From assembly GCA_017409205.1 (NCBI GenBank), contig JAFQTF010000051.1:1-37795 (forward strand): a stretch of 37,795 bases of DNA, read 5' to 3'. Source of the stretch: Oscillospiraceae bacterium (GTDB taxonomy: Bacteria > Bacillota > Clostridia > Oscillospirales > Oscillospiraceae). Positions within the stretch are counted from its first letter, which is position 1. Each line of letters begins with the position of its first letter. A program made the position numbers and the translations under genes. The notes below the pieces were generated by a model. The model did no database searches. It was not told the origin of the DNA and saw only the letters and a program-made list of their open reading frames with translations. Below, one piece after another: positions 1-37,795 of the stretch.

Positions 1-145
1 AAAATATCTGGTTGCTGTCTATCACTCCGGCACGGAGGATCTGTACCGCAGTACCCTGGATCTGCTGGCCTATAACAAGAAACGCTGCGCCGAGCTGGCA
101 GTAAAACGGGAGAAAGCCCAGGTACAGACACAGATGCAGCTGTAA
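1..145 (+). CDS. C-terminal 47 codons of an unrecognised element gene (partial)
   Basis: An open frame enters from the left edge and stops at TAA 143-145. The visible 47 residues contain a hydrophobic start (YLVAVYH), a central TLDLLAYNKKR stretch and a charged helical tail ending QVQTQMQL. No catalytic motif is visible and I do not recognise the family. It lies in the same orientation and directly upstream of the recombinase gene, separated by a strong terminator. It is therefore inferred to be cargo or maintenance DNA of the same integrated element. The function cannot be inferred from this fragment. Confidence 0.6.
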   Translation, partial: KYLVAVYHSGTEDLYRSTLDLLAYNKKRCAELAVKREKAQVQTQMQL

Positions 146-154
146 TATAGAGCG

Positions 155-188
155 AACGCGGAAGAATTTTAGGTTCTTCCGCGTTTTT
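155..188 (+). terminator. Rho-independent terminator after the partial first gene
   Basis: A perfect 12-bp stem (155-166 paired with 174-185, AACGCGGAAGAA on the left arm) has a 7-nt loop and runs into a T tract at 184-188. It separates the first gene from the recombinase promoter. Confidence 0.9.
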
Positions 189-192
189 ACTC

Positions 193-221
193 TTGCAATT
201 TTGTACTGCATCGTTTACAAT
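193..221 (+). promoter_or_regulatory. Likely promoter of the recombinase gene
   Basis: TTGCAA (193-198) and TACAAT (216-221) are separated by exactly 17 bp, a good vegetative sigma-A match. It lies about 50 bp upstream of the recombinase start. No sporulation-type promoter was recognised by eye. Confidence 0.6.
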
Positions 222-272
222 GTTATCTGTAATATATAGAAGTATATCAGATATGATTGATTGGAGGCAAGC

Positions 273-2429
273 ATGACATCAATCTACAACATAGCGGGTT
301 ATACCCGTATCTCTGTGGATGATGAGCAAACGAAGGACAATGTATCCATTGAAAACCAGAAAGCTATCATCGCAGATTTTGTCAAAAACAAATTTCCCGG
401 AAGCAGTCTTACCTTCTTCGAAGACCGCGACCGCTCCGGCTACACCTTTGAACAGCGGGAGGGCTATCAGGCCATGCGCAGCGGACTGGTGAGTCACAAA
501 TATGATATTCTCATTGTCAAGGACTTCTCCCGTTTCTCCCGTCGGAACTCCCGTGGCCTGGTGGAGTTGGAAGACCTGAGAGATGCCGGTGTCCGGATTA
601 TTTCCATTGGCGACGGCATCGACTTTCCCAATGATGATGACTGGCTGAAGATTCAGTTCCAGTTCCTCATCAACGAAATGCCTGTCACTGACACATCCAA
701 GAAAGTCAAAAACGTGATCCGCCGCCGTCAGCTGGACGGCGAATGGATTTGTGCTGCACCCTATGGATATATCATCAACGATTGCAATGAATTCGAGATT
801 GTTCCCACAGAAGCGGACATCGTCCGGAAAATTTTCCAACTTTACAATGTAGAAGGCTGGGGTTACAAAAAGATCGCAAACCATCTGACTGATCAGGGCA
901 TCCCCACGCCCCGGATGTGTGAGCAGATGCGCAAGGAATCCAAGAACAAACCCTATAACCGGAAAGTAAATGCCGCCTGGGCCATCGTCACGGTACAGGG
1001 TATTCTGGACAACGATTTTTACATCGGCACCTTCCGGCAGGCCAAGTACACCCGGTCAAAGATTAACGGTAAAGATGTGAAACGGGACGAGGGCGAACAC
1101 ATCGTCATCGAGAATCACCATCAGCCCATTATCGACTACCGCACCTTTGCCATCACCCGGGAGCTTCGGGAAAAGCGCACCCGCTCCAACTACCGGGGTG
1201 TGAAAAAATACGATAACGTATACTCCGGATTTCTGGAGTGCGGCGACTGCGGCAGCCCTATGTTCTCTCTGAGTCGTCCAGATCTTGCCGCTGCCTACAC
1301 CTGCGGCACCTATCATAAGCGGGGACGGTCCGGCTGCACCAGTCACCACATCCGGGTAGATACCCTGGATGAACTGCTCAGGACCTTCATTCGAAAGGTC
1401 ATGGAGAATTCTTCTGCCATGCTGGAAAAGCTGAACGCCGAACTGAGCCGGGAAAACGATGACATCGCAGAAACCGAGCAGTCTGCCGATCATCTGGCAG
1501 AGGTTCTGGCAGAACTCCAGGAGGAACTGAAAACCACCAAGCGCCAGCGCATCCGGGAGATCATGAAAAAACCAGAACAGGAAGCTGTTCTGGAGGGGCT
1601 GTATGATGAACTGGAAGCAGAGCTGATCCAGAAAATCGACGGCTTAAACCATCAGATCGACATGCTGGCCGACAAGCGCAACACCATCATTCTGGTGAAC
1701 CGCTCCGCCAAAACCACCATGGACGTATTCCGGGACATTTTGGAGAAAGAAGCCCTGGACCGGAATGACCTGGAACTGATCATCGACCGCATCAAGGTTT
1801 ACGAAGATCATCTGGACATTCAGCTGAAAGCGGACATCGACATTCTCTTAAAATGCGGTCTGGAGGGCCTTGCCGCAAATTTTAAGTCAGGCATCGAGGA
1901 TATCTCATTGACCCGTATCGTCCAGAAGGCAACCCACCAGAAGGACAAGGTCTTCGATGTCAATGTTATCAGTGAAGGCGACCCGCTGGAGATCTATACC
2001 GAAAAGGATGGCGGTGTGATCTTCCGAAAGTATTCTCCCATGGGAGATCTGCAGGAATTTGCTGCCCAGATGTGTGAATCCATTGGCTCCGCTACCGGCC
2101 ATATTGCCGCCATTGCCGACCGGGACAGCATCATTGCCCTTCATGGTGCCCCCAAGCGGGAGCTGATGGACAAGCCCAACTCCCCGGAGCTGGAGCGGCT
2201 CATGGAGCAGCGCCGCAACTACCTTTATCAGCCGGGAGAATCCCCCATCCCGGCATCCCACGACTCCGACAAATACCACCTGGGAGCCGCCGCACCCATC
2301 CTGTCTCAGGGAGACCTGATGGGCTGTGTGCTGCTGCTTCTGGGGGAGGGGGACGGCCCCCTGCAGGAATCCGATCAGAATCTGGCCCGAACCGCAGCCG
2401 GTTTCCTGGGCAGACAGATGGAAAGCTAG
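273..2429 (+). CDS. Large serine recombinase fused in frame to the C-terminal part of SpoVT
   Basis: The start is ATG 273, with GGAGG at 263-267; a TTG at 261 is in frame but overlaps this ribosome binding site. The product has 718 residues. The resolvase-type catalytic domain has the nucleophile Ser14 (YTRIS) and the KDFSRFSRRN motif near residue 83. A recombinase domain follows, then a zinc ribbon (Cys323, Cys326, Cys344, Cys355) and a coiled coil at about 390-480. Site-specific integration and excision is the family role. From about residue 568 (EGDPLEIYT) to the end, the protein matches the sporulation regulator SpoVT from about its residue 30: the end of the AbrB-like DNA-binding domain and the whole GAF-like domain (KYSPMG, GHIAAIADRDS, SPELERLMEQR). 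SpoVT is normally about 178 residues; 151 remain here and the first ~29 are missing. The simplest reading is that the element inserted into spoVT and its recombinase now borrows the host frame and stop codon. It could instead be a stable regulated-recombinase architecture. Confidence 0.88.
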   Translation: MTSIYNIAGYTRISVDDEQTKDNVSIENQKAIIADFVKNKFPGSSLTFFEDRDRSGYTFEQREGYQAMRSGLVSHKYDILIVKDFSRFSRRNSRGLVELEDLRDAGVRIISIGDGIDFPNDDDWLKIQFQFLINEMPVTDTSKKVKNVIRRRQLDGEWICAAPYGYIINDCNEFEIVPTEADIVRKIFQLYNVEGWGYKKIANHLTDQGIPTPRMCEQMRKESKNKPYNRKVNAAWAIVTVQGILDNDFYIGTFRQAKYTRSKINGKDVKRDEGEHIVIENHHQPIIDYRTFAITRELREKRTRSNYRGVKKYDNVYSGFLECGDCGSPMFSLSRPDLAAAYTCGTYHKRGRSGCTSHHIRVDTLDELLRTFIRKVMENSSAMLEKLNAELSRENDDIAETEQSADHLAEVLAELQEELKTTKRQRIREIMKKPEQEAVLEGLYDELEAELIQKIDGLNHQIDMLADKRNTIILVNRSAKTTMDVFRDILEKEALDRNDLELIIDRIKVYEDHLDIQLKADIDILLKCGLEGLAANFKSGIEDISLTRIVQKATHQKDKVFDVNVISEGDPLEIYTEKDGGVIFRKYSPMGDLQEFAAQMCESIGSATGHIAAIADRDSIIALHGAPKRELMDKPNSPELERLMEQRRNYLYQPGESPIPASHDSDKYHLGAAAPILSQGDLMGCVLLLLGEGDGPLQESDQNLARTAAGFLGRQMES
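1974..2429 (+). pseudogene. spoVT: 3' part of host spoVT, separated from its own start
   Basis: The codons from 1974 encode residues matching SpoVT from about position 30 onward. SpoVT is a forespore transcription regulator with an AbrB-like DNA-binding N-terminus and a GAF-like C-terminus. The GAF-like part looks intact and ends at a normal stop (TAG 2427-2429). The first ~29 codons are not in the window; by inference they lie at the far end of the element. As it stands this segment can only be translated as the tail of the recombinase. Confidence 0.8.
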
Positions 2430-2525
2430 CAGCAGCGTCTCTGCGGGTTTCCGGGGCCGTCCGGACTGAAGGAAAACCATCCCTTCCTAAAGACCATGGC
2501 AGCGAATCGCAGCAGTAAATAACAG

Positions 2526-2567
2526 ATGCCTGCACAGGCTCCCGGCGGGAGTTGTGCAGGCATTTCT
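2526..2567 (+). terminator. Terminator hairpin after spoVT
   Basis: A 10-bp outer stem (2526-2535 with 2554-2563, ATGCCTGCAC) encloses a second GC-rich hairpin (CTCCC/GGGAG). The following T run is short (TTTCTAT). It lies about 100 bp after the stop. Confidence 0.65.
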
Positions 2568-2654
2568 ATATGTAGCTGAGGTGGGGGAAAAGCCCTTGTT
2601 CCAACGTATTGGATGGTCAAATGGACACACGGAAGGCTTCCGGCAGCTTCGCTG

Positions 2655-3392
2655 TTATTTGGTATTCTTTTCTTTATCCATCCATGCAAGATACAACGCA
2701 TAGCCAGCTGCAATTGCCGCAAGGAAAACACCGGAAATGATTTGCCTTTGTGATGTCATGGCTGCCTCATTGGCAAAGGCGCTCAATCCATTAAAAACGC
2801 TGTGGGTGATAATGCAGATCACCAGACTCCTGGTTTTCCAAAAAATCATTACAAAAGTAAATCCGATGGCCACTGCATATATTACCTGCAGCAACGTCGG
2901 CAGCAAATCCGCACCGGAACCATTGACCAGGTTTACAATATGTCCGGCTCCAAATGTAACGCTGGAAACAACAATCGCAGATCTCACGCTGTCCTTTGCC
3001 ATCGCCTGAAACAATAACCCGCGGAAGATCATTTCCTCAAGGAAACCAACACAGAACATGGACAAGACATACAGCAGTGTTTCCGGCAGGGACTGGTTCA
3101 GCCGGATGCCATACCATAAATTTACGGTCAGCAGAACGATCAATGGAATATAATACAGCATCCTTGCAGCGGGTAACTGCGGTTTACAAAGGCCGTATTT
3201 GATCATCAATCCATTCTTTTTTACGAAGGAAAACAGTGCCGCAGACAGTGCGATTAAAACCGGCAGCGTGATAACTTTCGAAATGCCGACAGCCGCCGAC
3301 AGACTATCTCCTGCGGATGCGAGGACGATATATGCAATGATCCATGCGACTGCGAACCAAATTTCGCTTTTTTCGTATAGCCTTTTTATCAT
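2655..3392 (-). CDS. CPBP-family intramembrane glutamic protease (CAAX/Abi type)
   Basis: The product is a 245-residue polytopic membrane protein with about seven or eight hydrophobic segments. It carries the three CPBP signatures: EEMIFRG (about residue 119-125), the FGAGH motif about 30 residues later, and THSVFN near residue 200. These supply the glutamate, histidine and asparagine residues of the intramembrane active site. In the family such proteins cleave prenylated or peptide substrates, or serve in bacteriocin immunity; the substrate here is unknown. The start is ATG 3392, with GGAGG nine bases upstream; a TTG at 3401 is in frame but abuts the ribosome binding site. It is monocistronic, convergent with spoVT and upstream of lgt in the same direction. 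Confidence 0.85.
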   Translation of the reverse strand: MIKRLYEKSEIWFAVAWIIAYIVLASAGDSLSAAVGISKVITLPVLIALSAALFSFVKKNGLMIKYGLCKPQLPAARMLYYIPLIVLLTVNLWYGIRLNQSLPETLLYVLSMFCVGFLEEMIFRGLLFQAMAKDSVRSAIVVSSVTFGAGHIVNLVNGSGADLLPTLLQVIYAVAIGFTFVMIFWKTRSLVICIITHSVFNGLSAFANEAAMTSQRQIISGVFLAAIAAGYALYLAWMDKEKNTK

Positions 3393-3473
3393 TTCCGGCA
3401 ACCTCCCGATTCCAATTTAGTAACCAGAGCCGATCATGGACAGGGCATCCACGGTTCCCGTCATATCGGCTTT

Positions 3474-3587
3474 CGGCGGGAGCGGGGCTCCGCCCTGTAT
3501 ATTCGCGTCAAGCAGAGCCCCCCGGTTGTCTGCCGGATACAGAGAACCGGACGGCTGTTCAAACCGTCAGGTCAAACAACCGTCCGG
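3474..3587. repeat. GC-rich inverted repeats in the lgt-CPBP gap
   Basis: The gap 3393-3639 holds no gene. Read in the direction of lgt, a 13-bp imperfect stem (3575-3587 with 3547-3559, containing CCGGACGG) follows the lgt stop. It is followed by a second GC-rich dyad (3484-3490 GGGGCTC with 3515-3521 GAGCCCC). Neither has a U tract. They may act as transcript-end or mRNA-stabilising hairpins for lgt. Confidence 0.5.
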
Positions 3588-3639
3588 CAACCAGGACAAT
3601 CATTTCTCCGCCAGGGATATGCTATAAAGACGCTGCTGT

Positions 3640-4503
3640 TTACTCCTGGGGTTTGGATTCCGGTTCTGCCGCTGCCACCTGATTGACCCACAGTTTTCCG
3701 GGGTCGTGGGGCTTGAACTGGAGATACGCCAGCAGGGAAACAGCTGCAATGCAGGTAACGCCGGCCAGCACCTGGCTGACCCGGAAGGGGCCCCACCAGA
3801 GGCTGTCCACCCGCAGGCCTTCTACTATACAGCGGCCCAGGCCATACCAGGCAGCATAGGAGAGGGCCATCTGGCCGTCATAACGGCGCTTTTTGGACAG
3901 GAAGTGCAGCAGCACAAAGCCGCAGAGATTCCAGAGGGATTCATACAGGAAGGTGGGGTGATAATATTCCCATGCGCCTGTTTTGGTGTTGAACAGGCCC
4001 ATTCGGAAGAAGGAATCGGTGGCGGCGCCGAAGGCTTCCCGGTTCATGAAGTTGCCCCAGCGGCCGATGGACTGGCCGATGAGGAAACCCAGCAGGATCA
4101 GATCCAGCACCGGGGACAGCTTGATCTTCTTCACCCGGGTGATGACAGCCATACCGATGATAGCGCCGATAACGCCGCCATAAATGGCGATGCCGCCGTT
4201 CCAGATGTACAGTACAGAAATAGGGTCGGCTGCGTATTCCTCCCAGCTGAAGGCGCAGTAATAAATACGGGCGCAGACAATGGCAAAAGGAGTTACCCAG
4301 AGGACACCATCGAGAATGTCGTCCTCCTTCAGGCCAAATTCCTTGCTGCGCTTACAGCAGTAGAGTACCGCCAGCATCAGACCCAGGGCGATGATGGCGC
4401 CGTAATAATGGATGGTCAGAGGGCCCAGCTGAAGGACCCGGGGGGGATTTACCTCCAGCCCCAGAAAGGGAAAGGAAATGTTGGAATAGTTTGCAGGGAT
4501 CAT
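3640..4503 (-). CDS. lgt: Phosphatidylglycerol-prolipoprotein diacylglyceryl transferase
   Basis: Lgt transfers diacylglycerol from phosphatidylglycerol to the lipobox cysteine of prelipoproteins, the first step of lipoprotein maturation in the cytoplasmic membrane. The 287-residue protein has the expected polytopic layout. The HYYG motif lies at residues 32-35. The Lgt signature GRWGNFMNREAFG is at 147-159, and HPTFLYES is near 182. The start is ATG 4503, preceded by AAAGGAG at 8 nt spacing; upstream in-frame codons lack a ribosome binding site. A short Glu/Pro/Ala tail ends the protein. Several lipoproteins encoded nearby (the sugar-binding protein at 18814 and both DctP proteins) would be substrates. 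Confidence 0.95.
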   Translation of the reverse strand: MIPANYSNISFPFLGLEVNPPRVLQLGPLTIHYYGAIIALGLMLAVLYCCKRSKEFGLKEDDILDGVLWVTPFAIVCARIYYCAFSWEEYAADPISVLYIWNGGIAIYGGVIGAIIGMAVITRVKKIKLSPVLDLILLGFLIGQSIGRWGNFMNREAFGAATDSFFRMGLFNTKTGAWEYYHPTFLYESLWNLCGFVLLHFLSKKRRYDGQMALSYAAWYGLGRCIVEGLRVDSLWWGPFRVSQVLAGVTCIAAVSLLAYLQFKPHDPGKLWVNQVAAAEPESKPQE

Positions 4504-4572
4504 AAGGATACTCCTTTGATATGGGATGATACATAAAGGATCGCAGCGTCTGCCGGTGGTATTTCGTGCAGA

Positions 4573-4638
4573 GAATCCAGAATCCACCGATTGCCGGGGC
4601 CATGGGCCATTCATTGCTCCATGGCCGGCAGGCGATCA
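4573..4638 (-). repeat. Intergenic palindromic repeat, copy A
   Basis: This shares the core CCGGCAATCGGTGGATTCTG (minus strand, about 4578-4597) with copies near 10934 and 12084. The flanks pair as a long imperfect hairpin: 4589-4595 GATTGCC with 4631-4637 GGCGATC, and inner GCCATGG with CCATGGC. It reaches the ymfH stop codon and lies upstream of lgt. Confidence 0.6.
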
Positions 4639-5916
4639 TTTTTCTTCTACGGGACGGATAACGGACAGGCAGCTTCGGTCGGCGGTGACGATGTCGGCAA
4701 TGAACTTCCGGATCTCCTCCTTCTCGATGCTGCGGTAAACCTCCGGGAACCGGAAATAGTCAAATCCGGAGAAGTGATAGGCGCAGACCCGGAAACAGGT
4801 GCCATCGAAGCTGTCCAGCTGCCGGATACGGCGGCCAAGCGCGCTGCGCTTCATCCGCAGGAAGGCCGCTTCCTCAATGCCTTCGGCAGCGATTCTCTCT
4901 GCCTGCTCCAGAATGGCGGTACGGACGTGCTCCGGCATATCGCTGTCGCCGGAGCACATCAGCATGGCGCAGCCGTCGATGGTCTCGAATCCGCCGCCAA
5001 AGGAGGAATCGATGAGACCCTCTTCATAAAGCCGCAGATACAGCTCTGAAGACTCGCCGAACAGGGCTTCCGCGGCCAGATCCGCCACCATTTCCCGGCG
5101 GATGGCCTCATCTCCCAGGCCAAGAGGCTCACATTTAAACGCCAGATTGAACATGGGCATGGCCACTTCCATGATCCGGCAGGTTTCCTTCTCGGCAGTG
5201 GTCATGGATTCCTGGGGCAGGGGCTGTTTTTTGCCCACCTCTTTTTTCTCGCTGCCCAGCATCTGCCGGGCCAGGGCAGTTACCTCCTCCGGCTCCACAT
5301 CGCCCACTACGCAAAGCAGCATATTGCCCGGGGTGTAGAAGGCCCGGTGGCAGATATGGAGGGTCTGGGCTGTGATTTCACGGATGGTCTGGGAGGTGCC
5401 CAGAATGGGGATCCGGATGGGATGCTTTTCGAACATGGAGACCATTAGGTTTTCAAAGATCACGCTGTCCGGGGCGTCCTGATTCATACCGATCTCCTGA
5501 TCGATGATGCCCCGCTCCTTCTCCACGCTTTCCTCCGTGAAATAGGGCGTGGACACAAATTCCAGCAGCAGCTTCAGGCATTCATGGAAATTTTCCGTGC
5601 AGGAGAAATAGTAGGCTGTCAGATCATAGCTGGTAAAGGCGTTGGTCATGGCGCCCATGGCGGCAAACTCGGCGGACACATCCCGCCCTCCGGGCATATC
5701 GAAGAGCTTGTGCTCAAGATAATGGGCCATACCGGCGGGGGCGTGATATTCCCGGCCTTCAAAGGTAAAATCCGTATGGATGGCGCCGTAATCTGTGATA
5801 AAGTAGGCAAGCTTCTTGGTAAAGCCCTTCCGCTTCACCACGGCCACTGTCAGGCCGTTTTCCAGAACCTGGCGATAGCAGGTCTCATCCAGTTCCGGGT
5901 AATAGCTGGGGATCAT
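4636..5916 (-). CDS. M16-family zinc peptidase, YmfH type
   Basis: The product is a 426-residue pitrilysin-family peptidase. The inverted zinc motif HYLEH lies at residues 65-69, and the distal glutamate of the EKERGIIDQEIGM segment at about 141. This is the catalytically competent partner of a two-gene M16 pair; homologues are annotated as YmfH-like and associated with EF-P aminopentanol modification in Bacillus. The EF-P link is family knowledge and nothing in this window tests it. The start ATG overlaps the ymfF stop by four bases (ATGA at 5913-5916), with AAAGGAGG inside the ymfF end. The two proteins are therefore translationally coupled and likely form a heterodimer. No signal peptide is visible, so it is probably cytoplasmic. 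Confidence 0.85.
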   Translation of the reverse strand: MIPSYYPELDETCYRQVLENGLTVAVVKRKGFTKKLAYFITDYGAIHTDFTFEGREYHAPAGMAHYLEHKLFDMPGGRDVSAEFAAMGAMTNAFTSYDLTAYYFSCTENFHECLKLLLEFVSTPYFTEESVEKERGIIDQEIGMNQDAPDSVIFENLMVSMFEKHPIRIPILGTSQTIREITAQTLHICHRAFYTPGNMLLCVVGDVEPEEVTALARQMLGSEKKEVGKKQPLPQESMTTAEKETCRIMEVAMPMFNLAFKCEPLGLGDEAIRREMVADLAAEALFGESSELYLRLYEEGLIDSSFGGGFETIDGCAMLMCSGDSDMPEHVRTAILEQAERIAAEGIEEAAFLRMKRSALGRRIRQLDSFDGTCFRVCAYHFSGFDYFRFPEVYRSIEKEEIRKFIADIVTADRSCLSVIRPVEEK

Positions 5917-7178
5917 TGGCTGCCTCCTTTCAGGAAATAGGTGGTATGAAGCTGCAGGCTGTTGGCGGCAGCCACCACCTGCTCCTTTGTAACGGCCTCC
6001 ACCGCTGCCATATATTCGGCGGGGGTCATCTTCATGCCGCTTAAGGCAGCGGTGGCATAGTAGCCCTCAATGCTGCCGGGGGAATCGTGGGTGGATCGGA
6101 GGCTGGACAGGATGGCCTGACGGGCTGCAGTTAGCTCGTCCTCAGAAATATGGCCGTCCTGACAGTCTTTCAGCTGCCGCAGCATCTCCTGCCGGGTCAG
6201 CTCCTCCTTGTCGAAATCAATACCGGCAGACACGGTGACGATGCCCTTGGAGCCATAGTAGCCGGAGCCGATGGAATAACACAGGGAAAGCTTCTCCCGG
6301 ATGTTCATGAAGAGTTTGCTGGTCATGCCGGAACCGAAGATGGTGTTCAGCATCTGCATGGCGGGGAATTCCGGGGTGCGGTTGGTAATGGGTGTGACGA
6401 AGCCCATGCACAGCTTGCCCTGAGAGATCTCCATGGTCTCCGTCAGATCGCTGCCTTCGCAGGAATGGAAGGCGGTCTGGGGCTTCAGACTTCTGTAATC
6501 CCGGTCCAGCCTGGACAGCAGGGGCTTCAGCAGAGATGCCACCTGTTCTCCCTCCTCGCTGCCCACATAGAAAATTTCAATGGGGCTTTCCCGGAGAATA
6601 TGCTGATAGTGGTCGTACAGGAAAACCGGATCAATGACCGCCACCTGCTCCTTATCGCCCAGGCGGGGCAGTCCGAAGGTGTCCTCCCGGCACATGGTGC
6701 GCAGCAGCCTGCCCATGGCATAAGCCCGCTTGTCGTTCAGCTCCGATTCAATGGTGGCAATAAGGTTCTTTTTCTCGCTCTCCACGAAGGCAGTCGGGAA
6801 GCCTCCGTTTTCCAGCGGAGATTCCAGCAGCAATTCCCCCAGAAAATCCAGCATGGGCTGCAGTACCCGGTCACCGGGCAGGGCAAACCGGTCATCCATG
6901 AAGCCGCAGTACAGTCCTGTGGTCTGGTAGTCACCGATCCGGCGGACAACTGCGCTGACAGAAGCGCCGTAAAGCTCGTCCAGCCGGTTGGTGATGGCGC
7001 GCAGGTCGCCATGCTGTCGGGTACCACGCAGCAGCACAGAGGGTAGCAGGGCATTCATGGCGCTTTCTTCCAGACACATAGGGCGTACCAGCTGGAAGCT
7101 GAGGCAGCCCTGCTTGAACCGGGTATCCCGGCAGCACCGCAGGGTGATCCCGGGGAACAGAGAGAAGGTTTGGATCAT
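5913..7178 (-). CDS. M16-family peptidase-like protein, YmfF type (inactive partner)
   Basis: The 421-residue protein has M16 architecture, with the characteristic C-terminal-domain motifs (LNTIFGSGMTSKLF, REKLSLCYSIGSGYYGSKG). The HxxEH zinc site is absent from its N-terminal half, as expected for the non-catalytic partner of YmfH. Such pairs resemble the catalytic and non-catalytic subunits of heterodimeric M16 proteases. The start is ATG 7178 with an AAGGAG ribosome binding site. It is the first gene of the ymfF-ymfH pair. Its leader contains a large inverted repeat (7192-7288). Confidence 0.82.
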   Translation of the reverse strand: MIQTFSLFPGITLRCCRDTRFKQGCLSFQLVRPMCLEESAMNALLPSVLLRGTRQHGDLRAITNRLDELYGASVSAVVRRIGDYQTTGLYCGFMDDRFALPGDRVLQPMLDFLGELLLESPLENGGFPTAFVESEKKNLIATIESELNDKRAYAMGRLLRTMCREDTFGLPRLGDKEQVAVIDPVFLYDHYQHILRESPIEIFYVGSEEGEQVASLLKPLLSRLDRDYRSLKPQTAFHSCEGSDLTETMEISQGKLCMGFVTPITNRTPEFPAMQMLNTIFGSGMTSKLFMNIREKLSLCYSIGSGYYGSKGIVTVSAGIDFDKEELTRQEMLRQLKDCQDGHISEDELTAARQAILSSLRSTHDSPGSIEGYYATAALSGMKMTPAEYMAAVEAVTKEQVVAAANSLQLHTTYFLKGGSQ

Positions 7179-7191
7179 AGAAACTCCTTGT

Positions 7192-7288
7192 GTAAATGAT
7201 CGTTTAGCTTTCTATCGGATAAACGTACTGTTCTTGCAGGAGCAAGAAAAGTACAGGCAGAACGTTCGTAAGCTGAATGATCATTTAC
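7192..7288. repeat. 97-bp element bounded by 19-bp inverted repeats
   Basis: The left arm 7192-7210 (GTAAATGATCGTTTAGCTT) pairs with 7270-7288 at 17 of 19 positions. A nested hairpin at about 7225-7255 has TTCTTGC and GCAAGAA around an AGGA loop, flanked by a GTAC/GTAC pair. It lies in the gap between divergent ymfF and prmA. No gene is present in this gap. Confidence 0.7.
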
Positions 7289-7371
7289 CGCAACAAAAAT
7301 CATATACCGGATATTATATACCAAATCTTCCAAAATAGAAAGTAGTACATAAAAAATTCAGACTTTTTCCG

Positions 7372-7400
7372 TTGCCATTTTTCCTTCTTTGCGGTAGAAT
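7372..7400 (+). promoter_or_regulatory. Promoter of prmA
   Basis: TTGCCA (7372-7377) and TAGAAT (7395-7400) are separated by 17 bp, 36 bp upstream of the prmA ATG. Confidence 0.7.
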
Positions 7401-7435
7401 ATATGTTGGAATTCGATGCACAGGAGGAAAAAGCC

Positions 7436-8365
7436 ATGGCTTGGCTGGAATTTACCATCGACACCACCTCGGAGAAGATCGGTCATGTGGTCACAAACCT
7501 GACCGCCCGGGGATTTGCAGACCTGGTTATTGAGGATCAGGAGGAATTTGAAACTTTCCTGGAAGACAACCGGGCTTACTGGGACTATATTGATGAAGAC
7601 CTGCAGGAGAAGCTGCAGGGACTTTCCCATATCAAACTGTATCTGGAGGATACGGATTGCGCCGGACGGATGCGTCTGGAGGCGGCCGTGTCCGAACTGG
7701 GCCTTTCCATGAAGGCTCAGCTCCTGGAAGAGACCAACTGGGAGGAAAGCTGGAAGGACAACTATCCGCCCCAGCCCATCGGCGAAAAAATCGTGATCCT
7801 GCCCTACTGGCTGGCCGGCACGGAAGGGGACCGGCTGCCGGTGATCCTGGATCCGGGCCTGACCTTCGGCACCGGCGCCCATCCCACCACCCAGATGGTG
7901 GTGGAAACCATGGAGGAACTGGTGAAGCCCGGCTTTTCCTGCCTGGATCTGGGCAGCGGCAGCGGAATCCTGTCCCTGACTGCCCTGCGTCTCGGTGCGC
8001 AGACAGCCACCGGCATCGATATCGATCCCAAGGCCGAGGATATCGCCCGGGAGAACGCTGCCTACAACGGCTTTTCCGCCCCCGCCTTCACTGCGCTCAC
8101 CGGCAATGTCACCGAGGACAAGGCTGTGATGGAGGCTCTGGCTGCCAAGGAATATGATTTGGTGCTGGTAAACATCGTGGCGGATGTGATCATCGGCCTG
8201 GCCCCGGTGCTGCCCAATTTCCTGACGGAAAAAAGCGTCCTCATCTGCTCCGGAATCCTGGATATCCGGCTGCAGGATGTGCTGGATGCCCTGACTGCCG
8301 CGGGACTCACGGTAACTGCCGTGAAGGAAAAAGAGGACTGGCGCTGCGTTACCGCCCGCCGTTAA
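7436..8365 (+). CDS. prmA: Ribosomal protein L11 methyltransferase
   Basis: PrmA uses S-adenosylmethionine to trimethylate ribosomal protein L11. The protein has 309 residues. An N-terminal L11-recognition domain covers about 1-110. A class I methyltransferase domain follows, with FGTGAHPTT at 144-152, the SAM-binding motif LDLGSGSGIL at 170-179, the acidic GIDIDP after strand 2 near 193-198, and VNIVAD near 245-250. The start is ATG 7436, with AGGAGG at 7422-7427. An in-frame ATG at 7403 would leave this ribosome binding site inside the gene and add residues unlike the family N-terminus. It is followed 22 bp later by the DUF4015 protein gene, probably in one operon. Confidence 0.95.
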   Translation: MAWLEFTIDTTSEKIGHVVTNLTARGFADLVIEDQEEFETFLEDNRAYWDYIDEDLQEKLQGLSHIKLYLEDTDCAGRMRLEAAVSELGLSMKAQLLEETNWEESWKDNYPPQPIGEKIVILPYWLAGTEGDRLPVILDPGLTFGTGAHPTTQMVVETMEELVKPGFSCLDLGSGSGILSLTALRLGAQTATGIDIDPKAEDIARENAAYNGFSAPAFTALTGNVTEDKAVMEALAAKEYDLVLVNIVADVIIGLAPVLPNFLTEKSVLICSGILDIRLQDVLDALTAAGLTVTAVKEKEDWRCVTARR

Positions 8366-8387
8366 CGATTCCAAAAAGGAGAACCCT

Positions 8388-9500
8388 ATGAGAATTCCCT
8401 ATCGCACCCAGCGCATTATGCAGCGTGTGGGTATCATCTTTCTGATCTTTCTGATGCTGTTCATCATCGCCTGGTTCTGCAGTGTCATTTTCCTGGAACG
8501 TCATGTGGTCTATACCCGGGAAGGCGCCATGCTGGACATGGAGATCTCCGCCAACGATATCATCGGCGAGGTGGCCAAGCCCCCCGTGGGCAGCACCAAC
8601 ATCACCATTTTCTACAATGAAGGTGACGACGCGGTGGATATGTCCGGCGAGCTGCAGCAGCTGGACGGCTATTTCATTGATATCGAGGAACTGAAGAACA
8701 ACATTGCCGGAGCCTGGGATCTGCTGGAGCCGCTGAAGGCCAACACCCCAGTCATGATCGACCTGAAGGGCGGCTATGGCTCCGCCTACTACAGCTCCAC
8801 CCTGCCGGGGATCATCACCTCATCAGAAGTCAGCGTGGCTTCCGTGGACGAGCTGATCGGCTACATGAGTGAGAAGAATTTCTACAAGATTGCCCGGATC
8901 TCCGCGCTCCGGGACTACAACTACGGTTTGAATCATGTGCCTGCCGGCCTGATGCACGTCAACGGTCTGGGCCTGTGGCCTGATGAGGGCCACTGCTACT
9001 GGCTGGATCCGACGAAGGAAGAAACCATCAACTGGATCATCTCCATCATCAAGGAGATCAAGAACATGGGCTTTGATGAAGTGGTGCTGACAGATTTTCG
9101 GTTCCCGGACAGCGACAAGTACCGCTTCAACGGCGATAAGCCCACCGCCCTGGCAGAAGCTGCCGCCAAGCTGCTGGCTGCCTGCGGTGACAATGATTTC
9201 ACCGTGTCCTTCCAGGTGCCGGACGGTACCTTCCTGCTGCCGGAGGGCCGCTCCAGAATGTATCTGGAAAACATCTCTGCCACCAATGTGGGCATGATGG
9301 TCTCCCAGACCAGCGAGACCATTACCCAGCCGGAGCTGCGTCTGGTGTTCATTGCCGAGACCAACGACACCCGCTTCAATGCCTATGGCTGCCTGCGGCC
9401 CATTGCCGTTTCTACTGCCATGGAGGCGCAGAAAGCTGCTGCCGCTGCCCAGGCCAAGGAAGAGGCACGACAGGAGGCCTCCAGCGGCCGATACGGTTAA
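8388..9500 (+). CDS. Membrane-anchored DUF4015-like putative glycoside hydrolase
   Basis: The 370-residue protein has one N-terminal membrane anchor (about 13-35) and an outward-facing domain. The domain has the layout of a barrel related to the putative glycosyl hydrolase family DUF4015: MIDLKGGYG (123-131), ARISALRD (169-176), WLDPTKEE (205-212) and GFDEVVLTDFRFP (228-240). The aspartates in the last motif would be the candidate catalytic residues by analogy. The C-terminus is an Ala/Gln/Glu-rich helix. The ribosome binding site is AAAGGAG. It probably shares the prmA transcript and ends at a strong bidirectional terminator. The substrate is unknown; cell-wall or exopolysaccharide glycans are a guess from its location. 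Confidence 0.65.
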   Translation: MRIPYRTQRIMQRVGIIFLIFLMLFIIAWFCSVIFLERHVVYTREGAMLDMEISANDIIGEVAKPPVGSTNITIFYNEGDDAVDMSGELQQLDGYFIDIEELKNNIAGAWDLLEPLKANTPVMIDLKGGYGSAYYSSTLPGIITSSEVSVASVDELIGYMSEKNFYKIARISALRDYNYGLNHVPAGLMHVNGLGLWPDEGHCYWLDPTKEETINWIISIIKEIKNMGFDEVVLTDFRFPDSDKYRFNGDKPTALAEAAAKLLAACGDNDFTVSFQVPDGTFLLPEGRSRMYLENISATNVGMMVSQTSETITQPELRLVFIAETNDTRFNAYGCLRPIAVSTAMEAQKAAAAAQAKEEARQEASSGRYG

Positions 9501-9506
9501 AAAACA

Positions 9507-9536
9507 AGTCCCATTCCTTTCGGAATGGGACTTTTT
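9507..9536. terminator. Bidirectional terminator between convergent genes
   Basis: An 11-bp perfect stem (9507-9517 with 9522-9532, AGTCCCATTCC) has a TTTC loop. A T run follows on the plus strand (9532-9536), and a T-rich run follows on the minus strand, so it serves both the DUF4015 gene and ricT. Confidence 0.9.
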
Positions 9537-9554
9537 CTGTGCAGATATTCTTTA

Positions 9555-10880
9555 TCAGCCTTCACTCTGGGGCTTGGGCTTGCGGTGACGGCGATGGCTG
9601 GGACGGCGGTGAGGCTTCTTTGCCTGCTCCGGTGCGCCTTCCTTTGCCTCAGGTGCTTCTTTGGGCTCTTTGGCTTCCTTCTGCTCCCGGGGCTGTCTGG
9701 GGGGACGGGGTTCCTTCTTTTCCCGGGGATGGGATTCTGACTTGGGCTCTTCGGACTTTTCGGTCTCCGGCTTTTGCTCGACCCTGTTCTGTTCTCCCTG
9801 TCCTCTGCTTCTGCGGCGGCGGGAACGGGCATGCTTCTGGAGCTGGGCAGCCTCGGCAGGCTGCTCCTCTGCTGCAGCTTCCATCTGCGGCTCCTCCACG
9901 ATCTGCTCGGTGCTGTACTTGAACCGGATGGGCTCCAGCAGCAGCTTCTCCTCCTCGGGCTCCCGGCGGGTGCGCTTGCCATTGCCGGAAATGGGGGCCA
10001 GATCCGCAGGGATGGGAGGATCATTCTTCTTGGCCTTGCCGTTTCGCAGAATGGCTACATCTGTATTGGGGAATACGGAGATCTGCTCCGGGGCATCCTC
10101 CATGCGGATCTTCACCCGCTGCCGCAGCAGATCCACCTCCACCACGGTGCCCCGGCCTTCGGGGGTATCCACGAAGGAATCCATCTTAGGGCTGGTGCGG
10201 ATCAGATCCTCGTAGGCTTCCTGCTCATACTTCAGGCAGCACATCAGGCGGCCGCAGGTGCCGGAGATCTTGGTGGGGTTCAGGCTAAGATTCTGGGTTT
10301 TGGCCATTTTGATGGACACCGGCTGGAAATCATCCAGGAAGCTGGCACAGCAGAAGGGGCGTCCGCAGATACCCAGTCCGCCGACCATCTTGGCCTTGTC
10401 CCGGACGCCGATCTGCCGCAGCTCGATGCGGGTGTGGAACACGGAGGCCAGATTCTTCACCAGTTCCCGGAAGTCCACCCGCTCATCGGCGGTAAAGTAG
10501 AACAGGATCTTGCTGCCGTCAAAGGCCACCTCGGCGGACACCAGCTGCATATCCAGCTGATGATCGGCGATCTTCTGCAGACAGACTTCGTAGGCCTTCT
10601 TTTCCTTTGCGCGGTTTTCGGCAATGGTCTTCTCGTCCTGGGCGTTTGCCAGACGGATAACACAGCGCAGGGGCGCCACCACATCCTTGGGAGGGATCAT
10701 ATGGTTGCCGCCGATGCAGATGCCGTACTCGGCGCCGCGGGCGGTATCGATGATCACATGGTCACCGGATTTGTATTCCGCGCCGTTGGGATCAAAATAA
10801 TATATTTTCTGGCCGGGGCGGAACTGAATGTCCACCACCTCCACAGGGGAGTCCGGCTTTTGCAGGATTTCTTCTTCCAT
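9555..10880 (-). CDS. ricT: PSP1-domain protein RicT (YaaT) with a long basic tail
   Basis: RicT belongs to the RicA-RicF-RicT complex which, in Bacillus, binds iron-sulfur clusters and helps RNase Y process mRNAs; it also affects sporulation and competence. The 441-residue protein carries the conserved core to about residue 265. It includes six cysteines in two CxxxxCC-type groups: ICGRPFCC (Cys172, 177, 178) and TCGRLMCC (Cys209, 214, 215). After about residue 300 comes a low-complexity Glu/Lys/Arg/Pro tail of some 140 residues with several arginine clusters (RRRRSR). Bacillus RicT is about 275 residues, so the tail is an addition and may bind RNA. The start ATG follows AAGGAG. It lies downstream of holB, the conserved order in Firmicutes. 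Confidence 0.9.
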   Translation of the reverse strand: MEEEILQKPDSPVEVVDIQFRPGQKIYYFDPNGAEYKSGDHVIIDTARGAEYGICIGGNHMIPPKDVVAPLRCVIRLANAQDEKTIAENRAKEKKAYEVCLQKIADHQLDMQLVSAEVAFDGSKILFYFTADERVDFRELVKNLASVFHTRIELRQIGVRDKAKMVGGLGICGRPFCCASFLDDFQPVSIKMAKTQNLSLNPTKISGTCGRLMCCLKYEQEAYEDLIRTSPKMDSFVDTPEGRGTVVEVDLLRQRVKIRMEDAPEQISVFPNTDVAILRNGKAKKNDPPIPADLAPISGNGKRTRREPEEEKLLLEPIRFKYSTEQIVEEPQMEAAAEEQPAEAAQLQKHARSRRRRSRGQGEQNRVEQKPETEKSEEPKSESHPREKKEPRPPRQPREQKEAKEPKEAPEAKEGAPEQAKKPHRRPSHRRHRKPKPQSEG

Positions 10881-10931
10881 TGATGTTGCTCCTTATCGTT
10901 CATGTCCTTGCGGGAAAGGGTGCGCCCCACC

Positions 10932-10979
10932 TCGAATCGGAATTCGTTGATTGCCGGTGACGATCATACTTCGATTCGA
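10932..10979 (-). repeat. Intergenic palindromic repeat, copy B
   Basis: The core hairpin GATTGCC-GGT-GACGATC (10949-10965) lies within an outer dyad TCGAATCG (10932-10939) with CGATTCGA (10972-10979). It shares CCGGCAATC and ATTCCGATTC (minus strand) with copies A and C. It lies between holB and ricT. Confidence 0.65.
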
Positions 10980-11015
10980 CGCGGATCAGCCCGCATTGAC
11001 AGCATTTATCCTTCT

Positions 11016-11963
11016 TTATCGCAAAGCCCAGGTGAGCCAGCCGCATACGGCGGCGGGAGACACATTGGCGCCGGTGTATTCCAGGGCTTTTTTCAGGCTG
11101 CGGCTGATGTCGTACAGTTCTGCTGCTGTGCGGCTTTGCCCCAGGGTGCGGGACAGGGGAGACAGGGCCTGCACACCGCTGCGCAGGGACAGGGCCTCTT
11201 CCGTCAGCGCCAGCCAGCTTTGCAGGATCTCACTGAGAGCATCCCGCTTCCATTTTTCCATGGGCGTCAGCGTCTGTGTCAGTAGCAGGGGGTCCTTTTC
11301 CGTCAGCGCCCGGATCAGATCTTCGGTCTGGGGCGGTACTGCGCCGCCGGATTCCAGCAGCTCCAGAGCCTGACCCAGAAATCCGCCGCTGCGGACTGCG
11401 GCTGCCGCCACGGCCTCCGGGGAAGCATCCGGAAACCGGGCTGCCAGAAAGCTTTGCAGCGTTTCCTCCGGCAGAGCCTGCATCTTCAGCTCCGTACAGC
11501 GGGAGCGGACCGTGGGCAGGATCTTCTCCGGGTTGTCTGTCAGCAGGAAAAAGACGCCGTACTTCGGCGGCTCTTCCAGAATTTTCAGCAGGGCATTCTG
11601 GCCCTCCACACCCAGATCCTGGGGGAAGAGATAGATCTTGTAATCGGATTCGTTGGGGCGGATGAACACATCCTCCCGGAATTGCCGGACGATCTTTACC
11701 GCCACGTTTTTGTGTTCCGGATCTTCCACGGTGATATAGTCCGGATGGTTGCCGGACAGCAGCTTCCGGCAGGCATCGCACCGGCCACAGGGCTTTGAGT
11801 GTCCCTGGCAGAGAATGGCCTGAGCCATCAGCTTTGCCAGCGTTTTTTTACCGGAGCCCCGGGGACCGGAGATCAGGTAAAAGTGGGAAATATGGTTTTT
11901 TGTCAGACTCTGTGCCAGATTCTGTTTCAGCCGGTCGTTGCCCAGCAGGGTATCAAAACGCAT
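11016..11963 (-). CDS. holB: DNA polymerase III delta-prime subunit
   Basis: This is a clamp-loader ATPase subunit that helps load the sliding clamp at the replication fork. The 315-residue protein has the AAA+ Walker A motif GPRGSGKKT (33-41). The four zinc-binding cysteines sit in the usual spacing (Cys52, 59, 62, 65). The delta-prime signature GQNALLKILEEPP is present, as is an SRC sensor motif (VRSRC). The start is ATG 11963 with a GGAGGG ribosome binding site 4-5 bases upstream; an upstream in-frame start at 12005 has no such site. It is followed by ricT, as in Bacillus (holB-yaaT). Confidence 0.93.
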   Translation of the reverse strand: MRFDTLLGNDRLKQNLAQSLTKNHISHFYLISGPRGSGKKTLAKLMAQAILCQGHSKPCGRCDACRKLLSGNHPDYITVEDPEHKNVAVKIVRQFREDVFIRPNESDYKIYLFPQDLGVEGQNALLKILEEPPKYGVFFLLTDNPEKILPTVRSRCTELKMQALPEETLQSFLAARFPDASPEAVAAAAVRSGGFLGQALELLESGGAVPPQTEDLIRALTEKDPLLLTQTLTPMEKWKRDALSEILQSWLALTEEALSLRSGVQALSPLSRTLGQSRTAAELYDISRSLKKALEYTGANVSPAAVCGWLTWALR

Positions 11964-12083
11964 AATTCCCTCCGAATGAGTAAGCTGGTGATGTATTCTC
12001 CACACAGATGGAGCGAGCCCTAAGGTTGTATGATAACAAACGCAGTATAGGCTCGAATTGCCCGGGGAGGTGCGCCGCGCAGC

Positions 12084-12115
12084 GAATCAGAATATACCGA
12101 TTGCCGGCGGCAATC
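12084..12115 (-). repeat. Intergenic palindromic repeat, copy C
   Basis: A perfect 7-bp hairpin GATTGCC-GGC-GGCAATC (12099-12115) is preceded by GAATCAGAAT. The left flank GGTGCGCC (12069-12076) is also found beside copy B. It lies between ppaC and holB. The 177-bp gap contains no gene. Confidence 0.65.
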
Positions 12116-12140
12116 ACACCATAATTCAGGGTATCCCCGG

Positions 12141-13751
12141 TTAACCCCAGATGGCGGTGAGCATGGGGATGATCTGCTTTTTCCGGCTCATGACATGGGG
12201 CAGGAAGGCAGTATTCTCCTTGGGTGTGACGGAGAAAGCCTGCTGAATGGTTTCGTCGTTGCCCAGGTACATGATGGTGGTGCCTTCCAGCAGCACATCT
12301 GTGACCATGAAGATCATCATGGAGAGCTTCTTTTCCTTCTTCATGTGCTTCATCAGCTCCATCAGTTCTTCCTTTCGATCCAGGATCACGGCGGAATCCA
12401 TGCAGGTTACCTGGGAAACTGCCACAGGATGGCCGGCGATATGGAATTCCTTGTAATCCCGGGTCAGCATCTCCTGGGGACTCTTCTTGCTGATGGAGGT
12501 GGCGAAGATCAGCTTGCCCAGGAAATCCAGGGAGATGTTGCCGATCCGGGCCATCCGCTGAGCCGTCTTCACATCCCGGTCGGTACAGGTGGGGGATTTG
12601 AACATGACGGTGTCGGAGACGATGGCTGCGGCCATCAGACAGGCCAGATTGGGGGTGGGGATCAGGCCCCGCTCCCGGAACATATCGGCAATAATGGTGT
12701 TGGTGGAGCCAACAGGCTCATTGCGCAGATAGATGGGGTTGGTGGTTTCAATATCGGCAATGCGGTGGTGGTCGATGATGGCCACGATCTCTGCCTCCTC
12801 CAGACCGGGCACGGACTGGGAGGATTCGTTGTGGTCCACCAGCACCACTCTCTTGCGCCGGGGGCGCAGCAGGTGATACCGGTTCATCATGCCCACGATC
12901 TGGTCGTTTTCGTCCAGAATGGGATAGCCGGACTCCTTGTGCTTCAGGGATTCTTCCTTGGCGTACTCCACCCGGTCATCCATGTGGAAGGTGGTGATGT
13001 CCTCAGTGCGGCAGATGCGGCCGATGGGGGTGGACTGGAAGATCAGCCGGGAAGCCCGGTAGGCATCGAAGGGCGTGGTGATGATGCAGGTCTTGGTGGG
13101 GAGCTTGCGCAGATCCTCGGTCAGCTCCGTTTCGCACAGCACCAGGCAGTTGACGTTCATCTCCAGCGCACGGCGGATCATGTAAGGCTGGCTGCCGCAG
13201 ATGATGATGGAGTTGGGATCCTGCCACAGCAGGGTATCCTGGCTCTGGGGCAGGGCGATGACCACATTGCCGGAGACGGTATCGGTAGTCTCACCGGCCT
13301 CATTAAGGATGGTACCCTCCAGCACGGACAGCACATTGAACAGGGGCACCTCCTGTAGATAGCTTTCGGTGATCAGACTCATGTGGTATGCCGCCACGTG
13401 ATCCCGGGAAAGAACGCCATACAGGGTGCCGTCCTCATTGGCAACGGGCAGCGTGCCGTAATTCTTCTCCTGCATGATGTCCCAGGCACGGCCAACGGTG
13501 ACGGCGGTGCTCAGCACGGGAGGCTTCCGGAATTCCAGATCCCGGATCTGATTGTACACATTGTAAATACGCTTGGGGGCCTGAAAGCCGAAGCGGTCCA
13601 GTACGGATTTGGTCTCATCGGAGGGGGTGCCCAGACAGGCAGCTTCGAATTCCCGGTCGCCGCAGGCATTTCGCAGAGCAGCATAGGCGATGGCGGCCAC
13701 GATGGAATCGGTATCCGGGTTACGGTGTCCGGTGACATAAATGGGATCCAT
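12141..13751 (-). CDS. ppaC: Manganese-dependent inorganic pyrophosphatase with regulatory CBS-DRTGG insert
   Basis: This family II (DHH) enzyme hydrolyses pyrophosphate to drive biosynthetic reactions in the cytoplasm. At 536 residues it is the long, nucleotide-regulated form. The N-terminal metal site is GHRNPDTDS (8-16). The insert consists of a CBS domain (about 75-125), a DRTGG domain (about 130-245) and a second CBS domain (about 248-300). The DHH motifs follow as VDHNES (305-310) and IDHHR (326-330), then the DHHA2-like C-terminal half. CBS-containing pyrophosphatases are inhibited by AMP or ADP and activated by ATP or diadenosine polyphosphates; that is known for the family and not shown here. 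The start ATG follows AAAGGAGG. Confidence 0.92.
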   Translation of the reverse strand: MDPIYVTGHRNPDTDSIVAAIAYAALRNACGDREFEAACLGTPSDETKSVLDRFGFQAPKRIYNVYNQIRDLEFRKPPVLSTAVTVGRAWDIMQEKNYGTLPVANEDGTLYGVLSRDHVAAYHMSLITESYLQEVPLFNVLSVLEGTILNEAGETTDTVSGNVVIALPQSQDTLLWQDPNSIIICGSQPYMIRRALEMNVNCLVLCETELTEDLRKLPTKTCIITTPFDAYRASRLIFQSTPIGRICRTEDITTFHMDDRVEYAKEESLKHKESGYPILDENDQIVGMMNRYHLLRPRRKRVVLVDHNESSQSVPGLEEAEIVAIIDHHRIADIETTNPIYLRNEPVGSTNTIIADMFRERGLIPTPNLACLMAAAIVSDTVMFKSPTCTDRDVKTAQRMARIGNISLDFLGKLIFATSISKKSPQEMLTRDYKEFHIAGHPVAVSQVTCMDSAVILDRKEELMELMKHMKKEKKLSMMIFMVTDVLLEGTTIMYLGNDETIQQAFSVTPKENTAFLPHVMSRKKQIIPMLTAIWG

Positions 13752-13833
13752 AAAGTTACCTCCTTTTTTGCGTATGGGGAGTGGTATTTTCGATCAGACT
13801 TCAAACCTAGGCGCAGGTGACTCCGGTGGGCCG

Positions 13834-14829
13834 TTATGCGGTGATCTCGCCGGCCAGATTCTGTGTGAAGAGCGTGGAAATGGCTTCCGGCTCCATACCC
13901 TGGCCAATGGCCCACATCAGCTTGGTCATGGCAGCTTCCGAGGTCATGTCCCTGCCCTGGATGACGCCAAGCTCCAGCATTTTGTTGCCCACCTGATAGA
14001 CCCGCAGATCGGAGCTGTCGTACAGGCACTGGGTGGTGACCACGATGGAAACGCCGTCTTCAATGCAGCGGCGGATACCCCGCAGACCCTTGTTCAGGAA
14101 GCTGATGCCGCCGAGACCGAAGGCTTCGATAACGATGCCCTTGTAGCCCATGGCGCCCAGCATATCAAATACGGCAGGATTCAGACCGGGGGTCAGCTTC
14201 AGCAGAAATACCTCCCGGCTGATATCGGTGCGGAGTCTTGCTTCGCCGCTGCGCCGGGGCAGCACCTCCGGATCCACCACAAGGCCCAGATTGCTGACCT
14301 GTGCCGCATAGCGGGCGTTGACGCTTTCAAAGGCGGAGAAGCCGGAGGCTCTCACCTTTACGGCCCGGCAGCCCAGCATCACCTTTCGGTCAAAGGCCAG
14401 AAAAACACCGGGATGGCCTGCCGCTGCCATGGCAAAGGCAGTACGCAGATTGTCGGGGCCGTCGGACAGCATGTCCGCCAGAGGCAGCTGAGATCCGGTG
14501 AATACCACCGGCACATCGATGTCCGGCAGCATGAAGGTCACGGCAGAGGCGGTGTAGGCCATGGTATCGGTTCCGTGGGACACCACAATGCCGTCATAAC
14601 CTGCCCGGTGTTCAAAAATATGCCGGGCAATGAACTGCCATTCCTCAGGGCGGATATTGGAGGAATCCAGACACATCACATCCTGAACGGTGATATCGTA
14701 GTAGGTGCGCAGCTGTTCCAGCTCCCGTTCCATCACGTCGCTGCGCTGGGGCTCCAGACCCTCGCCGCCGGGAAGGGAAGCAATGGTTCCGCCTGTGGTC
14801 AGCAGGAGAATCTTCTTCTTTTCGCTCAT
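13834..14829 (-). CDS. ansA: Type I L-asparaginase
   Basis: The 331-residue cytoplasmic-type asparaginase hydrolyses L-asparagine to aspartate and ammonia. Both threonine-containing active-site signatures are present: TTGGTIAS (11-18) and SHGTDTM (84-90). There is no signal peptide, which favours the constitutive type I enzyme over the secreted type II. The start ATG is preceded by AAGGAGG. It has its own promoter and is probably separate from ppaC, whose start lies about 80 bp downstream of the ansA stop. Confidence 0.93.
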   Translation of the reverse strand: MSEKKKILLLTTGGTIASLPGGEGLEPQRSDVMERELEQLRTYYDITVQDVMCLDSSNIRPEEWQFIARHIFEHRAGYDGIVVSHGTDTMAYTASAVTFMLPDIDVPVVFTGSQLPLADMLSDGPDNLRTAFAMAAAGHPGVFLAFDRKVMLGCRAVKVRASGFSAFESVNARYAAQVSNLGLVVDPEVLPRRSGEARLRTDISREVFLLKLTPGLNPAVFDMLGAMGYKGIVIEAFGLGGISFLNKGLRGIRRCIEDGVSIVVTTQCLYDSSDLRVYQVGNKMLELGVIQGRDMTSEAAMTKLMWAIGQGMEPEAISTLFTQNLAGEITA

Positions 14830-14865
14830 GGCTGCCTCCTTGATTTATATAGTATGTCATTCTGT

Positions 14866-14894
14866 ATTATAGCCTTTGGGCCGGAAAATAGCAA
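14866..14894 (-). promoter_or_regulatory. Promoter of ansA
   Basis: On the minus strand TTGCTA (14889-14894) and TATAAT (14866-14871) are separated by 17 bp, about 37 bp upstream of the ansA ATG. The -10 box is a perfect consensus. Confidence 0.8.
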
Positions 14895-14899
14895 GCAAA

Positions 14900-14932
14900 A
14901 AAGTGCCCGGAGACAGGAAAAATGTCTCCGGG
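14900..14932 (-). terminator. Terminator of the zinc-ribbon protein gene
   Basis: A perfect 10-bp stem (14923-14932 with 14906-14915, CCCGGAGACA) is followed on the minus strand by GCAC and then a T6 run. Confidence 0.9.
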
Positions 14933-14947
14933 ACAAGGAAAGTTTCT

Positions 14948-16051
14948 TTAATTATGTGCGGGCGCTGAAGAAATTCCCCGAACCGCGCCATCCTCGGAAA
15001 GGGTCATGGAAATCAGGGAGGAAGCCACAGGCTCCGGAGCCCCCTCCGGATGAAGCTTTGCCTCAAAAGTGATCCGGGCGTCCTGCGCAAAGGGAACCTC
15101 GCACAGAAGATCCATGGTCAGGACCCGGCTGCCGGGGTCAACTGTATAGTAATTGTAAAGCCCCAGATCCGTATCGCCGCACCGGGAATTTCCCAGCCAT
15201 ATCTCCACGCGTTCCCCGGAATCATTGACCAGCAGAGTATACACTGTGATCAGGTCGTGCTCCGGCATGGTGCTGGTGCCGACGATGGCGGCATAGACGC
15301 CGTTCGTTTCAAAGAAGGGCAGGCTGACCTCCCGGATGGGCTGATCCGGCAGCTCAAAATCCACCGGGATCCGGATGGGCTCGGTTTTTCCCAAGTCTTC
15401 GTAGGTATCTCCGTCCACCAGTTCCAGAGACACGGACAGGGTCTGTATCCGGGTGATGCCAATGGCCTGCAGTGCTTCGGTGGGGATCCACAGGGAATCT
15501 CTCACGGCTTCTCCGGGCAGCAGCTCCAGCCAGACCACGCTGTCCAGCACATGGCCTTCCACTGTGATTTGGGCATCCATGCAGAGGATATGATGGTCTG
15601 TGGGATTTTCTGCCGTGTAATCCAGCCGCAGCTCACCGGTGTATGTATCCATGGTGATGCGGTCCAGTGTCACCACAAACGCATCCCACTGCGCCAGCGG
15701 CAGCCCCATGCTCTGCTCTGGGGCGGCAACCGGTTCCGGTCTTACGGTGATATACGGATCCGGCTTTGCCAGAGAGGGCAGCATAGCCAGCAGCACTATC
15801 ACCATCAGCGCCGGCAGGAGCATTCCCAGCCGGAAGGGGATGCTGTGTTCCGTTCCGGCCGGTTTTCGGGAGACCGGCTTCCGGGAGGGCGGATTTTTCC
15901 GCCCGGTAACAGTCCGGGCAGCAGGCCGGACAGCAGCTTCCGGTTTTTCCCAGGGGTCGGCAGACACGGTCCTGTGACGCAGGGAGGCGCTGCAGTAAAT
16001 GCAGTAAATATCGTCAGGATGTACTTTCTTTCGGCATTTGGGACAGCGCAT
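14948..16051 (-). CDS. Zinc-ribbon membrane protein of unknown function
   Basis: The 367-residue protein has three parts. The N-terminal zinc ribbon has CPKC at residues 3-6 and CIYC at 17-20. A basic Pro/Arg/Lys linker runs to about residue 70, and a single membrane segment covers about 74-94. The outward-facing region of about 270 residues is predicted beta-rich and has no catalytic motif I can name. The arrangement (cytoplasmic zinc ribbon, one membrane pass, extracytoplasmic beta domain) is common in uncharacterised Firmicutes proteins. The ribosome binding site is AAAGGAGG. It lies 30 bp after the nitroreductase gene and probably shares its transcript, which ends at a strong terminator. 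Confidence 0.65.
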   Translation of the reverse strand: MRCPKCRKKVHPDDIYCIYCSASLRHRTVSADPWEKPEAAVRPAARTVTGRKNPPSRKPVSRKPAGTEHSIPFRLGMLLPALMVIVLLAMLPSLAKPDPYITVRPEPVAAPEQSMGLPLAQWDAFVVTLDRITMDTYTGELRLDYTAENPTDHHILCMDAQITVEGHVLDSVVWLELLPGEAVRDSLWIPTEALQAIGITRIQTLSVSLELVDGDTYEDLGKTEPIRIPVDFELPDQPIREVSLPFFETNGVYAAIVGTSTMPEHDLITVYTLLVNDSGERVEIWLGNSRCGDTDLGLYNYYTVDPGSRVLTMDLLCEVPFAQDARITFEAKLHPEGAPEPVASSLISMTLSEDGAVRGISSAPAHN

Positions 16052-16081
16052 GATGCTCCCTCCTTTCCCCGGGTAATCCGG

Positions 16082-16606
16082 TTACAGCCGGAACACCGTC
16101 TCCTGAATGGGCCGGGTCCGCAGATGGCCGGGGGCGGGCATGGCATCCTCAGAGGCATAACCCATCACCAGCAGGCATACCGGCACCACATTTTCCGGGA
16201 TATCGAATTCTTCCGCGGCCATTTCCGGGTCAAAGTGCATGACCCAGGTGCAGCCCACGCCTTCCGCCGCTGCCTGCAGCATCATGTGGGTCGCCACGAT
16301 ACTACCGTCCATGAATCCGCTGAGCTGGCCGTCAAAGGGCCGCACCCAGCAGTCCTCCATATCCACGCAGACCAGCATGGCCAGGGGGGCATTAAAATGG
16401 CAGGGAGTACAGTTTTTCAGCTTGGCCAGAGCCTCCTCGCTCTGCAGCACATAGATCCGCTGGGGCTGCAGATTGCAGGCTGTGGGGGCCACATGGCCGG
16501 AATGGAGGATGCGGCTCACCACATCATCCAGCACCGGCTCATCGGTAAAACTGCGGACGCTGAAGCGCTCCTCCGCCAGGATCATAAAATCATAATAGCT
16601 GTCCAT
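16082..16606 (-). CDS. Nitroreductase-family flavoprotein
   Basis: The 174-residue protein fits the short FMN-dependent nitroreductase group. The N-terminal RFSVRSFTDEPV matches the FMN-phosphate-binding arginine motif. SGHVAPTACNLQPQRIYVL (about residues 36-54) matches the family's AP(S/T)xxNxQP segment. GVGCTWVMHF and the C-terminal VMGYASE are also typical. Such enzymes reduce nitro compounds, quinones or flavins with NAD(P)H; the physiological substrate is unknown. An extended -10 promoter lies about 30 bp upstream. Confidence 0.85.
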   Translation of the reverse strand: MDSYYDFMILAEERFSVRSFTDEPVLDDVVSRILHSGHVAPTACNLQPQRIYVLQSEEALAKLKNCTPCHFNAPLAMLVCVDMEDCWVRPFDGQLSGFMDGSIVATHMMLQAAAEGVGCTWVMHFDPEMAAEEFDIPENVVPVCLLVMGYASEDAMPAPGHLRTRPIQETVFRL

Positions 16607-16636
16607 GGTGTGACCTCCTTCTTTCTATGGAACCAT

Positions 16637-16642
16637 AATACC
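16637..16642 (-). promoter_or_regulatory. Extended -10 promoter element of the nitroreductase gene
   Basis: On the minus strand TGG precedes TATTAT (16637-16642). No good -35 was found at normal spacing, so recognition would rely on the extended -10. Confidence 0.45.
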
Positions 16643-16790
16643 ACATTTTTCCCGGTCTGCATAGCAAAATATAGAAAAAACTGCACTTTGTCTGCACCGA
16701 TCGGGACCATCGGATCTCCCCGGTACAGGGAAAGGGCTGCCGGTGCGGAACTGCGGGAGCCGGGGCGAAAGACGCCTGTATGACAGATGA

Positions 16791-16819
16791 AGGGCCGCTG
16801 GTTTACCCAGCGGCCCTTT
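16791..16819. terminator. Hairpin after the sugar permease operon
   Basis: An 11-bp stem AGGGCCGCTGG (16791-16801) pairs with 16807-16817. It lies about 30 bp past the stop of the second permease on the minus strand. The T tract is poor in both directions, so efficiency is uncertain. Confidence 0.55.
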
Positions 16820-16847
16820 CCAGGAGAGAAAACAGAAAATGGAGAGA

Positions 16848-17720
16848 TTAGCCTTTGACGGAGCCGGCGGTAACGCCCTTGATAATGAATTTGCTCAGAC
16901 AGAAGTACACGATCATAACCGGCAGAATAGCAAGCAGAATAAACATATAAACCTTACCCATATCGAACTTGGAGTAGTCCGCACTGCGGAGCTGAGCGAT
17001 CATGATGGGCACGGTCTTCATCTCTGCCTTGTCCAGCAGCAGGGCAGGCAGGAAGTAGTTGTTCCAGGACTGGACAAAGCTGAAGATCAGCTGCACCGCC
17101 AGAGCGGGCTTCAGCATGGGCAGGATGATCCGGTTGAAGGTGTAGAATTCGCCGGAACCGTCCACCCGGGCGGCATCCACGATCTCCATGGGCAGCACGC
17201 TTTCCATGTACTGCTTCATATAGAAGAACACCACAGGGGCGGCAATGCCGGGCAGGATCAGGGGGATGTAGCTGTTGGTCCAGCCGAGACGGACGCACAT
17301 CTGATAGAAGCCCACGGCGTAGACCTGATTGGGGATGACCATGATAGCCATGATGAAGGTGAAAGCTGCCTTTTTTAGCTTAAAATTGTAGGCATGGATG
17401 CCGTAGGCCGTCAGCGCGGAGAAGTAGGTGGAAAGAACGGCGGAGGATGCGGCGATGATAAAGCTGTTCAGCATACCCCGGGGAATGTCAATGGAGGCAT
17501 CGGTCCAGGCGTTGTACAGGTTCACAAAGAACTGGTCACTGAACGCCAGCCGGAAGCCGCCCTGCAGATCCGCATTGGAGCGGGTGGAATTGACGATCAG
17601 CATATAGAAGGAGAACAGGCACAGAAAGCTCAGGAAGATCAGAATGGCGTACACCACGGCCCGGCTGGCCTGGAGCATCATTCTTGCCTTGCGGCTGTCA
17701 GAGGAATTGGTATGTGTCAT
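16848..17720 (-). CDS. Sugar ABC transporter permease, MalG type
   Basis: The 290-residue inner-membrane permease belongs to the CUT1 (binding-protein-dependent carbohydrate) family. It has six predicted membrane segments starting near residue 17. The cytoplasmic EAA loop reads EIVDAARVDGSGEFYTFNRI, where the conserved Ala/Asp/Gly contact the ATPase. It starts 12 bp after the MalF-type permease gene, with GGAGGG as ribosome binding site, so the two form a pair. The linked binding protein, LacI regulator and divergent cellobiose phosphorylase suggest cellobiose or a short cellodextrin as substrate. Confidence 0.9.
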   Translation of the reverse strand: MTHTNSSDSRKARMMLQASRAVVYAILIFLSFLCLFSFYMLIVNSTRSNADLQGGFRLAFSDQFFVNLYNAWTDASIDIPRGMLNSFIIAASSAVLSTYFSALTAYGIHAYNFKLKKAAFTFIMAIMVIPNQVYAVGFYQMCVRLGWTNSYIPLILPGIAAPVVFFYMKQYMESVLPMEIVDAARVDGSGEFYTFNRIILPMLKPALAVQLIFSFVQSWNNYFLPALLLDKAEMKTVPIMIAQLRSADYSKFDMGKVYMFILLAILPVMIVYFCLSKFIIKGVTAGSVKG

Positions 17721-17732
17721 AATCGTCCCTCC

Positions 17733-18668
17733 TTAGTTGTCCTGCTTGGTCAGGCTGCGGTAAACGATCAGGCTGAGGATGCCGGTGATGATGAAGATGA
17801 TCACGGAGATGGCACCGGCCATGCCGTAGTTCTTGCTGGTCTTCAGGTAGTTGTTCAGGAACATGATCAGGGTCATGCTGGTACGGTTGGGCGTACCGCC
17901 GCCATTTGTCAGAACTTGAGGCACATCGAACATCTGCAGGCCGCCGATGAGGGCGGTGATGATGGTGTAGACCAGAATGGGCATCAGCAGAGGCAGGGTC
18001 ACACGGAAGAAAACCTGCACCGAGTTGGCACCGTCGATCTGGGCGGCTTCAAACATATTCTGATCGATGCCCATGATACCCGCCATCAACAAAATGGTGG
18101 TATTGCCGAACCAGAGCAGGAAGTTCATCAGCATGATCATGCCCCGGACGGTGATCTTCTGGGAGAAGAAATCAAGGGTGGCGTCAATCATTCCCCAGTC
18201 TGTCAGAAGCGCGTTGATGGGACCCACGGGAGAGAACAGGGTGTAGAACAGCATGGAGAAGGCGGATGCCATGATCAGGTTGGGCATATAGATCACGGTC
18301 TTGAAGAACTGCTGTCCCCGGATCTTCAGACGGTAGCTGGTGAAGAAAATGGCCAGCAGCAGCGCAATGGTGATCTGGGGAATGGCACCGCCCACCCACA
18401 GGATCACGGTGTTTCCGGCATATTTCAGAATATCGATGGTACCGTTCTTATCCGGGGTGAACAGCTTGACATAGTTTTCAAGACCTACAAAATTGGGGCC
18501 AACCTGCTTCAGGCCGGAGCGGTAGTTCTCGAAAAAACTGTTGTAGATGGTCAGCATTTGGGGATACAGTACGAAGATGGCATAGGTGATGAAAAACGGA
18601 GCGATGAAGATATAGCCCCATTTGGCATAGCTGATGCCTTTGGATTTGCGAACGGGCAGACGTTTCAC
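17733..18668 (-). CDS. Sugar ABC transporter permease, MalF type
   Basis: The 311-residue permease has six predicted membrane segments. The EAA loop reads MFEAAQIDGANSVQVFFRVTLP, followed by MFDVPQVLTNGGGTP, typical of CUT1 MalF-like subunits. Translation starts at GTG 18668 behind an AAGGGGG sequence. A stem-loop separates it from the binding-protein gene upstream, so the permeases are probably made at a lower level than the binding protein. No ATP-binding subunit gene is present in this cluster. Confidence 0.9.
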   Translation of the reverse strand: MKRLPVRKSKGISYAKWGYIFIAPFFITYAIFVLYPQMLTIYNSFFENYRSGLKQVGPNFVGLENYVKLFTPDKNGTIDILKYAGNTVILWVGGAIPQITIALLLAIFFTSYRLKIRGQQFFKTVIYMPNLIMASAFSMLFYTLFSPVGPINALLTDWGMIDATLDFFSQKITVRGMIMLMNFLLWFGNTTILLMAGIMGIDQNMFEAAQIDGANSVQVFFRVTLPLLMPILVYTIITALIGGLQMFDVPQVLTNGGGTPNRTSMTLIMFLNNYLKTSKNYGMAGAISVIIFIITGILSLIVYRSLTKQDN

Positions 18669-18749
18669 AGGACATTCCCCCTTGTAATTTTTGTCTTTGC
18701 TTCAGGCTGCATTCGGCATACAAGCTGAAGCAAAAGCAAAATGCGAAAG

Positions 18750-18773
18750 GGGGCAAGGCTTGCGCCTTGCCCC
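18750..18773 (-). terminator. Intra-operon hairpin between binding protein and permease
   Basis: A perfect 10-bp stem GGGGCAAGGC (18750-18759) with 18764-18773 encloses a 4-nt loop. Only a weak T-rich stretch follows on the minus strand. A smaller dyad (GCTTCAG/CTGAAGC, about 18699-18731) follows. This pattern suits partial termination or mRNA protection of the binding-protein message. Confidence 0.65.
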
Positions 18774-18813
18774 ATCGGTCGTATTCAAGTCAGTTCAGAG
18801 TCGTTCCGGAAGA

Positions 18814-20175
18814 TCAGGGAGTGACGATCTCGGGGTACTTCTCGTTGATGTACTTGTAGTAGTTGGCCATTGCCTCTTCCTCGGTGACAGTACCGTCACA
18901 GTACTCTCTCCAGTAGCCCTGCAGGCCTTCGGTCAGCAGCTGGTCATAGATGGTCTTGTTCTCGAACCTGATGTTCTTTGCCAGTTCCACGAAGATGGCC
19001 ACGTCGTTCTGGCCGCCCAGGAATTCGTTGCCATAGTTGGGATCCTCGGCGAAGGCAGCGTTGACCGCCTGGTTGTTGGTGAACTGAGCTTCGTTCTCGA
19101 TCAGAGCCTTGCAGACTTCCTCATCGTTGATGAAGGTGTCCATAACGTCAGCCAGCATGGTGGGGTTGTCGGAGCCGGTGGCAGCCAGCAGCCAGGTGCC
19201 GCCCCAGAAGTGAGCCTGAGGACCCTGGCAGATAGCCCAGTCGCCGTAGCAGCCCTTTTCGGGATCCTGAGCGTTGCCCATGGAGAAGTTGAAGTACCAT
19301 GCGGGTCCGAAGTAGCACATGGTCTTGCCGTCAGCGAACATCTGAGCGGTGCACTCGTCGGACCAGATGTCAGCGGTCAGGGTGTAACCGTTGTCGGCGA
19401 AGTTCTTGGCCTGTGCCTGCCAGGTGGTGATAGCTTCGTCCAGAACCAGCTCGCCAGCCTCGTTGACCAGAGGAGCGGAGGTGTTGTTGGAGAAGACGCG
19501 GAAGGTAGCAGCTTCGGAAGCGGTCATGTAGTAGCCCTTTGCAGCGGCGTCAGCGGCCACGGCATTGAACTTGTCCCAGCTGTTCAGCAGTTCCTGAACC
19601 TCAGCGGGCTCGGAGGTGCCCAGAACGTCCTCAGCGATGGAGCGGCGGTAGATCAGGGCAGCGGGGCAGCACTGGAAGGAAACGCCCTTCACAACGCCAT
19701 TGGAATCGGAAGCAGCCTGAACGGTGTACTCGTAGGTGTTGGAGAAATCAGTGACGCCCAGAGCGGTGATGTCCTGGGTGAACTCGGTGTCGGTGTACTT
19801 CAGGATGTAGTCAGCCTCAGCCAGGAACATGTCGATCTTCTCATCGGCGGGAGCATTGGCCTGATTCAGCAGAGCCTCATCCAGCTTGTCCTGGTAAACG
19901 CCGCCATCGTTGGGGTTGATGACCCACTCAACGGTGATGCCTTCGGGAACTTCATAGTACTTCTCAAAGAATCCCTTGAATTCTTCGTTCCATGCGTAGA
20001 TGCGGAAGACCTTGCCTTCTTCTGCGGCGGGTTCTTCAGCGGGAGCTTCGGCGGGAGCCTCGGCAGCGGGAGCGTCAGCCTTGGGAGCCTCGGTGGCGGC
20101 GGGTTCGCTGGAACCGCAGGCAGCCAGAGACAGGACCATAACCAGGGCCAGCAGCAGAGCTAATGCTTTTTTCAT
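18814..20175 (-). CDS. Sugar ABC transporter substrate-binding lipoprotein
   Basis: This 453-residue extracellular solute-binding protein belongs to the CUT1 family 1 type. A lipoprotein signal peptide ends in LSLAAC with Cys20 as the lipidation site. An Ala/Glu/Pro-rich linker (about 24-52) follows, then the two-lobed binding domain starting VFRIYAWNEEF. FADGKTMCYFGPAW is typical of the hinge region. The codon use is strongly biased, as expected for an abundant protein. The start ATG has an AAAGGAGG ribosome binding site. It lies 56 bp downstream of the LacI gene. Cellobiose or cellodextrin is the inferred ligand from context. Confidence 0.9.
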   Translation of the reverse strand: MKKALALLLALVMVLSLAACGSSEPAATEAPKADAPAAEAPAEAPAEEPAAEEGKVFRIYAWNEEFKGFFEKYYEVPEGITVEWVINPNDGGVYQDKLDEALLNQANAPADEKIDMFLAEADYILKYTDTEFTQDITALGVTDFSNTYEYTVQAASDSNGVVKGVSFQCCPAALIYRRSIAEDVLGTSEPAEVQELLNSWDKFNAVAADAAAKGYYMTASEAATFRVFSNNTSAPLVNEAGELVLDEAITTWQAQAKNFADNGYTLTADIWSDECTAQMFADGKTMCYFGPAWYFNFSMGNAQDPEKGCYGDWAICQGPQAHFWGGTWLLAATGSDNPTMLADVMDTFINDEEVCKALIENEAQFTNNQAVNAAFAEDPNYGNEFLGGQNDVAIFVELAKNIRFENKTIYDQLLTEGLQGYWREYCDGTVTEEEAMANYYKYINEKYPEIVTP

Positions 20176-20231
20176 TTTAGTTTCCTCCTTTATATTTGTT
20201 CCGGGTTTGACCCGATAACATACGATACATC

Positions 20232-21236
20232 TTACCGGATATCCTTGACGGAGTTGCCTTCCAGCAGCCCGCCGGGTACCAGGATCCGGTCAATGAGAGT
20301 GGTCTTGGGATGTTCGATGAGACTGATGAGTCTCTGGGCGGCAGTGCGGCCCAGGGCTTCCGCATTCTGGCTGTAGGTGGTAAGCTTCAGCACCTTGGCC
20401 AGATGGATGCCATCGTAGCCCACAACGGAAATGTCCTCCGGCACCCGCAGACCGTACTCATTCAGCACATTCAGACCGCCGATGTAGGAAAAATCATCGG
20501 GGAAAATGATACAGGTGGGCCTGTCCGGCAGAGCCAGCAGCTCCCGGGTGGCCTGGGCTGTGCGGTCGGGGTCATGGTAGACACATTCCCGGATATATTC
20601 CTCAGGAATGTCCAGCCCCAGTGCCTCGCAGGCCCGGTAGAAGCCGGTGAGGCGATTGTGGGTGACAGTGGTGCGTTCGCCGTGAAGGAAGGCGATCTTG
20701 CGGTGGCCCTTTCCGTGAACGTAGCGGACCAGCTCTTCCAGTCCGGTGGCATTGTCGGAAACGATGGCCAGCCGGTTGTTGAAAACATGGTCGATGGTCA
20801 CCAGGGGGATGCCGCTGTCCACCAGCTCCCGGACCTGGGGTGTAGTGAAATCCACGCAGGCGATGATGACGCCGTCCACACCCCGGTAAAGGCAGTGCTG
20901 CAGATAGCTGGAATGGCGTCCGCCCACATTGTGATTGATGAAGGTGATGTCATAGCCGTGAGTCTCGGCCTCCACCTTGAAGCTCTCCAGCATGGAGGAG
21001 AAGTATTCGTGAGCCAGGCCGCTGCGGCGTTCATCCACAAACAGCACGCCCAGATTGTAGGTTCGGTTGGTTTTCAGGGCTCTGGCGGCGGCGTTGGTCA
21101 TATAGCCCATTTCCCGGGCCACAGCCTCCACCCGCCGGCGGGTTTCTTCGCCGATATCCGGCTGGCCATTCAGGGCCTTGCTTACCGTGGCAACGGAAAC
21201 GCCGCAGCGCTGTGCAATATCTTTCATGGATACCAT
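20232..21236 (-). CDS. LacI-family transcriptional regulator of the cellobiose cluster
   Basis: The protein has about 334 residues. An N-terminal helix-turn-helix (MKDIAQRCGVSVATVSKALNG) and the hinge helix (TNAAARALKTNRT) precede a periplasmic-binding-protein-like effector domain (LGVLFVDERRSGL through SVVGYDGIHLAK). It should bind a short palindrome and be released by a sugar. I chose the start at 21236; ATG 21254 and ATG 21227 are also in frame, and no strong ribosome binding site decides between them. A TAAACGTTTA palindrome lies at its own transcription start. It probably represses itself, the downstream transporter genes and possibly the divergent phosphorylase. Confidence 0.88.
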   Translation of the reverse strand: MVSMKDIAQRCGVSVATVSKALNGQPDIGEETRRRVEAVAREMGYMTNAAARALKTNRTYNLGVLFVDERRSGLAHEYFSSMLESFKVEAETHGYDITFINHNVGGRHSSYLQHCLYRGVDGVIIACVDFTTPQVRELVDSGIPLVTIDHVFNNRLAIVSDNATGLEELVRYVHGKGHRKIAFLHGERTTVTHNRLTGFYRACEALGLDIPEEYIRECVYHDPDRTAQATRELLALPDRPTCIIFPDDFSYIGGLNVLNEYGLRVPEDISVVGYDGIHLAKVLKLTTYSQNAEALGRTAAQRLISLIEHPKTTLIDRILVPGGLLEGNSVKDIR

Positions 21237-21264
21237 AGGTGGATCACCGTCCATCTAATTCTCT

Positions 21265-21274
21265 TAAACGTTTA
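21265..21274. promoter_or_regulatory. LacI-type operator
   Basis: TAAACGTTTA is a perfect 10-bp palindrome with the central CG typical of LacI-family operators. It is 10 bp downstream of the lacI -10 box, covering the expected transcription start. Confidence 0.65.
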
Positions 21275-21283
21275 CGCATTTTC

Positions 21284-21312
21284 AATATATCTCAATATGC
21301 ACGAAAAAGCAA
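21284..21312 (-). promoter_or_regulatory. Promoter of the lacI-transporter operon
   Basis: On the minus strand TTGCTT (21307-21312) and TATATT (21284-21289) are separated by 17 bp. Confidence 0.65.
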
Positions 21313-21406
21313 GCGGTTTTTTTTATTATAACAGCGATGTCACTAAATTTTGGCGAACCTGCACATCAGCTCTACGAAAACTTGTGAACTTTGTATACGA
21401 AAAAAT

Positions 21407-21421
21407 CCGAAACGCTTTCGG
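21407..21421. promoter_or_regulatory. Second inverted repeat in the divergent control region
   Basis: CCGAAA and TTTCGG flank a CGC centre. This resembles a LacI-type site with altered spacing. It lies in the 356-bp intergenic region (21237-21592), which otherwise holds only the two divergent promoters and no gene. Confidence 0.4.
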
Positions 21422-21479
21422 ACGTCCAAAATCACCGGCACGAACTTGTAAAAAAGTGCCAATTTTCTGAAAATAACTC

Positions 21480-21508
21480 TTGCTTTTTTTGGATGAATCC
21501 GCTATGCT
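21480..21508 (+). promoter_or_regulatory. Likely promoter of cellobiose phosphorylase
   Basis: TTGCTT (21480-21485) and TATGCT (21503-21508) are separated by 17 bp, leaving a leader of about 80 nt before the ATG. Confidence 0.5.
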
Positions 21509-21592
21509 AATGGTGTGTATATCCAAATCCAAGGGAACTTAATCGTTATCGAATATTAAAAAACGGTTTTCCGGAACAAAGGAGTGCAGGCC

Positions 21593-24007
21593 ATGAAATA
21601 CGGATATTTTGACGACGCCCGCCGGGAGTATGTGATCACCACTCCTGCCACCCCCCTTCCCTGGATCAATTATCTGGGAAGCCAGGATTTCCTGGGCATG
21701 ATCTCCAATACCGCAGGCGGCTACTGCTTCTACCGCGATGCCAAGCTGCAGCGCATCCTGCGCTACCGCTACAATGCAGTGCCCGGTGACAACGGAGGCC
21801 GCTTCTATTATATTCAGGAGTCCGGCAGGAAAGCCTGGAATCCCGGCTTCCTGCCCACCAGAACAAAGCTGGACAGCTATGAGTGCCGCCATGGCATGGG
21901 CTACACCACCTTTGATTCCGTCAAAGAGGATCTCCGGGTGAAAATGACCTTCTTTGTGCCTGTGGGAGAAAACTGTGAGCTACACGATGTGGTGCTGACC
22001 AACGAAGGCAGCGAAGAGAAGCATATCCACCTCTGGGGCGTCATGGAATGGTGCCTGTGGAACGCGGTGGATGACAGCCAGAATTATCAGCGGAACCTGA
22101 ACATCGCCGAATCCGAAGTGGAAGACGGCATTATTTATCACAAAACCGAGTACCGGGAACGCCGGGATCACTATGCCTACTATGCCGTCAACCAGGAAGC
22201 CGCCGGCTGGGACACCGACCGGAACACCTTCCTGGGCCACATGGGCGACTGGTCTGACCCCCAATTGGTCCGCGAAGAGCGCAGCGCCTTCTCCCAAATC
22301 GTGGGCTGGTATCCCATCGGCTGCCACCATCTGGAAGTAACGCTGGCCCCCGGCGAAAGCCGCCGGATGACCTTTGTCCTGGGCTACGGCAAAAATCCCA
22401 GGGATCAGAAGTTCATCGCCCCCGGCATCATCCGCAAGGATACCGCCAAAGCTGTGACTGCGAAATTTGCCTCCTCCGAAGCTGTGGATGCGTCTTTTGA
22501 CGAGCTCCGTGCCTACTGGGACAAGCTTCTGGGCAATTACCAGATCCGGTCCGGAAACGAAAAGATCGACCGCATGGTGAACATCTGGCACCAGTACCAG
22601 TGCATGGTCACCTTCAATATGAGCCGCTCGGCTTCCTATTATGAAACCGGCACCGGCCGGGGCATGGGCTTCCGGGATTCCTGCCAGGACCTCTACGGCT
22701 TCATGCACATCGTCCCGGACCGGGCCAGGGAACGGATCATCGACATTGCCTCCATCCAGTTTGCCGACGGTTCCACCTATCACCAGTACCAGCCCCTGAC
22801 CAAGCGGGGCAACAACGACATCGGCGGCGGCTTCAATGACGACCCCCTGTGGCTGGTGGGTGCGGTCTGCGCCTACGTCAAGGAAACGGGAGATTTCACC
22901 ATTCTGGATCATCCCACACCCTTCGACAATGTACCCGGTACGGAGGTGCCCCTGCTGGAGCATGTCCGGCGCAGCGTGAACTTTACATTAAATAATTTAG
23001 GCCCCCATAAGCTGCCGCTCATCGGCCGGGCAGACTGGAACGACTGTCTGAACTTAAACTGCTTCTCCGCAGAACCCGGTGAATCCTTCCAGACCTTCGG
23101 ACCCAGTGAAGGCCCGGTGGCAGAGTCCGTGTTCATTGCGGGTATGTTTGTCAAATACGGCAGCGATTATGCCGACCTCTGTCAGCGGATCGGTCTGACA
23201 GAAGAGGCGGAAACCATCCGAAAGGCGGTTTCCGACATGGAAGCGGCCGTCCTGAAGGACGGCTGGGACGGACAGTGGTTCGTGAGAGCTTACGATGCTT
23301 ATGGCAACAAGGTGGGTGCTTCCGAATGTCGGGAAGGACAGATTTTCATTGAGCCCCAGGGCTTCTGTACTCTGGCGGGCATCGGTGGAAAGGGATACGG
23401 CATTAAGGCCATGGAATCCACCCGGAAATACCTGCTGGGTGAATACGGCGTGGAGCTGCTGCATCCCTGCTATACGGAATATCATCTGGAACTGGGTGAA
23501 ATTTCCTCCTATCCTCCCGGATTCAAGGAAAACGGCTCCGTATTCTGCCACAACAATCCCTGGATCATCTGTGCCGAAGCGGAACTGGGCCGGGGCAACG
23601 AAGCCTTCGATATCTACCGCCGGATCTGCCCGGCTTACTTGGAGGACAAATCCGAGATCCACGAAACCGAGCCTTACTGCTATTCCCAGATGGTCACAGG
23701 CCGGGCCTCCGGAAATCCGGGCCATGCCAAAAACAGCTGGCTCACTGGCACCGCTTCCTGGACCTTCCTGAGTATTTCCCAGTCCATTCTGGGCATTTAC
23801 CCTGACTACGACGGTCTGAGAATAAAGCCCTGCATCCCCGATGACTGGCAGGAATACACCGTCAGGCGAAAGTTCCGGGGTACGGAATATGTGGTCCATG
23901 TCTGCCGCACCGGAGAAAAGTCCGTCACCGCCGACGGCGTCCCGGTGAATGGTTGCCTGATTCCCCTGTCTTCCGCAAAGACGGTGGCAGTGGAAGTGAC
24001 GCTGTAA
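21593..24007 (+). CDS. Cellobiose phosphorylase (GH94)
   Basis: The enzyme splits cellobiose with phosphate to glucose 1-phosphate and glucose in the cytoplasm, saving one ATP per disaccharide. The protein has 804 residues, close to the ~810 of characterised clostridial enzymes. The N-terminus (YGYFDDARREYVITTP, then PWINYLG and NTAGGYCFYRDA) matches the cellobiose-phosphorylase subgroup. RGMGFRDSCQDLYGF lies near residue 356, and ADWNDCLNL near residue 479 contains the catalytic acid aspartate. There is no signal peptide. The start is ATG 21593 with AAAGGAG eight bases upstream; the GTG at 21584 is part of that site. It is divergent from the LacI-transporter operon, which presumably imports its substrate. 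Cellodextrin phosphorylase is the alternative but is normally longer. Confidence 0.93.
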   Translation: MKYGYFDDARREYVITTPATPLPWINYLGSQDFLGMISNTAGGYCFYRDAKLQRILRYRYNAVPGDNGGRFYYIQESGRKAWNPGFLPTRTKLDSYECRHGMGYTTFDSVKEDLRVKMTFFVPVGENCELHDVVLTNEGSEEKHIHLWGVMEWCLWNAVDDSQNYQRNLNIAESEVEDGIIYHKTEYRERRDHYAYYAVNQEAAGWDTDRNTFLGHMGDWSDPQLVREERSAFSQIVGWYPIGCHHLEVTLAPGESRRMTFVLGYGKNPRDQKFIAPGIIRKDTAKAVTAKFASSEAVDASFDELRAYWDKLLGNYQIRSGNEKIDRMVNIWHQYQCMVTFNMSRSASYYETGTGRGMGFRDSCQDLYGFMHIVPDRARERIIDIASIQFADGSTYHQYQPLTKRGNNDIGGGFNDDPLWLVGAVCAYVKETGDFTILDHPTPFDNVPGTEVPLLEHVRRSVNFTLNNLGPHKLPLIGRADWNDCLNLNCFSAEPGESFQTFGPSEGPVAESVFIAGMFVKYGSDYADLCQRIGLTEEAETIRKAVSDMEAAVLKDGWDGQWFVRAYDAYGNKVGASECREGQIFIEPQGFCTLAGIGGKGYGIKAMESTRKYLLGEYGVELLHPCYTEYHLELGEISSYPPGFKENGSVFCHNNPWIICAEAELGRGNEAFDIYRRICPAYLEDKSEIHETEPYCYSQMVTGRASGNPGHAKNSWLTGTASWTFLSISQSILGIYPDYDGLRIKPCIPDDWQEYTVRRKFRGTEYVVHVCRTGEKSVTADGVPVNGCLIPLSSAKTVAVEVTL

Positions 24008-24020
24008 CACAAAGCGGGAA

Positions 24021-24048
24021 AGGGTCTGCTGCAAATGCGGCAGACCCT
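24021..24048 (+). terminator. First hairpin after cellobiose phosphorylase
   Basis: A perfect 9-bp stem AGGGTCTGC (24021-24029) pairs with 24040-24048 and is followed by a T-rich GTTCTTT. Confidence 0.65.
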
Positions 24049-24065
24049 GTTCTTTATAATAAGAG

Positions 24066-24093
24066 AAAAGCACAGGCTTTGCCTGTGCTTTTT
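24066..24093. terminator. Bidirectional terminator between cellobiose phosphorylase and accessory dctP
   Basis: A 12-bp stem AAAAGCACAGGC (24066-24077) pairs with 24081-24092 around a TTT loop, giving a T run on either strand. It ends the plus-strand gene and the convergent accessory DctP gene. Confidence 0.88.
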
Positions 24094-24094
24094 G

Positions 24095-25081
24095 TTATCC
24101 GTTCTGTATTTTTTCGATCAGATCCAAGTGATCGCTGCAGTGCTTCTTATACAGGGGCAATACGACGTCCCGGAATTCCTGCGTTTTTTCCGGCTCCAGG
24201 AAGATCACCTCACAGCCGGAATCGATCACTGTGGCCCGGGCAAAGATATCGTTGCGGACCCAGAGATTCCGCTGGTACAGGGCAGATTCTCTGGCACACT
24301 CCAGAATGATTTCCCGGTATTCTTCCGGCAGAACCTCCCAGGTGCGTTTGCTGGCGATCTGTACATCCGGAACCCGGGTGTGCTCCAGAACGGTGTAGTA
24401 TTTCGCCACCAAATAATGATCCATATACTGGTAGACCGGCCAGTTGTTTTCCGCGGCATCGATCTTTCTGGTTTCGAAGGCATAGTGGACATCGTTGTGA
24501 TCCACGTATACCGGTTCAGCACCCATCAGGGTGACCATGTCCATGGCAAGCTGAGAATTCTGCACCCGGACCGTCAGCCCCTGCATATCCTCCAGACTCC
24601 GGATGGGCCTGGTGGAGTACAGGGAGCGTGCGCCGGCATCATACCAGCTCAGGCCAACCAGCTCGTTCTCTTCAAAGGCTGCCAGCAGCTCGGTGCCGAT
24701 CTGGCCTTCCAGGATCCGCCACATGTGGTCGGAATCCTGATACAGGAAGGGCAGCTGCAGTACATTCAAAATCGGGATCTCATCGGCAACCACCGCCAGA
24801 GAGACCCGGGCGAAGTCGATGCCGCCAAAACGCATCTGGCTGACCACTTCCTCATCGGTTCCATATTCTCCGGCATATTTTACCTGGATGACCACTCTGC
24901 CTTCTGTGCGTTCGCGTACCAGCTCTGCGAACCGTTCGCCACCCAGAGAACTGGGGTAGTTCTGTGCCTGGTTTTCCGCATAGGTCAGCACATATTCCGG
25001 TTCCGGGGCCTCTGCCTGGCGGCATGCGCACAGGCCTGCTGCCAGACAGAAGCAGAGCCCAAGCATAATCAACTTTTTCAA
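24095..25081 (-). CDS. Accessory TRAP-type substrate-binding lipoprotein (DctP family)
   Basis: The DctP-family solute-binding protein has about 328 residues. The lipoprotein signal peptide ends LCAC (lipidated Cys20 when counted from TTG 25081). The family arginine that grips a substrate carboxylate lies in LEDMQGLTVRVQNSQ, followed by AAENNWPVYQ. The start is uncertain: TTG 25081 gives a normal KKLIML signal peptide and has AGAGG upstream, while ATG 25066 is the alternative. The gene lies downstream of the kinase-regulator pair rather than with the TRAP permease genes, and a second DctP is encoded at 27901. It may therefore present ligand to the sensor kinase, although it could also simply feed the TRAP permease. 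Confidence 0.82.
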   Translation of the reverse strand: MKKLIMLGLCFCLAAGLCACRQAEAPEPEYVLTYAENQAQNYPSSLGGERFAELVRERTEGRVVIQVKYAGEYGTDEEVVSQMRFGGIDFARVSLAVVADEIPILNVLQLPFLYQDSDHMWRILEGQIGTELLAAFEENELVGLSWYDAGARSLYSTRPIRSLEDMQGLTVRVQNSQLAMDMVTLMGAEPVYVDHNDVHYAFETRKIDAAENNWPVYQYMDHYLVAKYYTVLEHTRVPDVQIASKRTWEVLPEEYREIILECARESALYQRNLWVRNDIFARATVIDSGCEVIFLEPEKTQEFRDVVLPLYKKHCSDHLDLIEKIQNG

Positions 25082-25265
25082 GGGAGCAAGCCTCTTTTCT
25101 GTGTTTGGGATAGAGGGAGGCGGCAGTATTGTCCCTTCAATACCGCCGCCCAATTAAGGAGAAAGAGCTTCTGCTTCCTGCTGTTATTTTCTGTTGCTAT
25201 TATAACAGAAAAGCAGGCCGCGGGATAGGCGAAAAAATTGTGATTCCGGGGACAAAATTATCGGA

Positions 25266-26054
25266 TTATCGTTTCAGCGCTTTTTCGGCGGCGGCAAGCC
25301 GGTAGTCCGAGGGGGTCTGACCGGTGATCCGCTTGAATACCCGGGCAAAGTAATTGGAGTCGCTGTAGCCGCAGGCGGTGCCGATGTCCTTGATATTGAT
25401 CCGGGGATCTTCCATCATGGCCTTGGCCTTTTCGATGCGGTACTCATTCAGATAGGCGGAGAAATTTACCTGGAAGCACTGCTTGAACAGTTTGCAGAAA
25501 TAAGCCTCCGAATAGCCCATGATCTGCGCGGCGCTCTGCATGGAGATATCCTCGTGGTAGTGCTTGCTGATATAGCTGCGGATATCCTCCCGGATGAGAG
25601 ACAGCCGGATGTTTTCGCTGCTTTCCTCCTGGGGCTGCACCGGCTCCTTCTGTTCCACGGCGGGCTTTCCGGAAAAGCGGGAGGCGTGCTGCATGGCCTC
25701 TTCCACGGCACAGATCAGCTCCTGCTCATTATAGGGTTTCAGCAGGTATTCCAGAGCCCGGACGGAGATGGCCTGCTTGGCATAGGAAAATTTGTCGAAG
25801 CCGGTCAGAAACAGAATGGCGCAGTCCTGCCCGGATTCCCGGATCTTCCGGGCTACCTCCAGACCGTTGATGCCCGGCATTTCAATGTCCAGAATGGCGA
25901 TCTGGGGCTGTTCCTGCCGGAAAACCTCCAGGGCCTCCCGCCCGTTTCTGGATTCATAGATCTCGCAGAATTCATGTAAATATTTGCTCAGTGTCTTGCA
26001 CAGCACCTTGCGCTCAATCAGTTCATCTTCTGCAACAAGTACCTTGTATTTCAT
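25266..26054 (-). CDS. Response regulator with AraC-type DNA-binding domain (YesN type)
   Basis: The 262-residue protein has a receiver domain with acidic residues Glu9 and Asp10, phospho-acceptor Asp56 (AILDIEMPG), and a conserved Thr/Lys pair in FLTGFDK and YLLKPY. After a Gln/Glu-rich linker come two AraC helix-turn-helix motifs (about 155-258: SAAQIMGYSEAYFCKLFKQ and IKDIGTACGYSDSNYFARVFKRITGQTPSDYR). It overlaps the kinase gene by four bases (ATGA at 26051-26054), so the two are translationally coupled. The expected target is the divergent dctP-dctQ-dctM promoter. Confidence 0.92.
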   Translation of the reverse strand: MKYKVLVAEDELIERKVLCKTLSKYLHEFCEIYESRNGREALEVFRQEQPQIAILDIEMPGINGLEVARKIRESGQDCAILFLTGFDKFSYAKQAISVRALEYLLKPYNEQELICAVEEAMQHASRFSGKPAVEQKEPVQPQEESSENIRLSLIREDIRSYISKHYHEDISMQSAAQIMGYSEAYFCKLFKQCFQVNFSAYLNEYRIEKAKAMMEDPRINIKDIGTACGYSDSNYFARVFKRITGQTPSDYRLAAAEKALKR

Positions 26055-27529
26055 TGGGTGATTCCTTCTTTCTCTGTACGCTGGGGGATCATGAGCTGGA
26101 TGATGGTTCCCGTTCCCGGCTTGCTGTAGATCCGGCCTCTGCCATCGGGATACAGTACCTGCATCCGGCGGTAAATATTGCCCAGACCGATGCTCCTGCC
26201 GGTCCGTTCGCTGTCCTGCATCTTCTGGAAGAGTGCCTCCTTTTCCTGCAGATCCATGCCCCTGCCATTGTCCATGATGGAGATGGTCAGCACATCCTCC
26301 TTCTGCCAGATCCGCAGCAGGATCCGACCGCCATCTTCCTTCTCCTTCATGCCATGGATCAGGGCATTTTCCACGATGGGCTGCAGGGTGAAGGAGGGGA
26401 TCCGTACGGAGCAGGGATCCACACGGATATCCTTTTTATAGGTGATCCGGCTGTCATAGCGCATCTGCTGGATGTACATATAGTCGTCCAGAGCCTCCAG
26501 CTCCTGCTCCAGATAGACCTCCTGTTCCTTGGTCCGCAGATTATACCGGAACAGATTGCCCAGAGAGACGATCATTTTGTCCGTAGTCTCCGCATCCTCC
26601 AGCCGGGCCATGCAGGAGATCATGTTCAGGGTGTTGAAAAGGAAATGGGGATTGACCTGGCTTTTCAGCATTTCCAGCCGGATATGCTCCATATTCTTTT
26701 CCATTTCCAGCTTCTCCATTTCTTCCTTGTGGAGTTTTTCCCGGGTGGCGATGTAGTCAGCCATGGCGTGCTTCATCCGGTTGAAGGACCGGATCAGCTC
26801 GCCGATCTCATCGTGGGTCCTGGGGTACAGATCCTTTCGGGAGAAATCGTTGGCGGCAATGGCCCGGGATTCCTCTGCCAGCAGCAGGATGGGGTGGACC
26901 ACCATGGCGCTGAGCAGCCGCAGGATGGAGATCACAAACAGCAGCGCCATGGCCGACAGAAGAATCAGGACGATGGGGATGTTGTGGAGGATCTCCTTCT
27001 GATTGTTATAGTGCCGGTTGCCGTATTCCATGGTCTCCTGGATCAGCCGCAAAGAATATTCCGACAAACTGTCCTGCATATCGATGACCCGGTACAGCTC
27101 CGTGGTGTAGGCTTCATCGGAAGGGTCCATGGCCAGCAGCCGGTCCCGGTACTCTACATAACCGTAATAGCCGTTGCACAGATTCCAGGTGCGGGCGTAC
27201 CGGTCTTCGCCGATATCAGCATATTTTGTGGGCAGCGCTGTGATGCACTGCCGGGTCTTGGCGCAGGCCTTGGTGAACCGGTCATGATTTCTCTGGGAAG
27301 GGTCCCGTGTCAGATCCAGAAACACATTCCGCTCTGCGTCAATGGCCTTCTGTACCTCGTAGCATTTGTAGTTATCAATGGAAAGTCTCTCGTAATCCCG
27401 GATCATGACTTCCAGAGCCACGATGGATACGCTGACGGAAATACCCACCAGCAGCAATATGGCAACGACCCAGGTCATGACCTTATGGCGAATGGAGACA
27501 TGGCTCCACGGTGTTTTCCTGTGTATCAT
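26051..27529 (-). CDS. Sensor histidine kinase, YesM/LytS-like
   Basis: The 492-residue membrane kinase has membrane segment 1 at about 19-41 and an extracytoplasmic, probably helical sensor region at about 42-182. Membrane segment 2 covers about 183-208, a HAMP linker about 208-262, and a coiled coil follows. The phospho-acceptor His295 lies in QVNPHFLFNTLN, and the ATPase has IVENALIHGM (Asn388) and DNGRGM (420-425). This is the kinase class that pairs with AraC-type regulators for carbohydrate or solute sensing. The lack of a recognisable ligand-binding sensor fold fits sensing through a separate binding protein. The start ATG has an AGGAT-type ribosome binding site. Confidence 0.92.
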   Translation of the reverse strand: MIHRKTPWSHVSIRHKVMTWVVAILLLVGISVSVSIVALEVMIRDYERLSIDNYKCYEVQKAIDAERNVFLDLTRDPSQRNHDRFTKACAKTRQCITALPTKYADIGEDRYARTWNLCNGYYGYVEYRDRLLAMDPSDEAYTTELYRVIDMQDSLSEYSLRLIQETMEYGNRHYNNQKEILHNIPIVLILLSAMALLFVISILRLLSAMVVHPILLLAEESRAIAANDFSRKDLYPRTHDEIGELIRSFNRMKHAMADYIATREKLHKEEMEKLEMEKNMEHIRLEMLKSQVNPHFLFNTLNMISCMARLEDAETTDKMIVSLGNLFRYNLRTKEQEVYLEQELEALDDYMYIQQMRYDSRITYKKDIRVDPCSVRIPSFTLQPIVENALIHGMKEKEDGGRILLRIWQKEDVLTISIMDNGRGMDLQEKEALFQKMQDSERTGRSIGLGNIYRRMQVLYPDGRGRIYSKPGTGTIIQLMIPQRTEKEGITQ

Positions 27530-27571
27530 AATGATATCCTGCCTGTTTCCCGGAAAATAGTAAGCATGACG

Positions 27572-27600
27572 ATTTTACCATTTCTTAGCTGTAAATTCAA
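27572..27600 (-). promoter_or_regulatory. Promoter of the two-component system operon
   Basis: On the minus strand TTGAAT (27595-27600) and TAAAAT (27572-27577) are separated by 17 bp. It is about 43 bp upstream of the kinase ATG. Confidence 0.7.
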
Positions 27601-27612
27601 CCAAAAAGAGGG

Positions 27613-27670
27613 AATTTGTGCTGTTTATGCCAAAACAGCAAATTTGTCCTACCTTTCGCAAAATAGTCCT
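27613..27670. promoter_or_regulatory. Candidate regulator-binding region: dyad plus two direct repeats
   Basis: The 371-bp gap 27530-27900 holds no gene. An imperfect dyad (27613-27626 AATTTGTGCTGTTT with AAACAGCAAATT at 27634-27645) overlaps two direct repeats exactly 20 bp apart: AAATTTGTCCT (27640-27650) and AAAATAGTCCT (27660-27670). A related AAAATCGTCCC occurs at 27778-27788, next to the TRAP -35 box. AraC-domain regulators often bind such helically phased direct repeats. Confidence 0.45.
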
Positions 27671-27789
27671 GTTCTTCAGTAAATGGTGTTTTTTGGAGTA
27701 ATTTCCAAAGATTGGAAGAAGAAAAAGTGAAAATACAGCTATATGTAAAAAAGAATTAATTTTGTGCTAGATATCACAAAATCGTCCCG

Positions 27790-27818
27790 TTGCGTGAGAG
27801 GTTAAGATACGGTAAAAT
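27790..27818 (+). promoter_or_regulatory. Promoter of the TRAP operon
   Basis: TTGCGT (27790-27795) and TAAAAT (27813-27818) are separated by 17 bp, giving a leader of about 75 nt. Confidence 0.65.
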
Positions 27819-27900
27819 ATTCGTGAACGAAATGTGAACCGCAGCGGGGCAAACGCAGGCGGTCACATCGGGAAAACAAAATTTAGGAGGAAACACAAGT

Positions 27901-28893
27901 ATGAAAAAAGTATTGGCACTGGTGCTGGCAGCTGTTATGCTGCTGAGCCTGACCGCCTGCGGCGGCAGCGGCAGCAACAACGCTGACAAGGTCTACGAGC
28001 TGAAGGTCTCTACCACCCAGACCGAAAAGTCCATGATCTACGCCGGCCTGCAGGCAGCAGCCGACAGCGTTGCTGAAAAGACCAACGGCAAGGTGAAGGT
28101 CACCATCTACCCCTCCAGCCAGCTGGGCGCTGAGGAAGACATGATCGACCAGGCTCTGCAGGGTATGGGCATCGCTGTTCTGACCGACGCCGGCCGTCTG
28201 TCCAGCTATGTCAACGACATCGGCATCCTGAACATGGCTTACATTGTTGAGAACTATGATCAGGGTCTGAAGCTGATGGAGACCGAGACCTTCAAGGGCT
28301 GGGACAAGGGCCTGATCGAGAAGGGCATCCGCACCCTGACCTACAACTACTACGACGGCGCTCGTTCCTTCATGGGCAACGAGAAGTTCGAGACCCCCGA
28401 CTCCCTGAAGGGTGTTGTCTGCCGTACTCCCGGCGCTGCTCCCTACGTTGAGTCCATCACCGCTCTGGGCGCTACCCCCTACAACATTGCATGGTCCGAA
28501 GTTTACAACGGCATCCAGACCAAGTCCATCGACGCCTGCGAAGTCCAGTACACCTCTGCTGTTTCCAGCGCTATGTACGAAGTCTGCAAGTACGTCTCCA
28601 AGACCGAGCACATCAACCTGTTCAACATGGTCATCTGCGGTGAGAAGTGGTTCTCCCAGCTGCCCGAAGAATACCAGACCATCCTGCTGGAGGAGTTCTT
28701 CAACGCCGGCTACAACAATGCTCAGGAGATCATCGCTGCTCAGGACACCATGGAAGCTACCCTGGTAGAGAAGGGCATGGAGATCGTGGAAGTCGACAAG
28801 GCTATCTTCATGGAAGCTGCCGAGGCTGCTTACGCCAAGCTGGGCTGGACCGATCTGCGCGCACAGCTGTACGCTGAAGCTGGTCTGAACTAA
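27901..28893 (+). CDS. dctP: TRAP transporter substrate-binding lipoprotein DctP
   Basis: The 330-residue protein has a lipoprotein signal peptide ending LSLTAC (Cys20). The DctP fold includes VYELKVSTTQTEKS at the start, the carboxylate-binding arginine in LKGVVCRTPG, and YNGIQTKSIDACEVQYT. It binds an organic or sugar acid outside the membrane and delivers it to DctQM for sodium-driven uptake. Codon use is extremely biased toward a few C-ending and CTG codons, as in very highly expressed genes. The ribosome binding site is AGGAGG. A partial terminator follows and the membrane subunits come next. The neighbouring hexuronate reductase makes uronates plausible ligands; C4-dicarboxylates are the alternative. 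Confidence 0.9.
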   Translation: MKKVLALVLAAVMLLSLTACGGSGSNNADKVYELKVSTTQTEKSMIYAGLQAAADSVAEKTNGKVKVTIYPSSQLGAEEDMIDQALQGMGIAVLTDAGRLSSYVNDIGILNMAYIVENYDQGLKLMETETFKGWDKGLIEKGIRTLTYNYYDGARSFMGNEKFETPDSLKGVVCRTPGAAPYVESITALGATPYNIAWSEVYNGIQTKSIDACEVQYTSAVSSAMYEVCKYVSKTEHINLFNMVICGEKWFSQLPEEYQTILLEEFFNAGYNNAQEIIAAQDTMEATLVEKGMEIVEVDKAIFMEAAEAAYAKLGWTDLRAQLYAEAGLN

Positions 28894-28924
28894 TTGAGTA
28901 GTTCCCGAACCTTCAACTGAAAGC

Positions 28925-28955
28925 GACCGGGAATGGGAAACCATTCCCGGTCTTT
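28925..28955 (+). terminator. Attenuator-like hairpin between dctP and dctQ
   Basis: A perfect 12-bp stem GACCGGGAATGG (28925-28936) with 28941-28952 has a GAAA tetraloop followed by TTTCT. Such a hairpin would raise dctP expression over that of dctQM. Confidence 0.8.
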
Positions 28956-28980
28956 CTGAAAGATAAGGATGTGAAATGCA

Positions 28981-29472
28981 ATGAAAAAGTTATACGAAAA
29001 GTTCTGTAAGTTCGAAGAGAACCTGGCTCTGGTTCTGCTGGCCGGCCTGACCATCCTGGTTTTCGTTTCCGCTATGATGCGTACCATTGGTTTCCCCCTG
29101 AACTGGGCACAGGATGCCGCTCTGGTCGCCTTCGCATGGATGATCTTCTTCGGCTCTGACATCGCTCTGCGGGGCCCCGGCCTGATCGGCGTTGACCTGA
29201 TCATCAAGAAGTTCCCCTTCGCCGTCCGCAAGATCATCGACATCATTTTCAAGGCTGCCATTATTATTTTCCTGGTGATTCTGGTGGTCAACGGCATCAC
29301 CATGACCATCGACGGCTGGGACCGTGAGATCACCACTCTGGGTATCAGCTACAGCTTTGTCACCATGGCTGTTCCCGTGGGCTCCTTCTTCATGACCATT
29401 TCCATGGTGATCAACCTGATCAAGTCCGTTAAGGAACTGCTGGCCCACAAGAAAGGAGCAAAAACCGTATGA
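28981..29472 (+). CDS. dctQ: TRAP transporter small permease subunit DctQ
   Basis: The 163-residue membrane protein has four predicted membrane segments (about 15-33, 46-64, 85-108 and 125-147). The family pattern NWAQDAALVAFAWMIFFGSDIALR lies around segment 2, containing the conserved E/Q...W and G..A..R positions. It forms the small subunit of the TRAP permease. Its stop overlaps the dctM start by four bases (29469-29472), giving translational coupling. The ribosome binding site (AAGGATG) is weak. Confidence 0.9.
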   Translation: MKKLYEKFCKFEENLALVLLAGLTILVFVSAMMRTIGFPLNWAQDAALVAFAWMIFFGSDIALRGPGLIGVDLIIKKFPFAVRKIIDIIFKAAIIIFLVILVVNGITMTIDGWDREITTLGISYSFVTMAVPVGSFFMTISMVINLIKSVKELLAHKKGAKTV

Positions 29473-30758
29473 TGCTGACTGCTATTGGTATTTTCTTCGT
29501 ATTCCTGCTGCTGGGCATGCCCGTTGCCTTTGCCATCGGCCTGTCCGGTTTCTCCTTCTTCCTGATGGCTGATCTGCCCATGACCATCCTGGTGCAGAAG
29601 TCCATCTCCGCATCTCAGTCCTTTACCATGCTGGCTATCCCCCTGTTTATCCTGGCTGGTAACCTGATGAACTCCTGCGGCATCACCAAGCGCCTGATGC
29701 GCTTCTGCAACGCCTGCACCGGTCACATGAGAGGCAATATCGGCCAGGTCTCCTGCCTGCTGTCCACTCTGATGGGTGGTGTCTCCGGCTCCGCCGTCGC
29801 CGATGCTGCCATGCAGTGCCGTATTCTGGGACCCGAAATGCTGCGTCTGGGCTATTCCAAGGGCTGGTCCGCTGCCATCAACGGCCTGTCCGGTCTGATC
29901 GTTGCCACCATTCCCCCTTCCATGGGCCTGATCATCTACGGTACCGTCGGTGAAGTCTCCATCGGCCGTCTGTTCATGGCTGGCTGGGTTCCCGGTATTC
30001 TGATGTGCGTGCTGCTGATGCTGGCTGTTTCCTGGTCCGCCAAGCGCAAGAACTACAAGCCCGAATTCGAGAAGCCCGCACCCCTGAGCGAAGTCTGGAA
30101 GTCCTTCATTTCCTCCATCTGGGCCATCATGTTCCCCGTGCTGCTGATCGTCCTGATCCGCTTCGGCATCATGAGCCCCACCGAGTCCGGCTCCTTCGCC
30201 TGCGCTTACGCTCTGTTTGTCGGTATCGTTATCCATAAGGAACTGACCAAGGAAGCCCTGATGCAGACCCTGCGTGACTCCGTCAAGGACATCACCGTCA
30301 TCACCATCATCCTGGCTTTCTCCGGCGTCTTCGGCTACGGCGTTGTTTACGATGGCATCACCATCACCATCGCTTCCGCTCTGACCTCCATCACTTCCAA
30401 CCCCACCATCCTGCTGGGCATCGTGATCGTTTTCCTGATGATCTGCGGCTGCTTCATGGAGACCACCGTTATCGCCCTGATCCTGACCCCCATCCTGCTG
30501 CCCGTTGTGCAGTCTGTTGGTGTTGATCCCGTTGTTTTCGGCATGATCATGATGACCACCGTCACCTTCGGCGTCATGACTCCCCCTGTCGGCACTGCTC
30601 TGTACACCTGCTCCGACATCATGGGCTGCTCCATTGAGGAGACCTTCAAGGAAGGCTGGCCCTTCTATGTTGCCGTTGTGGCTGTTGTGGCCTTCATGGT
30701 GTTCTTCCCCGATGCAGTTCTGTGGCTGCCCAACCTGGTCTACGGTGCAGGCGGCTAA
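29469..30758 (+). CDS. dctM: TRAP transporter large permease subunit DctM
   Basis: The 429-residue polytopic protein has about twelve membrane segments and carries out the sodium-coupled transport step. Typical DctM features include GMPVAFAIGLSG near the start, AIPLFILAGNLMNSCGITKRL, GGVSGSAVADAAM, ATIPPSMGLIIYG and TPPVGTALYTC near the end. It shows the same extreme codon bias as dctP and dctQ. It ends at a strong terminator and is convergent with the hexuronate reductase gene. Confidence 0.93.
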   Translation: MMLTAIGIFFVFLLLGMPVAFAIGLSGFSFFLMADLPMTILVQKSISASQSFTMLAIPLFILAGNLMNSCGITKRLMRFCNACTGHMRGNIGQVSCLLSTLMGGVSGSAVADAAMQCRILGPEMLRLGYSKGWSAAINGLSGLIVATIPPSMGLIIYGTVGEVSIGRLFMAGWVPGILMCVLLMLAVSWSAKRKNYKPEFEKPAPLSEVWKSFISSIWAIMFPVLLIVLIRFGIMSPTESGSFACAYALFVGIVIHKELTKEALMQTLRDSVKDITVITIILAFSGVFGYGVVYDGITITIASALTSITSNPTILLGIVIVFLMICGCFMETTVIALILTPILLPVVQSVGVDPVVFGMIMMTTVTFGVMTPPVGTALYTCSDIMGCSIEETFKEGWPFYVAVVAVVAFMVFFPDAVLWLPNLVYGAGG

Positions 30759-30784
30759 TGTAAAAATCTGATCCCTGCGCAATG

Positions 30785-30817
30785 AGAGCGGCACGGTATT
30801 GCCGTGCCGCTCTTTTT
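30785..30817 (+). terminator. Terminator of the TRAP operon
   Basis: A perfect 12-bp stem AGAGCGGCACGG (30785-30796) pairs with 30802-30813 and is followed by T5. Its T tract abuts the inverted-repeat element that starts at 30817. Confidence 0.92.
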
Positions 30818-30919
30818 ATAAAGGTATCTGCCAGCCGTCTGACTTGTGTATTTTCTCCTTTCTTACATTTTGCTCACACTTTTGCCATCTCCCACGGACG
30901 GCTGACAGATGCCTTTATA
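30817..30919. repeat. 103-bp element bounded by 23-bp inverted repeats
   Basis: The left arm 30817-30839 (starting TATAAAGGTATCTG) pairs with 30897-30919 at 21 of 23 positions. The 57-bp interior is T-rich on the plus strand. It lies between the convergent dctM and reductase genes. A GC-rich hairpin (about 30927-30954) follows it towards the reductase stop. Confidence 0.7.
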
Positions 30920-30959
30920 CAGCGAGGACCCCGACTCCATCCGGAGCCGGGGTCTTCTG

Positions 30960-32549
30960 TTATTTCCTGGAAACGTATTTGTGCAGCGTTCTGCGGACAG
31001 CGCCGGTGCCTGCGAAAAGCTCGGCAGCCATGGCTTCGATCCGCTGGCCCAGACCCATCTCGTACAGGTCCGCACCGAATACATCGGCACGGGAATACAA
31101 CTGCTTCAGGCAGGAGAAGTCCTGGGCAGCCTCTGTGACCTTCAGTCCGGAAACGATCTCCTGCAGCTGTGTCAGCAGGGGATCGGAGGAGGGGGTAAAG
31201 GGTTTGCCTGTATCATCGATGCCGGCAAGATAGCGGGCATAGCCAGCCAGTACCAGAGGGATCAGGATCAGATCATCCATGTTCAGGCCCTTTTCGTGGT
31301 AAGCCTTGATGGTCTCGCCGAAGCGGATGGGAAGCTTCTGGGAGGTGTCAGTGGCGATCCGCTGGGGCGCGTCAGGCATAAAGGGGTTGGGCAGACGCTT
31401 GGTCAGAACGGCGTCAATGAAGTCAGCAGGCTTCAGCACACCGGGATCCACCACCACAGGCATGGCTTCCAGATAGCCCATCTTGGTGACCAGCTCCCGC
31501 AGATCGTCATCCTTCATTTCTGCAGAGATCAGGGTATAGCCCAGAAGGCAGCCATAGATGGCCAGCGCGGTATGCAGGGGATTCAGACAGGTGCAGACCT
31601 TCATCCGTTCCACCTTATCCACGGTTTCCCGGTCGGTAAACATTACGCCGCCCAGATCCAGAGGGGGGCAGCCATTGGGGAAATCCTTCTCGATGACCAG
31701 ATATTCGGTCTCCTCCGCATTTACGAAAGGTGCGGTGTAGGTGTTGCGGCTGGTGATGATGGTCTCGTTGTCGGCAAAACCGTCGGATGCCAGCATAGCC
31801 TGTACCTTGGCATCGGGCCGGGGGGTGATCTTGTCGATCATACTCCAGGGGAAGGACACCTTCTCCCGGTTCCGGAGGTATGCCGCAAAACCGGCATCTG
31901 CCAGACCGTCCCGGATCCAGCGGTCTGCATAGGCCAGAACGCCTTCGCGGACCTTGTCGCCGTTGTGGGAGCAGTTGTCCATGCTCTGCACCGTCACGGG
32001 ATAAGCGCCGGCGAGATACCGCTGGTACAGCAGCGCCGTCAGCTTGCCCATCATCAGGACCGGCGTCATGCCCCGCTCCAGATCGGCAGGGGCTACGGAA
32101 TAGCCCTTTTCTGTGATGGTAAAGCTGACCATCTGAAGACTGGGTGCGCGGAAAATGGTTTCCAGCCGCTGCCAGTCCCCGGCAAACTGAAAATCTGCCT
32201 TCAGGCTTTCGGTAACGGAGGCTACCACCCGCTTTTCGATGGAGCCGTCGGATTTCAGCAGCACCAGCAGGCTCAGATTGTCATAGGGACGATAGGCTTT
32301 GTCGATGATCTCATAGTCAAAGCCTTCGGCAACGATGACGCCGCGGTCATAATCACCGCAGTCCAGAGCCTTCTGCAATACCGCGGCGGGGAATGCCCGG
32401 AAAATATTGCCGGCGCCGAAATGGATCCAGGTAGGTTCCCGGAAGGTTTTTTCCCGGAGGGATTCCAGATCAAACCGGGGAAGCTGGTATCCCTTGTCCA
32501 GCCAGGGGCGGGGATCAAAAGCGCTTGTGCTGAGTTCGGAAAGTTTCAT
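30960..32549 (-). CDS. Mannitol dehydrogenase-family oxidoreductase, probable hexuronate reductase
   Basis: The 529-residue NAD-dependent reductase belongs to the polyol-specific long-chain family. The nucleotide-binding motif IHFGAGNIFRAF is at about 42-53. The catalytic Lys-Asn-His set sits in MKVCTCLNPLHTALA. In Firmicutes this group includes fructuronate reductase (D-fructuronate to D-mannonate) and tagaturonate reductase, steps of glucuronate and galacturonate breakdown; mannitol 2-dehydrogenase is the alternative. The start is ATG 32549 with AAGGAGG six bases upstream; the ATG at 32555 abuts the ribosome binding site. It is a single gene with its own promoter. Convergence with the TRAP operon hints that the imported acid may be a hexuronate. 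Confidence 0.85.
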   Translation of the reverse strand: MKLSELSTSAFDPRPWLDKGYQLPRFDLESLREKTFREPTWIHFGAGNIFRAFPAAVLQKALDCGDYDRGVIVAEGFDYEIIDKAYRPYDNLSLLVLLKSDGSIEKRVVASVTESLKADFQFAGDWQRLETIFRAPSLQMVSFTITEKGYSVAPADLERGMTPVLMMGKLTALLYQRYLAGAYPVTVQSMDNCSHNGDKVREGVLAYADRWIRDGLADAGFAAYLRNREKVSFPWSMIDKITPRPDAKVQAMLASDGFADNETIITSRNTYTAPFVNAEETEYLVIEKDFPNGCPPLDLGGVMFTDRETVDKVERMKVCTCLNPLHTALAIYGCLLGYTLISAEMKDDDLRELVTKMGYLEAMPVVVDPGVLKPADFIDAVLTKRLPNPFMPDAPQRIATDTSQKLPIRFGETIKAYHEKGLNMDDLILIPLVLAGYARYLAGIDDTGKPFTPSSDPLLTQLQEIVSGLKVTEAAQDFSCLKQLYSRADVFGADLYEMGLGQRIEAMAAELFAGTGAVRRTLHKYVSRK

Positions 32550-32627
32550 ACGCATCCTCCTTGAATGGATTTTGCCATCTGCATTTTGCCGCTGCAAAGG
32601 GAAACTTTTCTTCTTTCTTACGGGATG

Positions 32628-32656
32628 ATTTTATCATATATTCCGGCGGACAACAA
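32628..32656 (-). promoter_or_regulatory. Promoter of the hexuronate reductase gene
   Basis: On the minus strand TTGTTG (32651-32656) and TAAAAT (32628-32633) are separated by 17 bp, about 80 bp upstream of the ATG. Between 32657 and the phosphatase start at 32872 I see only promoter sequence for the two divergent genes. Confidence 0.6.
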
Positions 32657-32823
32657 GGGTTCTGTGAAGAAAAATACGGATAAACCCGGATCTTTCCTTT
32701 GGGCGTGTACACCGTGCTCAAACCAGCGCTGCAGCAGTCCCGTGTGTCCCGGATCCCAGGCTGCCGGAGTATTTTGCGCCGGGGTAAAGTTTTAAAGGAA
32801 AAGTGGTAAATTGCGCGCCGGTA

Positions 32824-32832
32824 TGATATACT
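32824..32832 (+). promoter_or_regulatory. Extended -10 promoter of the interrupted phosphatase gene
   Basis: TGA followed by TATACT (32827-32832) forms an extended -10. The -35 is poor. It lies 40 bp upstream of the ATG at 32872. Confidence 0.45.
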
Positions 32833-32871
32833 CAATTCATTATGTTGAAAAAATGCAAGGAGTTCATTCAA

Positions 32872-32931
32872 ATGACCAAAATACTGTTCGTTTGCCACGG
32901 CAGTATTAAAACACAAATCCGATTCTCTTAG
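32872..32931 (+). pseudogene. 5' end of a low-molecular-weight tyrosine phosphatase gene, cut by an element
   Basis: After a good AAGGAG ribosome binding site, ATG 32872 begins MTKILFVCHGSI, the family's N-terminal beta strand and the start of its phosphate-binding loop (normally CHGNICRS). After residue 12 the match ends: the frame continues KTQIRFS and stops at TAG 32929-32931. The catalytic Cys8 is present but the loop arginine six residues later is lost, so this peptide cannot be active. The remainder of the gene should lie beyond the right-hand element, outside the window. A single substitution (N to S) just before the break suggests the attachment core includes GGCAGTATT. Confidence 0.75.
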
Positions 32932-33038
32932 AGCCGCAACGACTTTTCGGTTTTGCATCCTTCGATTTACACCACTTTTACACCATTTGCTTTTTTGGGG
33001 TCTGAATTGACAGTTCATTTCACAGTGAAATATTGAAT

Positions 33039-33078
33039 CTGCGCCTGCATTTTGAAAGAAGTGCAGGCGCAGTTTTTT
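33039..33078 (+). terminator. Terminator just inside the second element
   Basis: An 11-bp stem CTGCGCCTGCA (33039-33049) pairs with 33062-33072, followed by T6. It would stop host transcripts from the phosphatase promoter entering the element. A 15-bp palindrome ATTTCAC-A-GTGAAAT lies just upstream (about 33018-33032). Confidence 0.88.
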
Positions 33079-33092
33079 GCGTTGTGACAAGT

Positions 33093-33121
33093 TCGACAAA
33101 TAAAATGCGGAGCGGTAAAAT
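33093..33121 (+). promoter_or_regulatory. Promoter of the tnpV-like gene
   Basis: TCGACA (33093-33098) and TAAAAT (33116-33121) are separated by 17 bp, with a leader of about 25 nt to an AGGAGG ribosome binding site. Confidence 0.65.
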
Positions 33122-33153
33122 CATGGTACAACACAAGTAAAGGAGGCTTGACC

Positions 33154-33504
33154 ATGAACATTCCACACATCCGCTCCGGGGACTACTTCATCCCGGATCT
33201 GAAGCTGAAAGAGGAAACCCGTCCAATCGGCAAATGGGGCCGTATGCACCGGGTCTATCTCGAGGAACATCACCCCATCCAGTTTAATAGCTTGGCCCTG
33301 TCCGGCAATCTCTGGACATACCTTGCTGATCTAAACGAACAAGTCCAGCAGCGCATGGAAACCCTGACTGCCCAACTGAAAACCGCCGAGGGCATCGCGG
33401 AAACTTTGAAAGCAGCCGATCCCATGGGATGGACTCAGCGCATGAACAACATCACCGCCAGAGCGGAAGAAATCATTCGAGAGGAGTTGATCTACAATGG
33501 ATAA
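33154..33504 (+). CDS. TnpV-like transposon-encoded protein
   Basis: The 116-residue protein resembles TnpV, a small protein of unknown role carried by Tn4451-type and related clostridial elements. Family features seen are the N-terminal DYFIPDLKLKEE, PIGKWGRMHRVYLEEHHP, a mid-protein LSGNLWTYLADLNEQ, and the C-terminal MGWTQRMNNITARAEEIIREELIY. The start is ATG 33154 with AGGAGG at 33141-33146; the TTG at 33148 is too close to that site. It overlaps the next gene by eight bases. Its presence supports the mobile-element assignment. Confidence 0.8.
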   Translation: MNIPHIRSGDYFIPDLKLKEETRPIGKWGRMHRVYLEEHHPIQFNSLALSGNLWTYLADLNEQVQQRMETLTAQLKTAEGIAETLKAADPMGWTQRMNNITARAEEIIREELIYNG

Positions 33505-33820
33505 CATCGCCCAGCGGCTGAAAGCATACATCGAAGCACACCCCTTTGACCCCGGCGACAGCGACTGCGAAACCGTCCTGGACCAGCTGTACCAAGTCTA
33601 TCAGGAATCCCACGAATCCGACCCACCGGATATCCGGGATGGCTTCAGAGAACTGGATGACCTGCTGCGACATTTGCCATTGGAAGACAATAATACCGTC
33701 TTCAACCTCTGCTGCAGCCTTTGTACCGACTATGAGTATAAAGCATTCCTGGACGGTCTCCAATACGGTGCGCACTTGATGAAGGATTTATTCGGAATGC
33801 ACCGGGATGATTATGTGTAG
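33497..33820 (+). CDS. Small acidic protein, DUF6809-like
   Basis: The 107-residue, mostly helical acidic protein has features of the small DUF6809-type proteins found on clostridial mobile elements: RELDDLLRHLPLEDNNTVFNLCCSLCTDYEYKAFLDGLQYGAHLMKDL in its second half. It contains three cysteines and no catalytic motif. It starts inside the end of the tnpV-like gene, with GGAG just upstream, so the two are co-translated. The function is unknown. Confidence 0.7.
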   Translation: MDNIAQRLKAYIEAHPFDPGDSDCETVLDQLYQVYQESHESDPPDIRDGFRELDDLLRHLPLEDNNTVFNLCCSLCTDYEYKAFLDGLQYGAHLMKDLFGMHRDDYV

Positions 33821-33863
33821 CGTCTGTTCCCCAAGGGGCAGTATCTGCTTCGTTGTATAATTT

Positions 33864-33897
33864 AAGCGCAAGCTGTGACAAAGAACAGCTTGCGCTT
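33864..33897. terminator. Hairpin between the convergent element genes
   Basis: A perfect 13-bp stem AAGCGCAAGCTGT (33864-33876) pairs with 33885-33897 around an 8-nt loop. Only short T runs follow on either strand. It separates the DUF6809-like gene from the minus-strand membrane protein gene. Confidence 0.75.
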
Positions 33898-33902
33898 GTT
33901 AA

Positions 33903-34307
33903 TTATTCTTCTTCAATTCCCTCTGTAAAATCCGCTGCTTCTACCGGCGCATCAATTGCATTTCGATTCATAATCCATTCTACAAGTGAAATAATGCCGT
34001 TGACGACCAGTACGCCAAGCCACCACATGCCTAAGACAGTATATTTAACCATCCACCACATGAGAATGCAGCACCAATAGATAGGATACCAGATGCAAGC
34101 GAATAAGCACCCACCAGCATCCTTTGCAGATACGGTTGTCTTTTTGTATATTTTATTGGACAGTGCTTTCTTGGGATTCTTTACCCATCCCATTCCTTTT
34201 TTACCGTAAAACGGGTTAGCGACCCTTTTCAGTTTGCGTTTAACCTTTCCTGTGGTACGAGCAGAAATAGATTTCTTGATAGACGGTTTTCTTATTCCAA
34301 CTTTCAT
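33903..34307 (-). CDS. Small membrane protein with a basic N-terminus, unrecognised
   Basis: The product has 134 residues. The first 60 are very basic (KPSIKKSISARTTGKVKRKLKR, then NPFYGKKGMGWVKNPKKALSNK). Two hydrophobic, Trp/Cys-rich segments follow at about 65-85 and 88-112, and then a short acidic tail ending EGIEEE. The N-terminal motif looks like one I associate with Firmicutes prophage and element proteins, but I cannot name the family. It lies 19 bp after the DUF4041 gene and is probably co-transcribed with it. Confidence 0.6.
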   Translation of the reverse strand: MKVGIRKPSIKKSISARTTGKVKRKLKRVANPFYGKKGMGWVKNPKKALSNKIYKKTTVSAKDAGGCLFACIWYPIYWCCILMWWMVKYTVLGMWWLGVLVVNGIISLVEWIMNRNAIDAPVEAADFTEGIEEE

Positions 34308-34326
34308 TATGTCTCTTCTTTCTTTT

Positions 34327-35634
34327 TTATTTCCGCATCAGTTCAGATTGACGATACTGCTCTGCGAGAGGGACATCAACAAAGTCAACGGTCTGATCAA
34401 AGTTTTGTTTCACAACAGCCTTTATCTCATCAAGAGAAACTCTAAAGAACTCCCGGCGAGTGTTGACCATATTCAGCTTTCTGTCCTCAAACGCTTTATG
34501 TAGAGCGGCTTCCAGACCTGGAGCATTATCAGAGAAGATTAATGCGTGGACATCAAAATCAAAGGGTACAGAGGCATCACCCAACTCGTCGATCCGATCC
34601 ATAGGCTCCAAGCGCCTGGTCATGCCGATTTTGTACACACCTTCGCCAAAAGCACCCACATTGGAAATAATGTACACATAGCCAGCTTTTTGATTTGCTT
34701 CGCGGTAATCGATCTGTTGCATGGAATCGTCCAAGGTAGAAAGCTGTCCTTCCAGTTCCTTCTTTTTCTCTTCCAGTGCGGCAATTTCGTCAGCAGAAGC
34801 TGTAGCAAGCTGCTGGATCACCTTTTGCAGGGCATTGGCATAGTGCTTTTGCTCTTTTTCAATTTTCTTTCTTGCCTCGGCAATTTCTTTTTCCAACTTA
34901 GCACGCTCACGCTCTTCCGCACGCAGTTGCTTCAATGCTTCTTTTTCTTTTTGTTTTTCAACTTGATATTCGTATGCAAGATGTAATTCTTTGATTTTCA
35001 AATCACGGTAAATACCCGTAATTGCAACACCGCAAATTGTTCCGAGTTTAGAAATGGCAGTAAAGGACGATTCGATGCGTTTCTCAGCAGCTTCGATATT
35101 GTTGAATTTGACATGATCGATTACATCATCGCATTCGCAGTTGAACGCACGAAGAAGCAGCTTCTGCATATCGTGGATCATCTTTGCGCCTTTGCGCTTA
35201 TCTCCGTTAACCGCCCAATCATCACGACCAGTTGCGGCGCGGCCTGCCTTAATGCATTCCTTTTGCTGCGTGCGAACTTTAGTCAGTTCATCTTTATACT
35301 CAGTGGAGTTAGCGAAAGCGAAATGGGGCTTATACAAGCCAAAGGATTGCATAAGCACTTCCTCGTTGGTCTCAACCAACTCAGTTTTGGCCTGTGTAAT
35401 CTGATTGTTTAGTGCGTTGAGATCTTGCTGCGCTTTTGCAGTCTGCTGTGCAGTCTTTGCCTGTGTATCGGCAAACTGCTGCTGCAATTTAGCAAGATCC
35501 GCTTGTTGTGCTACGATTAACTCCTGCAGGCGAAGACTATCCTGCATTTCAGGGGTAAGCATACCCTCCAACTGTGCTACACGTGCTTTTAATTGCGTAT
35601 TTTCCTTTCCCTTAAACAAATCTCCAAAGGACAT
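34327..35634 (-). CDS. DUF4041 and GIY-YIG (T5orf172-like) protein
   Basis: The protein has 435 residues. It has an N-terminal coiled coil (about 12-92), a DUF4041-like region (about 93-215: LYKPHFAFANSTEYKDELTKVR, RKGAKMIHDMQKLLLRAFNCECD, AAEKRIESSFTAISKLG) and a second long coiled coil (about 222-305). A C-terminal T5orf172-like GIY-YIG nuclease domain follows: GYVYIISN at 318-325, KIGMTRR at 335-341, Arg347, Glu375, His379, Asn391. Phage and mobile-element proteins of this architecture are common and are suspected nucleases; no role is established. The start is ATG 35634; an upstream in-frame ATG at 35715 lies before the promoter. The GIY-YIG catalytic residues look complete. Confidence 0.82.
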   Translation of the reverse strand: MSFGDLFKGKENTQLKARVAQLEGMLTPEMQDSLRLQELIVAQQADLAKLQQQFADTQAKTAQQTAKAQQDLNALNNQITQAKTELVETNEEVLMQSFGLYKPHFAFANSTEYKDELTKVRTQQKECIKAGRAATGRDDWAVNGDKRKGAKMIHDMQKLLLRAFNCECDDVIDHVKFNNIEAAEKRIESSFTAISKLGTICGVAITGIYRDLKIKELHLAYEYQVEKQKEKEALKQLRAEERERAKLEKEIAEARKKIEKEQKHYANALQKVIQQLATASADEIAALEEKKKELEGQLSTLDDSMQQIDYREANQKAGYVYIISNVGAFGEGVYKIGMTRRLEPMDRIDELGDASVPFDFDVHALIFSDNAPGLEAALHKAFEDRKLNMVNTRREFFRVSLDEIKAVVKQNFDQTVDFVDVPLAEQYRQSELMRK

Positions 35635-35668
35635 ATTTTGCACCTGCCATTTCTCTATAGTTGATATA

Positions 35669-35697
35669 AGTATAATTCTGGAAAAATGATAAGTCAA
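35669..35697 (-). promoter_or_regulatory. Promoter of the DUF4041/GIY-YIG gene
   Basis: On the minus strand TTGACT (35692-35697) and TATACT (35669-35674) are separated by 17 bp, close to consensus and 35 bp upstream of the ATG. Confidence 0.8.
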
Positions 35698-35747
35698 GAA
35701 AAAGCAAATGACCAAAGACTTCCGTCATATCGTTCTCCAACCTAATG

Positions 35748-36839
35748 TTATCTCTGTGATTTTGCTTTACGCTCTTCAATTTTTTGAATATACACATCTG
35801 CTTTATCGGAATATAGCGGTTTAGTTTTCTTGATTTTTACCACAAAAGCAAGTGCATCATCATATCTCTTTGCTTTAATGTACAAATCCGGCAATTCGAA
35901 ATGCCATTTTGCCCCCTCGAATTTCAAACCACCAGTTGCCCACACCATTTCCCAAAATGCAATGTAGGAATTTAAGTCCTTGTCTTCATTATACTTTTCT
36001 CTTGCTTTTTGAACCGCTTCGATCTGGTGATCCTGATCCTTTAATTTCCGGTAACTGTCTGGATTGATTTTTTTCAATTCTGCCATAAAAGAATCGTTAT
36101 TACTTACTGTTTCTGTCTTAATTTTGCGTTCTTGTTCATCAACAACTGCTCTCCAGTTGGATTTATCCCCCGTTCCGAGCAGCTTATTTATGCTCCACAC
36201 ATTAAAGACCATCCCGAAACGATCATCTTCAGTCGTTTTATTAGGTGCATTGTGCATATAAGGAACATATGCGTTTTCCTCTAATTCCTGATGACCAATT
36301 TCTGTGAGAACATATTTGGGTTGAATGCCAGCTGCAAGTAAATCTGATTCTGAAATAGTTTCTGCTATACGCATAACCAGATCTGCCTTTTTCCCGGTAG
36401 TAGGTTGCCCCTTCGTAACAAGGATGTCTTTCAGCTGCTGCACAGTAAGGCTGTTCAAACTGTCTGCAGCGGATCCAAAAACAATATATCCTCTGTTCTC
36501 CAAGCTTTGAAGTGCGGTGTCAACATTGCGAATGCCATAAGTAAACCACCAAAAGCCGGGGTATCCGTTTTTGGGTTTAGGGTAACTTCCCTTAGAGCAG
36601 TACTCTAACAACAAGATTTCTGCCGGATATAGACCACCGTTAGAAGGAATCGCTGTTTTCTTCCTATCTTCAAAAGTTATCACCGTTCTTTCAAAAGGCG
36701 TGCCTTCTGCTACAACATCGGTATAATATGGGGCTGGCTGATAATACTCTTTTTCACCTTCTGACACTGCAGTATTTGTATTCTTCGCTTTATTTACAAC
36801 AGGATTGCTTTTCTTTTTAAAGAAATCAAATAGTCCCAT
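35748..36839 (-). CDS. SAP-domain protein of the element cargo
   Basis: The protein has 363 residues. It opens with MGLFDFFKKK, a start common in phage and element proteins. A SAP motif (about 130-162: LTVQQLKDILVTKGQPTTGKKADLVMRIAE) implies DNA or RNA binding. A repeated aromatic-rich region precedes it (PGFWWFTYGI). The C-terminal half is helical, with a possible tetratricopeptide-like end (PDLYIKAKRYDDALAFVVKIKKTKP). The start is ATG 36839 behind GGAGGG. It is in the same direction as the DUF4041 gene, which has its own promoter. No nuclease or ATPase motif is visible and its function is unknown. Confidence 0.75.
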   Translation of the reverse strand: MGLFDFFKKKSNPVVNKAKNTNTAVSEGEKEYYQPAPYYTDVVAEGTPFERTVITFEDRKKTAIPSNGGLYPAEILLLEYCSKGSYPKPKNGYPGFWWFTYGIRNVDTALQSLENRGYIVFGSAADSLNSLTVQQLKDILVTKGQPTTGKKADLVMRIAETISESDLLAAGIQPKYVLTEIGHQELEENAYVPYMHNAPNKTTEDDRFGMVFNVWSINKLLGTGDKSNWRAVVDEQERKIKTETVSNNDSFMAELKKINPDSYRKLKDQDHQIEAVQKAREKYNEDKDLNSYIAFWEMVWATGGLKFEGAKWHFELPDLYIKAKRYDDALAFVVKIKKTKPLYSDKADVYIQKIEERKAKSQR

Positions 36840-36959
36840 AATACCCTCCAAAATATTTCTGTTTTGCAATATGCATGCTCTATCCTTCTAATGCATCAAA
36901 TGTTATTCTTTATCTTCAGCAAGAATGCCAAAATGCGCTCCCGCTTCAACTGTGAAAGG

Positions 36960-37286
36960 TTAGGCATTTTTCTTTTCCTCCTGCCGTTTCTTAACTTCAT
37001 CCAGCACCTTTGCTTCCAAATAAAGTTTGATATTGGTTAGTATATTATAAAGCTGGGTTGGAGGTACTTCAGACCAAGGTATACCGGGTGTGCCTGGCTT
37101 CGGCGCAGTCACTGCATATATTGCCAAGTCTTTCACTTGCATCTCCCTAATCTTTTCACTTGCCTGCATGTCCAAGGCTCTATTTCTACCGTTTACATTC
37201 TCGTAACCTGAAAGAATTGCATGTATCTCAGCAATATCCTTTTGGATTTCTACCTGTTTCATCATGTCGTAAATTGGATTGCTCAT
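36960..37286 (-). CDS. Small unrecognised protein of the element cargo
   Basis: The product has 108 residues from ATG 37286 (MSNPIYDMM), which has GGAGAG seven bases upstream; ATG 37289 is equally possible. An in-frame ATG at 37307 overlaps the upstream gene stop by four bases (ATGA) and would add seven residues by translational coupling. The N-terminal half is helical; the middle holds APKPGTPGIPWSEVPPTQLYN and the end is a Lys/Glu-rich helix. No known domain was recognised. Confidence 0.6.
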   Translation of the reverse strand: MSNPIYDMMKQVEIQKDIAEIHAILSGYENVNGRNRALDMQASEKIREMQVKDLAIYAVTAPKPGTPGIPWSEVPPTQLYNILTNIKLYLEAKVLDEVKKRQEEKKNA

Positions 37287-37303
37287 CATTTCTCTCCACC
37301 CAA

Positions 37304-37795
37304 TCATGTACCGTTATTAGCTGTCTTTTCGCCGTAACTTATTTTAACATAATTGTTGTTTGCAACTCGAATGTCGATGTATTCTTGGAACTGAATGCCA
37401 TTGATTGATGTGTTTGTAACATACAAAGTAAAGGCCAAGCCACCTAAAATATTGTCCCACAAATCAACAAGTTCTCCATTTTTTGTGTATACAATAACTG
37501 CCACATCAACACCTTCGTTGGTAGTGATTAGCGCTGAAATTCCATCACCGGTTGCTTGATTTTTACACAACACAGGTTCCGTTTTCCCTTTGAATCCAGA
37601 AATCTCAATGTGATCAAGGCTTATATGCCTAAAAATCGTATCTGAAATGTTGACCAACTTAAAGCTGACTTGCTTTACATACAATGGTGTGTCATCACCT
37701 GTATCAACATCAATATTAACATACACTTTCTGATGCACGATATTGGGTTCATTTTCGTTATGAGCAATCACCCGTAAAAACTCTGTGCTTTTTGG
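37304..37795 (-). CDS. Unrecognised beta-rich protein (5' end beyond the window)
   Basis: The frame is open to the right edge, so the start is not certain; a GTG at 37771 is possible but lacks a convincing ribosome binding site, and eight upstream codons are also open. The 155+ residues alternate short hydrophobic strands (VYVNIDVDTGDDTPLYVKQ, FKLVNISD, ISLDHIEISGF, FTLYVTNTSINGIQF), suggesting a beta-sandwich. There are no membrane segments or catalytic motifs. The stop overlaps a potential start of the next gene, implying one operon. Confidence 0.55.
   Translation of the reverse strand, partial: PKSTEFLRVIAHNENEPNIVHQKVYVNIDVDTGDDTPLYVKQVSFKLVNISDTIFRHISLDHIEISGFKGKTEPVLCKNQATGDGISALITTNEGVDVAVIVYTKNGELVDLWDNILGGLAFTLYVTNTSINGIQFQEYIDIRVANNNYVKISYGEKTANNGT

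Follow-up and report, generated by a model that had tools for sequence, protein, structure and literature searches.

The closest precedent for the locus described here is gin, a 28.6 kb non-phage element that is inserted in gerE of Bacillus cereus ATCC10987, a gene acting in the mother cell; gin carries three recombinases and undergoes rearrangement in the course of sporulation (PMC5595907). The same paper describes skin in sigK and SPbeta in spsM, where a serine recombinase is present and the split sporulation gene is restored by excision (PMC5595907). Distantly related large serine integrases have been described to converge on one coding site, that of a prolyl isomerase, and competence genes are enriched as targets; spoVT is not named as a target in the main text of that study (PMC10083194). 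The integrative mobilizable element IME_Rho_tet from the gut targets small frames of the MAFF2 type and carries drug resistance cargo (PMC12904643). SpoVT is described as a protein under the control of sigma-G which acts in the forespore, and which is essential for sporulation in B. cereus and not in B. subtilis, of which a strain lacking SpoVT still makes spores (PMC5061766). At the locus analysed here a foreign element that encodes a serine recombinase very probably splits the sporulation gene spoVT.

The window, the whole stretch of DNA that was analysed (37,795 nucleotides), represents the whole contig G000:C39 of a fragmented metagenome assembly of 1.76 Mb which is 76.6% complete. A single open frame extends from an ATG at 273 to 2429, with an alternative TTG start at 261. 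The Pfam domains in this frame are, in order, Resolvase, Recombinase, Zn_ribbon_recom and SpoVT_C, the last with an E-value of 6.1e-38 at protein residues 592-717. NCBIfam model TIGR02851 (spore_V_T) aligned to the frame over profile positions 27-180 of 180, with a score below the full-length cut-off because only part of SpoVT is present. The open frame and the domain matches bear out the original prediction that a recombinase frame runs into SpoVT without a stop; the SpoVT part was likewise found, although its remaining length, put at 151 residues in that prediction, was measured as 150 (1977-2426). The junction is in frame at 1977 (GGCGACCC) and is followed by SpoVT residues 31-180, comprising the rest of the N-terminal DNA-binding domain and the GAF domain (SpoVT_C). 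The predicted structure of the whole fusion was poor (mean pLDDT 61, pTM 0.32), and the GAF part reached a block pLDDT of 80-93. The contig begins inside the element, and in this genome only the right end of the element is visible, with the 3' part of spoVT (Table 1).

Table 1. Positions of the features at the right end of the element and in the adjoining part of spoVT.
Feature	Position in window	Strand	Remarks
Companion small protein, C-terminal end (last 47 residues)	2..145	+	2-142 is 62% identical to the homologue in locus L067 (alignment)
Promoter-like site of the recombinase, vegetative type	193..221	+	TTGCAA 193-198, 17-base spacer, TACAAT 216-221
Operator-like sequence	222..253	+	GTTATCT 222-228 follows the -10 box; putative function
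Inverted repeat in the operator-like sequence	TATCTG 225-230 / CAGATA 248-253	+	
Large serine recombinase	273..1976	+	without its native C-terminal tail while integrated; Pfam and PHROG integrase family
Element-side left arm of the recombination site, TGTCAATGTTATCAGTGAA	1958..1976	+	within coding sequence; attR consensus, n=76
Crossover core GGCGACCC	1977..1984	+	family consensus GGNGACCC; common to attB, attL and attR
3' part of host spoVT, residues 31-180, including stop codon	1977..2429	+	joined in frame to the recombinase

The SpoVT C-half was searched for in 37 genomes of the genus, the window's own included, and was found in 27 of them. Six of these (G000, G018, G019, G020, G023 and G026) have it in a fusion, in frames of 652-772 amino acids; in the other 21 it lies in frames of 171-241 amino acids, of which those of G002, G016 and G017 are interrupted near codon 10. 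Comparison with relatives lacking the element, as the original prediction had proposed, thus revealed empty sites with a full-length spoVT in the same genus. Five congeneric recombinases are 73-75% identical to that of the window. A scan of genome contigs with an alignment of the congeneric recombinases gave 187 relatives, and the best 80 of the 187 were kept. In 76 of these 80 loci the frame enters SpoVT at the same codon and stays open up to the SpoVT stop, and this recurrence excludes a chance fusion. The four exceptions are L102 and L139, which are cut by a contig end within SpoVT, L133, which is cut at the core, and L094, which continues into a different sequence. The fusion junction also occurs in records with isolate titles, including Agathobaculum butyriciproducens DSM 100391, Butyricicoccus pullicaecorum DSM 23266 and Pseudoflavonifractor sp. 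MSJ-30.

To place the fusion more widely, 394 genomes sampled evenly across the order were analysed, of which 36 contained a recombinase of this group (E 1e-60 or better). The recombinase frame is at least 700 amino acids long, which is fusion length, in 29 of the 36, most of these being judged by length alone; a SpoVT continuation or SpoVT match was confirmed in some of the 36. TIGR02851 matched 368 of the 394 genomes at E 0.001, with two over its cut-off. Scanning of the viral_contigs set gave no relative of the recombinase. The 183 plasmid records that matched were all below 60% identity, and 280 phage records matched; among the ten of these that were listed, two exceeded 50% identity, both unannotated faecal scaffolds. 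MT839487 (4.2 kb, recombinase match 74%) ends about 17 bases before the core, and in MT836658 (53.8%) the recombinase is itself fused to SpoVT.

The 5' half of spoVT was searched for with a 54-residue SpoVT N-terminal query in the six congeners and in 50 of the genomes of the 80 loci. Among the six congeners, the fragment lies on the contig of the fusion in G019 and G020 and on another contig in G023; it was not found with this query in G018, G026 and the window's own G000. In the 76.6% complete genome of the window the start MKATGIVRR... was not found by the N-terminal query, the best match being a 66%-identical paralogue on a different contig, and a search with the SpoVT C-half yielded the fusion copy as the sole one. 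The left frame MKATGIVRR.DDLGR...REGD with the shared core GGNGACCC, which had been expected beyond the window, is present in relatives and failed to appear in the window's own genome, in which no intact spoVT was found elsewhere either. Of the 50 further genomes, 43 have the 5' half; in G077 and G086 the match begins only near codon 10, and in G065 the fragment is cut off by the contig end. The query did not find it in G063, G073, G076, G080, G083, G093 and G100, seven genomes in all. No full-length SpoVT start beside the split gene was listed in the 43 genomes with the N-terminal query; the other matches (51-70% identity) look like shorter paralogues, and that in G071 is a degenerate remnant.

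Both halves lie on one contig in 22 genomes, where the 5' fragment is found beyond the opposite end of the element and the two cores are 6,802-80,676 bases apart (median about 20.3 kb); G414 is a single-contig genome carrying both. Joined, these same-contig halves give a full-length SpoVT, which supports the original prediction of a gene-splitting element in spoVT and runs against its alternative of homologues lacking a nearby 5' fragment. Translated halves were joined at the Gly-Asp pair that the core encodes, and the product measured 175-180 amino acids in 39 of 41 valid rows; the remaining two (189 and 192) are longer because of an untrimmed upstream start. The codon phase at the core is the same in both halves in 41 of 41 valid rows, so that on paper excision rebuilds the frame. 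These 41 rows represent 38 genomes, as three rows come from G090 and two from G103, each of these genomes supplying a single 3' partner; the row of G023 was excluded, its 5' half having been mispaired with the fused half of L112, and L182, L184 and L188, in each of which the tail described below is visible, were left out of the joining.

Past REGDP the 5' fragment runs into a tail which typically ends near MLDLAKRxGW. A conserved tail was found in 40 of the 53 attL loci scanned, and a tail was later seen in 8 more; the 13 loci left out of the tail analysis comprise 11 without the start pattern, a paralogue (L143) and one at a contig end (L177). The 40 tails measure 24-28 residues, and 32 were left after removal of near-duplicates. 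Entropy in these 32 was 0.85, 0.83 and 1.12 bits for the three codon positions, and 1.88 bits, near random, after the stop. Third positions are also low in the first five codons (about 0.57 bits on average), as expected because this is the recombination site. A few tails are diverged, among them those of L145, L184 and L189; L145 belongs to G060, whose recombinase is closest to that of the window. The tail being kept as protein, the native C-terminus of the recombinase would matter in at least one state. Conservation alone does not decide through which product selection on the tail acts, the recombinase being more likely than the SpoVT(1-33)-tail peptide.

For comparison of the attachment sites, 21 attB (of 24 loci looked at), 40 attL and 76 attR sequences were used, and the core common to all three sets is GGNGACCC. 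To the left of the core attL resembles the host and to the right the element, and attR is the mirror image. On inspection the two element arms (types TGTCAATGTTATCAGTGAC and GTCACTGACATCATTGACA), each of them coding, make up an imperfect inverted repeat. attP and attB are distinct and have a short core in common, as for large serine recombinases. At the core the phase of the attR recombinase matches that of the attL tail, which implies that in the circular form recombinase and tail would be one gene, with attP inside it. Neither a circular form nor a rejoined attP turned up among the relatives, plasmid, phage and viral records included. The contigs of L248 (MT839487.1), L133 and L177 (G065:C25) end at or just before the core, as is usual when two junctions coexist, and possibly reflect mixed integrated and excised populations.

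We consider it very probable that an integrative, probably mobilizable, element splits spoVT, that its attP lies inside its own recombinase gene, and that the two genes exchange their 3' ends. The circular element would carry attP within the 3' coding end of the recombinase gene, and the recombinase would cross this site with spoVT codons 31-33 (core GGNGACCC). As the reading phases of the two genes agree at the core, integration would exchange their 3' ends: the recombinase would lose its tail of 24-28 residues and gain the last 150 residues of SpoVT, and from the spoVT promoter a SpoVT(1-33)-tail peptide of about 57-61 residues would be expressed. While the element is integrated, SpoVT is predicted to be off, because the cut falls inside the DNA-binding domain, which we take to be an AbrB-type fold. 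On excision, spoVT and the native recombinase would be regained together. At the level of sequence, the junctions, the shared core, the matching phase and the horizontal spread described below are directly apparent.

Not all related recombinases fit this arrangement. Three relatives (L094, G208 and G272) lie at sites other than spoVT with the Gly-Asp pair kept at the junction, as would be expected of secondary sites; G208 and G272 carry a spoVT of normal length elsewhere. In G443:C13 (L239) a 48%-identical recombinase ends at a stop codon of its own, about 75 bases short of the same spoVT core, and no fusion is formed, showing that targeting of spoVT is separable from fusing and that the fusion is not required.

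A second insertion spot in spoVT lies near codon 10, just before DDLGR, where the inserted DNA ends in ...TTGACANNNNNN. This pattern was seen in L258 (G002:C33), L259 (G384:C21), L012, L021, L024, L142, L190, L191, L212, L217 and L250, and in 5 of 61 genomes of the genus. Two loci that were extended outwards contain three tandem serine recombinase genes, an arrangement that recalls gin, and 6 of 6 of these genes encode Resolvase and Recombinase domains. Both insertions occur in one spoVT in L190 (G077), L191 (G086), L263 (G012) and L250 (G065), with the codon-10 junction followed about 23 codons on by the codon-33 junction; L250 and L263 have a degenerate tail. About 1.5 kb downstream, G012 carries a further spoVT whose N-terminus is complete. 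In L230 (G071:C1), a degenerate second spoVT start near 620-710, some 640 bases upstream of the genuine 5' half, is perhaps the scar of an earlier insertion.

The divergence of recombinases and of joined spoVT halves was compared in 2,850 pairs, of which 160 have recombinases differing by less than 0.35 at fourfold sites; L109 was left out of the spoVT selection comparison. Among these 160 close pairs, which overlap, the joined spoVT halves are more diverged than the recombinases in 150 and less in 10, which argues for horizontal spread of the elements between hosts. The spoVT half thus belongs to each host, related elements having entered different hosts, and the spoVT halves had diverged before insertion.

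Next to its recombinase the G414 element encodes a MobA/VirD2-type relaxase (PF03432, E 8.2e-37), an AAA_25 protein and a RhuM protein, and the 30 kb element of G020 encodes a PF03432 relaxase and an AAA_25 protein, with a NikA-like match below cut-off. Two proteins of the 6.8 kb G068 element were scanned; they are AAA_14/DUF4143 proteins and neither is a relaxase. MT839487 carries a Mob_Pre relaxase, of which homologues were found upstream of the recombinase in 7 of 76 loci, five of them of 179-315 amino acids with at least 59.7% identity; two relaxase queries gave homologues in 7 and 2 of the 76 upstream regions, each of at most 5 kb. From these genes we infer that the element is probably an integrative mobilizable element moved by conjugative mobilization. 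By inspection, the cargo of the G020 element (L035, L034) resembles a cell-surface polysaccharide locus. One cargo protein (L034:1145-2854) has weak phage-tail and BppU_N matches, so that some parts may be of phage origin. The flanking genes of G020 and of the window were compared with the surroundings of spoVT in relatives, without a useful match. Homologues of the companion small protein of about 87 amino acids are present in 68 of 76 regions upstream of the recombinase, the window's included, and as frames of 70-130 amino acids in 67 of 80 loci. It had no Pfam, NCBIfam or PHROG match, and its predicted structure (pTM 0.47) had no PDB fold match at E 0.001. The protein is a candidate recombination directionality factor.

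What the exchange of tails does for the element can be read in more than one way. We attach nearly even weight to a plain parasite that knocks out spoVT, leaving its host with poor or no sporulation while transfer balances the losses, the swap of tails being a by-product. Horizontal spread agrees with this, as do the N-terminal search of the 43 genomes, where the split gene was the only one listed with a full-length spoVT start, and the spores still made by a B. subtilis strain without SpoVT (PMC5061766). Conservation of the tail as protein and the phase kept in all 41 valid joined rows argue against this reading. A second, tentative and on balance doubtful reading is that the exchange works as a state switch, in which the native tail would direct the recombinase to integration and the GAF tail of SpoVT would restrain it or turn it towards excision. 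If so, the recombinase would know the integrated state from its own C-terminus, and in a sporulating host release of the element could depend on the state sensed by the GAF domain. A recombinase C-terminus that reports integration would be a new and directly testable form of direction control in serine integrases.

Less probable than either is a programmed element of the skin type, whose recombinase would be switched on in sporulation and whose excision would rejoin spoVT where it is needed. The target is a late sporulation regulator, the spoVT halves are in phase, and the precedents in sigK, spsM and gerE use serine recombinases. Moreover, Spo0A_C was over cut-off in 19 of 19 genome entries (two of them repeats), weaker in G000, G009 and G023. 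Sigma-G-like matches were near full length in 14 of the 19 entries (two being repeats), none reaching the cut-off of the model; they were partial in G019 and G020, and none was as strong in G000, G023 and G060. By gene content most carriers thus look like spore formers. The promoters speak against this programmed excision. When spacers of 15-19 bases were allowed, a TTG box followed after exactly 17 bases by TACAAT was present upstream of the recombinase in 35 of 76 regions, a count made without a shuffled control, and the other 41 did not match this pattern; in the 35, (A/G)TTATCT mostly follows TACAAT. This layout is presumably vegetative, of the sigma-A type. Upstream of spoVT, split and whole genes together (71 regions), it is not enriched (1 of 71 vs 3.4 in shuffles). 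A strict sigma-G pattern was found there in 6 of 71, and a looser sigma-G/F-like pattern, written post hoc after viewing the sequences, in 47 of 71 vs 2.8 in shuffles. The recombinase therefore does not look sporulation-controlled, judging from these upstream regions. Movement between hosts also disagrees with a programmed element, as does the action of SpoVT in the forespore (PMC5061766), where excision would leave the spore without the element. The balance leans towards a mobile element that would excise independently of sporulation.

The promoter region of the recombinase (216-253 in the window) shares CAATGTTATC with the left arm of attP (1958-1976). Among the 35 promoter regions, 7 share at least 9 bases with the arm vs 1% of shuffles (means 7.2 and 5.9), which is only a hint of autoregulation because the 35 promoters are related. 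Self-regulation of the recombinase via CAATGTTATC is possible.

We reject as very improbable that recombinase and SpoVT have been fused into a new, stable protein with a function of its own. The frame does reach the SpoVT stop in 76 of 80 loci and the GAF part models well, yet the model of the whole is poor, spoVT 5' halves persist, and the SpoVT half does not track the recombinase in divergence, so that the fusion would be made anew at each insertion. An assembly or binning chimera, for which the fragmented metagenome assembly of the window might be blamed, deserves practically no weight, being refuted by the same junction in isolate records and by the single-contig genome G414 with both halves.

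Many gut commensals probably pass between hosts as spores, and an element that switches a spore regulator off, and possibly restores it, bears on their spread. Several carriers are records of cultured strains. In the open-licence literature we found no paper that deals with both spoVT and a serine recombinase, nor, judged by titles, spoVT as an integration target. As far as searched, the kind of gene-intervening element is known, and spoVT as target and the reciprocal exchange of tails are new.

Two systems have an attachment site placed in a comparable way. In mycobacteriophages with integration-dependent immunity, attP lies inside a phage gene and integration changes the C-terminus of a protein; there a repressor is shortened, whereas here the recombinase swaps its tail for a host domain. 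Archaeal integrases of the SSV1 type have attP inside the tyrosine integrase gene, which is split by integration. The position of attP in the integrase gene is shared with the spoVT elements, but the serine recombinase described here keeps its domains and gains one from the host. With the integrases of PMC10083194 the spoVT elements have in common a recurrent coding target in a single gene. They resemble IME_Rho_tet in having a relaxase together with a serine recombinase and in recurrent insertion into one type of small gene across gut bacteria, and differ in the exchange of tails, which is not mentioned for IME_Rho_tet in the text of PMC12904643 available to us. A serine recombinase and a split sporulation gene are shared with skin and SPbeta as presented in PMC5595907, restoration of the gene being predicted here from the sequence; unlike these prophages or prophage-like elements, the spoVT elements have relaxases in two that were scanned and spread between hosts. 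As in gin, described in the same paper, serine recombination splits the short gene of a late sporulation regulator, and excision of gin restores the gene. Unlike gin, the spoVT element has one recombinase, its target acts in the forespore, its excision is predicted from the sequence, and its attP would lie inside the recombinase gene.
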